A stretch of 64,000 nucleotides of DNA from the NCBI RefSeq assembly GCF_023078495.1, contig NZ_CP095742.1:1302001-1366000 (forward strand). The letters run 5' to 3'. The notes beneath the pieces are model-generated. The model saw only the letters and a program-made list of their open reading frames with translations. It made no database searches and had not been told where the DNA came from. Position numbers and translations under genes: made by a program. Position 1 is the stretch's first letter. Every line of letters starts with the position of its first letter. The DNA comes from Luteibacter aegosomatissinici. GTDB lineage: Bacteria; Pseudomonadota; Gammaproteobacteria; Xanthomonadales; Rhodanobacteraceae. Positions 1-64,000 of this stretch are shown piece after piece.

Positions 1-3000
1 ACTGGGACAGCATTGCGCCGCGCGCCGCCGCCGACCGTTCGCCGGACCCGGCCAACGGCGACATCCTGAGCTGCAGCAAGGCCGGGTGCGAAGAGGGCGT
101 TCACCAGCAGTACCCGAACAAGCCTGCATGGGGCGCGGAATACTGGGGCATCGGTTCGCAGCGCCACGCGTTCGATTACGAGCTGTCGTACGCGCTGAAT
201 TACCTGGTGCCGTACTCGAAGGGCCGCAAGGCAGGCACCTTCGGCATGGCCCAGTGGTATTTCGCCGATACCCCGGGTGAAACCATCGAGTTCGATGAGG
301 GCACCGAGGACGCCACGCACTTCACCATCGCCAAGGACACCGGCGAGAAGCAGTTCGTGCACAACGTGCGTTCGATCGGCAGCTCCATGGTCGACCAGAA
401 CCGCTTCCCCCGCATGATGTATTACATCTACCAGTCGGTGTGGACGCCGTTCGAAGTGAAGCCGGTAGTGAAGCTGGCGCACCACTGGAATCGCGCTGGC
501 GATATCCAGGTGAACGCGTTCAGTAACTGCCCGGCCGTGCGCCTGCTGGTGAATGGCGTGCCGCAGGGTAGCGACCAGAAGCCCAACAACTGGGATTCGA
601 TCGACCAGGCCAGTTACGACGTCGAGAACTCGGGCAAGGATCCGGATACGGGCCATATCAAGGGTTCGGCACAGGCGCAGAAGACCACCGGTCTTCCGGG
701 CCAGGTGCATTGGAACCTCACGTGGCAGGCGGGTACCGCGACCGCGCAGTGCATCGATGCACTGGGTGCCGTGGTTGATGACGCCAACGGCTCGCCGGTG
801 CAGGACACGCTGACGACTGCCGGCAAGGCCGACCACATCGCACTGAGCGTGGTGCCGGAACTGGTGAAGCCGGATGGTACGGCGTTCGCCGTCACCGCCA
901 ACGGTTCGGATGCCGCCTTCATTGTCGCCCGCGTGGTCGACAAGGATGGCAACACCGTGCCGGAGGGTGCCGATGTCAACGTGAACTTCGAAGTCACCGG
1001 CGGTGCCTCGCTGGTCACCTACCAGGGTGGCACGCAGCAGCTGGTGGACTGGGCCGGTGGCCACACCATGAACGGTGATGGCACGGAAGAGCCGATCCAC
1101 GGCTACCATGCCCCGGGCGATCACGAACTGAAGTTCGAAGGTGGCCTGCAGAAGATCGCGCTGCGTACGAAGTTCGACACGGGCACCGTGACCGTCACCG
1201 CGACGGCCGCAGGCCTGTTGCCAGGCACGGCGTCGTTCAACGTCCAGGCCGTGCCGAAGGCATCGCAGGGCGCGTCGGGTCCGCCGGCGATCATCGCCAA
1301 CCCGATCGAGGACGATGTGACCCAGGGTTTCCCGGGCCATTTCTCGGTGACCGCCACGGGCGAAGCCCCGCTCAGCTTCACCTGGAAGCGTAACGGCCAG
1401 GAAATCCCGGGCGCCAATGCGGCCACGTACACCACGCCGAATGCGGCGATGACCGACGATGGCGCGGCTTACACGGTGGTGGTGCATAACGCCAAGGGTG
1501 ACCAGGAATCGACCCCTGCGCTCCTGAAGGTGTTCACGGCGCAGCATGTGGTGATCAGCCAGCAGCCGCAGGCACAGAGCGTGGACGTGGGCCAGCAGGC
1601 GCACTTCGCGGTCAGCGCCAACGGTTCGCCGAAGGTGACGTACCAGTGGATGCGCGGAAACACGGCCATCGCCGGCGCCAACGGCCCCACGTACGACACC
1701 CCGGTGCTGACCGCGGCCGACGGCAACGTCGACTATGCCGTCGTGGTTTCCAACCCGCTGGGCGATGTCCCGTCTACGCCGGCCCACCTCACGGTGAATG
1801 CCGCGCGTCCGCCGGTCATTACCGGGCAGCCGGGCAATGTGCGCGCGAACCCGGGCCAGAGCGCCCAGTTCACGGTGTCCGTCGCCGGTTCGTCGCCGTT
1901 CCACTACAAGTGGTCGCATGATGGCCAGCCGGTGGGCGACGACAGCGCCACGCTCACGGTGTCCAATGTGAGCCTCAGCGATGTTGGCAACTACACGGTG
2001 GTGGTCACCAATATCCTCGGTGACGCTTCCGCCGCGACCAGCAATGCCGCCGCACTGACCCTGGCCCCGCCGGGTGCGAACCTGGCCCGCCAGAAGGTGA
2101 CCTACGCCAGCGGTGCAGAAGATCCGAAGGGCACCGCGCCTGCCAATGCCGTCGATGGCGACGACAAGGGCACGCGATTCGCGTCGGAACAGAAGAACGA
2201 TGCGGCGTACTTCATCGTCGATCTCGGCGCCGTGCGTTCGTTCAACCGCGTGGTGATCAAGTGGGAAAATGCCCACGCCGCTCAGTACAAAATCCAGTAC
2301 TCGAACGACAAGGACACGGGTTACCAGGATTGGGTCGAGAACGACACCAGCCTCGGTGGCACCGAGGACATGACGGACAAGCGCGTTTCGGCTCGTTATG
2401 TGCGCATGCAGGGTATCAAGCGTGCCACGGACTACGGTTACTCGTTCTACGAGTTCGAAGTGTATGACTCGCCGACCTGCTGCCAGGATGGTGATCGCTA
2501 TGCCGTGCAGGACACCAACCATGTCGTGGACCACTTCAGTGGCCTGACCTGGGAGCGTGCCCAGCGTGGCCTGGCCGACCAGGGCGCACAGTACAAGCAG
2601 TCGAATGCGGCCGCGGACTGCAAGGCCGCTACCGCACGCCTGCCGACCCTGGATGAGGCGCTGGCCGTGGCCGGCCAGAACCTGTCGACGAATGCGTTCC
2701 CGCAGGCGTGGACGATCTGGACCTCGACCAACGACCCGACCGACACGCAGTACGCGTACCAGGTGGCTTCGGATGGTTCGGTGTTCCGCCTCGTGGCGGA
2801 GAACAACCCGTCGCACGCGCTGTGCGTTACCGGTACCACGGTGGTGGCCCCGGCGATCACGGCGGACCCGGCGGCGCAGAAGGCGGGTGTGGGCCGCTCG
2901 GCACACCTCAGCGTGACGGCGACCGGTGATGGCCCGCTGGCCTACAACTGGTACCGCCACCTGCCGCAGGCCGATGGCACGTTCGTGGATGAGCTTGCCT

Positions 3001-5549
3001 CGTCGACGACCGATGGCAACTACGCCACCCCGGCACTCGCCGCGGCGGATAACGGCACGCAGTACATGGTGCGCGTGGTGAGCGCGAAGGGCCTCACGAC
3101 CCAGAGCAAGTTCGCCACCATCAGCGTGGATAACTCCACCGATGGCTTCGACCCGCCGGCATGGCAGCAGGGCACGGCCACGCAGCCGGGTAATGGCGGT
3201 GACGATCCGGGCCAGCCGGATAACCCCGATGGCCCGGGTACGCCGGGTGATGGCCAGGGCGGCGTGAATATCGCCGTGGGCGCGGGCGCCACGTCCAGTG
3301 GCAATGAAGACGACGGTTACCTCGGCCCGAAGGGCGCCGTGGACGGCGACTTCACCACGCGTTGGGGTTCCAAGTTCACGCCGACGGCGTGGATCCGCCT
3401 GGACCTGGGCTCGCAGAAAACCTTCGACCACGTGCTCCTGCGTTGGGAACGCGCGCATTCGACGTCGTACATCGTCGAAGTGTCGAACGACGACGTGAAC
3501 TACACCGCGGTCACCCCGCAGCCGGTCGCCGGCAAGGGTGGCGTGGAACGCGTGGACTTCTCCGCGGTCACCGCACAGTACGTGCGCATGACCAGCCTGG
3601 CGAAGAACACCGATTACGGCGTCTCGCTGTACGAGTTCGAAGTGTATGCCGCTGCTGCGCCCACCTTCGTGAGCCAGCCGCAAGCGCAGTCCGTGACCGC
3701 CGGCCAGCCGGTGACCTTCGCGGTCAGCGTCAAGGCCAACGGCAACGTGGGCTACCAGTGGCGTCGTAACGGTGCCGCCGTGGGTGGCGCCAACCAGGCC
3801 ACGTACTCGTTCACGGCCTCGCTCGCCAACGCGGGCAGCTATGACGTGGTGGTGACCGATGCGGCTGGCCACAGTGCGACCAGCCAGCCCGCGACGCTCG
3901 CCGTGCAGCAGCCTGCCCAGCAGGCCCCGCCGCCGGTGTCGTCCGACACCAACCTGGCCCTGCACCAGCCGGTGCTCGCCTCCTCGGAGGAGAACCCGGT
4001 CGCGTTCAAGGCCGCCAACCTGACCGATGGCGACACCGGTACGCGTTGGTCTTCGCTGTTCACGGATGATGAGTGGGTGCGCGTGGACCTTGGCGCCGTG
4101 AAGACGGTGAACAAGGTGGTGCTGACGTGGGAGAACGCCCATGCCGTGAACTACCTGATCGAGGTCTCGCTCGATGGGCAGTCGTGGCAGGTGGCGGATG
4201 CAAAGATCGGCAGCAACGGTGGCGTCGAGACGCTGACCTTTACGCCGGTTTCGGCACGCTATGTGCGCATGCACGGCCAGACCCGCAACACGCAGTACGG
4301 CTACTCGTTGTGGGAAATGGAAGTGTACGGCACGGTGGATGGCACCGATCCGACGCAGCCGCAGCAGCCGGTCGGGAACGATCCGTCGGAAGGCTTCAAC
4401 TACGACACGTACCCCGGCTTCATCGGTACCCAGCTGCGTAACGCAACCAACGGCAAGTGGCGCGACGACCAGGTCTATGTCGCTGTCATCGGCCGCGATC
4501 CGGTTACCCAGGTGTTCTCGTGGGTGAAGCCGGATGGCACGCTGACGCCCGCGAAGGTGGAGGACAACGACGGTGCCGGCCATCTCACCAAGAATGGCCA
4601 GAACTACCCGAATTACTTCTTCACGCTGGCCCAGGCGAAGTTGTTGAAGTTGCCGAAGATGGATTCGGGCCGCATCTTCGTGTCCGTCGGCGAGCCGATG
4701 TACATCAAGATCCTGAAAGCTGCCGACGATACGATCGGGTTTGCGGGTCCCAACCCGTTGAACGCCACCGACCCGAACATCGGCGTGTACTACGATTGGT
4801 ACGAGTTCACCTGGAACAACGACGCGATCTTCATCAACACGACGCAGGTCGACCAGTTCTCCATCCCGCTGTCGCTGGATGTGTATGGCGGTAACAAGAC
4901 GCGCCATGTGAACTCGGGCATCACCCAGACCCGCGCCGAGATCTTCGCGGCGTACAACCAGGAAGTGCCGGCCGAGTTCCAGCTGGCCGATGCCGACCCG
5001 ATCCGCATACTTGCCCCGGGCAAGGCGCAGTTCGACGTGGGCCAGCCGCAGGAGCACTACTTCGACGCGTATATCGACAGCGCCTGGACCTACTACCAGT
5101 CCCATGTGCTTGAGATGACCATCGGTGCCAAGCAGTTCGAAGGCACCGTGGTGGATGGCGTCCTCACGTTCCGCCACACCAACTGGGCGGATACGAAGGA
5201 AGCCAACGAAGCCGAAGGCATGCTGTTCAACGTGCAGAAGCCGACCACGCAGGATGTGCTGGAAGGCAAGGGCGCACTGGCCCGCTCGAACGACCCCTGG
5301 GGCGTCGAAGGCCAGCTCGAAGCGCAGATCTGCGCGGCGTTCAACCGCCACGTCATGGAAGACAACACCGAGTGGAAGGACCCCGCGTCGTTCTACCAGC
5401 AGTCGCCGGCGAACTACTATTCGCGGTTCTGGCACCTGCATGGCGTGAACGGCAAGGCGTACGGTTTCGCGTACGACGATGTGTCCGACCAGAGCTCAAC
5501 GCTGATTGAGCCGCAGCCGGAACATCTCGAACTCGGGATTGGCTGGTAA
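1..5549 (+). CDS. Multimodular secreted glycoside hydrolase, GH2 C-terminal part to GH64 (5' truncated by window edge)
   Basis: The reading frame is open from base 3, so the start lies upstream. Order of modules by bp: end of a GH2-type TIM barrel (to ~450; HAFDYELSYALN, MMYYIYQSVWTPF); a DUF4982-like region with LAHHWN and LLVNG (~450-800); an invasin/GH2-type Ig-like domain (~820-1255); three Ig-like domains (~1280-2065); a discoidin/CBM32 domain (~2075-2475); a DUF1566-like module with LTWERAQRG and RLPTLDEA (~2480-2830); an Ig-like domain (~2845-3130); a Gly/Pro/Asp linker; CBM32 (~3265-3655); an Ig-like domain; CBM32 (~3945-4335); and a GH64 beta-1,3-glucanase/thaumatin-like domain (~4395-5546). 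In the GH64 part, Glu (codon 4803, WYEFTW) and Asp (codon 4851, QVDQFS) are 16 residues apart, as remembered for the catalytic E154/D170 pair of the Streptomyces laminaripentaose-producing enzyme. Likely extracellular, attacking beta-galactoside-type and beta-1,3-glucan polymers. The substrate is inferred. Confidence 0.85.
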   Translation, partial: WDSIAPRAAADRSPDPANGDILSCSKAGCEEGVHQQYPNKPAWGAEYWGIGSQRHAFDYELSYALNYLVPYSKGRKAGTFGMAQWYFADTPGETIEFDEGTEDATHFTIAKDTGEKQFVHNVRSIGSSMVDQNRFPRMMYYIYQSVWTPFEVKPVVKLAHHWNRAGDIQVNAFSNCPAVRLLVNGVPQGSDQKPNNWDSIDQASYDVENSGKDPDTGHIKGSAQAQKTTGLPGQVHWNLTWQAGTATAQCIDALGAVVDDANGSPVQDTLTTAGKADHIALSVVPELVKPDGTAFAVTANGSDAAFIVARVVDKDGNTVPEGADVNVNFEVTGGASLVTYQGGTQQLVDWAGGHTMNGDGTEEPIHGYHAPGDHELKFEGGLQKIALRTKFDTGTVTVTATAAGLLPGTASFNVQAVPKASQGASGPPAIIANPIEDDVTQGFPGHFSVTATGEAPLSFTWKRNGQEIPGANAATYTTPNAAMTDDGAAYTVVVHNAKGDQESTPALLKVFTAQHVVISQQPQAQSVDVGQQAHFAVSANGSPKVTYQWMRGNTAIAGANGPTYDTPVLTAADGNVDYAVVVSNPLGDVPSTPAHLTVNAARPPVITGQPGNVRANPGQSAQFTVSVAGSSPFHYKWSHDGQPVGDDSATLTVSNVSLSDVGNYTVVVTNILGDASAATSNAAALTLAPPGANLARQKVTYASGAEDPKGTAPANAVDGDDKGTRFASEQKNDAAYFIVDLGAVRSFNRVVIKWENAHAAQYKIQYSNDKDTGYQDWVENDTSLGGTEDMTDKRVSARYVRMQGIKRATDYGYSFYEFEVYDSPTCCQDGDRYAVQDTNHVVDHFSGLTWERAQRGLADQGAQYKQSNAAADCKAATARLPTLDEALAVAGQNLSTNAFPQAWTIWTSTNDPTDTQYAYQVASDGSVFRLVAENNPSHALCVTGTTVVAPAITADPAAQKAGVGRSAHLSVTATGDGPLAYNWYRHLPQADGTFVDELASSTTDGNYATPALAAADNGTQYMVRVVSAKGLTTQSKFATISVDNSTDGFDPPAWQQGTATQPGNGGDDPGQPDNPDGPGTPGDGQGGVNIAVGAGATSSGNEDDGYLGPKGAVDGDFTTRWGSKFTPTAWIRLDLGSQKTFDHVLLRWERAHSTSYIVEVSNDDVNYTAVTPQPVAGKGGVERVDFSAVTAQYVRMTSLAKNTDYGVSLYEFEVYAAAAPTFVSQPQAQSVTAGQPVTFAVSVKANGNVGYQWRRNGAAVGGANQATYSFTASLANAGSYDVVVTDAAGHSATSQPATLAVQQPAQQAPPPVSSDTNLALHQPVLASSEENPVAFKAANLTDGDTGTRWSSLFTDDEWVRVDLGAVKTVNKVVLTWENAHAVNYLIEVSLDGQSWQVADAKIGSNGGVETLTFTPVSARYVRMHGQTRNTQYGYSLWEMEVYGTVDGTDPTQPQQPVGNDPSEGFNYDTYPGFIGTQLRNATNGKWRDDQVYVAVIGRDPVTQVFSWVKPDGTLTPAKVEDNDGAGHLTKNGQNYPNYFFTLAQAKLLKLPKMDSGRIFVSVGEPMYIKILKAADDTIGFAGPNPLNATDPNIGVYYDWYEFTWNNDAIFINTTQVDQFSIPLSLDVYGGNKTRHVNSGITQTRAEIFAAYNQEVPAEFQLADADPIRILAPGKAQFDVGQPQEHYFDAYIDSAWTYYQSHVLEMTIGAKQFEGTVVDGVLTFRHTNWADTKEANEAEGMLFNVQKPTTQDVLEGKGALARSNDPWGVEGQLEAQICAAFNRHVMEDNTEWKDPASFYQQSPANYYSRFWHLHGVNGKAYGFAYDDVSDQSSTLIEPQPEHLELGIGW

Positions 5550-5570
5550 CGAGCGTCAGGTAAAACGAAA

Positions 5571-5599
5571 GGGCGGTGGGGAAACCCACCGCCCTTTTT
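5571..5599 (+). terminator. Rho-independent terminator of the GH2/GH64 gene
   Basis: A perfect 10-bp stem (GGGCGGTGGG / CCCACCGCCC) with a GAAA tetraloop is followed by five T. It starts 22 bases after the stop codon. Confidence 0.93.
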
Positions 5600-5612
5600 C
5601 GTGGCTGTTGTC

Positions 5613-5706
5613 GTAGGAGCCCACCCTGTGGGCGACATCTCTCGCGATGCCTTACAGGCCCTGTGGCTTATTCGCGAACAGCGTCGCCCACAGGGTGGGC
5701 TCCTAC
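5613..5706. repeat. REPIN copy 1
   Basis: Begins GTAGGAGCCCACCCTGTGGG and ends with the inverted arm CCCACAGGGTGGGCTCCTAC, with about 45 variable bases between. It lies between the hydrolase terminator and the convergent darP gene, ending 1 base before the darP stop codon. The same arms recur at 38060/39393, 48885 and 52955. Confidence 0.85.
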
Positions 5707-5707
5707 A

Positions 5708-6244
5708 TCATTCCTCGGAGGCTTCCAGTTCCTTCAGGATCCGGTAGATCTCGCGGAATGCATGCAGCGGCTTGTTGGCTTCGCGTTCGGCGCGGGCCTG
5801 GCGCACCAGTGAGCGCAGGTGCTGGCGGTCCAGTTCCGGGTGCTTGTCGAACAGCTCGCCCAGTGCGGCATCGCCACCTTCCAGCAGCTTTTCGCGTGCC
5901 GCTTCCAGGCGGTGCACGTGTGCTGCTTCCTGACGCTGGCGGTCGCGATCCTCGCCGAGCGCGGCGCGTGCATCGGTAAATGCCTCATCGCCATGCCGGC
6001 GCATCATCTTGGCCAGGTACGCCATCTGCCGCTTGCGCGCGATGTGCGCCGTGACCTTACGCGTACGGCCAATCTCGTCGATGATGTCTTCGGGCAGGTT
6101 CAGCTTGGGGATGCGCGAGGGCGGTAGCTCCACCAACTGGTTGGCCAGCTTCAGCATATCCAGCGCATTGCGGCGCTGTTCGCTGCGGCTCGGGCCGAAA
6201 TCTTCCTCGTCATCCTTCTGCGGGCGATCGTCCCAGGGCCTCAT
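5708..6244 (-). CDS. darP: Ribosome-associated protein DarP/YjgA (DUF615)
   Basis: 178 residues. The pattern SRSEQRRNALDMLKLANQLV then LNLPEDIIDEIGRTRKVTAH is typical of the YjgA family, a highly charged helical protein that binds late 50S ribosomal precursors and assists their maturation. Length agrees with the family. Its ATG overlaps the stop of the upstream DUF1653 gene in an ATGA arrangement, implying translational coupling. pmbA lies divergently next door, the usual proteobacterial neighbourhood. Cytoplasmic. Confidence 0.93.
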   Translation of the reverse strand: MRPWDDRPQKDDEEDFGPSRSEQRRNALDMLKLANQLVELPPSRIPKLNLPEDIIDEIGRTRKVTAHIARKRQMAYLAKMMRRHGDEAFTDARAALGEDRDRQRQEAAHVHRLEAAREKLLEGGDAALGELFDKHPELDRQHLRSLVRQARAEREANKPLHAFREIYRILKELEASEE

Positions 6245-6465
6245 GGCGTTGCCTCCTCACCTTCGAAGGCAAAGCGCGGCTGCACGCGGCCCTCGTGTTC
6301 TACGGTTTCCGCGAACATGGCCGCGGGGCGCACCCACAGGCCGTGTTCGCCATACAGAGCCTGGTACACCACCAGCTCCTCCATGGTTTCGCTGTGCCGG
6401 GCGGTGCCCAGCACGCGGTAGGGCATGCCCTTGAAGTGGCGGTAATAGCCGACACGGATGCTCAT
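6241..6465 (-). CDS. DUF1653 family small protein
   Basis: 74 residues, starting MSIRVGYYRHFKGMPYRVLG. The YRHFKG.PYRVLG...HSET.E..VVYQALYG pattern is that of DUF1653, a small SH3-like fold of unknown function. I chose the ATG at 6465 because the conserved domain begins right after it; a longer open frame upstream runs antisense into pmbA and has no domain support. The stop overlaps the darP start (ATGA). Confidence 0.85.
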   Translation of the reverse strand: MSIRVGYYRHFKGMPYRVLGTARHSETMEELVVYQALYGEHGLWVRPAAMFAETVEHEGRVQPRFAFEGEEATP

Positions 6466-6583
6466 AAGGTTTCCATGGCACCATGGGCGGTGCGTTGCTT
6501 TGGATTCGGGCGGCGCGACCCCATTAAGGGATATTGGCCGCCTGCGGCCTGCCATTCTAACCGCCAGCCCCCGGGAAGCCCAC

Positions 6584-7933
6584 GTGAGCCAAGTTTCCAC
6601 CCGCGACACCAGCCACCAGGACCTCGACCGCCTCGCCAGCCTGGCCGAGGATACGATCCGCCGGGCGCGCGCCGCGGGCGCCACCCAGGCCGAGGTCTCG
6701 GCCAGCGTGGATGTAGGCCTGAACGTGAACGTGCGCCTGGGCGAGGTGGAAACCGTCGAGCACACCCGCGACCGGGGCTTCGCCCTCACGGTGTTTTTCG
6801 GCAAGCGCAAGGGCTCGGCCAGTACGGCCGACCTGAACCCGGATTCGATCCAGGCCACGATCGACCAGGCCTGCGCCATCGCCCGCTTCACCGAGGAAGA
6901 CCCGGCGGCCGGTCTGGCCGATGCGGACCGCATGGCCACCGTGTTCCCGGACCTGGACCTGTGGCATCCCTGGGATATCGACGTGGATGCCGCCATCGCG
7001 CTCGGCTGCGATATCGAGAACGCTGGCCGTGACATGGATGGGATCACCAACTCCGATGGCGCCAGCGTCAATGCTGGCCAGAGCCTGTCGGTGTACGCCA
7101 ACTCGCACGGTTTCCTGGGCCGCGAGCGCGGCACCCGGCACTCGCTGTCGGTGGCCCTGATCGCCGGCGACGACGAGGGCATGCAGCGCGATTACTGGTA
7201 CGACAGCCAACGTGATGCCACCCAGTTCATGGATGCCGCGGCGCTGGGCCGGAAGGCTGCCGAGCGTACCCTGTCGCGCCTGGGCGCCCGCCGCCTCAGC
7301 ACTCGCCAGGCACCCGTCCTGTTCGCCCCGGAGATCGCCCGCTCCCTCATCGGCCACCTGCTGGGCGCCGTGAGCGGCGGGTCGCTTTACCGCCGCTCCA
7401 GCTTCCTGCTCGATCACGTGGGCAAGCAGGTCCTCCCGTCGTGGCTAACCATTGATGAGAAACCCCTCATTCTGCGGGGCCTGGGCTCCTCGGTATTCGA
7501 TGCCGAAGGTGTGGCCACCGTGGATGCGCCGCTCATCGTCGATGGCGTGCTTTCCCGCTACATCCTGGGTAGCTACTCCGCCCGCAAGCTGGGCCTGCAG
7601 TCCACCGGTAACGCGGGCGGTGTCCATAACCTGCTGGTGGGCCATGGCGGCGAAAGCTTCGAGGGCATGCTTAAAAAGCTTGGCACCGGCCTGCTGGTTA
7701 CCGAGGTGATGGGGCAGGGCGTGTCGATCATCACGGGCGATTATTCCCGTGGCGCCTCGGGTTTCTGGGTGGAAAACGGCGAAATTGCATATCCGGTGGA
7801 AGAAATCACCATCGCCGCGAACCTGCGCGACATGTACGCGAACCTCGTGGCGGTGGGGGGCGACGTGGATTATCGCTCGCACATCCTCACCGGCTCATGG
7901 CTCATCGAAAACATGACGATCGCGGGCGAGTAA
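6584..7933 (+). CDS. pmbA: Metalloprotease PmbA (TldE), TldD/PmbA family
   Basis: 449 residues from a GTG start, matching the ~450-residue family length; upstream in-frame codons are rejected because they extend over the DUF1653 gene start and carry no family sequence. Family landmarks include VETVEHTRDRGFALTVFFG, SSFLLDHVGKQVLP, STGNAGGVHNLLV and GDYSRGASGFWVENGEI near the C-terminus. In this family PmbA pairs with TldD to form a zinc-dependent peptidase that degrades unfolded peptides and matures some peptide antibiotics; the metal ligands are in TldD, not PmbA. No tldD is seen here. Cytoplasmic. Confidence 0.94.
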   Translation: MSQVSTRDTSHQDLDRLASLAEDTIRRARAAGATQAEVSASVDVGLNVNVRLGEVETVEHTRDRGFALTVFFGKRKGSASTADLNPDSIQATIDQACAIARFTEEDPAAGLADADRMATVFPDLDLWHPWDIDVDAAIALGCDIENAGRDMDGITNSDGASVNAGQSLSVYANSHGFLGRERGTRHSLSVALIAGDDEGMQRDYWYDSQRDATQFMDAAALGRKAAERTLSRLGARRLSTRQAPVLFAPEIARSLIGHLLGAVSGGSLYRRSSFLLDHVGKQVLPSWLTIDEKPLILRGLGSSVFDAEGVATVDAPLIVDGVLSRYILGSYSARKLGLQSTGNAGGVHNLLVGHGGESFEGMLKKLGTGLLVTEVMGQGVSIITGDYSRGASGFWVENGEIAYPVEEITIAANLRDMYANLVAVGGDVDYRSHILTGSWLIENMTIAGE

Positions 7934-7962
7934 AGGGGCCGCCGCGGGGCATGACTTCCAGC

Positions 7963-7998
7963 CCCCGTGCCGCAAGTCTTGTTGACATGGGCACGGGG
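7963..7998 (+). terminator. Possible terminator hairpin after pmbA
   Basis: A 9-bp stem CCCCGTGCC / GGCACGGGG with an 18-base loop lies ~30 bases past the pmbA stop. No T tract follows, so intrinsic termination is uncertain. Confidence 0.3.
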
Positions 7999-8039
7999 CA
8001 AAGGGAGAGTGGAGCCGACATCGCCCAGGGAGTCGTGCC

Positions 8040-8444
8040 ATGAGTACCCCGTCCGATCAGGTTCCACCGCCGCCCGCCCCGCCGCCGTACGATCCGGTAC
8101 CGCCACCGGTGGCGGCTCCCAGTTCCGACGACAAGAACATCGCGATGCTGACGCATCTGTCGGGCCTGGTGTTCCACGTGATCGTCCCGCTCATCGTCTG
8201 GCTGGTCTTCAAGGATCGCGAGGACAAGCAGTACCTCGTGCGCGAGGCGAAGGAAGCGCTGAACTTCCAGATCACTATCGTGCTGGCCTACTTCATTGGC
8301 GGCATTCTTACGATCATCCTGATCGGTGGTCTGATCGTCTTCCTGGCGTGGATCGCGAACGTGGTGTTCTGCATCGTCGCCGCGCTGAAGGTGAGTTCGG
8401 ATAACACGTACCGGTATCCGTATACGTTGCGGCTGATCAACTGA
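8040..8444 (+). CDS. DUF4870 family inner-membrane protein
   Basis: 134 residues. A Pro-rich cytoplasmic N-terminus (about 30 residues) precedes DDKNIAMLTHLSGLVFHVIVPLIVWL, KEALNFQITIVLAYFIGGIL and a third hydrophobic stretch ending ALKVSSDNTYRYPYTLRLI. The HLSGL...P.IVWL...KEALNFQ layout is characteristic of DUF4870 (Tic20-like), small membrane proteins of unknown role. Single-gene unit with its own terminator downstream. Confidence 0.88.
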   Translation: MSTPSDQVPPPPAPPPYDPVPPPVAAPSSDDKNIAMLTHLSGLVFHVIVPLIVWLVFKDREDKQYLVREAKEALNFQITIVLAYFIGGILTIILIGGLIVFLAWIANVVFCIVAALKVSSDNTYRYPYTLRLIN

Positions 8445-8465
8445 ATTCTGCCTACAACGCATCAG

Positions 8466-8493
8466 AAAGGGCCCGCAGAAGCGGGCCTTTTTT
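8466..8493 (+). terminator. Rho-independent terminator after the DUF4870 gene
   Basis: Stem GGCCCGC / GCGGGCC, loop AGAA, followed by a run of six T. It begins 22 bases after the stop codon. Confidence 0.92.
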
Positions 8494-8590
8494 GTTGGTG
8501 AGCGCCTCCATACAGAAGCGTGGCGTCCCTGCTTAAATGCGTACCTGAGCAAGCCACGCTACGTTCTCTAAGCATGTTCGCGCCCCCCTG

Positions 8591-8612
8591 ATGGGGCGCG
8601 CTTGCGCGCGAT
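8591..8612. repeat. Single REP-like palindrome
   Basis: Shares the 17-mer GCGCGCTTGCGCGCGAT exactly with the copy at 50430-50446. It lies in the short intergenic space downstream of ispA and is a single REP rather than a pair. Confidence 0.5.
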
Positions 8613-8640
8613 GTGCGCATATTGCCATGAAGCAGCGTGA

Positions 8641-9591
8641 TCAATGCCCGCGATGCGCGGAATATCTCGCTAGTTCAGCAAGCCATTCACCGCGTTCGCC
8701 GAGGGGCGCAATGGCATCCAGCGCCTCGTTGACCAATGCCGCGAGACGGGCGCGCGAAGCTTCGAGGCCAATGATCGACGGGAATGTCGGCTTATCCGCC
8801 GCGGCATCCTTTCCGGCCGTCTTGCCGATCACCGCCGATTCGCCTTCGATATCCAGGATGTCGTCCCGTACCTGGAAGGCCAGCCCCACGGCATGGCCGT
8901 AGCGGTCGAGCCGTTCCAGGAGTGCCGTATCACGGCAACCGGCGGCGAGCGCGCCCAAACGTACTGACGCCCTGATCAGCGCGCCCGTTTTGTAGGCATG
9001 CATGCGCTCCAGTTCCTCCAGCGTCAGCTTGCGGCCGACGGCGGAAAGGTCGAACGCCTGCCCACCGGCCATGCCCTCGGCGCCACAGGCCGCGCCGAGC
9101 GTGCGCAGCATGGCGATGCGCTGGACCGGGTCATCGCCCTCAGGCGTTTCCGCCAGGATTTCGAAGGCCAGGGCCTGCAGGGCATCGCCCGCCAGGATGG
9201 CCATGGCTTCGCCGTACACGATGTGGCACGTAGGCCGGCCGCGGCGCAGGTCGTCGTCGTCCATGGCCGGCAGGTCGTCGTGGACCAGTGAATAGGCATG
9301 GATGATTTCGACCGCGCAGGCCGGGGCATCGAGGACCGGGCCGTCATTGCCCAGCGCGTGGCCGGCCGCATACACCAGCAACGGGCGCAGGCGCTTGCCG
9401 CCGCCAAGTACCGCATAGCGCATGGCACCGTGGAGTTCGACGGGGGGCAGGTCATCGCCGGGCAGCACGCGCGCCAGCGCGTCATCAGCCCGGCCGGCCA
9501 GCGCCTTGAGCGGCGCCGGCAGGTCAGTCGTTGCGGGAGTCAAAGGGTTCGGCGGTATCGGGGGCTTCGGGATCGAGCAGCAGGCGGACAC
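8641..9591 (-). CDS. ispA: Geranyltranstransferase / farnesyl diphosphate synthase
   Basis: Up to 316 residues. Trans-prenyltransferase signatures are clear: [15 protein letters not shown], the first aspartate-rich motif with the [20 protein letters not shown] context, GQAFDLS, KTGALI, and the second motif [12 protein letters not shown]. It condenses IPP with DMAPP/GPP to make FPP for quinones and undecaprenyl phosphate. The start is uncertain: the ATG at 9591 overlaps xseB by 68 bases, while a TTG at 9543 (300-residue product) fits usual IspA length better. It is the last gene of an accA - NYN - tilS - xseB - ispA series on this strand. No dxs follows, unlike many proteobacteria. Confidence 0.93.
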
Positions 9592-9784
9592 GGAGTTCGG
9601 CCTGCTCCAGCGCGGTCTGGCATTGCCGGTAAAGGCCGATGCCGCGCTCGAAGGATTTCAGCGAATCGTCCAGGCTCAGCTCGCCCCCTTCCATGCGCGT
9701 GACCAACTGCTCGAGTTCATCGAGCGAATGCTCGAACTCGGCGATGGACGAGGCGGGAACGGCGGCGGCAGGGGACTTCGGCAT
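9524..9784 (-). CDS. xseB: Exodeoxyribonuclease VII small subunit
   Basis: 86 residues. The pattern [44 protein letters not shown] is the complete XseB helical hairpin. With XseA (not in this window) it forms ExoVII, which degrades single-stranded DNA. It overlaps the start of ispA and follows tilS after a 32-base gap. The N-terminal [12 protein letters not shown] tail is not conserved in the family. Confidence 0.95.
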
Positions 9785-9816
9785 GGCGGCAAAACTAGCT
9801 CACATGGGCGTTTCGA

Positions 9817-11106
9817 TCAATCGCCGCGATGCCACAGGGGGAGGGCGCCAGCGGCATCGAACAGGGGTTTCCCCGCTTCGCTGAGCCACCGGTCCGCCAC
9901 GGCCAGGACGGTATCGCCATCGACGACCAGCGGCATGCGCGGACGCTCCCAAGGGGGCACCCCGCCGCGCTGGAGCAGGTCGCGGAGCTCCCGGGTGTGG
10001 CGATCGCCCGCCGGCTTGAGCGATTCGCCACCCTGCCGGTAACGGACGGTGACCGCCGCTGGCAACCGCCGGCCCCCAAGTGTCAGTGAGCCGCCGCCGG
10101 GAAGGGCCAGTGGTTCCCCACGCCACGGCGATGACCAGGCCGTATCAAACGGCTTCTGCCGGGGCATGGCCCACAGCTTGCCACGCCATACGCGGACTTC
10201 CGTATCCAGCCAGCCGACCAGCGGGAGCCGCTCGGCCGCCGCTTCGCGTGCTTGCCGCTCGAGCGTGTCACGCTGGGCGGTCGTGGGCGCCGACAGGCCA
10301 GCCGCATGCAGCCACTGGTCCAGCAGGGGGCCGCGCCACGCGTCGGGCAACGCGAGCCAGCCAGGGGCATCGAGACTGCCATCCGGCCCGCGCAGGCGGC
10401 CGTAGGCTTCCATCCAGCCATCGCGCAGGCAGGCCGCAGCCTCGCCGCACAGCCGCGCGCTGTGGACGATGCTTTGGCCCGCATGCGGCCAGTGCTCACG
10501 CAGGGCGGGCAATACCGTACTGCGCAACCACGCACGCGCGACACGCGGATCGTCGTTTGAGGGATCGTGAATCGTATGGAGGGCATGCAGGGCGATATGG
10601 TCCAGCAAGGCGTCGCGGGGTAGCCCCAGCAGCGGCCGCCACTGCTCGCCTGCGCCCATGGCGCGCCGTTCGCGCATACCCGCGAGGCCTTCCGGGCCCG
10701 CGCCGCGCATGAGCTTGAGCAGTACGGTTTCGACCTGGTCATCGTGGTGGTGCGCCAGCACCATGCGTTCACCCGGGCGCAGCGATGCGGCGAACGCAGC
10801 GCGGCGTGCACGGCGCGCTGCGCCCTCCACACCTTCACCCCGGCTCAGGTCCACGCTGACACGCACCGATTCGAACGGCACGTCCAGGGATTCGCAGAAG
10901 CGACGGCAATGCACGGCCCACGCCCCGCTTTCGGCATGCAGGCCATGATCGATATGCAGCGCCCGCATGACAGGACGGGGCGCGTGCATCGCCAGCGCAT
11001 GCAGCAGTGCGGTGGAATCCGGACCGCCGCTATAGGCGACGACGAGCGGCGTGTCGTCCAGGTCCGCCAGCGCGGCGGAGAGGTGGTCGGAAAGCGCGAT
11101 GCTCAT
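9817..11106 (-). CDS. tilS: tRNA(Ile)-lysidine synthetase
   Basis: 429 residues. The N-type ATP pyrophosphatase P-loop SGGPDST is at residues 26-32, followed by HIDHGLHAES and the LAHHHDDQVETVLLKLMRGAGPEGL motif; the C-terminal TilS substrate-binding domain ends with GGVPPWERPRMPLVVDGDTVLAVADRW-type sequence. The enzyme converts C34 of the CAU anticodon of minor tRNA-Ile to lysidine, essential for reading AUA. The ATG overlaps the stop of the NYN gene (ATGA), suggesting coupled translation. Confidence 0.96.
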   Translation of the reverse strand: MSIALSDHLSAALADLDDTPLVVAYSGGPDSTALLHALAMHAPRPVMRALHIDHGLHAESGAWAVHCRRFCESLDVPFESVRVSVDLSRGEGVEGAARRARRAAFAASLRPGERMVLAHHHDDQVETVLLKLMRGAGPEGLAGMRERRAMGAGEQWRPLLGLPRDALLDHIALHALHTIHDPSNDDPRVARAWLRSTVLPALREHWPHAGQSIVHSARLCGEAAACLRDGWMEAYGRLRGPDGSLDAPGWLALPDAWRGPLLDQWLHAAGLSAPTTAQRDTLERQAREAAAERLPLVGWLDTEVRVWRGKLWAMPRQKPFDTAWSSPWRGEPLALPGGGSLTLGGRRLPAAVTVRYRQGGESLKPAGDRHTRELRDLLQRGGVPPWERPRMPLVVDGDTVLAVADRWLSEAGKPLFDAAGALPLWHRGD

Positions 11107-11849
11107 TTGCCCTTGGCGCGTAGCTTGACGTAAACGTGCTTGGCGCTGCCGTGCTGGCGTTCTTCCACGTCGAACAGGCCAATACCGTGGATCAGGCCGC
11201 TTAGCTTGGCATAGCCGTAGTTGCGCGAATCGAAATCAGGCATGCGCTTGCTCAGGATACTGCCGACGCCACCCAGCGCAGCCCACCCGTTCTCATCCGA
11301 CGCATCCTTGATAGCGTTGCGCACGGCGTTGAGAAGCTTTGTGTCACCCCGCAGCTCGCTAACCGAGAGCGGAGCCTTGATGGCCTTGTCGTCATCATCG
11401 TCGTCCGCGCTGACCAGTACTTCGGTGTAGATGAACTTGTCACATGCCGAGACGAACGCCTTCGGTGTTTTCAGTTCCCCGAAGCCATAGACGATGAGGC
11501 CGGCCTCGCGGATGCGTGAGGCGAGCCGGGTGAAATCGCTATCGCTGGATACGATGCAAAAGCCGTCGAAGCGTTCGGCGTACAACAGGTCCATCGCATC
11601 GATGATCATGGCCGAATCCGTGGCGTTCTTGCCCGAGGTATAGGCGAACTGCTGGATGGGCTGGATGGAGTGATCGAGCAGGGCGGCCTTCCACCCATTG
11701 AGATTGGGCCCGGTCCAGTCGCCGTAGATGCGCTTGACGTGGGCCGTGCCGTATTTGGCCACCTCGGCGAGCAGGCCATCCACGATGGCTGGCCGCGCAT
11801 TGTCGGCGTCGATCAGGACGGCTAGCTTGTGGGTGACATCGTTGGCCAT
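11103..11849 (-). CDS. NYN domain (PIN-like) protein with C-terminal LOTUS/OST-HTH domain
   Basis: 248 residues. Residues ~8-150 form a NYN/DUF88 nuclease-like fold: AVLIDADNARP (acidic residues D14, D16), ATDSAMIIDAMDLLYAERFDGFCIVSSDSDFTRLASRIREAG, then KFIYTEVL. After an Asp-rich linker, residues ~165-245 form an OST-HTH/LOTUS-type winged domain (LLNAVRNAIKD...GWAALGGVGSIL, DSRNYGYAKLSGLI). The family is predicted to bind or cut RNA; the acidic residues expected for metal binding are present. It overlaps tilS by 4 bases, which may link it to tRNA or RNA metabolism, but that is inference. Confidence 0.85.
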   Translation of the reverse strand: MANDVTHKLAVLIDADNARPAIVDGLLAEVAKYGTAHVKRIYGDWTGPNLNGWKAALLDHSIQPIQQFAYTSGKNATDSAMIIDAMDLLYAERFDGFCIVSSDSDFTRLASRIREAGLIVYGFGELKTPKAFVSACDKFIYTEVLVSADDDDDDKAIKAPLSVSELRGDTKLLNAVRNAIKDASDENGWAALGGVGSILSKRMPDFDSRNYGYAKLSGLIHGIGLFDVEERQHGSAKHVYVKLRAKGK

Positions 11850-11924
11850 GGCCGGCTCCCTGGTGGCGAGCGGCCATGGTAGCGCGCCGCCGTGACATCG
11901 GCGTGCGCGCAGCCCGGGGGCTGG

Positions 11925-12881
11925 TTACTCGGTGTAGGCCCCGAAGCCGCGCAGGCGCTGGTAGCGCTTTTCGAGCAACTCGTCGACGGGAAGCTTTTCA
12001 AGCTCATCGAGCTGGTTCAGCAGGACTGCCTTCAGGCGGGTGGCCATGGATTGCGGATTGCGGTGGGCACCGCCCAGCGGCTCGCGCACGATCTTGTCGA
12101 TCAGGCCATTCTCGAGGATGCGCGGCGCGGTAAGGCCCATCACCTCGGCGGCATCCTTCGCCTTGTCAGCGCTCTTCCAGAGGATGGAGGCGCAGCCTTC
12201 CGGCGTGATGACGGAGTAGGTGGAGTACTGGAGCATGTTGACCCGATCGCCTACGCCGATAGCCAGCGCACCGCCCGAGCCGCCTTCACCCGTGACCGTG
12301 CAGATGACCGGAACACGCAGTTCAGCCATTTCGAGCAGGTTGCGGGCGATCGCCTCGGACTGGCCGCGCTCTTCCGCGTTGATGCCCGGCCATGCGCCTG
12401 CCGTGTCGATAAAGGTGAACACCGGCATGTTGAAGCGCTCGGCCAGCTTGAACAGGCGCAGCGCCTTGCGATAGCCCTCTGGGCGCGGCATGCCGAAGTT
12501 ACGCTTCACCTTGGTCTTGGTGTCGCGGCCCTTCTGGTGGCCCACGATCATGATGGAACGGCCGTTGATACGGGCCAGGCCACCTACGATGGCCTGGTCA
12601 TCCGCAAACATGCGGTCGCCCTTCAGTTCGTGGAATTCCTCACACATGCCCTGGATGTAATCCAGCGTGTACGGGCGCGCCGGGTGGCGCGACACCTGGC
12701 TGACCTGCCACGGCGTAAGGTTGCGGAAGATCTCAGCTGTCTTGATCTTCAGCTTCTCACGCAGGCGGCCCACTTCCTCGTCGATGTTGAACGCCTGGCC
12801 ACTGCTGGCGTGGCGAAGTTCTTCGATCTTCGCTTCCAGTTCGGCGATGGGTTGTTCGAAATCGAGGAAGTTAGGATTCAT
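11925..12881 (-). CDS. accA: Acetyl-CoA carboxylase carboxyltransferase subunit alpha
   Basis: 318 residues, the standard length. Landmarks: [119 protein letters not shown]. With AccD it transfers the carboxyl group from biotin to acetyl-CoA, the committed step of fatty-acid synthesis. I chose the ATG at 12881 because the family sequence starts exactly there. It heads the accA - NYN - tilS - xseB - ispA run. Confidence 0.97.
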
Positions 12882-13161
12882 GGAGTACGAAGCATCCGGG
12901 CAAGACTGAGCATTATAGCCGGGCTGCGCGGTAGGTGGCGTGCGCTCACGTACGGTGACGCCTTCGGTCGTAACCCTATGAATCCGAAGGCTTCGTTGAC
13001 TCGGTGTACCCCTCGTGTAGGCGAATGCCGTCAATTGCCGTGGGAGTTGGGAGCTAAGCGCGTAGGTGGGCCGCTGAGGCCAGTGAGTCCCGCGTACCCT
13101 GCTCAGGCCCCAACAGATGGGCCGGATGGACCGGCCCTGGTTCACGACAAGGAGTCTTCCC

Positions 13162-13740
13162 GTGTTTCGTATAACCGCACGTGCGCTGGCGTTCGCCACC
13201 GCGCTCATCACCTTACCCGCCTCGGCAACCACGCCCCACGGCGACGACCTGCCCGTGTGCCCATCATCCGGCAGCCAGCCCACGGAGTGTCTGGTCAGTA
13301 TCCTGAATGCAGGGTTCGATGGCGAAGGCTCGCTCGTCAACTGGATGCCCAACCTGTTCAACCCGCACACCGTGAGCATCGACGACACCGCCAATCCCAA
13401 GCTGGTATTGGCGCCGGGTGGTTCGGTCAGTCAGGTCGTACCGCTCTCAGGCGGCAACGACGATATGGAACGCGCTCCCTATTTCATCCCCTCACTGTTC
13501 GCACGCTCGGAAGGGGGCGACGCAGGCATCGAGGTGTCGGTGATGCTCGTGGGCGCTGACGGGGCGTACGAGGCTTTTTCGCGCGCCTACACGGTCGGAG
13601 GGGTGTGGTCGCGGCCATCCGGTGGCTTCGACGCGTCACGCGGTCCCGCCACGGCTATGGTGATTCAGATCGTGCGCAAGGACAGCAATGCGGGCGCCAC
13701 CGTGTATATCGATGACGTGCAGGTGATTCGCCAGCGCTAG
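13162..13740 (+). CDS. Small secreted protein, two-cysteine/beta-sandwich family, paralog 1
   Basis: 192 residues from a GTG with a good ribosome binding site (GGAG, 7 bases upstream); an ATG further upstream (13126) is possible. [22 protein letters not shown] is a signal peptide. The mature part starts [10 protein letters not shown]...[11 protein letters not shown], then a predicted all-beta region ending [10 protein letters not shown]. That last-strand motif is typical of galactose-binding-like (jelly-roll, CBM-type) domains, but I cannot name a family. It shares this layout with the genes at 13947, 14637 and 19207. Function unknown; exported. Confidence 0.75.
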
Positions 13741-13747
13741 TCCCTAC

Positions 13748-13809
13748 CGCGGAATTTCCCCACAACGAAGCGACCCCGTTGGGTCGCTTCGTTGTGGGGA
13801 AATTCCGCG
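13748..13809. terminator. 62-base perfect palindrome (29-bp stem, CGTT loop)
   Basis: Both arms are perfectly complementary from 13748-13776 to 13781-13809 (arm begins CCGCGGAATTTCCCCACAAC). It starts 7 bases after the stop of the first secreted-protein gene. It could terminate or protect that transcript, but there is no T tract and the stem is far longer than a usual terminator, so its role is open. Confidence 0.5.
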
Positions 13810-13883
13810 CGCTTGTGTAGGAGATTGTCGCTTCGGGTGTAGGCCTCGCTCCACCCACGCACATGTTGTGTTCCGATCGAGCT

Positions 13884-13900
13884 GCGGGTTCGACTCCCGC
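13884..13900 (+). other. Isolated tRNA/tmRNA T-arm-like sequence
   Basis: GCGGG-TTCGACT-CCCGC matches a T-arm exactly: 5-bp stem and a 7-base loop fitting TTCRANY. No acceptor 5' strand, D-arm or anticodon arm is found upstream, and no CCA follows. It sits 46 bases before the start of the next secreted-protein gene. Possibly a tRNA or tmRNA 3'-end remnant, or chance. Confidence 0.35.
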
Positions 13901-13946
13901 CGGTGTCAGAAGATGCCGCTTTCAATCACATTCAAGGAAGATCGTC

Positions 13947-14600
13947 ATGAGCACATCATTGGTTATTCGCGTGTCCCGTGCCTCGCTGGTTGCGACCCTG
14001 TTGTGCGCCAGCATCACGCCGGTGTTTGCGGGAGGCAGCGACGAACTGGTCCGTTGCCCGGCAAGCATGCCGCCACTCGGCTACGAGAACTGCGAGATTG
14101 AGCTGCAGAATCACGACTTTCAGACCAAGCCGCCGGGTTATCACACGCAGATGACGGTGTTCCCGCGTGTGTCCGGTTGGGAAACCAGCGGCCCGGTGCC
14201 GGTGATAGGCACCTGGGTGAATCGTCAATACACGGGCATTGCCATCGGTGTAGAGCCGGGCGCCTTCGTCCGGCAAACGGTGCATGCCCCGCAGCCGGCC
14301 AACACATTCGGTGCCGCGCTACCGACCTATGAGCTTTCGTTCGAAGCATCAAGCCTTGGCTACGCTGCGCGTGGCCCCATGACCGCGCGCCTGATTGGCA
14401 TCATGGTCACGGGGCAGGAGGTGGTGCTTGCAAACATCACTAGCCAGCCGGAAGGTGATCGCATGGAACCATTCACTATGAAGGCATCCCCTTTCAGCGT
14501 TCCGGCATCGCTGCGCGTGGAGTTCGAGCGCCCCTCGGGAGAAGGTCATCCCATATATATCGATGAAGTCGTCCTGACCCAGACGAAGAAGAATCGCTGA
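13947..14600 (+). CDS. Small secreted protein, two-cysteine/beta-sandwich family, paralog 2
   Basis: 217 residues; ATG preceded by AAGGAAG. The signal peptide MSTSLVIRVSRASLVATLLC...TPVFAG is followed by ELVRCPASMPPLGYENCEIELQNHDF, then a beta-rich region ending PIYIDEVVLTQT. The paired cysteines, the N-x-x-F after them and the terminal YIDEV strand match the neighbouring paralogs. The middle region contains FVRQTVHAPQ and TYELSFEASSLG, reminiscent of carbohydrate-binding jelly-roll domains. Function unknown; exported to the periplasm or outside. Confidence 0.75.
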   Translation: MSTSLVIRVSRASLVATLLCASITPVFAGGSDELVRCPASMPPLGYENCEIELQNHDFQTKPPGYHTQMTVFPRVSGWETSGPVPVIGTWVNRQYTGIAIGVEPGAFVRQTVHAPQPANTFGAALPTYELSFEASSLGYAARGPMTARLIGIMVTGQEVVLANITSQPEGDRMEPFTMKASPFSVPASLRVEFERPSGEGHPIYIDEVVLTQTKKNR

Positions 14601-14636
14601 TCGAGAACCCCGTTGGTTCCCATGGAAGGTAATGAC

Positions 14637-15359
14637 ATGAACCGTTCAATACGTATCAGGAAGGCGGCGTGGCCTCTGGCGATACATGCCCTGGGGCTCG
14701 GCATCGCCATGGGCGTGGCGGCGCCCGCGTTCGCGCTCACCATTCCGGGGCACGCACCGTTCGGCGGCCTGCCCGAATGCAGGCACGCGACGTGGAAGGA
14801 TGCCTGCCTCATCAGCGTGCCTAACGGGGATTTTGGCGGTCCTGAGGGCGATAGCCATTCCCACGGTTATTCGTTTCCATCGTTCGCTCCGCCCCATTCG
14901 GTCGCCGAACACATCACGCCGTGGCGCTACATTGATCCCGGCCGACGTGGTGGTGGCCAGGCTCAGGCCGGTGAGCAGTTTGTGCTGCTGCAGTCGGGTG
15001 ATGGCGTGGAGCAACGAGTCACGTTGCCTTCGACAGGCTCGGGCGAACCCGTCGTCTACGGCGTGCACGCTCATGTCGGCACGTGGACAGGCAGCACCCG
15101 CGTTCGGATGGACGTTGCGTTGAGATCGGGCGACAAGGTAGTGGCGCAGGCAAACCGCGCCGTGCAGGTCGCCCAGGTCACCGATGATCCACGGTCCGAA
15201 CTGATGGCATGGATCGAGGCGCCGCGGGGGCAGGACATGTCCGCGATGGATATACGGATCACTGCTGAAGATGGGTTGGGACGCACACCTGTTGCCGATG
15301 TGGTGATCGTGCGCGCCACCCCCGATGATCCCTTGCCTGAGGTAACGCCGCGCTGGTGA
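14637..15359 (+). CDS. Small secreted protein, two-cysteine/beta-sandwich family, paralog 3
   Basis: 240 residues; ATG with GGAAGG 7 bases upstream. The signal peptide runs to APAFA. The mature protein begins LPECRHATWKDACLISVPNGDF, then beta-rich segments (FVLLQSGDGVEQRVTLP, VVYGVHAHVGTW, STRVRMDVALRSGD) and a final strand VADVVIVRATP. It follows paralog 2 by 36 bases, so the two are probably co-transcribed. Its C-terminal tail is longer than in the paralogs. Function unknown. Confidence 0.75.
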   Translation: MNRSIRIRKAAWPLAIHALGLGIAMGVAAPAFALTIPGHAPFGGLPECRHATWKDACLISVPNGDFGGPEGDSHSHGYSFPSFAPPHSVAEHITPWRYIDPGRRGGGQAQAGEQFVLLQSGDGVEQRVTLPSTGSGEPVVYGVHAHVGTWTGSTRVRMDVALRSGDKVVAQANRAVQVAQVTDDPRSELMAWIEAPRGQDMSAMDIRITAEDGLGRTPVADVVIVRATPDDPLPEVTPRW

Positions 15360-15370
15360 CGATGACGGCG

Positions 15371-15404
15371 GATGCGGCGCCGGGCCCAGGACCGGCGCCG
15401 CATC
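15371..15404. terminator. Shared hairpin between paralog 3 and dnaE
   Basis: A perfect 13-bp stem GATGCGGCGCCGG / CCGGCGCCGCATC with an 8-base loop lies between convergent stop codons, one base from the dnaE stop. There is no T tract on either side, so it may be a weak bidirectional terminator. Confidence 0.55.
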
Positions 15405-15405
15405 G

Positions 15406-18400
15406 TTAGTCCGCGGGCCGCACCAGGCGCAGCTCGGTGCTGAGGACACCCGGCAAGCCGCGTAGCGTTCGCATCAGGTCGGGCAGGGCACGCACCCGCC
15501 ATTCGTCGCCCAGCTCCAGACTGGCCTGGCCCACGCTATTGCGATAGCCCGCGAGCATTAGTGGCGTACGGCCGCCGCGGAAACCCATCAGCGCGTGTTT
15601 CAGGTGCTTTGGGAACTCCTCATCGACACCGTTGAGCTTCAACGTCAGCAGGCGGCCGAAGTGCTCCATGGCGTCCGAAAGCGAGTAGGCCTTGCGTGCG
15701 CGCAGTTGGTACCCTCCGGCGAAATCGTCGATGCGCAGGCCGCCTTCCACCACGATGATGTTGCCGCGGGTGAGCAGCGGCGCCGCATCGGTGAATACTT
15801 CGCGGAAGAAACTGGTTTCGAGCAGGCCCGTGGCATCTTCGATCTGCACGAAGGCGTCGCTATCGCCGCGCTTGCGCATGCCCACGACCATGCCGGCCAC
15901 CGTCCACGGCGTTTCCGGGCTGCGCCGGAAGCGGCTGCCTTCCTCGTCATCGTTGCGGCGTGGCTTGGGCGGCTGGTAGCGGTGCGGGATTTCGCCGATC
16001 GGGCAACTGGATAGCTGCGAAAGCTCCGTTGTCCACGGGTCGGTCGGGTGGCCGGACAGATAATGGCCAAGCGTATCGTGCTCACCCTGCAGCAATTGCT
16101 CCAGCGGCCATTCCGGCACGGAGCCGGAAAGCTCGATGATGCTCGGTGCTTCGGCATCGCCGAAGGCGTTGCCGAAGATATCCACCTGGCCGGAGGCACG
16201 ATTCTTCGCCTCCTGGTCGGCAGCGCGCATGGCTTCGGGGATGTGCGACACCAGCGTGGCCCGGTTCTCGCCCAGGGCATCGAGCGCACCGGATTGCACC
16301 AGCGCTTCCATCACACGCTTGTTGAGCTTGTTAGAACCGATGCGCTGGCAGAAGTCCACCAGGCCCTTGAACGGGCCACGTGCCTTGCGTTCGGCGGCGA
16401 TTTCCTCGCAGATGCCCTGGCCCACGCCCTTGATCGCGCCCAGGCCGTAACGCACCACACGCGGCTCAACGGCTTCGAACATCCACTCCGATGCGTTGAC
16501 GTCCGGCGGTAGCACCTTGATACCGATCGCACGCGTTTCATCGAGGAAGGTGACGGCCTTCTCGGTGTTATCCATGTCCGACGAGATCGTCGCGGCCATG
16601 AACTCGGCGGGGTAGTGCGCCTTCAGCCACGCGGTCTGGTAGGACACGAGCGCATAGGCGGCCGCGTGCGATTTATTGAAGCCGTAGCCGGCGAACTTCT
16701 CCATGAGGTCGAAGATCGAATCGGCCTTGTCACCGTCGATCCCGTCCTTGGCGGCACCTTCGCGGAATGTCGCGCGGTGCTTCACCATTTCCTCGGCTTT
16801 CTTCTTACCCATGGCGCGGCGGAGCAAGTCGGCGCCGCCGAGGGTGTAACCCCCCACGATCTGCGCCATCTGCATCACCTGCTCCTGGTAGACCATGATG
16901 CCGTAGGTCTCTTTCAGGATGGGCTCGACGCGCGGGTCCGGATACTCCACGGCTTCCTTGCCATGCTTACGGGCGCAGAAGCTGGGGATCAGGTCCATCG
17001 GGCCCGGGCGGTACAGTGCCACCAGCGCGATGATGTCCTCGAAACGGTCCGCCTGAGCCTCTTTCAGCATGCCCTGCATGCCGCGCGATTCGAGCTGGAA
17101 GACGGCGACGGTCTGCGCCTTCTTCAGCAGGTCGTAGACCTTGGGGTCATCGAGCGGCAGGGTATCGATGTTCAGCGGCTCGGTGCCTTCGGTGGCACGG
17201 CGCTTGTTGATGGCCTTCACGGCCCAGTCGATGATGGTGAGCGTGCGCAGGCCGAGGAAGTCGAACTTCACCAGGCCCACGGCTTCGACGTCGTCCTTGT
17301 CGTACTGCGTCACCACGCCTTCGCCGCTCGGTTCGCAGTACAGCGGGGCGAAATCGGTGAGCGGGGTGGGCGCGATCACCACGCCGCCGGCGTGCTTGCC
17401 AGCATTGCGGGTGAGGCCTTCCAGGCTCAACGCCAGGTCGATCAGCGTGCGCGACTCTTCCTCGGTTTCATAGATGTCGCAGAACTCCTTCACCACGCGC
17501 TCGGGTTCTTTCTTCGACTTCTCGGTGCGGCCCAGGGCATCGCCCAGGGTGAGGTCGAGCGGGCGGGCGGGAATGAGCTTGGCGTGGCGGTCGACCTGGC
17601 CGTAGCCCATGCCGAGCACACGGCCGGAATCGCGCAGCACCGCCTTCGCAGCCATCGAGCCGTAGGTGATGATCTGGCTGACGTGGTCGCGGCCGTACTT
17701 GCGTGCGACGTAGTCGATCACCTCATCGCGGCGATCCATGCAGAAGTCGATGTCGAAGTCGGGCATCGACACGCGTTCGGGGTTGAGGAAGCGCTCAAAC
17801 AGCAGCTCGAACTGGAGCGGATCCAGGTCGGTGATCTTGAGAACCCATGCGACGAGCGAACCCGCGCCGGAACCACGGCCCGGGCCGACGGGGATCCCGT
17901 TATCCTTACCCCAGCCAATGAAGTCCGCCACGATCAGGAAGTAACCGGGGAACCCCATGCGGATGATGACATCCACTTCGCGATCGAGGCGCGCCTGGTA
18001 ATCCTCCAGGGTCTTGCCCGGCGCGAGCGGATTCACCGCCAGCCGCTCCTCAAGGCCCTTCTGGGCCTGCTCGCGGATGTAGGTGTCGAGCGTGTGGCCT
18101 TCGGGCACCGGGAAATCGGGCAGGTAATACGTGCCGAAGGTGAGTTCCAGGTTGCAGCGCTTGGCCAGCTCGATCGTGTTCTCGAGCGCCTCGGGAATAT
18201 CGGCGAACAGTTCGGCCATTTCCTCGGCCGACTTGAAGTATTGCTCTTCGCTGTAGAAACGCGGGCGCTTGGGGTCGGCCAGCACACGGCCCTGGTTGAT
18301 GCAGGTACGCGCCTCGTGCGACTCGAAGCCCGAGCGCTCGAGGAAGCGCACATCGTTGCTGGCGATGACCGGCAAGCTCCGCTCGCCGGCCAGGGCCATG

Positions 18401-18948
18401 GCGGCGCGCACCCAGTTTTCTTCGTTTTCGCGACCGGTTCGGGTCAGTTCCAGGTACAGGCGCTGGGGGAACAGGTGCTCAAGCAAGCCCAACCGCGCAC
18501 CGGCGGCCGGCAACCCGGCGGAAAGGGCGATGCGCGCGACCTCGCTTTCGCGGCCTGCGAACGCGATCAGGCCGGTCACCGCTTCGGCGGTGAGCCAGTT
18601 GGCATCGACCAGCGCACGGCCGCTGCCCTGGCCTTCACGCCAGGCGCGTGAGACCAGCCGCGACAGGTTGAGGTACCCATCGCGGTCCTGGCAGATCAGG
18701 GTAAGGCGCCACGGGCGCGGGTCATCCGGGCTGGAAACCCAGATATCGCAACCGCCGATGGGCTTGATACCCGCCGCCACGCACTGCTTGTAGAACTTCA
18801 CCAGCCCGAACATGTTGTTCTCGTCGGTCAGTGCGACGGCCGGCACGCCGGCGCGCACGCACGCGGCGATCAGCTGCTTGATGCGGATCGTCGAGTCGAC
18901 CAGCGAGTATTCGCTGTGGAGGTGGAGGTGGGCAAAGCGGACGGTCAT
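15406..18948 (-). CDS. dnaE: DNA polymerase III subunit alpha
   Basis: 1180 residues, normal for DnaE1. An N-terminal PHP domain begins FAHLHLHSEYSLVDSTIRIKQL. The polymerase core contains GPGRGSGAGSLVAWVL and PDFDIDFCMDRRDEVIDYV, which carries two of the catalytic aspartates, then GGVVIAP and YRPGPMDLIPSF. A helix-hairpin-helix region, then the OB fold (VAGMVVGMRKRGDSDAFVQIEDATG), follow. The extreme C-terminus is the tau-interaction region. It is the replicative polymerase of the pol III holoenzyme. The gene stands alone on its strand between exported-protein genes. Confidence 0.98.
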   Translation of the reverse strand: MTVRFAHLHLHSEYSLVDSTIRIKQLIAACVRAGVPAVALTDENNMFGLVKFYKQCVAAGIKPIGGCDIWVSSPDDPRPWRLTLICQDRDGYLNLSRLVSRAWREGQGSGRALVDANWLTAEAVTGLIAFAGRESEVARIALSAGLPAAGARLGLLEHLFPQRLYLELTRTGRENEENWVRAAMALAGERSLPVIASNDVRFLERSGFESHEARTCINQGRVLADPKRPRFYSEEQYFKSAEEMAELFADIPEALENTIELAKRCNLELTFGTYYLPDFPVPEGHTLDTYIREQAQKGLEERLAVNPLAPGKTLEDYQARLDREVDVIIRMGFPGYFLIVADFIGWGKDNGIPVGPGRGSGAGSLVAWVLKITDLDPLQFELLFERFLNPERVSMPDFDIDFCMDRRDEVIDYVARKYGRDHVSQIITYGSMAAKAVLRDSGRVLGMGYGQVDRHAKLIPARPLDLTLGDALGRTEKSKKEPERVVKEFCDIYETEEESRTLIDLALSLEGLTRNAGKHAGGVVIAPTPLTDFAPLYCEPSGEGVVTQYDKDDVEAVGLVKFDFLGLRTLTIIDWAVKAINKRRATEGTEPLNIDTLPLDDPKVYDLLKKAQTVAVFQLESRGMQGMLKEAQADRFEDIIALVALYRPGPMDLIPSFCARKHGKEAVEYPDPRVEPILKETYGIMVYQEQVMQMAQIVGGYTLGGADLLRRAMGKKKAEEMVKHRATFREGAAKDGIDGDKADSIFDLMEKFAGYGFNKSHAAAYALVSYQTAWLKAHYPAEFMAATISSDMDNTEKAVTFLDETRAIGIKVLPPDVNASEWMFEAVEPRVVRYGLGAIKGVGQGICEEIAAERKARGPFKGLVDFCQRIGSNKLNKRVMEALVQSGALDALGENRATLVSHIPEAMRAADQEAKNRASGQVDIFGNAFGDAEAPSIIELSGSVPEWPLEQLLQGEHDTLGHYLSGHPTDPWTTELSQLSSCPIGEIPHRYQPPKPRRNDDEEGSRFRRSPETPWTVAGMVVGMRKRGDSDAFVQIEDATGLLETSFFREVFTDAAPLLTRGNIIVVEGGLRIDDFAGGYQLRARKAYSLSDAMEHFGRLLTLKLNGVDEEFPKHLKHALMGFRGGRTPLMLAGYRNSVGQASLELGDEWRVRALPDLMRTLRGLPGVLSTELRLVRPAD

Positions 18949-19206
18949 GCGGGGTGCCGGTTCAGGCCATGGGAAAGGCTAACCGGGAGTGGGGGTGGGA
19001 ACAAGAATTGACAGGCGGGAAAACGGCCGTGCGGTGCAGTGGCCGGGCCCGTGACGGCGGAAGCCGCGATGTCGTGTAGGGCATTGCCGCGGCAGCGGCC
19101 GCCGGTAGTAATCCCATCCGCGTATTCGGCTACAAATGGGTCGGGCTACGTTGTGACGCCCCGCTGGCTGGACGGCCGGTGTCCCCACCCGAGAAGGAAC
19201 TTCCCC

Positions 19207-19797
19207 ATGTCCAAGCGATATCTCGCCGCGCTCCTGCCCCTGTTGAGCGCTGCCGCGTTCGCACCCACCGCGAACGCCACGCCACCCCATGCACCGTTGC
19301 CGGGCTGCACAACCTCCATTGGCGCCCACCTGGCAACCGGGTGCTACATGCGCGGTACGTGGTACGGGGGTGGCGCGGGGGGCATCCCCTCGAAGGAGCC
19401 GCTGGTCGTCACCCGGCGCCAGGCCGCCACGGCCCGCGCCATCGTGCCGCTCGATGCGTCGACCGAAGGGTCCCGACTGACGTACGCGGTGAAATTCAAC
19501 GCACGCATGGAGCGGGGCCAGGGTTTGTTCGACAACAACCTGACGGTGAAGGTCTGGCTCGCGGATGACAAGAACCAGCATGCCATGGCGTTACGCGAGG
19601 TCCAGCTCTCGGTCGATCGCCATGGCATGGGCTATATCACCGTCGAGGCGCCGGGCAGGAAGACCGGCTACCAGCCGCACTACGTATACGTCAGCTTCGC
19701 TGCGCTCGGTAACGCCTACGCCGATCCCGCCATCGACAACGGGGCGGCGATCAGGATCAAGGATGTGGAGTTCAGCATCTATCCGACCCAGTCGTAA
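19207..19797 (+). CDS. Small secreted protein, two-cysteine/beta-sandwich family, paralog 4
   Basis: 196 residues; ATG preceded by GAGAAGGAAC. The signal peptide MSKRYLAALLPLLSAAAFAPTANA is followed by PLPGCTTSIGAHLATGCYMRGTWYGGG, beta-rich segments (LTYAVKFNARMERGQGLFDNNLTVKVWLAD) and a terminal strand AIRIKDVEFSIYP. Cysteine spacing and final strand match the three genes on the other side of dnaE, but it lacks their N-x-x-F motif and is the most diverged. Function unknown; the segment 18949-19206 upstream shows no other gene. Confidence 0.72.
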   Translation: MSKRYLAALLPLLSAAAFAPTANATPPHAPLPGCTTSIGAHLATGCYMRGTWYGGGAGGIPSKEPLVVTRRQAATARAIVPLDASTEGSRLTYAVKFNARMERGQGLFDNNLTVKVWLADDKNQHAMALREVQLSVDRHGMGYITVEAPGRKTGYQPHYVYVSFAALGNAYADPAIDNGAAIRIKDVEFSIYPTQS

Positions 19798-19808
19798 GCC
19801 GTCTGGCG

Positions 19809-20393
19809 TCAGCGCGTGTGCGCCTCAGGGTGGTCGATGAACCACAGGCCGGCGAACAGCTTGGCGTCAATGGAAAAGCCCTCCGCCGCGCGATCGAACA
19901 GCCACTTGCCGGCTTCGGCGCGCGGCACTTCATGCACGATGATGTTCTCGGTGTCGTCGCCGCCACCGGCCCCGACCTTCTCCAGGTCCCACGCCCGGGC
20001 GAACGCGATCATCTCGGTACTCATGCCCGATGACGACGGGCCTTCATGCACGAACTCGATGCGGCCACAGCGGTAGCCGGTTTCTTCTTCGAGTTCGCGC
20101 TCCGCCGCCAGCAAGACGTCCTCGTCCTCGGCACCTTCCAGGTCACCGACCAGGCCTGCGGGCATCTCGATGGTGTTGGCCAGGATCGATACGCGGTACT
20201 GCTCGACGAAGATCACCTTGTCGTCGGGCGTCACCGCCAGGATGATCACCGCACCACCCGGATTGTTCCGCGCTGCGTATTCCCACCGGCCGCGCTTCTT
20301 CAGGGTCAGCCACTTGCCCGTGTACAACGTCTCTTCAGGCAGGCTGGCGTCATCAGGGATGGGCGAGGCGTGGGGCAGCGGGCTGGTCTGCAT
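19809..20393 (-). CDS. NUDIX hydrolase, ADP-ribose pyrophosphatase-like
   Basis: 194 residues from the ATG at 20393, which has AAGGAG 6 bases upstream; a TTG 18 bases further out is less likely. The Nudix box region reads ETIEMPAGLVGDLEGAEDED-type sequence followed by AAERELEEETGYR; the catalytic RELEEETG is intact, but the upstream glycine spacing is slightly off because of extra acidic residues. EQYR, MPAG and SSSGMSTE-type context resemble ADP-ribose pyrophosphatases. It probably cleans up nucleoside diphosphate derivatives; the exact substrate is unknown. Cytoplasmic. Confidence 0.88.
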   Translation of the reverse strand: MQTSPLPHASPIPDDASLPEETLYTGKWLTLKKRGRWEYAARNNPGGAVIILAVTPDDKVIFVEQYRVSILANTIEMPAGLVGDLEGAEDEDVLLAAERELEEETGYRCGRIEFVHEGPSSSGMSTEMIAFARAWDLEKVGAGGGDDTENIIVHEVPRAEAGKWLFDRAAEGFSIDAKLFAGLWFIDHPEAHTR

Positions 20394-20474
20394 GGCGGGC
20401 TCCTTGGGCAATCCGGCAAGTATCGTCGAAAAACGATCTCGGCCGTGTGACGCCCGCGGCGCGCTCCTTCAGTC

Positions 20475-21374
20475 TTAAAGCAGGGCGCGCAGGCGGCTTC
20501 GGGTCATGGGGCCAAAGCGGATGCGCTCGCAGAGCTCATCCACGGCCGAGGCATCGCCCTGGCGGCGGCTTAGCGCATCGGCGGTTTCGGCCACCGCTAC
20601 GTCCAGCGCGATACGCGTGAGCCGGCGGTAAAGCAGCGCCAGTTCGCCATGTTCGCGCAGCCGGGCGGCGCACGCCGCCGCGCCCCGAATGCGCAGGTAG
20701 GGCACTTCATCGATACGTTCGAGCAACGCATCCAGGCTGCCGAAGTGTGCAAGCAGGGCGGCGGCCGTTTTGCCGCCGATGCCCGGTACGCCCGGGATGT
20801 TATCGACCGCATCGCCACACAGGGCCAGGTAATCGGCAACCTGGTGCGGGTGCACACCCAGCTTGTCGAACACACCAGCCGCGCCCCAACGAACATCCTT
20901 GGCGAAATCCCACTGCTGGTCGTGTTCGCCCAGCAACTGGCCAAAATCCTTGTCGGCCGACACGATCACGCCGCGGAACCCATGCACGCGCAGGCCCCAC
21001 AGGGCGCTGCCGATCAGGTCATCGGCTTCGTACTGGTGATCGTTGAGGACCGTGATGCCCAGCGCCGCGGATATCTCACGGCACAGTGCAAACTGGCGCA
21101 CGAGCTGGGGCGGCGGCAGCTCGCGGTTGGCCTTGTAAGCCGGGTAGATCGCGTTACGGAACGAGGTGGTCAGCGAGGCATCGAACGCGACGGCGATGTG
21201 CTCGGCGCGGCTGCGTTCGAGCAACTCACACAGGAAACGGGTGAAGCCGTGTACGGCGTTGACCGGCTCACCCTCGTGGTCATGGAATTCATCGGGCATG
21301 GAATGCCATGCCCGGAATACATACAGGCTGCCATCCACGAGGTGGACGGTATCGCTGCCGGTCACGGCTGCCAT
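20475..21374 (-). CDS. 5'-3' exonuclease / flap endonuclease-like protein (Xni/ExoIX-type)
   Basis: 299 residues. Landmarks of the Pol I 5'-nuclease fold: VHLVDGSLYVFRAWHS, VAFDASLTTSFRNAIYPAYKANRE, YEADDLIGSAL, VIVSADKDFGQLL, LCGDAVDNIPGVPGIGGKTAAALL (helix-hairpin-helix). The metal-binding acidic residues appear present. There is no polymerase domain, so this is a free-standing flap endonuclease homolog. The start is either the ATG at 21374 (used here) or a GTG at 21365 that would give a 4-base overlap with the upstream nitroreductase gene. Probably co-transcribed with that gene. Confidence 0.9.
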   Translation of the reverse strand: MAAVTGSDTVHLVDGSLYVFRAWHSMPDEFHDHEGEPVNAVHGFTRFLCELLERSRAEHIAVAFDASLTTSFRNAIYPAYKANRELPPPQLVRQFALCREISAALGITVLNDHQYEADDLIGSALWGLRVHGFRGVIVSADKDFGQLLGEHDQQWDFAKDVRWGAAGVFDKLGVHPHQVADYLALCGDAVDNIPGVPGIGGKTAAALLAHFGSLDALLERIDEVPYLRIRGAAACAARLREHGELALLYRRLTRIALDVAVAETADALSRRQGDASAVDELCERIRFGPMTRSRLRALL

Positions 21375-21934
21375 GCGCTCACGATATCGTCGTAGGCCGG
21401 GCGATCGCGTTCCGGCGCTTCCATGCCGGGCGTACCCACGTGGATGAAGCCAATGACGTGCTCGTTCTTTTTCATGCCGAGCAGCTTTGCCACATCGCGG
21501 TCGTAGGCGGCCCAACCCGTGAGCCACTGCGCCCCGTAGCCGAGGGCCTGCGCCCCCAGCAGCAGGTTGTAGGCGACGCAGCCCGCGGTAAGGTTCTGCT
21601 CGAGTTCGGGCACCTTGCTGTCGGCGTCGATCCGGGCGGAAACCACGAGCACCAGGGGCGCATGCTCGTAGCGGCGCTGTTCCTTCTCGCGCTTGGATTC
21701 GGAAAGATCGGGATTGGCGGCGATCGCCATGTTCGCCAGCGTGTTACCGAAGCTGCGCTTGGCATCGCCGCGCAGGATGCGGATACGGAATGGCTCGAGC
21801 TTGCCGTGATCAGGGACGCGGATCGCGGCCTCGATCAGGCGGTGCAGGGTGGCGTCGTCGGGAGCGGGTTCGCCGAGCTGGCGCGAGGGCACGGAACGGC
21901 GGGCGTTAAGACTATCCAGGTTGGGCTGGTTCAT
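21362..21934 (-). CDS. Nitroreductase family protein, YdjA-like
   Basis: 190 residues. The pattern ARRSVPSRQLGEPAPDD..L.RLIEAAIRVPDHGKLEPFRIRIL and AGCVAYNLLLGAQALGYGAQWLTG matches the YdjA subgroup of FMN-dependent nitroreductases. Arginines near the N-terminus and the PDHGKLEPFR loop contact FMN in this family. The physiological substrate is unknown. It overlaps the start of the exonuclease gene, so the two are likely one transcript. Confidence 0.9.
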   Translation of the reverse strand: MNQPNLDSLNARRSVPSRQLGEPAPDDATLHRLIEAAIRVPDHGKLEPFRIRILRGDAKRSFGNTLANMAIAANPDLSESKREKEQRRYEHAPLVLVVSARIDADSKVPELEQNLTAGCVAYNLLLGAQALGYGAQWLTGWAAYDRDVAKLLGMKKNEHVIGFIHVGTPGMEAPERDRPAYDDIVSAWQP

Positions 21935-21983
21935 CCGCCCATTTTACCACCCGCTCCTGCACCCATGTATCCAGAAGACCGGG

Positions 21984-22535
21984 TTAGCGGTCGCGAGGGG
22001 GCGGGGGCGGCGGCAGGGCGTCGTTCGGGCCCAGGTGATCCAGCGCCTGGCGGCGCTGTTCCGGGGTCTGGTTGCGCCACTGTTCCACCAGGGCGCGACG
22101 CTGGTCGGGCGGCAGGGTACGGAAACGCTCGAAGGCCTCATGCAGCTTCTGCCGCTGGTCGGGCGAAAGATCGTTGAACTTCTGCTGGTTGCGGCGCGCC
22201 TGCGCGCGTTCTTCCGGCGTCATCTGCTGCCAGTGCGCGATGCGGTCGCGGATTTCCGCGCGCCGCTCGGGCGGCAACCCGCGCCAGCGCTGGGCCTTAT
22301 CCAGCATGCGTGATTGCCGCTGGGGCGGGAACGTATCCCAGTCCTTCGCCAGTGGCGAGAGAATGTCCTTTTCGTCCGCAGACAGCTGGCTCCACGGGCG
22401 CGGTGGCGGCAACGGATGGTGGTCATCCGGCCCTTGCCAGTCGTTTGATGGCGGCGGAGGGGCGGCCTGCGCGCTGGCGGCCAACGGCGTGCCGAGCATG
22501 AGCAGCATGGCAAGGGGAAGAGCGAGGCGGCGCAT
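21984..22535 (-). CDS. DUF3106 family secreted protein
   Basis: 183 residues from the ATG at 22535; a GTG at 22544 would overlap the upstream stop by 4 bases. The signal peptide MRRLALPLAMLLMLGTPLAASAQA is followed by a Pro-rich stretch, then helical repeats typical of DUF3106: WDTFPPQRQSRMLDKAQRWRGLPPERRAEIRDRI and LSPDQRQKLHEAFERFRTLPPDQRRALVEQWRNQTPEQRRQALD. It is the third gene of a sigma factor operon. Its role is not known; a periplasmic location suggests an envelope-stress link, which is inference. Confidence 0.88.
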   Translation of the reverse strand: MRRLALPLAMLLMLGTPLAASAQAAPPPPSNDWQGPDDHHPLPPPRPWSQLSADEKDILSPLAKDWDTFPPQRQSRMLDKAQRWRGLPPERRAEIRDRIAHWQQMTPEERAQARRNQQKFNDLSPDQRQKLHEAFERFRTLPPDQRRALVEQWRNQTPEQRRQALDHLGPNDALPPPPPPRDR

Positions 22536-22540
22536 GGTGC

Positions 22541-22927
22541 TCACTTGTTGTTCCGGGCCTGGCTACCGGTGTCGTTATACGCAAGCCAGCTGTAGAACTG
22601 CAGGTCCTGGTAAAGCGCCGGGTCGGTGTTATCGGCGTCCGGTGGCAGATCGGTCGGGTCGGTGGCGTCCATGGCCTGAAGGGCGGCGGGCGGAGCCGAC
22701 GACGAGCCACCAAGCGGCTGCCACACCATGAGGGTGGCAAGGGCGACAACGGCGAACGCGCTGGCGGGGATCAGGATACGGCGGGCAGTGGTGTGCTGGG
22801 CAGGGCTGGACAGCGCCGTGCGCCGTGCAGCGCGCAGCCGCCCGGCCATGGCCGGGTCCACGTCACGGCTGGCGCGCAGGTAAAGATCCCTGGCCCGGCG
22901 TTCAAGTTCACGATCGTGCTGGCTCAT
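22541..22927 (-). CDS. Membrane protein downstream of sigma factor, DUF3379-like (candidate anti-sigma factor)
   Basis: 128 residues. I chose the second ATG (22927, MSQHD) because the GGAGG site is 7 bases upstream of it but only 1 base from the first ATG. Cytoplasmic residues 1-~48 (DRELERRARDLYLRASRDVDPAMAGRLRAARR) precede one membrane segment (ILIPASAFAVVALATLMVW) and a periplasmic tail. It overlaps the sigma factor stop by 4 bases. Topology and position suggest an anti-sigma factor, but no zinc-binding HxxxCxxC motif is present. Confidence 0.8.
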   Translation of the reverse strand: MSQHDRELERRARDLYLRASRDVDPAMAGRLRAARRTALSSPAQHTTARRILIPASAFAVVALATLMVWQPLGGSSSAPPAALQAMDATDPTDLPPDADNTDPALYQDLQFYSWLAYNDTGSQARNNK

Positions 22928-23547
22928 CGCCATGCCTCCAGTTGCTCGCGCAGCGCATGCATCGCGCGCGAAAGATGTGTCTTTACACTACCGTCCGAGC
23001 AGCCCATGGCCTGGGCGGTTTCGGCGACATCCAGGCCTTCCATGATGCGCAAGGTAAACGCCTCGCGCTGGCGTCGCGGTAATTTGCGAACCGCTTCGAC
23101 GATATCGCCGTAGGCTTGCGAATCCTGCAGCCTTACCGACGGGTCGGGCGCGTCATCGGCCGGTTCCCAGGCGGGAAGCTCCGCTCCATCGTCGTCGACG
23201 CCGCCACCGATCCAGCCCACGACGATCGAGCGAACCTTGCGGCGGCGCTGCAAATCGACAATGCGCCGGCGGAGGATGCCCCAGAACAGCGGTGTCCATT
23301 CCTGCGCGGGCTTTTCGCCGTAATGCCTTACCAGTCGTAGCATCGCGTCCTGAACCGCATCCAGCGCGTCATCGCGGTTACCAAGATGGATCTCGGCCAT
23401 GCGCCACGCCCGGCGCTCGATCGCGGCCAGGAACGCATCCATGCTGGCCGGGATATCGCGCAGGTCCTCGAGGGGGGCACTGTCGAGCGCGAGCGAGCCG
23501 TTCACGGCTTTCTCCGCGTCGTCGGTCTTGCCATCCTCGTGCTCCAT
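22924..23547 (-). CDS. RNA polymerase sigma-70 family factor (ECF-like)
   Basis: 207 residues from the ATG at 23547. Region 2 is visible as AEIHLGNRDDALDAVQDAMLRLVRHYGE...FWGILRRRIVDLQRRRKVRS. Region 4 is visible as LPRRQREAFTLRIMEGLDVAETAQAMGCSDGSVKTHLSRAMHALREQL. A ~40-residue linker containing an acidic GGGVDDDGAELPAWEPADD stretch joins them; regions 1 and 3 are absent, as in ECF factors. It leads a three-gene operon with a membrane protein and a DUF3106 protein, a set I recall from other Xanthomonadales. The target regulon is unknown. Confidence 0.92.
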   Translation of the reverse strand: MEHEDGKTDDAEKAVNGSLALDSAPLEDLRDIPASMDAFLAAIERRAWRMAEIHLGNRDDALDAVQDAMLRLVRHYGEKPAQEWTPLFWGILRRRIVDLQRRRKVRSIVVGWIGGGVDDDGAELPAWEPADDAPDPSVRLQDSQAYGDIVEAVRKLPRRQREAFTLRIMEGLDVAETAQAMGCSDGSVKTHLSRAMHALREQLEAWR

Positions 23548-23643
23548 ACGGCCTGGTTTCACCCTGCTAAACGCGGTCGGCGACCGCTGGTTGACGTGCC
23601 ATGGCTGGGTATCTTCCAACGTAGGCATTTACCGCGGGTGAAG

Positions 23644-24084
23644 TCAGCCACGGCGGCGGCCCAGCGGCCAGGCCACCAGGGCGGCGAGGATCGCACCGGC
23701 CACGTACAGGCCAAGGTCGGCCGGCCCCTGGGCCAGGCGGGCGAGGGACACCAGCATGGCCGGCCCCGCATCGGATATGGCCCGCGCGAAGCCCACCCCC
23801 ATCATGCCGGCGATGGTTGCGGCAGCCACGAGGCAGCCGACGTATGCGGAGGCGAGGAGCGTGGCGCCGGCGGCCAGGATGGCGCCCGGGACGCCTTCGA
23901 ACCGGAGCCAGCGGCGTACGACATAGCCCAGGGCCCATCCCACGGGCAAGGCCAGCGCGGGCAGGGCGCGGCCAAACATCATGGAGGGGACCATCCACGT
24001 CGCACCGGCGGCAAAGCCGAACAGGACGGCGCCGAGCAGGCCAGAGACGACATTGATGAGGCGGCGGATGGGGCTAGCCACCAT
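23644..24084 (-). CDS. Hypothetical inner-membrane protein with four predicted membrane segments
   Basis: 146 residues from the ATG at 24084; an ATG at 24135 would add 17 unlikely residues. Hydrophobic segments lie at about residues 9-30 (LINVVSGLLGAVLFGFAAGATW), 38-57, 66-95 and 120-142, and the protein ends GRRRG. Ala/Gly-rich. I recognise no family. It is followed by the sigma factor operon on the same strand after ~100 bases and is divergent from sufT. Confidence 0.6.
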   Translation of the reverse strand: MVASPIRRLINVVSGLLGAVLFGFAAGATWMVPSMMFGRALPALALPVGWALGYVVRRWLRFEGVPGAILAAGATLLASAYVGCLVAAATIAGMMGVGFARAISDAGPAMLVSLARLAQGPADLGLYVAGAILAALVAWPLGRRRG

Positions 24085-24274
24085 GGCAGGGAATCGGAAG
24101 GCGCATGGGAACCGGGGCAGGGGAAACGCCCGCATGATAGCGGGCCGGGGCCTTACGCGCTCTTGAGGGCGGCACCTGCCGCCCAAACCTTGCAGGGTGG
24201 ATGCTGACCGCCGGGCCCCGGCGGGCGCATAATTGACGACTTTGCGGCCCCGGGGCCGCCCCCACAGGACACCC

Positions 24275-24832
24275 ATGAGCGGTTTCAGCCTCAGCAGCGA
24301 GCCCTTCACCCTCGAACGTGACTGCCAGGCGGTCATGGTGCCGCAAGGTGAGACGGTGACGCTCCCGGCCGGCCAGATCGGCTACATCACCCAGGCCCTT
24401 GGCGGCAGCTTCACCGTGTACGTGGAGGGCAATCTGTTCCGTATCGCCGGCAACGATGCCGATGCGCTCGGTAAGGAGCCGCCGCGCGCCATCGAGCTGC
24501 CAGCGGATGCCTCCGACGAAGACGTCGAAAAACTGGTGTGGCAGCAATTGCGCACGTGTTTCGATCCGGAGATCCCCATCAATGTGGTGGAGCTCGGGCT
24601 GGTGTATGACGTCAGCCTGGAAACCAGTGACGAAGGCAGCCGCAAGGCGTACGTGAAGATGACGCTGACCGCGCCCGGGTGCGGCATGGGCGACATCCTC
24701 GTGGATGACGTGCGCACCAAGCTTGAACTGATCCCGACGGTGATGGAAGCCGACGTCGACCTGGTGTTCGATCCGCCCTGGAACCAGTCGATGATGTCGG
24801 ACGCCGCGAAGCTCGAAACCGGGATGCTCTGA
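24275..24832 (+). CDS. sufT: SufT, DUF59/MIP18-type Fe-S cluster maturation protein
   Basis: 185 residues. An N-terminal DUF59-associated region (QAVMVPQGETVTLPAGQIGYITQALGGSFTVYV) precedes the MIP18/DUF59 domain: LRTCFDPEIPINVVELGLVYDVSL, then TLTAPGCGMGDILVDDVRTKL with the conserved cysteine. This two-part layout is that of SufT, an accessory factor for assembling or delivering Fe-S clusters. No suf operon is in the window. A 16-base palindrome GCGGCCCCGGGGCCGC (24244-24259) lies in the leader. Confidence 0.92.
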   Translation: MSGFSLSSEPFTLERDCQAVMVPQGETVTLPAGQIGYITQALGGSFTVYVEGNLFRIAGNDADALGKEPPRAIELPADASDEDVEKLVWQQLRTCFDPEIPINVVELGLVYDVSLETSDEGSRKAYVKMTLTAPGCGMGDILVDDVRTKLELIPTVMEADVDLVFDPPWNQSMMSDAAKLETGML

Positions 24833-24839
24833 GCCCCGC

Positions 24840-25280
24840 TCAGAGCTCGAGAAGTTCCACGCTGCATGCCGCGTTGTACGCGGCCATCGCGGCGATGGTC
24901 GCCGGTGAAGCATGCAAAACCGGCAAGTGCCCTGGGGCCAGTTTCACTTCAAGGCAGACGTGCGCGTCCAGTTCCATCATCCGGACAAGCTGCACGATCG
25001 TGTCCCGCTCCGGCGCCAGGCGCAGCAGTAACTCGCTGATCGCCGTATCCACGGAGTAGGTGCGCTGCGGCGGCAGGGTGACGCTCCAGCCGTAGGCCCG
25101 CCGGGCCACGTCGGTGCCTTCCTCGGCATCGCCTTTTTGCCAGCATTGGCCGCCTTCGATCTGGAATTCACGTACGAGATGGTCGAGCACGTGCCGTTCC
25201 GAGGTAAGACGGAACGAGGCGCTCACCACCGGCGTGCGCAAGGCGAGGTCGGCGTCGATATCGAGCATGGTGCTGGCCAT
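24840..25280 (-). CDS. DUF4279-like protein of unknown function
   Basis: 146 residues from the ATG at 25280, preceded by AAGGGGA. It begins with an alpha/beta segment TPVVSASFRLTSERHVLDHL, continues with a conserved-looking Trp (YGWSVTLPPQRTYSVDTAISELLLRLAPERDTIVQLVRMMELDAHVCLEVKL) and ends with a helix. The fold order resembles DUF4279, but I cannot confirm it. Convergent with sufT; only 7 bases separate the stops. Confidence 0.65.
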   Translation of the reverse strand: MASTMLDIDADLALRTPVVSASFRLTSERHVLDHLVREFQIEGGQCWQKGDAEEGTDVARRAYGWSVTLPPQRTYSVDTAISELLLRLAPERDTIVQLVRMMELDAHVCLEVKLAPGHLPVLHASPATIAAMAAYNAACSVELLEL

Positions 25281-25351
25281 CGTGGTTCCCCTTATAACGG
25301 CAGCGCCGGTGCGCCCCTTCCGTTTCGTGCATAGCATCGCGTTTTTTCACG

Positions 25352-27373
<2,022 letters not shown>

Positions 27374-27402
27374 GCCCCACAGCAAACGTGTCACTCCCGG
27401 GA

Positions 27403-27434
27403 AAAGGGCCAGACTTTGTCCTGGCCCTTTTCTT
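27403..27434 (+). terminator. Rho-independent terminator of the M4 protease gene
   Basis: Stem AAAGGGCCAG / CTGGCCCTTT, 8-base loop, followed by a T-rich tail (TCTTTT). It starts 29 bases after the stop codon. Confidence 0.93.
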
Positions 27435-27453
27435 TTGGGCTCGCCTTCGGCTT

Positions 27454-27560
27454 CGCGCTAGTGAATCGGTTCATTCGCTTTCGCGAATGCATGTTTCTAG
27501 CGGCTTGCGCCGCCTCGCTCTTGAGGTTTTGAGGCCGAGAGCCGTCGGTGCCCACCCTCG
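27454..27560. repeat. Long inverted repeat arm A (107 bases)
   Basis: The reverse complement of 29691-29797 matches at 96 of 107 positions by hand alignment with no gaps. It starts CGCGCTAGTGAATCGG and ends GTGCCCACCCTCG. Together with the nested pair C/D it forms an interrupted palindrome around the IS110 element. The rest of the gene-free stretch 27374-27850 holds only repeat C and unassigned sequence. Confidence 0.85.
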
Positions 27561-27746
27561 CTGCTCAGACAAGTCTCCAGCGTTCGACAAGGATGCCGCT
27601 ACGCGGCCATGTACTTAATTGGCCTACGGCCGCGAACCGGCCGCCGTGAGGGGCTTTTCGACGAGACGTCCTGTCTTGTCAAAGAGGAACGGCCATCCAT
27701 GGCCGTCCCCCTGCGGGCTATTCCCTCCCGTCGGCCTCGCCTCCGA

Positions 27747-27778
27747 AACTCGCCTCGAGGGTGGGCCCCGACGGCTCT
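27747..27778. repeat. Nested inverted repeat arm C (32 bases)
   Basis: The reverse complement of 29529-29560 with one mismatch. It shares the core ACCCTCG / CGAGGGT and GAGCCGTCGG with the ends of arms A and B, so all four belong to one repeat family. Confidence 0.8.
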
Positions 27779-27850
27779 CTTCACCCATGAGGTGGCGTGA
27801 TGGGCGAGCTCGTATCTCGTGACGCCATGCCGTTGTAGGAGCAACTGTCT

Positions 27851-28896
<1,046 letters not shown>

Positions 28897-28974
28897 CGTG
28901 CTCCTGGCACCGGCCATCATCGGCTTGCCGCACTCCGCTCTCACCCATCAGCCTACGCCGCGGCAAAGACACAA

Positions 28975-29071
28975 GGCCACCCTGTGGCCGACAGCTTTCG
29001 AGATACCGCCGCAGGGCCTGCGCGCTCGGCGAAAAGATGTCGCCCACTGGGTGGGCTCCTACATGGGGTAC
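28975..29071. repeat. Degenerate REPIN (copy 5)
   Basis: The right arm GTCGCCCACTGGGTGGGCTCCTAC is close to the consensus; the left arm keeps CCACCCTGTGG but has lost the GTAGGAG end. It lies beside the IS110 element. The gene-free stretch 28772-29156 holds this, the IS110 upstream region and a single REP. Confidence 0.65.
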
Positions 29072-29103
29072 CGCGATTTGCGGAACGGATGCGCCCTGCT
29101 CGT

Positions 29104-29126
29104 GCAGGCGCGTGCTTGCACGCGAT
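29104..29126. repeat. Single REP-like palindrome
   Basis: GCAGGCGCGTGC-TTGCACGCGAT follows the same plan as the copy at 50424-50446 (GCAGGAGCGCGC-TTGCGCGCGAT), with compensating changes that keep the hairpin. Confidence 0.5.
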
Positions 29127-29156
29127 CAACCGACGCGGCGATGACGCCGCAACCCA

Positions 29157-29288
29157 TCAACGCGCGACGGCCACCACGTTCGCCGGCAGCTGCGACGGGC
29201 TGGCCGTGACAAACGACCCCATCGCCAACACGCAGGTCAGCACGGCAGCAACGAAGAAGGACTTGAGCAGGAAGGTTTCAGCTTTCAT
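29157..29288 (-). CDS. Putative small exported or membrane peptide (43 residues)
   Basis: The ATG at 29288 has GGAG 7 bases upstream, an excellent site. The product begins MKAETFLLKSFFVAAVLTCV and ends QLPANVVAVAR. Lys residues, a ~20-residue hydrophobic core and TAS-P form a signal-peptide or single-membrane-segment pattern, leaving a very short polar tail. I recognise no family. It is the only coding candidate between the IS110 element and the S8 protease. Confidence 0.5.
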   Translation of the reverse strand: MKAETFLLKSFFVAAVLTCVLAMGSFVTASPSQLPANVVAVAR

Positions 29289-29528
29289 GGCAATGCTCCG
29301 TGAGGTGGATAAGGTGGGGCCAGGCCCCGTTACCCGAGACGTTGCATCCGCCGTGCCAACCCAAACCACAACCCACAAACGGCGCCACGACGCCGTTTCC
29401 GCCGATCCACGCCACACAACCACGCCTGTCCGCGGACGAAGCCGCTGTCCGCTCATACCTGTCCGAACGCACCAATCTGCCCGCAGACAACGCCGCGGCT
29501 CTCCCACCACTCAACCTCATGAGTCAAA

Positions 29529-29560
29529 AGAGCCGTCGGTGCCCACCCTCGAGGCGAGTT
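29529..29560. repeat. Nested inverted repeat arm D (32 bases)
   Basis: The reverse complement of arm C (27747-27778), 31 of 32 identical. It lies in the gene-free stretch 29289-29941. Confidence 0.8.
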
Positions 29561-29631
29561 CCGCACAAGAGAGCGGCCGTAGGCCAGCCTTACATCGGGC
29601 TGGCCCATGGCTCGCTAACGGGGCGGCGGTT

Positions 29632-29657
29632 GTAGGAGCGCACCTTGTGCGCGAATC
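29632..29657. repeat. Single REP-like palindrome
   Basis: GTAGGAGCGCACCTTGTGCGCGAAT carries the GTAGGAGCGC head and a short hairpin GCGCAC / GTGCGC. Confidence 0.5.
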
Positions 29658-29690
29658 AAAGGCGCGGCGGCGCAGCCGCAGCATCCGACG

Positions 29691-29797
29691 CGAGGGTGGG
29701 CACCGACGGCTCTTCGCCTCAAGCCCACAAGAGCGAGGCGGCGCAAGCCGCTGGTCACATGCATTCGCGAAAGCGAATGAACCGCTTCGCTAACGCG
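29691..29797. repeat. Long inverted repeat arm B (107 bases)
   Basis: The inverted partner of arm A (27454-27560), ~90% identical over 107 bases without gaps. It lies upstream of the S8 protease gene. The remaining bases of 29289-29941 show no gene. Confidence 0.85.
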
Positions 29798-29941
29798 AGG
29801 CAGGGCATGAAAGCACGGCGCCGATCGCGAGATGCGCAGCACACGAACGGTGCAAGCCTACACATGGAAACGGGCGCCATCATCTACGCCGGGCCAAGGC
29901 CGATGCCTACCGTGGTACCTCCGCCCCACGGAGCCCACCCC

Positions 29942-31258
29942 ATGTACCGACGTTGTCTTCTGCTCACCCTCGCCATGCTTGTCACGGTGCCTGCCAGCGC
30001 CACGCAATTCATCGTACGCTTCGCCGATTCCGCATCCGCCGCGGCAGCGCGCCAATCCGACGAACCCACGACACGCCACAAACGCGCGATCGATGCCGGC
30101 CAGCCCAGGCATATCGCCACGCTCGCAACGGGCGCCGACGTCTTCGATATCGAGGATGGCAACCCCGCGCACTTCGCGCGACTCCCCGGTATCGTCAGCG
30201 TGGAAGAGGATCGCATCATCCGTCCCGCCGCGTTGCCCGATCCGCTCTACTCACGCCAGTGGTCATTGCATGATCCCAAGGCAGGCATCGATGCCGAGGT
30301 CGCCTGGAAATACACGCGCGGCGAGGGTGCCGTCATCGCCGTCCTGGATACCGGGAGTACGCCGCACCCGGACCTCGATGGTCAACTGCTCCCGGGCTAC
30401 GACTTCATCAGCGACGAGGCACGTGCGCGCGATGGCGATGGGCGGGATGCCGACCCTACGGATGAAGGCGACTGGGAAGATCCCGGCGATTGTGGGCGTC
30501 GTATTGGCGCCCGCTCGTCATGGCACGGCACGCATGTCATGGCACTGGCCGGCGCGCGACGCGGGAACCGCCTGGGCATCGTCGGCGTGGCGCCGGAGGC
30601 GAAGATAATTCCCGTGCGCGTACTGGGTCATTGTGGCGGCCGCCTTTCGGACATGATCGATGCGTTGTCATGGGCCTCTGGTGGCGAGGTCCGCGGCGTG
30701 CCCGCATTGCTGCGCCGCCCGGATGTCATCAACCTGAGCCTGAGCACGGCGGGAGCGTGTGGCGAAGCGCTCGCGGATGCGCTGGCGCAGGCGCGAGCAC
30801 GAGGCGTCGCTGTGGTCGTGGCCGCGGGTAACGAAGGCGTAGCCGCTGCCGCCTTCGCGCCCGCGAACTGCCCCGGGGTGATTACCGTGGCCGGGCTGGA
30901 TCGCCACGCATCGTTGGCGTGGTATTCGAACCACGGTGACAGCGTGACGTTGGCTGCACCGGGCGGATCCCTGAGCGGCCTGCGCACCGACGATCTCATT
31001 TCAGCCATCGACCAGGGCTCGCGTACCCACTGGCGTGGTGTGTTCGGCTACATGGCAGGAACATCGATGGCCGCGCCGTTGGTCAGCGGCGTGGTGGCGT
31101 TGATGCGCTCGGCCGACCCCGCGCTCGATGTGGCGGCCCTCACCAGGCATCTGGTCGATAACGCGCGGCCGGCACGCTGCCCGCACACCTGCGGTGCGGG
31201 CATGCTGGATGCCGGCGCGACACTGGATGCCGTTGCGGAGGAGCGAGCGCGCCGTTAG
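29942..31258 (+). CDS. Secreted S8 (subtilisin-like) serine protease
   Basis: 438 residues; ATG preceded by CGGAG. Signal peptide MYRRCLLLTLAMLVTVPASA; a short I9-like propeptide region to ~100 (ATQFIVRFAD, LPGIVSVEEDRI); catalytic domain with D136 (VIAVLDTGSTPHPDL), H195 (SSWHGTHVMALAG), the oxyanion Asn context VVVAAGNEG and S375 (GYMAGTSMAAPLVSGVVALM). Cysteine pairs are spread through the domain. There is no C-terminal PPC or P-domain, unlike many Xanthomonas extracellular proteases. Likely a type II-secreted scavenging protease. Its stop overlaps the convergent asparaginase-like stop. Confidence 0.95.
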   Translation: MYRRCLLLTLAMLVTVPASATQFIVRFADSASAAAARQSDEPTTRHKRAIDAGQPRHIATLATGADVFDIEDGNPAHFARLPGIVSVEEDRIIRPAALPDPLYSRQWSLHDPKAGIDAEVAWKYTRGEGAVIAVLDTGSTPHPDLDGQLLPGYDFISDEARARDGDGRDADPTDEGDWEDPGDCGRRIGARSSWHGTHVMALAGARRGNRLGIVGVAPEAKIIPVRVLGHCGGRLSDMIDALSWASGGEVRGVPALLRRPDVINLSLSTAGACGEALADALAQARARGVAVVVAAGNEGVAAAAFAPANCPGVITVAGLDRHASLAWYSNHGDSVTLAAPGGSLSGLRTDDLISAIDQGSRTHWRGVFGYMAGTSMAAPLVSGVVALMRSADPALDVAALTRHLVDNARPARCPHTCGAGMLDAGATLDAVAEERARR

Positions 31259-31740
31259 ACGGCTTCGAAGCGGTTCGCGTCGCGATTCTTGCGTACTTTC
31301 TTCGGATCCCACACGCGGCCGTTCATGGCGATGTACACGCCATCCTCCAGCGACTGCACGGCGCCGACGGCGCAGCCGATGTTGAACACGGCATCGGAGC
31401 CCTGGAAGCGCGCGGGGTTCAGCGCACCGGTGAGGACGATCACCTTGCCCGGGATACCCTCGAGCACGGCGGCCGTCTCGACCATCGTGTCGGTGCCATG
31501 GGTGACCAGCACGTGGCGGTGCGGCTGGGCTTCGATGGTGCTGCGCATGAGCGCGCGATCTTCGTCGGTGACGTGCAGGCTGTCCTTGCGCAGGATGGGG
31601 ATCACGTCGAAACGGAACGCCACGCCCAGCTGGGTCAGGATCTCGCCGATCTGCGGGGAGCCGATCTGGTAATCCGACTTGTCATCGAAGTAGACCTTGT
31701 CGATGGTGCCGCCGGTGGTGACGATGGTGAGATGCTGCAT
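31255..31740 (-). CDS. Short asparaginase-like protein (N-terminal domain only)
   Basis: 161 residues. It contains the two threonine motifs of the asparaginase family: IVTTGGTIDKVYF near residue 10 and HVLVTHGTDTMVETA near residue 80, plus KVIVLTGALNPARF. Type I/II L-asparaginases are ~330 residues with a second domain that helps complete the active site; here the protein ends after the first. It is a recognised short form rather than a frameshift remnant, since no second domain is found downstream. Activity is uncertain. Confidence 0.85.
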   Translation of the reverse strand: MQHLTIVTTGGTIDKVYFDDKSDYQIGSPQIGEILTQLGVAFRFDVIPILRKDSLHVTDEDRALMRSTIEAQPHRHVLVTHGTDTMVETAAVLEGIPGKVIVLTGALNPARFQGSDAVFNIGCAVGAVQSLEDGVYIAMNGRVWDPKKVRKNRDANRFEAV

Positions 31741-31796
31741 GGACTGACCTGGGAAGCGTGGCGAAGCGGGCGGCCATTCTACCGCCCCGGCGGGGT

Positions 31797-33446
31797 TTAC
31801 GTGGCAGGCGCGCCCGTGGCGAGCAGGATATCGTCGTCGTTGGCGGGCAGGGCGAGGCGATCGAGGCCCCGCGCCATGAACCGGCGGCACGCGGCAGCGG
31901 GGCGTGAATCGCCTGCCGCATGTCCCCAGCCGGCCGAACGGGCCAGGAGGGCCGCGGCCATGCAGCGCGCCAGGGTGAAGGCGATGCCGCGGGCCGAGGC
32001 CTCCAGCGATGCCCGGTCGCCTACCACGTCCCCCAGCAGGGCTTCGGTGGTATCGAGCGTCGCCAGGATCATCTGGCGTTCGGCCGAATCCCCAGGAAGC
32101 AGCTGTTGCACCGCGGTTCGGAGCGGGGCGACGCCGCTGGCGCCCAGCGCGCGCAGCATATCCAGCGACAGCACGTTGGTGGTGCCTTCCCAGATCGCAT
32201 AGACCTGCGCGTCGCGCAGCAACTGGGGCAGGCCGGTGTCTTCGATATAGCCTGCGCCGCCGAAGCACTCAAGCGCTTCGGAGACCACGCCGATCGATGC
32301 CTTCGCGGTCCACAGTTTCGCCAGCGGCGTGAGCAGGCGAAGCAGGGCATGCTCGTGCACCTCGCCCTCGTTACGCTCGGTGCGCCCGAGCAGTTCAGCG
32401 ACATAGAACGCGAGCGAGAACGCCCCTTCGAAGGTGGCCTGCATGTCGGCGAGGGTTCGCGCATGCAGCGGCTGGTCGATCAGGCGCAGGCCGAAGGCAC
32501 TGCGCCTCGTGGCGTAGTCGCGTGCGAGCGCGATGGCGCGGGCCATGCTGGCGACGGCGCATACGGCATTCCACGTACGTGTCACGTTGAGCATCGGTGC
32601 TACCTGGCGCACGCCATGCTCGAGGCTACCGACCGGGGTGGCGGGCAGGCCGTCCAGATGGATCTCCGCGGTAGGCAGTTCGTGGGTGCCCAGTTTCTTT
32701 TTCAGGCGGTCGATCGTGATGCCCTGCCAGGCACCGTCCTCACCCTTTGTTTCCACATAGAACAATGCCAACGCCGATGTGCCGGTGCCCGCGCCCTCCG
32801 GGCGTGCCAGGGCCAGCGCGGCCTCGCCGACCACGGCCGAGCTGAACCACTTGCGTCCGTGCAGGCGCCACTGGCCACTGGCATCCTGGCGCGCGATGGT
32901 TTCAGTGCGGCCCACGTCGGAGCCACCGGGTGTCTCTGTCATCCACTGGCCCGAAAGCCAGAAGGTCGATGCATCGCGGCTAAGAAAATGCGGTAACGCG
33001 CGTTCGATCACGGCCTGGTTACCCGAGGCTTTCAACGCCGTCGCCGCGCCATCGGTCATGGCCAACGGGCAGCAGTAGAACTCGCTGGCGGGGTGATAAA
33101 GATACACGCGCGCGAATTCTTCCACGCGCGACCAGGGCGATTCGCCATGGCCGGAAGCCAGTACGGCGTGCCGCGTGGTCATGCCCGGGCCTTCTTCCCA
33201 CGCGGGCGTGAGGGCGATGCGATCCACGCGCGCACCCCAGGCGTCCCATTGGGTCAATACGGGTTCGGTGCGGGGCGTGCGCTGGCGTCGGTCGTAGGCA
33301 TCGAGTGCGTAATCACCCAGGGCATCCAGGTCGGGCGCGCACGCGGCAAGCCGATCGACCGGCAAGACGTTGCCAAGCCATGCATCCAACACGCGATCTT
33401 CGCGAAACGGGTGCGCCAGCCGCGGCGCGTCCTGCAGGAAACCCAT
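31797..33446 (-). CDS. Acyl-CoA dehydrogenase superfamily protein, AidB-like
   Basis: 549 residues; ATG preceded by GGAGAGG. An N-terminal extension typical of AidB precedes the dehydrogenase core: FWLSGQWMTETPGGSDVGRTET, GRKWFSSAVVGEAALALARPEG, KLGTHELPTAEI, and the C-terminal helical domain ECFGGAGYIEDTGLPQLLRDAQVYAIWEGTTNVLSLDMLRAL. AidB proteins bind FAD and DNA and belong to the adaptive response to alkylation; many homologs act in that response or in unassigned acyl-CoA oxidation. No ada or alk gene is adjacent, so I withhold the gene name. Confidence 0.87.
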   Translation of the reverse strand: MGFLQDAPRLAHPFREDRVLDAWLGNVLPVDRLAACAPDLDALGDYALDAYDRRQRTPRTEPVLTQWDAWGARVDRIALTPAWEEGPGMTTRHAVLASGHGESPWSRVEEFARVYLYHPASEFYCCPLAMTDGAATALKASGNQAVIERALPHFLSRDASTFWLSGQWMTETPGGSDVGRTETIARQDASGQWRLHGRKWFSSAVVGEAALALARPEGAGTGTSALALFYVETKGEDGAWQGITIDRLKKKLGTHELPTAEIHLDGLPATPVGSLEHGVRQVAPMLNVTRTWNAVCAVASMARAIALARDYATRRSAFGLRLIDQPLHARTLADMQATFEGAFSLAFYVAELLGRTERNEGEVHEHALLRLLTPLAKLWTAKASIGVVSEALECFGGAGYIEDTGLPQLLRDAQVYAIWEGTTNVLSLDMLRALGASGVAPLRTAVQQLLPGDSAERQMILATLDTTEALLGDVVGDRASLEASARGIAFTLARCMAAALLARSAGWGHAAGDSRPAAACRRFMARGLDRLALPANDDDILLATGAPAT

Positions 33447-33532
33447 CGTGGCACCTCTCCATTGGCAGACCGCCCTAGGGTGCACCGTGCGGGCGCGTAC
33501 GTCGATACGCTGCGCAGCATCGGACGGCGGGG

Positions 33533-34533
<1,001 letters not shown>

Positions 34534-34548
34534 CTACAAAGGATGCCC

Positions 34549-35811
34549 ATGCCGCGCTTCGATCGCGACCGCGCCTTGAGCTTCACCCGTTTCACCTGGC
34601 TGCGCTTTGTTGACGACAAGTGCTTCGAGACGGCTGGCGCGCTGTCGTACACCACGCTGGTATCGCTGGTGCCTCTCACCGTGGCCGTGTTCGCCATCCT
34701 CTCTGCGTTTCCGGTGTTCGCCGAATGGCGCGGTAGCCTGGCCAACTATGCATTCCAGAACTTCGTGCCCGCCACGGGCATCAAGATCCAGGAATACATG
34801 CTGGCGTTCGCCGACAAGGCCAGCCAGCTCACCGGCATTTCCATCCTGGTGATGCTGTTCAGCGCCGTCTCGATGATGGTCAGCATTGAGGATCGCCTCA
34901 ACCGGATCTGGCGCGTGCGCAAGCCGCGTGGGTGGGGTTCGCGCCTCTTGCTGTATTGGGCGGCACTGACGCTCGGCCCCATCCTGGTGGTCGGTGGCCT
35001 CGTGCTGTCGTCGTACCTCACCGCGTTGCCCATGCTGCACGAGGCGGCGGACCAGATCGCCACGCAGGGCGGCTTGCTGAACCTGCTGCCCTTCGTCATC
35101 ACGTTCATCACCCTGGTACTCATGTACACCATGGTGCCGAACCGCCGCGTCTCGTGGCGGCACGCGGCGATCGGTGCGTTGCTTGGCGCCATCCTGTTCG
35201 AGTTCGCGCGCTGGGGCTTCACGGAATTCATCCGCAATGCACCGACGTATGAAGAGATCTACGGCGCACTGGCAGCCATCCCCATTTTCCTCCTGTGGAT
35301 CTACCTGTCGTGGATCATCGTGATCCTCGGGGCATCCATCGCCGCGTCCATCTCCGCCTTCGAATACACGCGACCGCATGATGCGTTGCCGGAGGGGGCC
35401 GAGTTCATCGGCTTGCTGGTGGTGCTGCAGCATTTCGTCAACGCCCAGCGCACCGGCGATAGCGTGGACCCGGCGACCGTCCGGCTCAACGAACCCTACC
35501 TGCCGAGCAACGCGATCGCGTGTTATTTCGAGGACCTGCAGCGGGCGGACATGATCCAGCGCTGCGAATCCGGTGGCTGGATGCTTAGCCGCAGCCTGGA
35601 TGCCACCGAACTGATGCGCGTCTACCGTTGCACCCAATACCGCCTGCCGCTGCACCCACGCGAGCAGGTCGACCGGCTGGGCATCCGCCTGCCGCCCGAC
35701 CTGATGGTGCTGCTGGACCAGCTCGCCGTGGCACTCGATGCCACGCTGGGCGCCCGGCTCGATGAACTCTTCCCACCGCCTACCGTCCCCAACGAGGATG
35801 TCACCGCATGA
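34549..35811 (+). CDS. YihY/BrkB-family inner-membrane protein with C-terminal cytoplasmic extension
   Basis: 420 residues from the ATG at 34549, which has AAAGG at proper distance; an ATG 6 bases earlier is too close to it. Six predicted membrane segments between ~35 and ~270 carry family patterns ETAGALSYTTLVSLVPL, FSAVSMMVSIEDRLNRIWRV, RHAAIGALLGAILFEFARWGF and YGALAAIPIFLLWIYLSWIIVILGA. Residues ~290-420 form a winged-helix-like cytoplasmic tail. The molecular function of the family is not settled. It overlaps the next gene by 4 bases. Confidence 0.9.
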   Translation: MPRFDRDRALSFTRFTWLRFVDDKCFETAGALSYTTLVSLVPLTVAVFAILSAFPVFAEWRGSLANYAFQNFVPATGIKIQEYMLAFADKASQLTGISILVMLFSAVSMMVSIEDRLNRIWRVRKPRGWGSRLLLYWAALTLGPILVVGGLVLSSYLTALPMLHEAADQIATQGGLLNLLPFVITFITLVLMYTMVPNRRVSWRHAAIGALLGAILFEFARWGFTEFIRNAPTYEEIYGALAAIPIFLLWIYLSWIIVILGASIAASISAFEYTRPHDALPEGAEFIGLLVVLQHFVNAQRTGDSVDPATVRLNEPYLPSNAIACYFEDLQRADMIQRCESGGWMLSRSLDATELMRVYRCTQYRLPLHPREQVDRLGIRLPPDLMVLLDQLAVALDATLGARLDELFPPPTVPNEDVTA

Positions 35812-36272
35812 TCCCGCGTCTTATCGCCGCCCTGGCGCTTGCCGTTGCCGCGCCCGCCATGGCGTCCACCACCACACCCGAACTGAAGGTCACTACGCTG
35901 GACGGCAAGCCGTTCGACCTGGCCGCGCAGCGCGGCAAGTGGGTGATCGTGAATTACTGGGCTACCTGGTGCGTGCCCTGCATCAAGGAAATGCCGGATA
36001 TCTCGGCCTTCGTGCAGTCGCGCAAGGATGTCGTCGCCATTGGCCTGGCTTTCGAGGACACCGATGCGAAGGATATTCGCGCGTTCCTTGCCAAACACAC
36101 CGTGGTGTATCCCATCGCCCAGGTCGACGTGATGGCACCGCCCAAGGATTTCGATAGCCCGAAGGGCCTACCGACCACGTTCCTCATCGCGCCGGATGGC
36201 CACGTGGCCAAGCGCTTCGTGGGCCCGGTGGATGCCGCGAAACTCAATGAGGCGATTGCCAAGGGGAAATGA
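35808..36272 (+). CDS. TlpA/ResA-like periplasmic thioredoxin-fold protein
   Basis: 154 residues. Signal peptide MIPRLIAALALAVAAPAMAS; AhpC/TSA-type thioredoxin fold with the active-site W-C-V-P-C in IVNYWATWCVPCIKEMPDI and the cis-Pro loop GLPTTFLIAPDGHV. It is expected to reduce or isomerise disulfides, or deliver reducing power, in the periplasm. The ATG overlaps the YihY stop (ATGA) and it precedes acylphosphatase by 2 bases, forming a three-gene unit. Confidence 0.92.
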   Translation: MIPRLIAALALAVAAPAMASTTTPELKVTTLDGKPFDLAAQRGKWVIVNYWATWCVPCIKEMPDISAFVQSRKDVVAIGLAFEDTDAKDIRAFLAKHTVVYPIAQVDVMAPPKDFDSPKGLPTTFLIAPDGHVAKRFVGPVDAAKLNEAIAKGK

Positions 36273-36274
36273 GA

Positions 36275-36544
36275 ATGAACGCTGCGCGCTTCATCGTGAG
36301 GGGCAAGGTGCAGGGCGTTTTCTTTCGTGCATCGGCGCGCGAGGAGGCCGTGAAGCTCAAGCTCACCGGGCATGCCCGCAACATGATCGATGGCAGCGTG
36401 GAGGTGGTGGCCTACGGTCCGGCTGCGGCCATCGACCAGTTTGAGGTGTGGCTGCACGATGGGCCGCCCACGGCCACGGTCGAGGAATTGTTCCGCGAGG
36501 AGATTGGTGTGCACGACGTGCCGACCGATTTCCTCACGAAGTAG
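36275..36544 (+). CDS. acyP: Acylphosphatase
   Basis: 89 residues from the second ATG (36275), 8 bases after the AGGGG site; the first ATG at 36269 is too close. FIVRGKVQGVFFRASAREEAVKLKLTGHARNMIDGSVEVVAYG contains the catalytic Arg (VFFRASA) and Asn (ARNMIDGSVEV). The enzyme hydrolyses carboxyl-phosphate bonds such as in acetyl phosphate or 1,3-bisphosphoglycerate. The C-terminal PTDFLTK is slightly divergent from the family's usual F.I.R end. Confidence 0.95.
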   Translation: MNAARFIVRGKVQGVFFRASAREEAVKLKLTGHARNMIDGSVEVVAYGPAAAIDQFEVWLHDGPPTATVEELFREEIGVHDVPTDFLTK

Positions 36545-36549
36545 CTGTC

Positions 36550-36987
36550 TTACGGCCCCGTGGCGTTCGCGGGCTTCGCCTCGAACGTCACCGGCAGCGT
36601 CGTGCCGTCGGAGAGCGAGAACGTGACGACGACCTTGTCGCCCGGGTTCACCGGGTGTTTCGGCTGCATCAGCATGACGTGGTAGCCACCCGGTGCGAAG
36701 GCGACCTTGCCCTTCGCGGGCACAGGTACCTTATCGACCATTTCCATGCGGCCCATGCCGGTTTCCGTGCTGCTCTTGTGGATCATGGCGTCACCGTAGT
36801 CGGCGCTTTCGGCGCCGGTCACGGCCACACCCTTGTCCGAGCTGTTTTCCAGCGTGACATAGCCGCCGGCGGGCAGGCCGCCCGGCAACACCCTGATCCA
36901 GGCGCCGCTAGCCTTGACCGCGGTGGTATCGGCCGCATTCGCGGCACTGGTGGCGAGCAGGGCAGTAACGAGCAGCGTGCGCATCAT
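36550..36987 (-). CDS. Periplasmic copper chaperone PCu(A)C
   Basis: 145 residues. Signal peptide MMRTLLVTALLATSAANA. The copper site pattern H-M...M...H-x-M is visible: AMIHKSSTETGMGRMEMVD and FAPGGYHVMLMQPKHPV. PCu(A)C proteins pass Cu(I) to the CuA site of cytochrome oxidase, often with a SCO partner. It follows the SCO gene by 5 bases, so both form a copper delivery operon. A GTG at 36990 is an alternative start. Confidence 0.94.
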   Translation of the reverse strand: MMRTLLVTALLATSAANAADTTAVKASGAWIRVLPGGLPAGGYVTLENSSDKGVAVTGAESADYGDAMIHKSSTETGMGRMEMVDKVPVPAKGKVAFAPGGYHVMLMQPKHPVNPGDKVVVTFSLSDGTTLPVTFEAKPANATGP

Positions 36988-36992
36988 CACGG

Positions 36993-37604
36993 TCAAGGCT
37001 CCGTGGCGGTGAGGAGGTGGAGGTCGTGGACGATATCGTCCTGGGAGGCCGACGGCGTGGCGAGAAGGCGTGCCTTGCCGTTGCCATCGAAAATATAGAT
37101 CGCGGAGCTGTGGCTCACTTCGTAGTTGCCATCGCCACGGTCCGGCTCGCGGGTGAACGCCGAGCGGTAACGTTTCGCCAGTGCTTCCACATCCCCTTGT
37201 GAACCCACCAGGCCCACGGCGCGCTTGTCGAACGCGTTGACGTACGCGTGCATGACCTGCGGCGTGTCGCGTGCCGGATCGACGCTGACGAACAGGATCC
37301 GGACCTTGTCGGCCGGTGCGCCCAGGCGATCCAGCACCACGTGCAGTTGGGTGAGGGTCAACGGGCAGACATCCGGGCAATGCGTGTAGCCGAAATACAT
37401 GATGGCTACCTTGCCGCGGAAATCCGCGCCGGTAACGGCCTTGCCGTTGTCGTCGGTCAGGCGGAAATCCAGATCGGGCAGGTGGCCGGCCACATCATTG
37501 AGCCGCCATTCCGGCTGCGGCTCGCGCTGGCAGGCAGCCAGGGGCAGCAGGGCGGCGAGGGCGAGCAGGGCCAGCAAGGCCCGGCGGCACAGGGACGGCT
37601 TCAT
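36993..37604 (-). CDS. SCO family copper/thiol protein (lipoprotein)
   Basis: 203 residues; ATG after CCGGAG. Lipoprotein signal with lipobox LLPLAAC. Thioredoxin fold with the copper motif YTHCPDVCPLTLTQL and the distal His in YEVSHSSAIYIFD, completing the CxxxC + H set. SCO proteins insert copper into cytochrome c oxidase CuA and reduce its thiols. Operon with the PCu(A)C gene. Confidence 0.95.
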   Translation of the reverse strand: MKPSLCRRALLALLALAALLPLAACQREPQPEWRLNDVAGHLPDLDFRLTDDNGKAVTGADFRGKVAIMYFGYTHCPDVCPLTLTQLHVVLDRLGAPADKVRILFVSVDPARDTPQVMHAYVNAFDKRAVGLVGSQGDVEALAKRYRSAFTREPDRGDGNYEVSHSSAIYIFDGNGKARLLATPSASQDDIVHDLHLLTATEP

Positions 37605-37685
37605 GCGACACTCCGGGGAACAATCCGCCGAAGCATACGCCACCCTGCTGCGCTGACGGCAGGGCGGCCCCTGGGAACTGCCCGA

Positions 37686-38063
37686 ATGCGACAACCTGTC
37701 AACGCCTCCACCGCTTTCTCTGTCGGCCTTGCCGGCGCCAGTGCGGTGGCCTTTGGTGCCTTCGGCGCACATGCCCTGCGCGGCGTGATCGATGCCGATG
37801 GCCTCGCTATCTGGCACACCGGCGTGGAGTACCACTTCTGGCACGCGCTCGCGCTGTTCGCTGCCGTCCTTGGCTTGCCGGAAGGGCGTGCGCGAAGGGC
37901 TGCGGTCGTGTTGTTCGGCGCCGGCATCGTGGTGTTTTCAGGCAGCCTTTACGCGTTGGCGCTTGGCGCGCCGCGCTGGTTCGGCGCGATCACGCCCATC
38001 GGTGGCGTGGCGTTTATCGCAGGGTGGATCGCCGCCGCCTTCGCATTACGACGGCCTTTGTAG
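37686..38063 (+). CDS. DUF423 family inner-membrane protein
   Basis: 125 residues with four hydrophobic segments. Family patterns: LAGASAVAFGAFGAHALRG, WHTGVEYHFWHALALFAAVLG, FSGSLYALAL and GAITPIGGVAFIAGWIAAAFA. Function unknown (YgdD-like). Its TAG stop codon (38061-38063) is part of the first bases of the REPIN (GTAGGAG), so the repeat supplies the end of the gene. Confidence 0.92.
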   Translation: MRQPVNASTAFSVGLAGASAVAFGAFGAHALRGVIDADGLAIWHTGVEYHFWHALALFAAVLGLPEGRARRAAVVLFGAGIVVFSGSLYALALGAPRWFGAITPIGGVAFIAGWIAAAFALRRPL

Positions 38064-38072
38064 GAGCCCACC
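38060..38072. repeat. REPIN copy 2, left fragment
   Basis: GTAGGAGCCCACC. It continues at 39308 after the IS3 element; 38070-38072 and 39308-39310 are the duplicated ACC. Joined, the two halves rebuild a normal REPIN. Confidence 0.9.
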
Positions 38073-38132
38073 TGTGATGGCCGGCCTTTTCTGGACCACC
38101 CAGTAGGAGCAAAATTTCCTGCGAGGTGATCC

Positions 38133-38459
38133 ATGGGTTTCAAGATAATTTCGCCGGCCATCAAGGCTGAGGCTATTCGACTGGTGGTTGAGGCGGGCTA
38201 TAGCGCGCCTCAGGCCGCGCAAATAACCGGTGTGGGTCCCACAGCGTTAAGGCGCTGGGTGGAGGAGTGGCGACAGCAGCAGGCCGCGATCCCGGCCACG
38301 ACAGCCGCCCAGGCGCTCCTCATCGAAGAGCTCAGGGAGCAACTGGCGGCTTCAGAAAGAGCGCGCGAGGTCCTTGCCGAGGAGCGCGATGTCCTAAAAA
38401 AACAGTTGCCCTCTCACCTCGCAAAAATCTTGAAGCCGCGCAGGTCATCAAGAAGGTGA
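38133..38459 (+). CDS. IS3-family OrfA (DNA-binding part)
   Basis: 108 residues. The helix-turn-helix region ISPAIKAEAIRLVVEAGYSAPQAAQITGVGPTALRRWVEEWR precedes a leucine-zipper-like coiled coil (LLIEELREQLAASERAREVLAEERDVLKKQL). OrfA binds the IS ends and, alone, tends to repress. The normal frame ends after the slippery site; part of the ribosomes are expected to shift into OrfB. Confidence 0.93.
   Translation: MGFKIISPAIKAEAIRLVVEAGYSAPQAAQITGVGPTALRRWVEEWRQQQAAIPATTAAQALLIEELREQLAASERAREVLAEERDVLKKQLPSHLAKILKPRRSSRR
38396..38402 (+). other. Slippery A7 heptamer for programmed -1 frameshift
   Basis: CTA-AAA-AAA-CAG in the OrfA frame. Stepping back one base continues as ACA GTT GCC into the transposase frame, giving ...LKK-TVALSPRKNLEAA. 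This joins OrfA and OrfB into the full transposase, as known for the family. Confidence 0.85.
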
Positions 38460-39277
38460 GAGGGACGCTGTCGATTCGACGCACGCTGGCGATTCTGGGC
38501 TGGCCGCGCAGCAGTTTTTACGCCAAGCCCAGGCCTCCGGCACCCGTGAGTCACGCGCTGGCCAAGGCCGCGCGCAGGATTCATCGCGCGAGCCGCGGCC
38601 ACCTGGGCGCACGAATGATGTCCAAGCACCTGCGTGAGAAGGGCTTTGATCTGGGACGGGAAAAGGCGGCAACGCTCATGCGTCGCCTGGATCTGCCTCG
38701 GCGAAAAAGGCGCTTCAAGCACTATGCCCGCAACACCAAACCCGCACCGGCTGGCAACGTCCTGGCTCAGCAGTTTGATCCTGCCCACGCCAATGTCGTC
38801 TGGGCCGGGGACATCACGTTCATCCCCACCAGGCAGGGGTGGCTGTACCTCGCGATTGTCGTTGACCTCTTTTCCCGCCGAATCATCGGCTGGGCGACCA
38901 GCACCGTGGCCGACACGCGACTGGCGCTGGAAGCGAGTCATTTGGCTTTCGCATCGCGCGAGCCCGCGCCTGGCCTGATTTTTCATACCGATCAGGGCTG
39001 TCAGTACACGTCCGATGCGTTCGTCTCGCACCTGGCCGCACGCGGCACGATCCAAAGCATGAGCAGGAAGGGCAATTGCTGGGACAACGCCGTCGTGGAA
39101 CGGATATTCCGGTCCCTCAAGCATGAGTGGCTTGAGGAGGACGTCCTATCCAGGGATGAGGTTCGGGCCGACGTGATCGACTTCGTGGCCCGGTACTACA
39201 ACCACGAGCGGCTACACTCCACGCTCGACTATCTTCCGCCCGCCGAATTCGAACGGCGGGCGGCTATCCGCTCCTAG
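38402..39277 (+). CDS. IS3-family OrfB, transposase catalytic part
   Basis: About 291 residues from the shift point. It contains an HTH_21-like region (RIHRASRGHLGARMMSKHLREKGFDLGREKAATLMRRLDL) and the rve integrase core with D in VWAGDITFIPT, D in FHTDQGCQYTS and E in NAVVERIFRSLKHEWL. It ends YYNHERLHSTLDYLPPAEFE, as in the family. Translated mainly as an OrfAB fusion; no good independent start is obvious. Confidence 0.93.
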   Translation, partial: TVALSPRKNLEAAQVIKKVRGTLSIRRTLAILGWPRSSFYAKPRPPAPVSHALAKAARRIHRASRGHLGARMMSKHLREKGFDLGREKAATLMRRLDLPRRKRRFKHYARNTKPAPAGNVLAQQFDPAHANVVWAGDITFIPTRQGWLYLAIVVDLFSRRIIGWATSTVADTRLALEASHLAFASREPAPGLIFHTDQGCQYTSDAFVSHLAARGTIQSMSRKGNCWDNAVVERIFRSLKHEWLEEDVLSRDEVRADVIDFVARYYNHERLHSTLDYLPPAEFERRAAIRS

Positions 39278-39307
39278 TGGGTGGTCCAGAATAGGCCGGC
39301 CATTACA

Positions 39308-39393
39308 ACCCTGTGGGCGACGGCGTTTCGCCTTGTCGTGACAGGTCTTGTTGCTCCTTCGCGAAAGATGTCGCCCACAGGGTGGGCTCCTAC
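39308..39393. repeat. REPIN copy 2, right fragment
   Basis: Begins ACCCTGTGGGCGAC and ends CCCACAGGGTGGGCTCCTAC. Its last bases CTA (39390-39392) are the reverse complement of the TAG stop of the RHH gene. Confidence 0.9.
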
Positions 39394-39572
39394 GGGGGGT
39401 CTTCCGAATCTTCGGAGGGTGCCTTCAGGCGGCCTGCGCGGCGCAGTGCGTCGCGCAGTACGTATTCGATCTGCGCGTTTACCGAACGCAGCTCATCGTC
39501 GGACCACTTCTGCATGGCCTCGAGCACGGCTGCGCTGATGCGCAGCGGATAGGCTTTTTTCTCCGCCGCCAC
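39390..39572 (-). CDS. Arc-like ribbon-helix-helix DNA-binding protein
   Basis: 60 residues from a GTG 3 bases after the SPFH stop, so translation is probably coupled. [42 protein letters not shown] fits the Arc-type RHH fold: a short beta strand (YPLRI), then two helices with R-S-V-N-A-Q-I-E. The acidic tail ends at a TAG provided by the REPIN. Possibly an autoregulator of the SPFH operon through the palindrome at its promoter; this is inference. Confidence 0.8.
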
Positions 39573-39575
39573 GCG

Positions 39576-40445
39576 TCAGCTATACAGCGATCCGGTGTTC
39601 ACCACCGGCTGGGTTGAGCGGTCACCGCAAAGCACGACGAGCAGGTTGGAGACCATGGCCGCCTTGCGCTCTTCATCGAGTTCAACAACGCCCTGCGCGC
39701 GCAGCTGCTCCAGCGCCATGGCCACCATGCCGACCGCGCCTTCGACGATGCGATTGCGTGCGGCGACGATCGCGCTGGCCTGCTGGCGCTGCAGCATGGC
39801 CTGGGCGATTTCCTGGGCGTAGGCCAGGTGGCTGATCCGTGCTTCGACGACCTGGACGCCCGCTTTCATCAGGCGTGCTTCAACTTCGCGGCCCAGGTGG
39901 TTGTTCACCTCATCGCCGTGGCTACGCAGCGAAGGGCGGCCATCGTCATGCGTGTCGTACGCGTAGCTTTGCGCCATCTGGCGCAGGGCCGATTCGCTCT
40001 GGATCTGCACGAAGTTTTCGTAGTCGTTGACGCAGAACACGGCCTCGGCGGTATCCACCACCTGCCACACGACGATGGCCGCGATTTCGATCGGGTTGCC
40101 GTCGTTGTCGTTGACCTTCAACCGGCTGCTTTCGAAGTTGCGCACGCGCAAGCTGACGGGGCGGCGCGAATAGAACGGATTGGTCCAGCGCAGGCCCTCG
40201 CGGCGCTCGGTGCCGCTATAGCGGCCGAACAGCTGCATGACCTGGCCCTGGTTGGGCTGGACCTGGAAAAAACCCTTCGCAAGAAACGCCAGGAAGCCGA
40301 GCACGAGGGCGCCGCCAAAGGGCATCAGGGGCGCGCCGTGCATGTCGGCCCCCTTGAGCACGAATGCCACGGCGGCGAGGCCGGCCAGGATCAGGACGAC
40401 AAGCGACGGAATGCCGGGAAGTGACGCGGCAGGACGTTCGTTCAT
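39576..40445 (-). CDS. SPFH/Band 7 domain membrane protein
   Basis: 289 residues. Two N-terminal membrane segments (~12-30 and ~40-58, [17 protein letters not shown] and [18 protein letters not shown]) precede the SPFH domain: [55 protein letters not shown], and [51 protein letters not shown] proteins oligomerise on membrane microdomains. It is followed by the RHH gene, a pairing I recall in Xanthomonadales. Confidence 0.92.
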
Positions 40446-40473
40446 GGTGGCGGCCCCTGGGAGTGTGGGGCGG

Positions 40474-40501
40474 ATGATATCTAAGTGATATCAGAAGTCA
40501 A
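40474..40501 (-). promoter_or_regulatory. Promoter of the SPFH-RHH operon with an operator-like palindrome
   Basis: On the minus strand, TTGACT (40501-40496) is followed after 16 bases by TATCAT (40479-40474), a near-consensus sigma-70 pair. The spacer carries the perfect inverted repeat TGATATC-ACTTA-GATATCA (40493-40475), overlapping the -10. A repressor bound here would block polymerase. The AT-rich site stands out in the high-GC surroundings. Confidence 0.75.
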
Positions 40502-42003
40502 TCCGCCCCAGCCGCGCCCTTGCCGCCTCCACCCACGCCCGCACCGTCGCCAGAACTGGGCAGCGGCATATCCATCAGCGCGGATGCGGGCGTTGCCCGT
40601 TCGATCCGGATGCTGCTGAGCACGCTCATCGAACGGAAGAAGCGCCAGGGGTCGCCGCTACCGGTGCCCAATGCGATGTGCGTGGAGTCAAAGCGACGCT
40701 GGGCGGAATCGAAACTGACCCAGCGGTTGCCGAGCCACGCCTGGGTCCATGCGTGCGGGATGAATACGCGCGATGCACCGCCGAACCGGTCGACGTAAAC
40801 GATGCCTGTAACGACACGCGCGGGGATACCCAGGGAACGGGCAAGCGCGGTGAGCAACACGGCATGCTCGGTGCAATCGCCCCGCCGACTCCGGATCGTT
40901 TCCAGTGCCGAGGCGTAACCCACGTCCAGCCCCTTCTCGTTGATGTAGTCGGAAAGGAACGAACGCAACCGGCGCATGCGCTGGAGGTCGGTGGGCGCGT
41001 CGCCGACGACGCGCTTTGCCAGGGCCTGGATATCCGGCGAATCCGATTGCACCCAGGGGTTCGCGGCGGTGTCTTCCGTGCCTGGGCCGGGTTCGTCGCT
41101 GCGCGGTACGGCAAAGCCCACATCGACCTGGTAAAGGTTGTCGCCCATCTCATGCACGTGCTGCTCATCCGTTTCAATGAACGGATTGGTATGGTTGCCG
41201 CGTATGCTGATCAGGTAGCGGACGGGGGCGGGGCGCATGTTGGCCATGGGCCGTGGCGCTTCGACCATGGCGGCCCGCAGCAAGTCCACATCCTGGTCGG
41301 GCGCGTTGGCACACGTTGCATCGCAGGCCGCCATTTCCATGCGGAAGCCCAGCAGCGGCGCGATACCGCGGCGGACATCGCCGTGGTCGTTTACCCACAC
41401 ATCCACGTACTGCGTGCCGTTGGATCCGGCGAGGGTCTGCTTCAGGTGGTGTAGCGTCTCCCTGCCTTGCGGCAGGTCCACGGCCTCGTCGCCCACGACT
41501 ACCACATCGACGGTCGCGACCTGTTGTTTCACCGGGTCGAAGTTGCGCGTCTGGTAGCTCGTGCCTGGGCGGAAACCGTTGCGCACCATGGTCAGGCGCT
41601 GGCCTTCGACGAGGGCGGCACCGGTAGGCCATATCAGCAGGTTCACCCGCGACTGGCCGCCTACGGTGTTCGCCACCTGGAAGGCGCCGTCGTCACGCAC
41701 TTCGCCCTGCACCAGATTGTCCTGCGATGACATGGACGATTTCGCGTAGAACGCGAGCGGGGAGCCCCCGGCCGACTCCACCGATTTCAGCTCGGTGCGC
41801 ATTTCCAGCGGGGTCTTGATCCGGGTAAGGCGGAAATCGAGCACCTGCGTGGTCGTGACCTTGTCCGGCCCCGCCTCGCGGTCGATTTTCAGCTTGCCCA
41901 CCTTGCGGCCGTCGAGCATGACGGTCATCCAGGTTTCCGTGGCCAGCGCGTAAGCCGGGACCAGGCACAGCAGTACGGCGAGAACAGCGCGTGAGCGTCT
42001 CAT
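40498..42003 (-). CDS. Secreted transglutaminase-like (papain-fold) protein
   Basis: 501 residues. Signal peptide MRRSRAVLAVLLCLVPAYALA; a large N-terminal beta-rich region (~22-320); transglutaminase core ~330-450 with Cys in SRRGDCTEHAVLLTALARSLGIPARVVTGIVYV, His in FIPHAWTQAWLGNRW and Asp in SFDSAQRRFD. The C-terminal tail is Gly-rich. Bacterial members act as periplasmic peptidases or cross-linkers; the target is unknown. Confidence 0.9.
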   Translation of the reverse strand: MRRSRAVLAVLLCLVPAYALATETWMTVMLDGRKVGKLKIDREAGPDKVTTTQVLDFRLTRIKTPLEMRTELKSVESAGGSPLAFYAKSSMSSQDNLVQGEVRDDGAFQVANTVGGQSRVNLLIWPTGAALVEGQRLTMVRNGFRPGTSYQTRNFDPVKQQVATVDVVVVGDEAVDLPQGRETLHHLKQTLAGSNGTQYVDVWVNDHGDVRRGIAPLLGFRMEMAACDATCANAPDQDVDLLRAAMVEAPRPMANMRPAPVRYLISIRGNHTNPFIETDEQHVHEMGDNLYQVDVGFAVPRSDEPGPGTEDTAANPWVQSDSPDIQALAKRVVGDAPTDLQRMRRLRSFLSDYINEKGLDVGYASALETIRSRRGDCTEHAVLLTALARSLGIPARVVTGIVYVDRFGGASRVFIPHAWTQAWLGNRWVSFDSAQRRFDSTHIALGTGSGDPWRFFRSMSVLSSIRIERATPASALMDMPLPSSGDGAGVGGGGKGAAGAD

Positions 42004-42128
42004 GGGCGTACTTCCGGATTGTCGGGGACAGCTGCATCACACCACGTTCATCGGCTGAGTCAAGCCCCCCATTCGTTAGGGGCCCACCCCGGTAGAATGG
42101 GCGCTTTCCCGCCTGGAACCCCGCCCTC

Positions 42129-43310
42129 ATGAAAACCTTCGGCACCCCCCAATCGCATACCGCCCTGAGGGTGCTCCTGCTGGGCTCCGGCGAGCTGGGC
42201 AAGGAAGTGGCGATCGAACTGCAGCGCTTTGCCGTCGAGGTGATCGCGGTGGATCGTTACGCCAATGCGCCGGCCATGCAGGTGGCCCACCGCAGCCACG
42301 TGATCGACATGCTGGATGGGGCGGCCCTGCGCGCGCTGATCGAGAAAGAGAAACCGCACCTGGTGGTGCCGGAGATCGAGGCCATCCATACGCCCACACT
42401 GGTGGCGATGGAGCAGGAGGGCCTGAAGGTCATTCCGACCGCGAAGGCGGCCTGGCTCACGATGGACCGCGAAGGTATCCGCCGGCTGGCGGCGGAAGAG
42501 CTCCGCCTGCCGACATCGCCCTACCGCTTCTGCGATACCCGCGAAGCCTTCGACCAGGCGATCGCTGAGCTGGGTACGCCGTGCGTGGTGAAGCCGGTGA
42601 TGAGCTCATCCGGCAAGGGCCAGAGCGTGGTACGCACGCCGGCCGATGCGGGCCATGCGTGGGACTACGCCCAATCCGGTGGCCGCGCAGGCAAGGGCCG
42701 CGTCATCGTGGAAGGCTTCATCGATTTCGACTACGAGATCACGCTGCTGACGGTGCGCCATCGCGACGGCGTTTCGTTCTGTGCGCCCATCGGCCACCGC
42801 CAGGAAGACGGTGATTACCGCGAATCCTGGCAGCCGCAGCCCATGAGCGATAAGGCTCGCCAGTCCGCCGAGCAGCAGGCCGATGCCATCACCAGCGCGC
42901 TGGGTGGCTGGGGCGTGTTCGGCGTGGAGTTCTTCGTGCGCGGCGATGAAGTGATCTTCTCGGAAGTGAGCCCGCGGCCGCACGATACCGGCCTGGTGAC
43001 CCTCATTTCGCAGGATCTTTCCGAGTTTGCCCTGCACGCGCGGGCCATTCTCGGCCTGCCGGTACCCGAGATCCACCTGTTCGCCCCCGCCGCGTCGTGC
43101 GCCGTGCTGGTGGAGGGCGAAGGCCATGCACCGACCTACCACGGCATTGCCGATGCCCTCGCCGAAACCGGCACGATGTTGCGGATCTTCGGCAAGCCCG
43201 AGGTGCGTGGCCGCCGGCGCATGGCGGTGACCCTGGCCCGGGCCGGGACAGTGGATGAGGCGCTGGAAAAAGCGAAGCGTGCCGCCAGCCGTATCCGCGT
43301 CGAGCTGTAA
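42129..43310 (+). CDS. purT: Formate-dependent phosphoribosylglycinamide formyltransferase 2
   Basis: 393 residues, the family length. ATP-grasp enzyme: [82 protein letters not shown]. It forms formyl-GAR from GAR, formate and ATP in purine synthesis, an alternative to PurN. Monocistronic; no clear PurR box is visible upstream. Confidence 0.97.
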
Positions 43311-43369
43311 CGGCCTACAACGTCCGTTCACGCCTGAATGTTAAGCTGGCCCGCTCCTATGGACGATAA

Positions 43370-45085
43370 ATGGCCATGAGCGGACGCCGCGACCACCACG
43401 AACGCACCGAACCCACGCTCGGTCGCCTGGATGACCTGGACAAGCCGGCGCCGCCGGTCGATGACGGCTTGCCGCACATCATCGTGGATGAACCACGCCG
43501 AGGTGGTGCCGTACCACCGCCACGCTCGCGCGGGCCGCGCCAGCCCCGCAAGCGTGGCTGGCTTATCCCGGTGCTGGTCCTCGTGCTTATCGGTGTGGCT
43601 ACCGCGCTTTACCTGCAGCAGGATCGCCTGCGCAACCTGGTGCCCAGCACCGAGCTCAACGACACGCTTACCCAGGCCAATGCAGCCCTTGAAGCGGGCA
43701 AGCTCGACGGCACCGACGGCGACAGCGCCCGCGAACTGTTCGAGAAGGCGCGCGACCAGCAGCCCGACAGCGACCAGGCCCGCGATGGTTTGCGCCGCGT
43801 CGGCCAGGCCGAGGTCAGCCGCGCTGACGCGGCGCTCACCGCCGGCCGGCTCGATGAGGCCGAGGCCGCGCTCAACGTCGCCCGTGAACTTTTGGGTGGC
43901 GGCAACGACGTGGAGCAGCTCTCGCAACGGCTGTCGCAGGCGCGTAACCCGCAAAAGCAGACTGAATCGCTGATCGACCAGGCACAGCAGGCCCTGGCCG
44001 CCGGAAAGCTGGATGGCGATGACGGTGCCGGTGCCCTCTACCGCCGCGTCCTCGATGCCGATCGCACGAACGCGGTCGCCGCGCGTGGTCTCGACAAGGT
44101 GGGCGATGGTTTGGCGGCTCAGGCGCGCCAGGCCATCGCCGATAACGATCGCGCCAAGGCCAATGCCATTGTCGATCGCATCGCCATCCTGGTACCGGGC
44201 TACGGTGATCTGCCCTCGCTGCGTGCCGCGCTCGCCGAAAATCGCAAGCAGGATGACCAGGCGGTCGCGACCCTCGTGCAACAGGGCAACGAAGCCATGC
44301 GTGCCGGCCGCTTTACCGGTGATGGCGATGACAATGCGCTCGCGCGGTTTCGTGCGGCGCTCGCCGCCGATCCGGACAACGCCGATGCGAAGGCCGGGCT
44401 GGGGCAGGTCGCCCAGGCGCTGATCGTGCAGGCGAACGCGGCTATCGATAGCGAGGACGATGACCAGGCGAACCGCTTGCTCGACCAGGCGGCGAAGCTG
44501 GCGCCGAAATCGGCAGAGCTGGCCGCGGCGCGCGCGCGTATCGCGGGCGGCGGCAAGGCGTTGCCCACCGTGGCAACGGGCGGGCGTTCCTCGCCGGTGG
44601 CGGGCGATGACGCACCGGCACAGGCGTCGCTGGATGTGAGCCCGGAGCAGAAAGCCCGTGTGGCTGCCCTCGTGCGCCGCGCCCAGCAGGCCGCCGCGCG
44701 CGGCGACATCATGGATCCGCCCGGGGACAGCGCCTACGACCTGTACCGCAACGCACTTTCCATCGATGGCAACGATGCCTCCGCCCGGGCCGGGCTGCAG
44801 GGCCTGCCGGGCCAGGTGGAAACCCAGATGCAGCAGGCCGTGGCCAGCGGCAACGTGAAGCGTGCCGAAGACCTCTACGCCACGCTCTCCGATCTTGCCC
44901 CGGGCGATGCCTCGCAGGGCGATCTGCGGCACAAGCTGGGCAGCGCGTGGATCGATAACGCGCTGCAGCGCGCATCGCAGGGCGATCGCCAGGGTGCGTT
45001 CCAGGCGCTTGACCGCGCACGCCGGTATGCACCGGATGATCCCCGCCTGCAAAGCGCCTACGAGCGCATTGCCACGGGGCGCTGA
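43370..45085 (+). CDS. Membrane-anchored protein with repeated TPR-like modules
   Basis: 571 residues (the second ATG at 43376 is also possible). A charged cytoplasmic N-terminus (~60 residues, Pro/Arg-rich) precedes one membrane segment (WLIPVLVLVLIGVATALYL). The rest is a helical array. At least four modules share the pattern A-x-A-G-[KR]-[LF]-[DT]-G-[TD]-[DG]-G followed by a helix ending LYRxALxxDPxNAxAxxGLxxV: for example ANAALEAGKLDGTDGD, AQQALAAGKLDGDDGA and GNEAMRAGRFTGDGDD. This looks like TPR units with a Gly/Asp insertion. Function unknown; the array is probably periplasmic. Confidence 0.75.
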   Translation: MAMSGRRDHHERTEPTLGRLDDLDKPAPPVDDGLPHIIVDEPRRGGAVPPPRSRGPRQPRKRGWLIPVLVLVLIGVATALYLQQDRLRNLVPSTELNDTLTQANAALEAGKLDGTDGDSARELFEKARDQQPDSDQARDGLRRVGQAEVSRADAALTAGRLDEAEAALNVARELLGGGNDVEQLSQRLSQARNPQKQTESLIDQAQQALAAGKLDGDDGAGALYRRVLDADRTNAVAARGLDKVGDGLAAQARQAIADNDRAKANAIVDRIAILVPGYGDLPSLRAALAENRKQDDQAVATLVQQGNEAMRAGRFTGDGDDNALARFRAALAADPDNADAKAGLGQVAQALIVQANAAIDSEDDDQANRLLDQAAKLAPKSAELAAARARIAGGGKALPTVATGGRSSPVAGDDAPAQASLDVSPEQKARVAALVRRAQQAAARGDIMDPPGDSAYDLYRNALSIDGNDASARAGLQGLPGQVETQMQQAVASGNVKRAEDLYATLSDLAPGDASQGDLRHKLGSAWIDNALQRASQGDRQGAFQALDRARRYAPDDPRLQSAYERIATGR

Positions 45086-45091
45086 CGGCGC

Positions 45092-45925
45092 ATGACGGTC
45101 CTGGTCATCGGCGCGTCAAGCCAGGTGGGGCATTTCCTCCTGCCGCGCCTCGACGCCATCGGTTGCGAATGGCTGGGCTTGAGCCGGAACGCGCCGGCCG
45201 ATGATCCGCGCTGGGTACGCGGCCACCTGCCGGAAGCCATGCCGACGTTGCCCCCGCTTTCCGCGATCCTGTCCTCCGGACCGCTCGATGGCCTCGCGAC
45301 CTGGCTCACCCAGGCGCGGCTCGAGGGCACGCCGCACGTCATCGCCACCTCCTCCATGAGCGCCGAAACCAAGCGCGATTCCGATGTGCCATACGAGCGT
45401 GAGCTTTCGTTGCGCCTGCGTGATGCCGAGACCCGGCTGATCGCGTTCTGCGCGTCGCGGGGCATGCCCTGGACGCTGTTCCGGCCGACGCTGGTTTATG
45501 GTGCCGGCATGGACCAGAGCATCAGCCCCATCGTGCGCGCCGCCATCCGCCGCCGCGTGTTCCCCTTGCCGGCCGCGCGCGGGCAGCGCCAGCCGGTGCA
45601 CGCGGACGATATCGCCGCAGCCTTCGTGGCCGCGCTGGGCAACGCGCGGGCCAGGGGTAAGACCTTCCCGATCGGCGGGGGTGAGCGTCTCACCGCCGGG
45701 GAGATGTTCCGCCGCATGCGCCGGAGCGCGGGCGTCAGCACGATCCCCGCACCGGTGCCGCGCGTGGTGCTCGATCTGGCGGGCGCCCTGCGCCCGGCGC
45801 TGCGTGGGGCCGTGGACCGGCTCGATAGCGACCTGATCGCCGACAATGCCGAGCTGGAATCCGTGCTGGGTATCCACCCGCGGCCGTTCCACCCGGTGCC
45901 CGCCACCTGGCAAAGCGGCGCGTAG
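45092..45925 (+). CDS. NAD(P)-dependent epimerase/dehydratase family (SDR) protein
   Basis: 277 residues. The N-terminal Rossmann motif is VLVIGASSQVGHFLLPRL; FRPTLVYGAGMDQSISPIVRAAIRRRVFPLP and RQPVHADDIAAAFVAAL follow, as in extended/atypical SDRs. The catalytic Tyr/Lys pair is not clearly conserved (the expected YxxxK is absent), so it may bind NAD without classical catalysis. It follows the TPR-like gene by 6 bases. Confidence 0.85.
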   Translation: MTVLVIGASSQVGHFLLPRLDAIGCEWLGLSRNAPADDPRWVRGHLPEAMPTLPPLSAILSSGPLDGLATWLTQARLEGTPHVIATSSMSAETKRDSDVPYERELSLRLRDAETRLIAFCASRGMPWTLFRPTLVYGAGMDQSISPIVRAAIRRRVFPLPAARGQRQPVHADDIAAAFVAALGNARARGKTFPIGGGERLTAGEMFRRMRRSAGVSTIPAPVPRVVLDLAGALRPALRGAVDRLDSDLIADNAELESVLGIHPRPFHPVPATWQSGA

Positions 45926-46013
45926 CCATCGCTTTGCCAGCATCCGTTCAGATGTCCGCCGGGCACATGCCCCTATCATCCGGTGACGTCCCTTTCCCCA
46001 GGATCTCCCCGCG

Positions 46014-48350
46014 TTGGCATTCCTGCACCGTCTAGGCTCCCTCCTGCGTGCCAGCTGGCCTTGGCTGCGCATTCCCTTCTGGCTTGTCATGGGCCTGCTG
46101 TTCGGGTTCCTGCTGCCGTACACGCTCATCCTCAACGCACGCCTGCAGGATCGTTTCAACGACCTGGTGTTCGCGGTGCCCACGCGCGTGTACGCGCGCC
46201 CGCTCATGCTGGAGCCGGGGCGGGCGATGACGCCGGCGGCGCTTGAACTGGAGCTCACGTTTGCCGGCTATACGCCGGATGGTGCAGGCAAGGTCCAGGG
46301 GAGCTATTCGAAGAACGGCTCGCGCTTCATCATCAATTCGCGCGGCTACGCAGGCCCCGATGGCGGCGAGCTCGCCCATCGCCTGCGCGTTTCGCTGGCC
46401 GATGGCCAGATCGCCTCGGTCACCGACGATGCCAACGGCAAGCCGATCAAGGCCATCCACCTGGATCCGGCCCGCATTGCCACCTTCTACGGCGCGGACC
46501 AGGAAGAGCGCCGCATCGTGCGGCTGGAGAACGTGCCACCGCTGCTGGTGCAGGGCCTGCAGGCCGTCGAGGATCGTGATTTCAACCACCACATCGGCCT
46601 GGATTTCTCCGCGATCGCGCGCGCGACGTTCGCCAATATCCGCGCGGGCCACACCGTGCAGGGTGGGTCGACGCTCACCCAGCAGCTGGTGCGCAACCTG
46701 TTCCTGGACCGCAGCCAGAACTACCTGCGCAAGGTGAACGAGGCCATCCTCTCGCTGCTGATGGAAGCGCACTACCCGAAGCACCGGATCCTCGAGGCGT
46801 ACGTCAACGAAGTGTTCCTTGGCCAGCAAGGCAACCAGGCGGTGCACGGCTTTGCGGCGGGCGCCGAATTCTTCTTCGGCCGGCGCATGGAAGAGCTGCG
46901 CCCGCAGGAGATCGCGTTGCTTATCGGCCTGGTGAAGGGCCCCAGCTACTACGACCCGCGCCGCTACCCCGAGCGCGCGCTGCAACGCCGTAACCTGGTG
47001 TTGCAGCAGTTCAACGAAACGGGGCTGATGGACGATGCGGCCACCAAGGCCGCGCAGGCCACACCCTTGGGCATTGCGGTCAACGCACAGCTGCCGCACA
47101 ACCGCTTCCCGGCGTTCATGCAGCTGGTGCGTTCGCAGATCCTGGCCGACTTCGATGAAGACGCGCTGCGCAACGGCAGCCTGAGCATCTTCACGACGCT
47201 CGACCCCGCCGCGCAGCTGTATACCGAGCAGGCGATTATCACGACCACCAAGGCCCTGGGTAAGCGCGGTGCCGCCTCGCAGGCCGCTGCCGTGGTCACC
47301 GATACCACCGATGGCAGCGTGCTGGCCGTGGTCGGCTCGCGTGAGCCGGGCGAGCAGGGCTTCAATCGTGCGCTCGATGCGCGCCGCTCCATCGGTTCGC
47401 TGGTCAAGCCGTTCGTGTACCTCGTGGCGTTGTCGCAGCCGTCGAAGTGGTCGCTGGCGACGATCGTGGATGACACGCCGATCAGCATGCGCCAGCCCGA
47501 TGGCACGATGTGGACGCCGCAGAACGACGATCACGAAATCCATGGCCAGGTGCCGATGCTCGATGCGCTGGTGCATTCGTGGAACCTCGCCACGGTGCAT
47601 CTGGGCCTGGACGTGGGCTTGCCCCGCATCAAGGGCTTCCTCGAATCGTTTGGCCTGGAGAATGTGAACCCGAGCCCGTCGCTGCTGCTGGGCGCGGTGG
47701 ATCTGTCACCGCTTCAGGTCGCGCAGATGTACGAATACATCGCGGCCGATGGCCATGCGTTGCCGCTCGTCGCGGTGCGCGGCGTGATGGACAACAAGGG
47801 CCAGGCGATCAAGCGTTACGACGTGAAGCCCGGCCCGGGCGAGTACCAGGAGCCGACCCGCCTTATCCGCTGGGCCATGCAGCAGGTAGTGACCAGCGGC
47901 ACGGCGGCGGCCATTGGCAACTCCAGCCTGGGCTCGCTGCATGCCGCCGGCAAGACCGGCACCAGCGATAGCCAGCGCGATAGCTGGTTTGCCGGGTTTA
48001 CCGGGGAGCACCTGGCGGTGGTCTGGATGGGTCGCGACGATAACAAGCCCACTGGGCTGTACGGCGCCACCGGTAGCATGCGGGTGTGGCAGGAGTTGTT
48101 CCGCAAGCTGCCGACCACGCCGCTTGCCGCCCAGCCCGGCGATGGCCTGGAGATGGCGTGGATGAACACGCAGACCGGCAAGCGCACCGAGCCCACCTGT
48201 GAAGGGGCCCGGCAGTTCCCGTTCATGAAGGACTACATGCCCGAAGAAGAACAGGGCTGTTTCTGGCAGCAATTCAAGGGTATGTTCGGCGGCGGCGACA
48301 GCCAGCAGCCTCCGGCCCAGCCGCCCGTTCCCAGTAATCCTACGGATTGA
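46014..48350 (+). CDS. mrcB: Penicillin-binding protein 1B (bifunctional class A PBP)
   Basis: 778 residues from a TTG; no in-frame ATG lies upstream and a later one would cut the membrane anchor. Membrane anchor ~20-42; UvrB-domain-2-like segment; GT51 transglycosylase with E186 in AVEDRDFNHHIGLDF, and QGGSTLTQQLVRNLFL; transpeptidase with S462-L-V-K465 (SIGSLVKP), SWN in LVHSWNLATVH and KTG in AAGKTGTSDSQRD. It polymerises and cross-links peptidoglycan. A lipoprotein gene follows 2 bases later. Confidence 0.96.
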   Translation: MAFLHRLGSLLRASWPWLRIPFWLVMGLLFGFLLPYTLILNARLQDRFNDLVFAVPTRVYARPLMLEPGRAMTPAALELELTFAGYTPDGAGKVQGSYSKNGSRFIINSRGYAGPDGGELAHRLRVSLADGQIASVTDDANGKPIKAIHLDPARIATFYGADQEERRIVRLENVPPLLVQGLQAVEDRDFNHHIGLDFSAIARATFANIRAGHTVQGGSTLTQQLVRNLFLDRSQNYLRKVNEAILSLLMEAHYPKHRILEAYVNEVFLGQQGNQAVHGFAAGAEFFFGRRMEELRPQEIALLIGLVKGPSYYDPRRYPERALQRRNLVLQQFNETGLMDDAATKAAQATPLGIAVNAQLPHNRFPAFMQLVRSQILADFDEDALRNGSLSIFTTLDPAAQLYTEQAIITTTKALGKRGAASQAAAVVTDTTDGSVLAVVGSREPGEQGFNRALDARRSIGSLVKPFVYLVALSQPSKWSLATIVDDTPISMRQPDGTMWTPQNDDHEIHGQVPMLDALVHSWNLATVHLGLDVGLPRIKGFLESFGLENVNPSPSLLLGAVDLSPLQVAQMYEYIAADGHALPLVAVRGVMDNKGQAIKRYDVKPGPGEYQEPTRLIRWAMQQVVTSGTAAAIGNSSLGSLHAAGKTGTSDSQRDSWFAGFTGEHLAVVWMGRDDNKPTGLYGATGSMRVWQELFRKLPTTPLAAQPGDGLEMAWMNTQTGKRTEPTCEGARQFPFMKDYMPEEEQGCFWQQFKGMFGGGDSQQPPAQPPVPSNPTD

Positions 48351-48352
48351 CC

Positions 48353-48865
48353 ATGCTTCGCCTTCGTTATTGCGCCCTTACCGCTGCCGCGCTTGTCGCC
48401 GCATGCAGCCAGCCCGCCCCGCCGCAGGCCACCCGCCCCAGCCAGCCCACCTACGATATCGTCGCCCAGATCCGCGCCGCGGGTGAGCGCGAGAAATCGG
48501 CTATCGAGGTCGCGCCGCTGCGCGATCCGGGCGTCAAGGGGCTCGAACAATCCGCGCAGGCCGACGAGCGCGCCGGCAAGTACGACGATGCCGATGCCAA
48601 GCTCGTGCAGGCCCTGAAGATGGCGCCCGAGGCGCCGGAACTGATCCAGGACCGCGCCGAAATCGCCGTGCGCAAGCAGGATTACCCGGCGGCGGAAAAG
48701 CTGGCGAAGCAGTCCTTCGAGATGGGCCCGAAATCGGGCAGCCTGTGCGCCCGCAACCAGCAGACGATTTACGAAATGCGCATGCAGGCCGGCGACCAGA
48801 CCGGCGCCATGGCAGCGCGCACGGAGCTGGGCAAGTGCCACATCGCGGGCCCCAACCGCTACTGA
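48353..48865 (+). CDS. Small TPR-type lipoprotein downstream of PBP1B
   Basis: 170 residues. The lipoprotein signal MLRLRYCALTAAALVAAC ends with a lipobox (VAAC). Helical repeats follow: GLEQSAQADERAGKYDDADAKLVQALKMAPEAPELIQDRAEIAVRKQDYPAAEKLAKQSFEMGPK. It ends CHIAGPNRY. It is 2 bases from the PBP1B stop, so it is probably co-translated and may be a PBP1B partner, comparable in concept to LpoB, but without sequence similarity that I can see. Confidence 0.8.
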   Translation: MLRLRYCALTAAALVAACSQPAPPQATRPSQPTYDIVAQIRAAGEREKSAIEVAPLRDPGVKGLEQSAQADERAGKYDDADAKLVQALKMAPEAPELIQDRAEIAVRKQDYPAAEKLAKQSFEMGPKSGSLCARNQQTIYEMRMQAGDQTGAMAARTELGKCHIAGPNRY

Positions 48866-48884
48866 CCCGTCTGCACATAACGAT

Positions 48885-48996
48885 GTAGGAGCCCACCCTG
48901 TGGGCGACATCTTTTCGTGACAGCGCCACAGGTGACAGCGCCACAGGTCGTGCGGCCGTCCGGCGAAAGGCTGTCGCCCACAGGGTGGGCTCCTAC
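48885..48996. repeat. REPIN copy 3 with internal 15-base tandem duplication
   Basis: GTAGGAGCCCACCCTGTGGG ... CCCACAGGGTGGGCTCCTAC, 112 bases. The loop contains GTGACAGCGCCACAG twice in tandem (48917-48931, 48932-48946), explaining the extra length over other copies. It lies between the lipoprotein gene and convergent hemE. Confidence 0.88.
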
Positions 48997-49014
48997 GTTG
49001 TGTGTTGCCTTCGC

Positions 49015-50074
<1,060 letters not shown>

Positions 50075-50085
<11 letters not shown>

Positions 50086-50338
50086 GCGCCGACTCCTGAC
50101 CCTGGCTGAACATCACTTTGAATCCCTTTTTGATCTGGGCGTCGCGCGCCTTCTCGAAGGCGGCCAGCGCGGCATCGCGCTCCAGGTACACATCGCGCTT
50201 CAGCGTGGCCTTGCCGCCCTGGGTGCCGCTTTCGCGGTACAGGGTCCAGCCGCCGAGCAGGTCCTGCTCCAGCGTGATCTGGACGTAGCGGGGTGCTTCG
50301 GCACCTGCCGCGGGCATGGTTTGCATGTAAATCCGCAT
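50075..50338 (-). CDS. Small WGR domain protein
   Basis: 87 residues from the ATG at 50338. [57 protein letters not shown] is a WGR-type domain, with the WGR-like Trp replaced in a [10 protein letters not shown] context. In larger proteins WGR binds nucleic acid; the function of free-standing copies is unclear. It overlaps the hemE start, so co-expression is likely. Confidence 0.82.
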
Positions 50339-50423
50339 TGCACCGACCTGGGATGACGCAGGAAACCGCCATTGTAGGCGATTCATGGGGGCGCCAATGC
50401 GCCGTGGCCGCGGGCCTGCGTCT

Positions 50424-50446
50424 GCAGGAGCGCGCTTGCGCGCGAT
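50424..50446. repeat. Single REP-like palindrome
   Basis: GCAGGAGCGCGC-TTGCGCGCGAT, a short hairpin between aroB and the WGR gene. It shares 17 bases with 8596-8612. Confidence 0.55.
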
Positions 50447-50495
50447 TCCTGTACACGGCGGCGCGGCCCCAGCCGGCCGTTGCGCCTGCGCGCGA

Positions 50496-51575
50496 TCAGC
50501 CGGCGGCAGCTGCCAGCACGCCGAGCACGTCGCTGTCGGCCACGCCCGCCACGATCTCCGCCTTGCCCACGCCACGCCACAGGATGAGCCGCAGCGTGCC
50601 CGCCGTGTTCTTCTTGTCGAGCCGCATCAGGTCGAGGATGCGGCTGGCTTCGTGTGCACGCGAAGGTTCGGTGGGCAGGCCGAGGCGCTGCAGTAACGCC
50701 AGCAACCGCGCGGTATCCGCCGCCGGGGCCATGCCCAACTGCGCTGAAAGCCGTGCGGCCAGCACCATGCCGATCGCGACGCCTTCGCCGTGCAGGATCT
50801 CGCTGTACCCACCGGCCGTTTCCAGCGCATGCCCGAACGTGTGGCCCAGGTTGAGCAGCGCGCGCTCGCCTTGTTCGGTTTCATCGCGCGCGACGACGCC
50901 CGCCTTGTAGCGGCATTTGCGTGCGATCGCTTCGACCAGCACGCCCGGTTCGCGGGCGGCGAGGGCATCGGCGTTGGCTTCGAGCCAGGCGAAGAACGGC
51001 TCGTCGCCGATCGCCGCACCCTTTACGATTTCCGCGACGCCGGCCAGGTACTCGCGCTGCGGGAGCGTCCGCAATACATCGATATCGGCGACGACGGCAC
51101 GTGGCTGGTGGAACGCGCCGACCAGGTTCTTGCCGGCGGGCAGGTTGACGCCGGTCTTGCCGCCCACGGACGAATCCACCATCGCCAGCAGCGTCGTCGG
51201 CACCTGGATGAAATCGATGCCACGCATCCAGCACGCGGCGGCAAAGCCGGCCAGGTCGCCGACGACACCACCGCCCAGCGCGACCACGCAGGCGTCGCGC
51301 GTGGCACCGAGCGCGGCCAGTGCATCGAGCACCTTGCCCATGTTGGCGAAGGTCTTATGGGTTTCGCCGTCATCGAGCAGGTGCACCGACCACGTCAGCC
51401 CATCGAGGCCTTTTTCCAGCATGCCAAGGTAGTGTGGCGCCACGGTGGTATTGCTCACCACCAGCACGTGGCGGCCACGGATGCGTGCACGCCAGCGCGC
51501 ACTGTCGGTAAGCAGCCCGGGGCCAATCCACACCGGGTAGTCGCGGCCGGCCAGTTCCACATTCACGGTTTGCAT
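50496..51575 (-). CDS. aroB: 3-dehydroquinate synthase
   Basis: 359 residues. Landmarks: LLDDGETHKTFANMGKVLDAL, VALGGGVVGDLAGFAAACWMRGIDFIQVPTTLLAMVDSSVGGKTGVNLPAGKN, the metal-site region LNLGHTFGHALE, and HGEGVAIGM. It converts DAHP to 3-dehydroquinate in the shikimate pathway using NAD and zinc. It overlaps aroK by one base (TGATG), giving the classic aroK-aroB operon. Confidence 0.97.
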   Translation of the reverse strand: MQTVNVELAGRDYPVWIGPGLLTDSARWRARIRGRHVLVVSNTTVAPHYLGMLEKGLDGLTWSVHLLDDGETHKTFANMGKVLDALAALGATRDACVVALGGGVVGDLAGFAAACWMRGIDFIQVPTTLLAMVDSSVGGKTGVNLPAGKNLVGAFHQPRAVVADIDVLRTLPQREYLAGVAEIVKGAAIGDEPFFAWLEANADALAAREPGVLVEAIARKCRYKAGVVARDETEQGERALLNLGHTFGHALETAGGYSEILHGEGVAIGMVLAARLSAQLGMAPAADTARLLALLQRLGLPTEPSRAHEASRILDLMRLDKKNTAGTLRLILWRGVGKAEIVAGVADSDVLGVLAAAAG

Positions 51576-52105
51576 CAGGCGCGCCTCCAGTGGCGATCGA
51601 GCAGCGCGATAGCGCGGGGCAGGGCGTCGTCGACGCTTTCGTGGCGGCCGTGGAAGATCAGGTCGGCCACTTCTTCGTAAACGTGGTTGCGCGTGCCGGC
51701 CAGGGATTCCAGGCGGCCGCGGCGATCACCGCCGGCGATCATGGGACGCACGGTGTCGTGCTCAAGCCGGTCCAGTTGCTCGTCCACATCCACCGCCAGC
51801 ATGAGCACGGTGCCGCGGGTCATCAGCGTTTCCCGGTTCACGCCCGCCATGACCGCCCCTGCGCCTGTCGCGAGCACGACGCCCTGGTGAAGGCTAAACT
51901 CATCCAGGTGCGCCGTTTCCCGCGCACGAAAGGTAGCCTCGCCCTGCGTTTCGAACATGTGGCTGATCGTGACGCCGTAGCGCTTCTCGATCTCCACATC
52001 CAGGTCGACGAAGGGCAGGCCGTAATGCGCCGCGAGGCGCTGGCCGATCGTGGTTTTGCCGGCGCCCGTGGGGCCGATCAGGAACAGGTTAGGCGAAGGA
52101 TTCAT
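51575..52105 (-). CDS. aroK: Shikimate kinase
   Basis: 176 residues from the ATG at 52105 (an ATG at 52114 is an alternative). P-loop LIGPTGAGKTTIGQRLA; shikimate-binding FVDLDVEIEKRYGVTISHMFETQGEATFRARE; GGG-type loop here as VLATGAGAVM; LID with RPMIAGGDRRGRLESL. It phosphorylates shikimate at the 3-OH. The usual GGG of the substrate loop is GAG here, a modest departure. Divergent from the SDR gene with ~30 bases between. Confidence 0.95.
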   Translation of the reverse strand: MNPSPNLFLIGPTGAGKTTIGQRLAAHYGLPFVDLDVEIEKRYGVTISHMFETQGEATFRARETAHLDEFSLHQGVVLATGAGAVMAGVNRETLMTRGTVLMLAVDVDEQLDRLEHDTVRPMIAGGDRRGRLESLAGTRNHVYEEVADLIFHGRHESVDDALPRAIALLDRHWRRA

Positions 52106-52136
52106 CGCTCCCATGCTAGCAACAAGCTCGACACCC

Positions 52137-52958
52137 ATGCATGCCGCCGTGCTCATTGCCGGTGCCGGCGATGTCGGCATGCGCGTAGCCAGCCGCTTCG
52201 CGGCGCTGGGCCACCCGGTGTTCGCGCTGCGCCGCCACCCGCCGGGCGCTGCGCCTCCCGGAGTGACATGGGTTCGTGGCGACCTCACGGATCCGGGCTC
52301 CCTGGCGGCCCTGCCGAAGGTGGCCACGGTGGTTTACGCGCCGACGCCCGCCGCGCGCGATGAGGCCGCGTATCGCGCCATCTTTCCCGATGGCCTGCGC
52401 CATCTTGTCGAGGCGTTGCCCGCTGCCCCGGCGCGAACCGTCTTTGCGTCCTCCACCGCGGTCTACGGTGAGCATGGCGGCGATTGGGTGGATGAAGACA
52501 CGCCCCCGGATCCGCCAGGCTTCAACGGCCGGATCCTGCTGGAGGCCGAGCACTGGCTCGGAACAGCGAGTGTAGGCGGTGTCTCCGTTCGGCTGGCCGG
52601 GCTGTACGGACCTGGCCGCACCCAGTTGCTGGATCGCCTTCGCGAGGGCAAGGCGGCCGTGCCGCGCGGGCAGGGCGTCTATGCCAACCGTATCCATGTC
52701 GACGATGCCGCGGCCGCGCTGGTCCACGTGGCGCGGTTGGCCGATCCCGCGCCGGTGTACCTGGGCGTCGATGACACGCCCCTGCCGATCGATGTGCTTT
52801 ACGGCGACCTGGCCACGCTGGTCGGCAGCCCGCCGCCGCCCGATGGCCCACCCCCGGCCGGTGTCGGCAACAAGCGCCTGAGCAATGCGCGCCTTCGCGC
52901 CAGCGGCTTTCGCTGCACCTGGCCCGACGCCCGCGAAGGCTACGCCGCCCTCGTGTAG
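52137..52958 (+). CDS. NAD-dependent epimerase/dehydratase (SDR) protein
   Basis: 273 residues from the ATG at 52137, where the Rossmann motif VLIAGAGDVGMRVASRFAALGHPV begins at once; an ATG at 52113 is possible. Further motifs: TVFASSTAVYGEHGGDWVDEDTPPD, SVRLAGLYGPGR, YANRIHVDDAAAALVHVA. It resembles YeeZ-like nucleoside-sugar epimerase homologs. The final codons CTC GTG TAG run into the REPIN, whose GTAGGAG start supplies the stop. Confidence 0.87.
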   Translation: MHAAVLIAGAGDVGMRVASRFAALGHPVFALRRHPPGAAPPGVTWVRGDLTDPGSLAALPKVATVVYAPTPAARDEAAYRAIFPDGLRHLVEALPAAPARTVFASSTAVYGEHGGDWVDEDTPPDPPGFNGRILLEAEHWLGTASVGGVSVRLAGLYGPGRTQLLDRLREGKAAVPRGQGVYANRIHVDDAAAALVHVARLADPAPVYLGVDDTPLPIDVLYGDLATLVGSPPPPDGPPPAGVGNKRLSNARLRASGFRCTWPDAREGYAALV

Positions 52959-53051
52959 GAGCCCACCCCGTGGGCGACATCTTTTCGCATCGAGACACCA
53001 GATCACGTGGCTCTTTCGCGAAACGCTGTCGCCCACAGGGTGGGCTTCTAC
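52955..53051. repeat. REPIN copy 4
   Basis: GTAGGAGCCCACCCCGTGGG ... CCCACAGGGTGGGCTTCTAC, 97 bases. It fills the whole space between two convergent genes and provides both of their TAG stop codons (52956-52958 and 53050-53048). The right end has TTCTAC instead of TCCTAC. Confidence 0.88.
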
Positions 53052-53881
53052 CGGAGGGTGCTCCAGGGCGCATGCAGGGCGGGCGTGCGGTCCGCCGCCA
53101 GGGGGATCAGCAGGTCGGCCTTCGCCGGCAGGGTGGCAAGCGCGTGGCGGCTCAGCCGCTCGTAGTGCTGCAGGAAGCGGGCGAGGGCGGCGGTATCCAT
53201 CGCGCGTGGTTCACCCCGGGCGCGCAGGGGCTCCTCGGCCTCGCCGCGCCAGCGCGCCACCACATCCCAGGACGGCGCGGCGAGGACGACAAGGGCATCG
53301 ATCCGCCGCCAGAGCGGCAGGTAGCCTGCCAGCTGCGCGTTGACCCAGCGCCGCCAGGTGCCGTCGGGATCCTCGTCGCGCTCCAGCGCGTTCACCGGCT
53401 CAACCAGTGCCGCGCCATCCTGCGGTTCCACGCCAAGGCACCAGCCTTCGAGTACGACAAGCCTGGGTACCTCGGCCTCGGTGGGCCAAAGCGCCTCGTC
53501 GTAGCGATCGTCGCGCCCCTTCTCGAAGCGCGGCACGGCCACCGGTCGCTCGGGCGAGGCCTTGCCCAGCGCATCCAGCGTGGAGGCGAGCAGGGGGAGA
53601 TCGTGCGTGCCCGGCACGCCGCGGGTGCGCAGCAACGGATGCACGGCATCCGACAGCGCGAGCCGCTCCGCGTGGGTCAGGTACACATCATCCAGCGACA
53701 CGGTGACCGCGCCCCAGCCACGCCGGCCGGCGGCCGCGATCAGGCCCGCGCCGAGCGTGCTCTTGCCGCTGCCTTGCAGGCCCGAGATACCGAGGATAAA
53801 GGGCTGCGCCGCCTGCGCGATCGCTGCGGCGAAACGCCCGAGGACCGCCTCGGCCAGCGTGCTAGCATCGTTGGATTCCAT
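53048..53881 (-). CDS. P-loop kinase, D-glycerate 3-kinase-like
   Basis: 277 residues. P-loop ILGISGLQGSGKSTLGAGL; VTVSLDDVYLTHAERLALSD; the nucleoside-kinase-like GVPGTHDLPLLASTLDAL and PRFEKGRDDRYDEALWP; VVLEGWCLGVEPQ. This pattern fits the plant-type glycerate kinase (GLYK) / yeast Tda10 group within the uridine-kinase-like family. Substrate not proven. Its TAG stop lies in the REPIN. The start is 24 bases from divergent pdxH. Confidence 0.85.
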   Translation of the reverse strand: MESNDASTLAEAVLGRFAAAIAQAAQPFILGISGLQGSGKSTLGAGLIAAAGRRGWGAVTVSLDDVYLTHAERLALSDAVHPLLRTRGVPGTHDLPLLASTLDALGKASPERPVAVPRFEKGRDDRYDEALWPTEAEVPRLVVLEGWCLGVEPQDGAALVEPVNALERDEDPDGTWRRWVNAQLAGYLPLWRRIDALVVLAAPSWDVVARWRGEAEEPLRARGEPRAMDTAALARFLQHYERLSRHALATLPAKADLLIPLAADRTPALHAPWSTLR

Positions 53882-53905
53882 GGTGCACGAGCTTACCCCA
53901 CCCTC

Positions 53906-54493
53906 ATGCTGACCCCAGAGATCCTCACCACCTTCCGCGGCCTGCTCGATGAAGCGAAGGCCAGCGGGGACCGTGAACCCACGGCGATGAACCTGGCCAC
54001 GGTCGACAGCACCGGTCGCGTGCATTCGCGCATCGTGTTGCTCAAGGCCATCGACGAACACGGGCTGCAGTTCTTCACCAATTACGAAAGCGACAAGGCG
54101 GCACAGATCGCGGCGCACGACCAGGTCGCGTTGTGCTTCCACTGGAAGCAGATTCGCGAGGGGATCCAGGTGCGCTTCGAGGGCCGGGTGACGAAAACCT
54201 CGGCCGAGGTTTCCGATGCCTATTTCGCCAGCCGCCCCCGCGGCAGCCAGATCGGCGCATGGGCATCGAAGCAGAGCCAGGAGCTGCCGGACCGGCAGAC
54301 GTTCGAAGACCGCGTGGCGCACTTCGAGAAGGAATTCGCCGGCCGCGACGTACCGCGCCCGGATCACTGGGGCGGCTATGTCGTAGCGCCCGACCGCATC
54401 GAATTCTGGTATGGCGCCACGTTCCGCCTGCACGAACGCATCGTGCACAGCGACCACGGTACAAGCTGGACCACCCGCCTGCTCTATCCCTGA
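53906..54493 (+). CDS. pdxH: Pyridoxamine 5'-phosphate oxidase
   Basis: 195 residues from the ATG at 53906. Family motifs: EPTAMNLATVDSTGRVHSRIVLLKAIDEHGLQFFTNYESDKA, VALCFHWKQIREGIQVRFEGRV, SQIGAWASKQSQ, and the C-terminal RIEFWYGATFRLHERI...W...LYP. It oxidises PNP/PMP to PLP with FMN. No good ribosome binding site is visible, and only 24 bases separate it from the divergent kinase gene, so its promoter must overlap that gene. Confidence 0.96.
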   Translation: MLTPEILTTFRGLLDEAKASGDREPTAMNLATVDSTGRVHSRIVLLKAIDEHGLQFFTNYESDKAAQIAAHDQVALCFHWKQIREGIQVRFEGRVTKTSAEVSDAYFASRPRGSQIGAWASKQSQELPDRQTFEDRVAHFEKEFAGRDVPRPDHWGGYVVAPDRIEFWYGATFRLHERIVHSDHGTSWTTRLLYP

Positions 54494-54500
54494 GGTTGCC

Positions 54501-54941
54501 ATGAGCCGTGCCCAACCCGTGCAGCACATCGCCCAGACCACCTTCACGGTGCACACGCGCGGGCGTTCGCTCAGCGAAGTGACCGGCCGCGTGGCGGAGG
54601 CCGTGGCGGCCAGCGGTGTGGGTACGGGCCTGGCCAACGTGTTCGTGCAGCACACCAGCGCCTCGCTGCTGATTGGCGAAAACGCCGATCCCACGGTGGT
54701 TGCCGATCTCGAACGGTTCTTCGCCCGGCTCGTGCCCGATGGCGATCCGCTGTTCCGCCACCAGGATGAAGGCCCGGACGACATGCCTGCGCATGTCCGG
54801 TCGGTGCTCACGGGGGTGTCGCTCTCGGTACCCGTCCATAACGGCAAGCCGTTGCTCGGCACGTGGCAAGGGGTGTTTCTTTACGAGCACCGCCACGAGG
54901 CGCACCAGCGCAAGATCACGGTGACGGTTACCGGGCACTGA
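54501..54941 (+). CDS. YjbQ/UPF0047 family protein
   Basis: 146 residues, 7 bases after pdxH with TGAGG as binding site. It shows VQHTSASLLIGENADPTVVADLERFFARLVP, DMPAHVRSVLTGVSLSVPVHNGKPLLGTWQGVFLYEHR, with conserved His and Asp residues of the family. Some members have weak thiamine-phosphate synthase activity; the real role is unclear. Pairing with pdxH, a vitamin-cofactor gene, is noted but not explained. Confidence 0.92.
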   Translation: MSRAQPVQHIAQTTFTVHTRGRSLSEVTGRVAEAVAASGVGTGLANVFVQHTSASLLIGENADPTVVADLERFFARLVPDGDPLFRHQDEGPDDMPAHVRSVLTGVSLSVPVHNGKPLLGTWQGVFLYEHRHEAHQRKITVTVTGH

Positions 54942-54958
54942 GCGGGCATGAAAAGAAG

Positions 54959-55024
54959 CCCGCCCGCCGTGGTGGCCACCGGGGGTGGTGGTGGGCCAGG
55001 GATGTCCGTAGCGCGGCGGGCGGG
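54959..55024. terminator. Long GC-rich hairpin between convergent yjbQ and response regulator genes
   Basis: An 11-bp perfect stem CCCGCCCGCCG / CGGCGGGCGGG encloses 44 bases that can fold further (GGTGGCCACC). No T tract. It probably separates the convergent transcripts. Confidence 0.5.
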
Positions 55025-55105
55025 GTAAACGCTCACCTGTATCCTCGCGCCACATCGCGGCGGCCGCATCAGTACATCTACGGCCCGCGCACGCCGTTTA
55101 ACCGC

Positions 55106-55732
55106 TTAGAACAGCAGCCCGAGATCCTCGGCCCTGCGTACAAGCTCCAGCGTGCTGTGCACATCCAGGATCTGCATGATCGTGTACTTGTGCGCCTCCA
55201 CCGTGCGCACCGACAGCCCCAGGCGCTCGGCAATCTGCTTCGAGCGCAAGCCACCGCCCACCAGCCGCAGCACTTCCAGTTGCTTGGGTGTCAGTTCCTG
55301 CATGCCCAGCGTATCGGCATGCAGGTAATGCGTGCCGAGCGACGGCGTGACATACGTGGATCCGGCAAAAACGTGTCGTAGCGCTGTCAACAATTCTTCG
55401 CCGGCCGACACTTTCAGCACATAACCGTTCGCGCCAGCGCGCATGGCCGTGGCCGCAAGCGCGGGTTCGGCGTGCATGGTGAGGAACACGAAGGGTGTGC
55501 GGTCGCCTTCGGCGCGCAGCGTTTTCAGCACATCCAGCCCACTGCCGCCGGGCATGTTCACGTCGGACAGGATCAGGTCGGGCTTTTCACTGCGCACCAG
55601 GTCCAGCAGCCCCGGGCCATCCTGGCTGATGGCCACCAGTTCGCAGGTGCCGGCCAGCAGGCGCTCGATACCTTCGGCCACCATGCGGTGGTCATCGGCG
55701 TATACGACGCGGGGGAGTGCTTCAGTCGTCAT
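55106..55732 (-). CDS. NarL/FixJ-type response regulator
   Basis: 208 residues. The receiver domain has an acidic pair (VVYADDHRMVAEGI), phospho-acceptor Asp in LILSDVNMPGGSGLDVL, Thr in FVFLTMHAEP and Lys in GANGYVLKVSAGEEL. The LuxR-type helix-turn-helix is LTPKQLEVLRLVGGGLRSKQIAERLGLSVRTVEAHKYTIMQIL. It acts as the output of the adjacent histidine kinase; the two overlap by 4 bases (ATGA). Target genes unknown. Confidence 0.95.
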   Translation of the reverse strand: MTTEALPRVVYADDHRMVAEGIERLLAGTCELVAISQDGPGLLDLVRSEKPDLILSDVNMPGGSGLDVLKTLRAEGDRTPFVFLTMHAEPALAATAMRAGANGYVLKVSAGEELLTALRHVFAGSTYVTPSLGTHYLHADTLGMQELTPKQLEVLRLVGGGLRSKQIAERLGLSVRTVEAHKYTIMQILDVHSTLELVRRAEDLGLLF

Positions 55733-57303
55733 GGCGGATCCAGCGGTATATGCATCCAGAGGTCCACGCCCTTGCCGGGTGCGCTGCGTAGTTCAAACCG
55801 GCCGCCGAGGAGCTTGGCGCGTTCGTTCATGCTGATCAAGCCCAGGCCGGGGCGCGCGTGCGCGCCTTCCTCCGTGTCGAACCCGCGGCCATTATCGAAG
55901 ATCCACAGCGATGCACCTTCCACGTCCACCGAGGCCTTGACGGTCAGCCGGGTGGCCGAGGCGTGGCGCAGCGCGTTGGCGATGGCCTCCTGCGTCACGC
56001 GGTAGAAGCACAGCGCCACATCGTTGGGCAGCCGGTCCACGCCGCGATCGGCGATCAGCACGATTTCCAGCGTGTTTACGCGGCGCGGCGCGTGGCAAAG
56101 CGCTTCCAGCGCATCGCGCAGGCCGGCATGTTCGAGCACGCTGGGGTGCAGCTGGCGGGAAAGTTGGCGCACGTCTTCCGAGAGCGATACCAGCAATTCA
56201 CGCAGGTGATTTACCTCGCCGTGCAACGCAGGATCGACCTGCCGGCGCAGTGCCGACAAGCCGATGGACGAAGCGGCCAGGCGCTGGTTGATGTCATCGT
56301 GCAGGTCGCGTGCGAGGCGTGCACGCTCCTGTTCCTGCGTCGCGATCAGGCGGCCGGCGAGTTCACGCAGGTCAGCGTGCGCACGGCCCAGCGCGCGGCG
56401 GCTGGAATAGCGTTGCTCCACCACTACCGAAAGAATCAATGCGCAAAGCGCCGCCAGCAAGCTCCAGAGCTGCACGGCCAGCGTACTGTTGGGCGCGGTG
56501 TCGGCGATATACGGGCCATACCCATGCACGCTCAGGTGCGCCGCCAGCAACGCGATGATGAAAATGGTGATGGAGCTGCCGGTCATCTGCGCACGCACGA
56601 TGGCGAAGATCACCACCGGTGCCGGTGCCAGGCACATCACCGGCACCAGGCCAGGCCGGCCGCCCAGGGTGAACCAGATGGCCCCGAGCAATGCCAAGCA
56701 CAACGCCATGAACACGATGAAAAATACCGAGATGGGGCCGGAGTGCCGCACGGCGGCATCGGGGTTGCGCAAGCTGATCCACACGGGGAGGTACAGCACG
56801 TAGCCCAGCGAATGCGCCATCGCGATGTTGGAGAAATCGCTGAGCACGGTGCCGCGGAAGGAGGTGTAGCGGCTGGCATGCTCCACCAGCGCGGCGCTGC
56901 ATGTCGGCAATGCCGCGACCGCGACGAGTACGAGCGCGGCTAGCCGGTAGAAATCATCCAGGCGGGTGAGGCCATCGGGTATGTGCCGCAGCAGCCACGC
57001 GGCGACCGGTACAAGCAGCAACGCAGCCGCGATGACCAGCGTGGTGTCACCCAACGGCAGCCCGAACGCGGCACCAGTGGCGACCAGGCCGACCATCGCG
57101 CTCAGGGAAAGGGCCGCCCATCGGCGCCATGCATTGGCGAGCAGGGCGCCCAGCAAGACCGCGCCGGGGAACCAGACGATGTGCGTGCCGTACTGATGGT
57201 TCCATAGGGCGGCCGACAGCACCTGGGCCAGGGACACGCCCGCGAACACACCGCCACACCACACAGTGAGGCTGCGCGTCGAGTACGCCGGGATGTCCGC
57301 CAC
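55729..57303 (-). CDS. MASE1-like sensor histidine kinase (NarX/UhpB-type HisKA_3)
   Basis: 524 residues from a GTG with GGGAGG close upstream. About eight membrane segments in residues 10-290 resemble MASE1. The cytoplasmic part has the HisKA_3 motif QEQERARLARDLHDDINQRLAASSIGLSALRRQ with the phospho-His in DLHDD, an N box (RVTQEAIANALRHASAT), a D box (LWIFDNGRGFD) and a G box (GLGLISMNERAKLLGG). The signal is unknown. Operon with the response regulator. Confidence 0.93.
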   Translation of the reverse strand: MADIPAYSTRSLTVWCGGVFAGVSLAQVLSAALWNHQYGTHIVWFPGAVLLGALLANAWRRWAALSLSAMVGLVATGAAFGLPLGDTTLVIAAALLLVPVAAWLLRHIPDGLTRLDDFYRLAALVLVAVAALPTCSAALVEHASRYTSFRGTVLSDFSNIAMAHSLGYVLYLPVWISLRNPDAAVRHSGPISVFFIVFMALCLALLGAIWFTLGGRPGLVPVMCLAPAPVVIFAIVRAQMTGSSITIFIIALLAAHLSVHGYGPYIADTAPNSTLAVQLWSLLAALCALILSVVVEQRYSSRRALGRAHADLRELAGRLIATQEQERARLARDLHDDINQRLAASSIGLSALRRQVDPALHGEVNHLRELLVSLSEDVRQLSRQLHPSVLEHAGLRDALEALCHAPRRVNTLEIVLIADRGVDRLPNDVALCFYRVTQEAIANALRHASATRLTVKASVDVEGASLWIFDNGRGFDTEEGAHARPGLGLISMNERAKLLGGRFELRSAPGKGVDLWMHIPLDPP

Positions 57304-57442
57304 GGTACCTCCCGCGTCGCCAGTGGGTGTGCTTCCGGGACGGCTTGTGGTGAAGCCGGGGAAGCCCCCTCCGGCATCCCGCGACGACTATACGGTGCGC
57401 GGCATGCACAAAGCCGGCAATAATCGTGATTCGCGTCACACT

Positions 57443-57456
57443 TTCACAAATGTGAA
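57443..57456. promoter_or_regulatory. Palindrome TTCACA-AA-TGTGAA upstream of the two-component operon
   Basis: A perfect 6-2-6 inverted repeat, 140 bases upstream of the kinase start, in a local AT-rich patch. The half-sites point the opposite way from CRP/Clp sites (TGTGA-N6-TCACA), so it is not a CRP box. Confidence 0.4.
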
Positions 57457-57471
57457 GGCTGTATATGCCGA

Positions 57472-58266
57472 TTACGCGTGGCGCGCAGCCCAGCCGTGCA
57501 CGATCCTGACCAGTTCGCCCAGGCCATCGGTCAGCGCGGCCGGCCCTGGCTGCAGGATCAGCGGCGATTTCACCTCGTGGATTTCGCCGTCGCGAACGGC
57601 CGGTACGGCCGCCCAGCCTGGGCGCGCCGCCACCTGTTCCGGGCGGAAGCGCTTGCCGCACCACGAGCCGATGATGACGTCCGGTGCCGTGGCAATCACC
57701 TCGGCGGGGTCGGCAATGATCCGGTCCCGCGCCAGCCCCTGCACCGCACGATGCGGCAACGCCTCGTCGCCACCGGCGATCTCGATCAGCTCGGAAACCC
57801 AGCGGATACCGGAGATAAGCGGCTCATCCCATTCCTCGAAATACACCGTGGGCCGCCGCGACAGCCGCGACGACGCCTCGCGCACCGTATCCAGCCCGCG
57901 GGCCAGCGTATCGGCCAGGGTGTCGGCCTTGGCCGGCACGCCCACGAGCGCGCCCAGCCGGCGGATGTAATCGAGGATCTGCTCGACGCTGCGGTGGTTG
58001 GAAATCCAGACCTCCACGCCCGCCTTGATCAGGGCCTGGGCGATATCGGCCTGGATATCGGAGAAGCCGATGGCGATATCGGGCTTGAGCTCGAGGATGC
58101 GATCAACCTTGGCGCTGGTGAACGCGCTGACCTTGGGCTTGTCCTTCCGCGCCTGCGGGGGCCGTACGGTGAACCCGCTGATGCCCACGATCCGGTCCTG
58201 CTCGCCCAGCAGGTACAGGGTCTCGGTGGGCTCTTCGGTAAGGCAGACGATGCGACGCGGACCCAT
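57472..58266 (-). CDS. Cobalamin-binding-like protein (BtuF/periplasmic-binding fold, no signal peptide)
   Basis: 264 residues from the ATG at 58266. RIVCLTEEPTETLYLLGEQDRIVGISGFTVRP and KPDIAIGFSDIQADIAQALIKAGVEVWI match the BtuF/FepB-type substrate-binding fold (type III SBP); PTVYFEEWDEPLISGIRWVSELIEIAGG is typical. No signal peptide is visible, so it appears cytoplasmic unless the start is wrong, and no ABC permease or ATPase is adjacent. Cobalamin or corrinoid handling is suggested only by family. Confidence 0.82.
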   Translation of the reverse strand: MGPRRIVCLTEEPTETLYLLGEQDRIVGISGFTVRPPQARKDKPKVSAFTSAKVDRILELKPDIAIGFSDIQADIAQALIKAGVEVWISNHRSVEQILDYIRRLGALVGVPAKADTLADTLARGLDTVREASSRLSRRPTVYFEEWDEPLISGIRWVSELIEIAGGDEALPHRAVQGLARDRIIADPAEVIATAPDVIIGSWCGKRFRPEQVAARPGWAAVPAVRDGEIHEVKSPLILQPGPAALTDGLGELVRIVHGWAARHA

Positions 58267-58306
58267 GGCATTCCAGGCGGGCGGGGGAGCCCGCGATTGT
58301 CGCCGT

Positions 58307-59008
58307 TCAGGGCATTTCGATCCAACGGCCATGGCGGCGCACTTCCAGCGGGTGGAAGCGGCGCTTGTAATCCATCTTCGGGTGGCCCGCGATCCAGAAA
58401 CCCAGATACACGTAGGGGATGCCGCGGCGGCGCGCCAGCTCCACCTGCTGCAGGATGCCCCAGGTGCCGAGGCCACGCTCCATCTCATCGGGATCGTAGA
58501 AGGTGTACACGGCGGAGACACCGGCAAGCGCCACATCGGTGACAGCGACACCGAGCAGGCGCTCACCCTTGCGGAACTCCAGGAACAGGGTGGGGCTCCA
58601 GGGTGCCGCCAGGAAGCGCTGGAAATCGTCCGCATCGGCCGCATCCATGCCGCCGCCGCTGTGCCTGGCGTGCAGGTACCGCTCGTACAGTGCGTGGCGC
58701 TCGTGGGTGAACCCCGGCGCGGCCTCCACCACGGTGAGGTCGGCATTGCGCGCCAGGCAGCGGCGTTGGCTTCGGTCGGGTTTGAAACGGTCGGCATCCA
58801 CCCGGCACGGCACGCAGGCCTGGCATGCGGCGCACTGCGGCAGGTACAGGTGGCCGCCGGCGCGGCGGAAGCCCTTGGCCAGCGCCGGGCCGTAAAGCTT
58901 ATCGAGGTTGGGTGCGCCCGGATCGACCACGAGGTTCTGCGCCGTCCTCTCGGCGAAGTAGCCGCAGGCGTGCGGCAGGGTCTGGAACAGGCGGACACGG
59001 TCGGTCAT
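58307..59008 (-). CDS. bpt: Aspartate/glutamate leucyltransferase
   Basis: 233 residues. FQTLPHACGYFAERTAQNLVVDP, then the cysteine set LYLPQCAACQACVPCRVDADRFKPDRSQRR, VAVTDVALAGVSAVYTFYDPDE and YLGFWIAGHPKMDYKRRFHPLE are hallmarks of the Bpt/ATE family. It adds Leu from Leu-tRNA to N-terminal Asp/Glu, marking proteins for ClpSAP (N-end rule). Confidence 0.95.
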   Translation of the reverse strand: MTDRVRLFQTLPHACGYFAERTAQNLVVDPGAPNLDKLYGPALAKGFRRAGGHLYLPQCAACQACVPCRVDADRFKPDRSQRRCLARNADLTVVEAAPGFTHERHALYERYLHARHSGGGMDAADADDFQRFLAAPWSPTLFLEFRKGERLLGVAVTDVALAGVSAVYTFYDPDEMERGLGTWGILQQVELARRRGIPYVYLGFWIAGHPKMDYKRRFHPLEVRRHGRWIEMP

Positions 59009-59052
59009 GGCGTCATGTTATAGCTCGCCTGCCGGGTCCGCGTCCGCGTGGA

Positions 59053-60630
59053 TCACTTCCCCGGTGAACTATCCAGCGATGCGCGCAAGGTTTCGAACTG
59101 CTGCTGGTAGTGCTTGCGCTCCATCATTTCGATCAGCACGCGCAGGCTGCGCGCCGAATCAAGGTGCTGGCGCGACCAGGGCCGGGAGCGGCCGCGCACC
59201 GTTTCCTGCCATGAGGCGAAGCTCTGCCGGGGCGACAGGCGGGCGCCGGGAATGTTTTCCAGCTTGGCCAGCGCCGGGTTGCCCGCCCAGCGCACGTTGC
59301 GTACCTGCTCGGCACGCATCCAGACGACGGCGTTGTGGGCATCGGCTTGCAGCGGCATGAAGATCACGCCGGCGGCGAGCGCCGTCACGGCCGGATCATC
59401 CAGCGCGGGGAACGCCTTGCTGATCTCGTCGGTATGCACCACGCCGGCGATGCCATCGGGGGAGCTGGCATGCTCGTGCGCGCCGATCGTGTCGCGGATG
59501 CGCAGCAGCGCCGCGGCATCGGGCAGGTTACCGTGGCGCATGACCCGGTCACCGGCAAACACGGCGATGCCATCGGCATCCACCACCTCGAGCAGCTCCG
59601 GTGCGAGCGATGCGAGCAGTTCCGCATCGATCCGTTCGCTCTCGTTGAACGCCGTGATGAGTTTTTCGCGGACGGTAAGCAGGGTGGATTCGACTTCGAT
59701 CTTGGCCAGCTCCTCGATCGCCGACACACGCGACGCGAACGCGCGCGCCACGGCATCGGCCACCTCGCGCATCTGGTGGTCGGCGAAGAACGGGCTGTAG
59801 TGGTGGCACGCGATTAGGCCCCACAAGCGGCCGCTGGTGATGATGGACGCAACCAGCGTGCCGGTGACCCCCATGTTGCCCAGGTACTCCAGGTGCACGG
59901 GCGACACGCTGCGCAGCGAGACGTCTGACAGGTCCGTTGCCTCGCCGGTTTGCGGATCGTGCGCGGGCGCGATGGGCGAGGGGACGTATTTGCAATCACT
60001 GATCTGGCGCACGCGGTTGCGCAGGTACAGCGCCCGCGCCTGCACGGGGATATCGGTCGAGGGGTAGTGCAGGCCGAGGTAGGCTTCGAGCTCGTCGTTG
60101 CGCGCTTCGCCCACGACCTCGCCATGCCAGTCGTGGTCAAAGCGATACACCATGACCCGGTCGTAGCCGAGCAGGTTGCGTACGGCCCGTGCGACGCGCT
60201 GCGAGGCACGCTCCACCGTCGCGTCGTTCTCCAGTTTGTGCGTGAGGTCGTAGGCAACGCGGATCGGATCGTCTTCGAAATACGCCTCGCGTGGCTCGAT
60301 CTCGATCAGCCATCGCGTGTCGTAGGCGTGCACGGAGGCGCGCCAGTTACCGCTGCGGTGGCCGCGCGGGAAACTCACGGGCGACCACGGTGTATGGGCG
60401 GGACGCTCGTCGTCATCAAACAGCTGCGAGGGCAGCGTCACCACATCGCGCAGCGGCGCATTGAGCAGCGCATCGAGATCCACGCCAAGCAAATCCACGG
60501 CGTTCTCGCTTGCCTGTAGCACGCGTTGCGAGGTGGCATCGACCACGAGGAGTACGCCGTGCGGTTGCACGGAGCCGGGGATGTGGATGGGTTCGCGGTC
60601 GCAAGCAGTGAGGTCGGGCAGGTCAGACAT
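59053..60630 (-). CDS. bphP: Bacteriophytochrome with photosensory core only (PAS-GAF-PHY, no kinase)
   Basis: 525 residues. The biliverdin-attachment Cys is C10 (MSDLPDLTACDREPIHIPGSVQPHG). PAS ~10-110; GAF ~130-310 with STDIPVQAR, the DIP motif, and His residues in IACHHYSPFF; PHY ~320-500 with the tongue motifs RWAGNP and SPRQSFASWQ. A helix (SARSLRVLIEMMERKHYQQQFETL) follows and the protein ends LDSSPGK. No histidine kinase, PAS9 or GGDEF/EAL domain is present, and the downstream sequence goes straight to bpt. It overlaps bphO by 8 bases. Confidence 0.93.
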   Translation of the reverse strand: MSDLPDLTACDREPIHIPGSVQPHGVLLVVDATSQRVLQASENAVDLLGVDLDALLNAPLRDVVTLPSQLFDDDERPAHTPWSPVSFPRGHRSGNWRASVHAYDTRWLIEIEPREAYFEDDPIRVAYDLTHKLENDATVERASQRVARAVRNLLGYDRVMVYRFDHDWHGEVVGEARNDELEAYLGLHYPSTDIPVQARALYLRNRVRQISDCKYVPSPIAPAHDPQTGEATDLSDVSLRSVSPVHLEYLGNMGVTGTLVASIITSGRLWGLIACHHYSPFFADHQMREVADAVARAFASRVSAIEELAKIEVESTLLTVREKLITAFNESERIDAELLASLAPELLEVVDADGIAVFAGDRVMRHGNLPDAAALLRIRDTIGAHEHASSPDGIAGVVHTDEISKAFPALDDPAVTALAAGVIFMPLQADAHNAVVWMRAEQVRNVRWAGNPALAKLENIPGARLSPRQSFASWQETVRGRSRPWSRQHLDSARSLRVLIEMMERKHYQQQFETLRASLDSSPGK

Positions 60631-61318
60631 GGTGGCCGGGATCCTGGAGCGTGCGTTGGAAGCGCGCGAACATACGCTGCGCGCCGGCGAGGGCAAGCTG
60701 TTGGCTGGCGGTATCGGGCAGCGCGCGGTCCAGTGCATCCTGGAACCGCCGCCAGCGGCCCGGGGCGTGTTCGCCCAGGCCGTAATAGTGATGGGGCCGC
60801 GCGGGAAAGCGCTGGCGAAGATGGCGCACGATCACCTGGCCGCCCAGGGCCGAGCCTTCGATGACATAAAGCTCGCCCCAGAACACAGCGACTACCTCGG
60901 CCGCCGCGTCATCCCCACCCCCCGCGTCCACACCGCACCCCCCTGTAGGAGCGCGCCCTGCGCGCGACATCTTTTCGCAGGGCGCCACAGGATCTGTGGC
61001 GGTTTCGGGACCTGTAATCGCGCCCAAGGTCGCTCCTGCAAGGACACCACCCGGTGCGGCGATGTCGTTGTCGAGGGCGGGGATGCGTGACTCGTAGGGC
61101 CACACCGTGGCAATCGCAGCGATAGCCGCCGCGCGTTCACCTTCCCACTCGCGGAACAACCGCCGCTGCGCCGCCAGCAGCTCCGCATAACCGGCGTCGT
61201 CCATCGCCCCCGACATCAGGGCTTGCATGCCCGCCGTGGCTTCGGCGGCGTCGTGGGCGGCGCGGGTGCGTTCGCGCAACAGGCGGTGGGCGGGAAGGTG
61301 GGCGGCGGCGCCGTCCAT
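60623..61318 (-). CDS. bphO: Heme oxygenase (biliverdin-producing) carrying an in-frame REPIN
   Basis: 231 residues. An N-terminal helix with the proximal His candidate (LLRERTRAAHDAAEATAGMQALM), AGYAELLAAQRRLFREWE, then, after the insert, VFWGELYVIEGSALGGQVIVRHL and GRWRRFQDALDRAL identify a bacterial heme oxygenase. It makes the biliverdin chromophore for the downstream phytochrome. Residues ~93-125 are translated from a REP-type repeat (60945-61039), in the variable loop before the conserved YVIEGSALGG helix; without it the protein would be ~200 residues, normal for the family. Activity is therefore uncertain. Confidence 0.85.
   Translation of the reverse strand: MDGAAAHLPAHRLLRERTRAAHDAAEATAGMQALMSGAMDDAGYAELLAAQRRLFREWEGERAAAIAAIATVWPYESRIPALDNDIAAPGGVLAGATLGAITGPETATDPVAPCEKMSRAGRAPTGGCGVDAGGGDDAAAEVVAVFWGELYVIEGSALGGQVIVRHLRQRFPARPHHYYGLGEHAPGRWRRFQDALDRALPDTASQQLALAGAQRMFARFQRTLQDPGHHV
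60945..61039. repeat. REPIN variant inside bphO
   Basis: Left arm GTAGGAGCGCGCCCTGCGCG, right arm GCGCCCAAGGTCGCTCCTGC. The inner part ACATCTTTTCG is shared with copies 3 and 4. Translated on the minus strand without a stop. Confidence 0.75.
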
Positions 61319-61711
61319 TCAGAGGACCTGGGTGGCCTTCAGTACCACCATGAGCATCACCCCGGCCACGATGGCAAGGATCATCAGGCGGTAGCGCGCG
61401 GCGGTGCGCTGCTGCGGTGGCCGGCGGTCGGGCGTGCGGTGCACGCGCAGTTCTTCCTGGAAGCGCACGACAGGGTCGATGCCGATGTCCTTCAGCAGGG
61501 CGCGGGCCTTGGTGAAGTCGTCGGCATGCTTGACCCACACCTGCGGCCAGCTATCGCGATCGTTGTGGCGCTCCGAATAGCTGAAGCGCTGGTACGTGGG
61601 CCGGTTCCACGTCGACCGGTTGGTCACCGTGGTTTCGATCGCGTGCTCGGTGAGCAACGCGACGACCCGGTCGATATTGTCCTGGCGGGGAGAGGTATAG
61701 ATCTGGCGCAT
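61319..61711 (-). CDS. Hypothetical protein with DUF2007-like domain and C-terminal membrane segment
   Basis: 130 residues. MRQIYTSPRQDNIDRVVALLTEHAIETTV resembles the DUF2007 (putative signal transducing) start, followed by W-P-Q-V-W-V and DDFTKARALLKDIGID. One membrane segment lies at ~108-127 (RLMILAIVAGVMLMVVLKA). Its TGA directly abuts the ATG of bphO, so it may be the first gene of a three-gene light-sensing operon. Function unknown. Confidence 0.75.
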   Translation of the reverse strand: MRQIYTSPRQDNIDRVVALLTEHAIETTVTNRSTWNRPTYQRFSYSERHNDRDSWPQVWVKHADDFTKARALLKDIGIDPVVRFQEELRVHRTPDRRPPQQRTAARYRLMILAIVAGVMLMVVLKATQVL

Positions 61712-61747
61712 GGCCCGATTCTACGGCATCCCCCCGCCATGGTGCCG

Positions 61748-63001
61748 CTAGGGCGAAACCAACGCGGCCTTCACATCCGCCAGGTGGCCATCGTTCGGCA
61801 GCGGGGCGATCCCGAGCAGATGGGCCAGCAGCGGGTAGACATCCACGTTCTGGAACGGCGGCACGCTGGCGCCGCGGGCGATCGCCGGGCCGTGGGCGAT
61901 AAACAGGGCGCGCATGCTCGGGTCCTGGTTGTCGTAACCGTGCTCACCGCGTGACATCGGGTCCTTGCGCTTCGCAAGGTCGGCGTGGCTGATGATCGAC
62001 CAGCCCACATCGGCCAGGCACAGGTAAGGCGGAACTCGCGGGTTGTGGCCGTAATCCAGGCGTGCCGGCAGGTCTTCCTTGCGGTAGCAATGCATGTGTT
62101 CGTGCGGGGCGAGCAGGCGGGCCACGGCGGCCGTTGCATCGTGGCCCTCGCGCGGGGCGAACGTCGCCATCACGCCGTACGACACGGTATCGAGCGCACC
62201 CAGGTCGGTCGCTTCATCGGAGAAGACGATATTGCCCTTGGGCACGTCGGCCATGCCGTGGTCGGACACCACCACGATGTTCATGCGGTCGTACAGGCCA
62301 CGTTGGCGCAGCTGCGCCACCAGGTAGGCCATGGCGTCATCCACCTCGCGCAACGCGGCATCGACTTCCGGCGAATCCGGGCCGTGCTCGTGGCCGGCAT
62401 GGTCCACCGCATCGAAGTAGAGGGTTTCGAACGCGGGCTTCGGGCCGGGCGCATCGATCCACGCAAGCAGCTGGTCCACGCGCGCCTTCGAGGTGAGCGA
62501 ATCGTCGAACGGGATCCAGTGATCCGGGCGCACGCCGTGGATCTCGGCCTCGGTGCCGGGCCAGAACATCGTCGCGGTGTGCAGGCCCTGCTTCTGCGCG
62601 GTGACCCAGATCGGCTCGGCTTCGGCCCACCAACGGCCATCGCTGGTCGCGGCACGGTTGCCCAGGCTGAACTTGCCCAGCGCGGGGTCGCGCATGGTGT
62701 TGTTCACGATGCCGTTGCGGTCCGGCACGCGACCGGTCACCAGCGTGTAGTGGTTGGGGAATGTGAGCGAGGGGAAGGACGGCAGCATGTAAGGCGCGTG
62801 TGCGCCGTCATCGGCCATGGCCTGCAGGGTAGGGGTCAGGTGGCGGTCCAGGTAATCGGCGCGGAAAGCGTCGATCGATACCAGCAGGACAGGGTGGGCA
62901 GGGGCCGTGGCCGGGCTCGCGGGGCGCGTGGCGCACCCGGCCAGGGCCACCAGCATCAGCGCCGTGAAGAGGCGCGGCAGGCGGGAAAACATGGCATTCA
63001 T
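61748..63001 (-). CDS. Ectonucleotide pyrophosphatase/phosphodiesterase-type alkaline phosphatase superfamily lipoprotein
   Basis: 417 residues. Lipobox LMLVALAGC. NPP-type catalytic core: LLVSIDAFRADYLDRHLTPTL with the metal Asp, the nucleophile Thr in PSFPSLTFPNHYTLVTGRVPDRNGIVNN, VDHAGHEHGPDS, VVVSDHGMADVP and GEHGYDNQDPSMRALFIAHGP. All metal ligands appear present. It probably hydrolyses nucleotide or phosphodiester substrates at the outer membrane. The start at 63001 lacks a clear binding site; 62992 is an alternative. Confidence 0.92.
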   Translation of the reverse strand: MNAMFSRLPRLFTALMLVALAGCATRPASPATAPAHPVLLVSIDAFRADYLDRHLTPTLQAMADDGAHAPYMLPSFPSLTFPNHYTLVTGRVPDRNGIVNNTMRDPALGKFSLGNRAATSDGRWWAEAEPIWVTAQKQGLHTATMFWPGTEAEIHGVRPDHWIPFDDSLTSKARVDQLLAWIDAPGPKPAFETLYFDAVDHAGHEHGPDSPEVDAALREVDDAMAYLVAQLRQRGLYDRMNIVVVSDHGMADVPKGNIVFSDEATDLGALDTVSYGVMATFAPREGHDATAAVARLLAPHEHMHCYRKEDLPARLDYGHNPRVPPYLCLADVGWSIISHADLAKRKDPMSRGEHGYDNQDPSMRALFIAHGPAIARGASVPPFQNVDVYPLLAHLLGIAPLPNDGHLADVKAALVSP

Positions 63002-63057
63002 GGGGGGAGGCTTAGGCTCTGGTTCTAACGACAATCCTTCCATGATGGACGAGTCAG

Positions 63058-63453
63058 ATGACCAACGCATCACGCAAGTTCATGCTCTTCCTGCTCGCGG
63101 CGCTTCCGCTGGCCGCCTTTGCCCAGGCCGCGACGCCACCGGCGCCGGCGGCCAAACCGGCGCCGCGGCCCAAGGTCTACACCCCGGTGGCGTCACCGAG
63201 CCAGCGGTGGCAGCAGCAGGCCAACCAGCAGCAACTCATCAACCGGCAGAACCAGAACGCCGTGCAGGAGCAACTGCGCCAGAACAACCTGAACCAGCAG
63301 CGCAACAGCGCCACCGACCCGGCCCTGCGCAACCAGCTCGATAACGCCGACCAGTCACAGCAGCAGCAATACCGCGCCCGCCAGGATGCAGCGGCCCGCC
63401 GGTACCAGGACAAGCAGGCCACCCAGCCCGCGAACGCCACCACCCGCCCGTAA
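63058..63453 (+). CDS. Small Gln/Asn-rich secreted protein
   Basis: 131 residues. Signal peptide MTNASRKFMLFLLAALPLAAFAQA, an Ala/Pro stretch, then a low-complexity helical region rich in Gln and Asn (RWQQQANQQQLINRQNQNAVQEQL) and a basic tail. No family recognised. Codon use matches its neighbours, so it looks like a resident gene. Confidence 0.65.
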   Translation: MTNASRKFMLFLLAALPLAAFAQAATPPAPAAKPAPRPKVYTPVASPSQRWQQQANQQQLINRQNQNAVQEQLRQNNLNQQRNSATDPALRNQLDNADQSQQQQYRARQDAAARRYQDKQATQPANATTRP

Positions 63454-63547
63454 CCCGCGTGTATTAACGTGCTGCGACGCAGATGGCCCCGTGGCGGCGG
63501 GCAGACCATAATCGGGAATTCGCTTCCACACCCCCACGGAGCCCCCG

Positions 63548-64000
63548 ATGTCGGCCTTCACGCGCATCGATACCACTCGCACCGTCCGCGCACCGCGCGG
63601 CGCTGAACTCACCTGCAAGAGCTGGCAGACCGAAGCGCCGTTCCGCATGCTGCAGAACAACCTTGACCCGGACGTCGCCGAAAACCCGGCCGAGCTCGTG
63701 GTCTACGGCGGCATTGGCCGCGCGGCGCGCAACTGGGAATGCTTCGACGCCATCCTGCGCAGCCTGCGTGAACTGCGCGATGACCAGACCCTGCTCGTGC
63801 AATCGGGCAAGCCGGTGGGCGTGTTCCCCTCGCACCCGGATGCACCGCGTGTGCTCATCGCCAATTCCAACCTCGTACCCGCGTGGGCGAACTGGGAGCA
63901 CTTCAACGAGCTCGACCGCAAGGGCCTGATGATGTACGGCCAGATGACCGCGGGCTCGTGGATCTACATTGGCTCGCAGGGCATCGTGCAGGGCACGTAC
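63548..64000 (+). CDS. hutU: Urocanate hydratase (3' end beyond window)
   Basis: The first 151 residues are visible; ATG with GGAG 6 bases upstream. [91 protein letters not shown] and [21 protein letters not shown] match HutU. It converts urocanate to imidazolonepropionate in histidine breakdown with tightly bound NAD. The remaining hut genes probably follow outside the window. Confidence 0.96.

Follow-up and report, generated by a model that had tools for sequence, protein, structure and literature searches.

We consider it likely that the heme oxygenase BphO of the genus Luteibacter contains a permissive, disordered loop that acts as a persistent site for REP sequences, in which the occupant has been replaced over time and filtered for an open reading frame. 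In the window, that is, the whole 64-kb stretch of DNA analysed, which belongs to a genome of 4.99 Mb (G000, with G001 to G022 denoting the other Luteibacter genomes compared), this loop is filled by a REPIN that lies in the bphO-bphP operon as follows.

59053–60630, minus strand: bphP, a PAS_2-GAF-PHY bacteriophytochrome with a putative start at 60630 and an 8-nt overlap with the end of bphO
60623–61318, minus strand: bphO, heme oxygenase of 231 aa, with the ORF open across the REPIN (PF01126, E 8.8e-12, in two stretches)
60881–61084, minus strand: the whole variable stretch, 68 codons long, with the conserved motifs SR and WGELYVIEGS on its two sides
60945–61039, no strand assigned: REPIN of 95 bp, two inverted GTAG-class REPs plus spacer, coding in frame
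60945–60968, plus strand: intact REP arm GTAGGAGCGCGCCCTGCGCGCGAC, with partial copies in the genome at 94–97% identity over 31–35 nt
60969–61016, no strand assigned: REPIN spacer of 48 nt, with only a loose likeness to the bphO-site spacers of G010 and to REPINs in intergenic DNA
61017–61039, minus strand: decayed REP arm GCAGGAGCGACCTTGGGCGCGAT, from the REP caller

The REPIN that a first-pass annotation had placed at 60945–61039 is confirmed by an inverted-repeat search (arms at 60941–60953/61031–61043 and 60956–60967/61018–61029) and by the REP units mapped there. Its proposed in-frame translation also holds, the 231 codons of bphO being open with no stop across the REPIN, as does the reading of its flanks as heme oxygenase: the Pfam Heme_oxygenase profile matches the product in two stretches, one on either side of the REPIN (45.7 bits; cut-off 23). 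The element lies, as had been described, in the loop before the distal helix, and the first 8 or so codons of 60881–61084 form the LxxDL end of the preceding helix. Of the paired palindrome, the inverted pair stands but two whole arms do not, since in G000 a single arm is intact and its partner has decayed. The hallmark of GTAG-class REPs, a short palindromic stem after a GTAG (or GTGG) head, is found in the intact arm, and the extragenic location typical of GTAG-class REPs and REPINs is not found here, as the element is coding. A bphP match is present in the 40-kb bphO stretch of 20 of 20 genomes (G006 excepted), and in the BphP of the window the Pfam domains found were PAS_2, GAF and PHY only, with no output domain among them.

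The element belongs to a genuine repeat family, with copies far above chance: matches to the REP pattern number 617 in G000, compared with 27 for a backwards control pattern. A BLAST search of this genome with a 113-bp REPIN query gave 48 matches (40 scored of 379 first-look candidates), made up of bphO itself, 8 second matches at tested places and 39 other places. In an intragenic test of coding potential (settings of 90 nt and 0.1; coding model trained on the genes of G010 including its bphO), 15 of 17 bphO controls passed and none of the 39 other places did, in agreement with the earlier premise that REPs are normally intergenic. One of these places (L141) was considered as intragenic, its two sides agreeing in their best frame, and was rejected because the upstream frame stops before the REPIN. 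A chance look-alike in bphO is ruled out by shuffling: mononucleotide-shuffled DNA yielded 27 REP calls in 420 kb, so that approximately 0.01 call would be expected in a 150-nt loop.

Among the 61 genomes searched for bphO, which include G000 and comprise 23 Luteibacter genomes, a match was obtained in 21, all of them Luteibacter; G015 and G021 contain REPs (277 and 517 pattern matches, respectively) and lack a bphO match. A class-wide search returned matches in 14 of 369 genomes at E ≤ 0.001, again with G000 included, and of the 13 distant others only Chiayiivirga flava served as outgroup. The alignment of the 21 sequences is conserved up to SR..L..D(L/I/V) and again from W/L-G-(E/M)-LYV(I/V)EGS, and the stretch between differs in every species. 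A hairpin-based caller detected REPs in the bphO of 16 of 20 genomes, with every call in this one loop; the truncated G006 gene is left out of this count, which becomes 17 of 21 with its one weak loop call. The G011 gene is counted on one weak call, whose off-consensus head is like that of look-alikes rejected in other genes; its foot and one weak match in its own genome (E 0.007) speak for a decayed REP. No REP was called in the bphO of G002, G007, G008 and G020, the G002 loop holding a decayed REP only and the G008 loop none, despite 565 pattern matches in that genome. The view of the element as a single odd insertion was thus wrong in scope, as the site is filled across the genus.

The loop REPs vary between species in reading phase, number and stem type, as illustrated by GTAGGAGCCCACCCTGTGGGCGAC in both arms of the G010 loop, GTAGGAGCCGATTCATCGGCGAT in G019, GTGGGAGCCGCTTCAGCGGCGAT in G005 and GTAGGAGCGCGCTTGCGCGCGAT in G016, and with the arms read in several phases the encoded peptides differ. 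Homologues with extra residues of unrelated DNA, which the first-pass annotation had named as evidence against its reading, were found in form only, the extra residues of most homologues being encoded by other REPs. When each loop was compared by BLAST with its own neighbourhood, matches were obtained for 18 of 21 loops (for G006 mainly through a duplicate stretch), compared with a mean of 0 to 0.6 for codon-shuffled loops. The left REP border lies 8–9 codons after SR in 8 of 16 loops. In G001 (L024/L081), the loop opens with the conserved LxxADL codons, and a REP overlaps them as though it had overwritten or matched coding sequence. The bphO gene of G006 is cut off at YVIEGSPQ, close to the end of contig CAJYHU010000291.1, and part of its loop recurs on this contig as an identical second copy of 93 bp, perhaps an assembly artefact.

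The bphO gene stands out among its neighbours. In the neighbourhoods compared (40 kb per genome, 64 kb for the window and 10 kb for G006), true REPs occur in one of 26 conserved anchor genes, bphO, and were not found in the other 25. REP calls within those 25 genes (one gene in seven genomes, the rest in at most three) were rejected as look-alikes with off-consensus heads; the calls in gene 6 of G005 and G019, which have an on-consensus head but an imperfect stem and lie where the coding sequence is conserved and free of gaps, were rejected likewise. That REPs are common in Luteibacter genes was thus not seen, either in the sampled neighbourhoods or at the 39 REPIN places of G000. Four intergenic gaps near bphO, at about 12.1, 15.5, 28.8 and 32.8 kb along the stretch of G010 as oriented, hold REPs in 12/18, 14/19, 11/17 and 13/17 genomes, respectively, and the bphO loop thus behaves like the most persistent intergenic REP sites. 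Stems in these gaps are closer to other REPs of the host than to those of the same gap elsewhere; as read from the sequences, intergenic REP sites near bphO outlive the sequences occupying them. At about 15.65–15.75 kb of the oriented G005 stretch (L101), a tandem array of 17-bp REP-head units was observed.

The stems in the loop mostly follow the host as well. We compared 150 REP units from bphO and six intergenic sites in 20 genomes (40–64 kb sampled in each; partial calls of G005 were dropped by the filter). The identity of bphO REP stems was 0.784 to other sites of the same genome (210 pairs) and 0.609 to the same site of other genomes (446 pairs), the latter being at the background of 0.608 for other sites of other genomes (3479 pairs). 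For 13 of 16 loops, the own genome ranked first of 20 (ties included), the exceptions being G013 (3rd), G000 (6th) and G001 (10th). As same-site stems are at background and own-genome stems are alike, the site persists and its sequence mostly follows the host. A single insertion in an ancestor that predates Luteibacter or stands early in the genus, with nothing thereafter but conversion of the arms in place to the host type and loss in G007, G008, G020 and G006, would explain why the same loop is used in nearly all clades, and the similar persistence of the four intergenic sites is consistent with it; however, the stems at the site carry no trace of a single ancestor and the spacers look different between clades, and we regard this history as unlikely.

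The well-supported clade of G005, G009 and G019, in which the arms differ and the spacer is kept, also speaks for an ancestral origin. In all three genomes the REPIN is 85 bp long, with a common 39-nt spacer of 72–82% identity (scores of 17–25), compared with scores of at most 8 and gapped identities of at most 72% against the approximately 35-nt spacers of their other REPINs (19 of the best-matching REPINs, from 111–120 matches per genome); one other G009 spacer also reaches 72% identity, at a much lower score. The G005 loop has the stem CGCTTCAGCG with a GTGG head in both arms, and the G019 loop the stem CGATTCATCG with a GTAG head in both arms. To judge by these sequences, the spacer and the site are inherited in this clade, and the arms were replaced or changed in step. 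We propose, tentatively and as a possibility that we would not rank as probable, that the loop is a site of landing and exchange where REP arms are swapped in situ by RAYT or recombination. The loop would then evolve in concert with the mobile repeats of the genome and be rewritten in each species, while the gene stays in use. This proposal is slightly weakened because the G005 genome, the clearest case, holds both stem types, so that a change to the host type is not unique there and may have run either way.

Repeated independent insertion at a preferred target, in which RAYT would place new REPINs in separate lineages and old ones would be deleted, is a serious possibility, although we would stop short of favouring it. 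In its favour, the left border falls at almost one point in four clades, and the spacer orientation differs between the sisters G003 and G022, whose loop spacers are reverse complements of each other (42/49, score of 35, compared with 3 for the best of 1000 shuffles). This reversal points to an inversion between the arms or to reinsertion. On the other hand, the common spacer of G005, G009 and G019 speaks for vertical inheritance in at least one clade, and REP-bearing loops have as few as 13 non-REP residues, fewer than the 28–35 residues of REP-poor loops, so simple insertion is not the whole story.

The genomes poor in REPs bear on the same question. Pattern counts, which cover both strands and only GTAG/GTGG REPs with a GCGA foot, so that REP-poor genomes may hold other classes, range from 277 to 1515 in 20 of 23 genomes and are near the control level in G007 (34, control 62), G020 (21, control 21) and G006 (38, control 27). 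These three genomes have the three shortest of the 21 loops, with 28, 32 and 35 residues, respectively, compared with 38–74 residues in the other 18; the chance of this coincidence is 1 in 1330 if the genomes are taken as independent, whereas neither this count nor the others given here are independent across related genomes. The three sit in different parts of the tree, in which the branches around G006 and G007 have low support (57 and 39), and the loop of the outgroup Chiayiivirga flava, as read off the alignment, has about 30 residues. A graded rise of loop length with REP number was rejected (Spearman 0.14, p 0.54, 21 genomes), so that the effect is one of presence or absence in three genomes, one of which (G006) is an incomplete metagenome assembly with 80% completeness. 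Shorter REP-free homologues, as expected for a REP-tagged coding sequence of the Di Nocera type, thus exist in G007 and G020, with lengths of 191 and 190 aa rather than the 198–200 residues that had been predicted for a protein without the REPIN. G007 is nested among REP-rich species, and its Y1_Tnp gene (L198) has two REPs beside it, yet its dispersed REPs are not above control. Dispersed REPs, including the one in bphO, were therefore lost in G007 or gained separately by its relatives; together with its 28-residue loop, this genome is in line with independent insertions.

Matches to Y1_Tnp, a profile that is not RAYT-specific, were found in 22 of 23 Luteibacter genomes compared with 5 of 14 controls, and REP calls lie beside 20 of 20 Y1_Tnp loci fetched, G000 included. 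The idea that the loop REPs are, as a rule, those at the RAYT-like locus was discarded, as the stem core is equal in only 6 of 16 cases, so that several loops hold another or older family. REPINs outside bphO, not each of which is proven intergenic, leave an average of 3.3 of 6 frames without a stop (n = 50), and open versions are thus not rare. The nine REPIN spans called in bphO are in no case divisible by 3, so that the frame must be made up by flanking bases or small indels.

Structure prediction is consistent with a tolerated loop, one of the options raised in the first-pass annotation. AlphaFold was applied to the 231-aa BphO of G000 and to the 191-aa REP-free orthologue of G007, with 12-row alignments, and predicted nine helices that are the same in both proteins, the distal helix of the 231-aa protein starting about 9 residues earlier than that of the G007 orthologue. 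The pLDDT is below 50 at residues 92–131 and at least 90 at 162 of 231 residues. Many invariant residues flank the loop on both sides in the 12 aligned species, among them H22, presumably the proximal histidine, and G155 and G159, which we take to be the glycines of the distal helix. Of 94 Foldseek matches in the PDB, the 50 that were listed (best E 1.6e-3, none below 0.001) are heme oxygenases or proteins fused to one, and the 14 PDB sequence matches listed are heme oxygenases. With conserved flanks and a predicted core that is essentially unchanged, these data do not support the alternative option of an enzyme disabled by the REPIN, and BphO is probably active. That bphO is instead a decaying pseudogene in which insertions are free to pile up appears very improbable: the accumulation of insertions would fit, and a dispensable light-sensing operon would be supposition, but none of the 20 complete bphO genes contains a stop, invariant residues lie on both sides of the loop in the 12 aligned species, and REP calls are confined to it.

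Based on these observations, we consider the following scenario the most likely, in which (i) REPs or REPINs spread by the RAYT transposase of each genome would reach the BphO loop or be converted there, the role of RAYT as mover being drawn from the REP literature; (ii) the point of entry would lie just after the DL codons, in the disordered loop of a tolerant gene; (iii) the occupant would be replaced as the REP population of the host shifts, with gene conversion or reinsertion as the presumed route of later exchange; and (iv) selection on an enzyme that presumably retains its activity would remove versions that close the frame. The outcome would be a loop of 38–74 residues in most species, with a largely or partly changing REP-encoded peptide, and one of 28–35 residues in REP-poor genomes.

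In-frame REPs in genes are already known. REPs and REP dimers occur inside ORFs, mostly as dimers or groups encoding 20–30 residues and possibly in flexible linkers or loops, and in two Xanthomonas species recB carries REPs that differ although their positions nearly coincide (Di Nocera et al. 2013, PMC3733652). That work, as far as its main text goes, concerns many DNA repair genes in various species and contains neither 'Heme oxygenase' nor 'Luteibacter', whereas here a single heme oxygenase loop is filled in 16 of 20 species, mostly with the REP type of the host. Rickettsia palindromic elements (as cited in PMC3733652) are likewise palindromic repeats inserted in protein-coding genes, but in various genes, unlike the GTAG REPs in one gene of Luteibacter. 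REPINs have been characterised as inverted REP pairs dispersed in the genome, and RAYT genes have adjoining REPs (PMC3116915); the REPINs described there are extragenic, in contrast to the coding bphO copy and its counterparts in the genus. In the REP 'orthoswitch', orthologous RAYTs of related strains differ in REP class, and new variants may partly replace old ones (PMC3686654). As described there, the switch is one of RAYT loci, with decay expected for the older dispersed copies, whereas here the occupant of a dispersed site within a gene is mostly of the host type. Among the open-licence papers listed for Luteibacter REPINs and RAYTs or for bphO palindromes, judged by title and the opening of the abstract, none deals with this case. 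As far as our searches reach, the new aspect is that one protein loop is filled genus-wide with mostly host-matched REPs.

If true, the exchange in place would mean that a protein is directly shaped by the concerted evolution of selfish DNA. The bphO gene, apparently intact in species after species, offers a view on how selfish DNA can rewrite a protein without breaking it, and its loop shows how proteins can gain new loop sequence from mobile repeats. The movement and turnover of REPs are still only partly understood, and a coding, frame-filtered site with REP-poor species as natural controls would allow insertion, arm conversion and inversion to be separated by strain sequencing.

The REPIN may also have an effect at the level of mRNA, the third option of the first-pass annotation, to judge by RNA folding: the REPIN RNA is predicted to be more stable than its shuffles (z −3.85), none of 200 of which folds as stably. 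Together with the persistent occupancy of the loop, this stability would suit a domesticated element, that is, a hairpin in the bphO-bphP message, or a REP-encoded peptide, kept for its function. We nevertheless consider domestication improbable, since the peptides have little common sequence and are read in different phases, and since G007 and G020 retain both bphO and bphP with short, REP-free loops.
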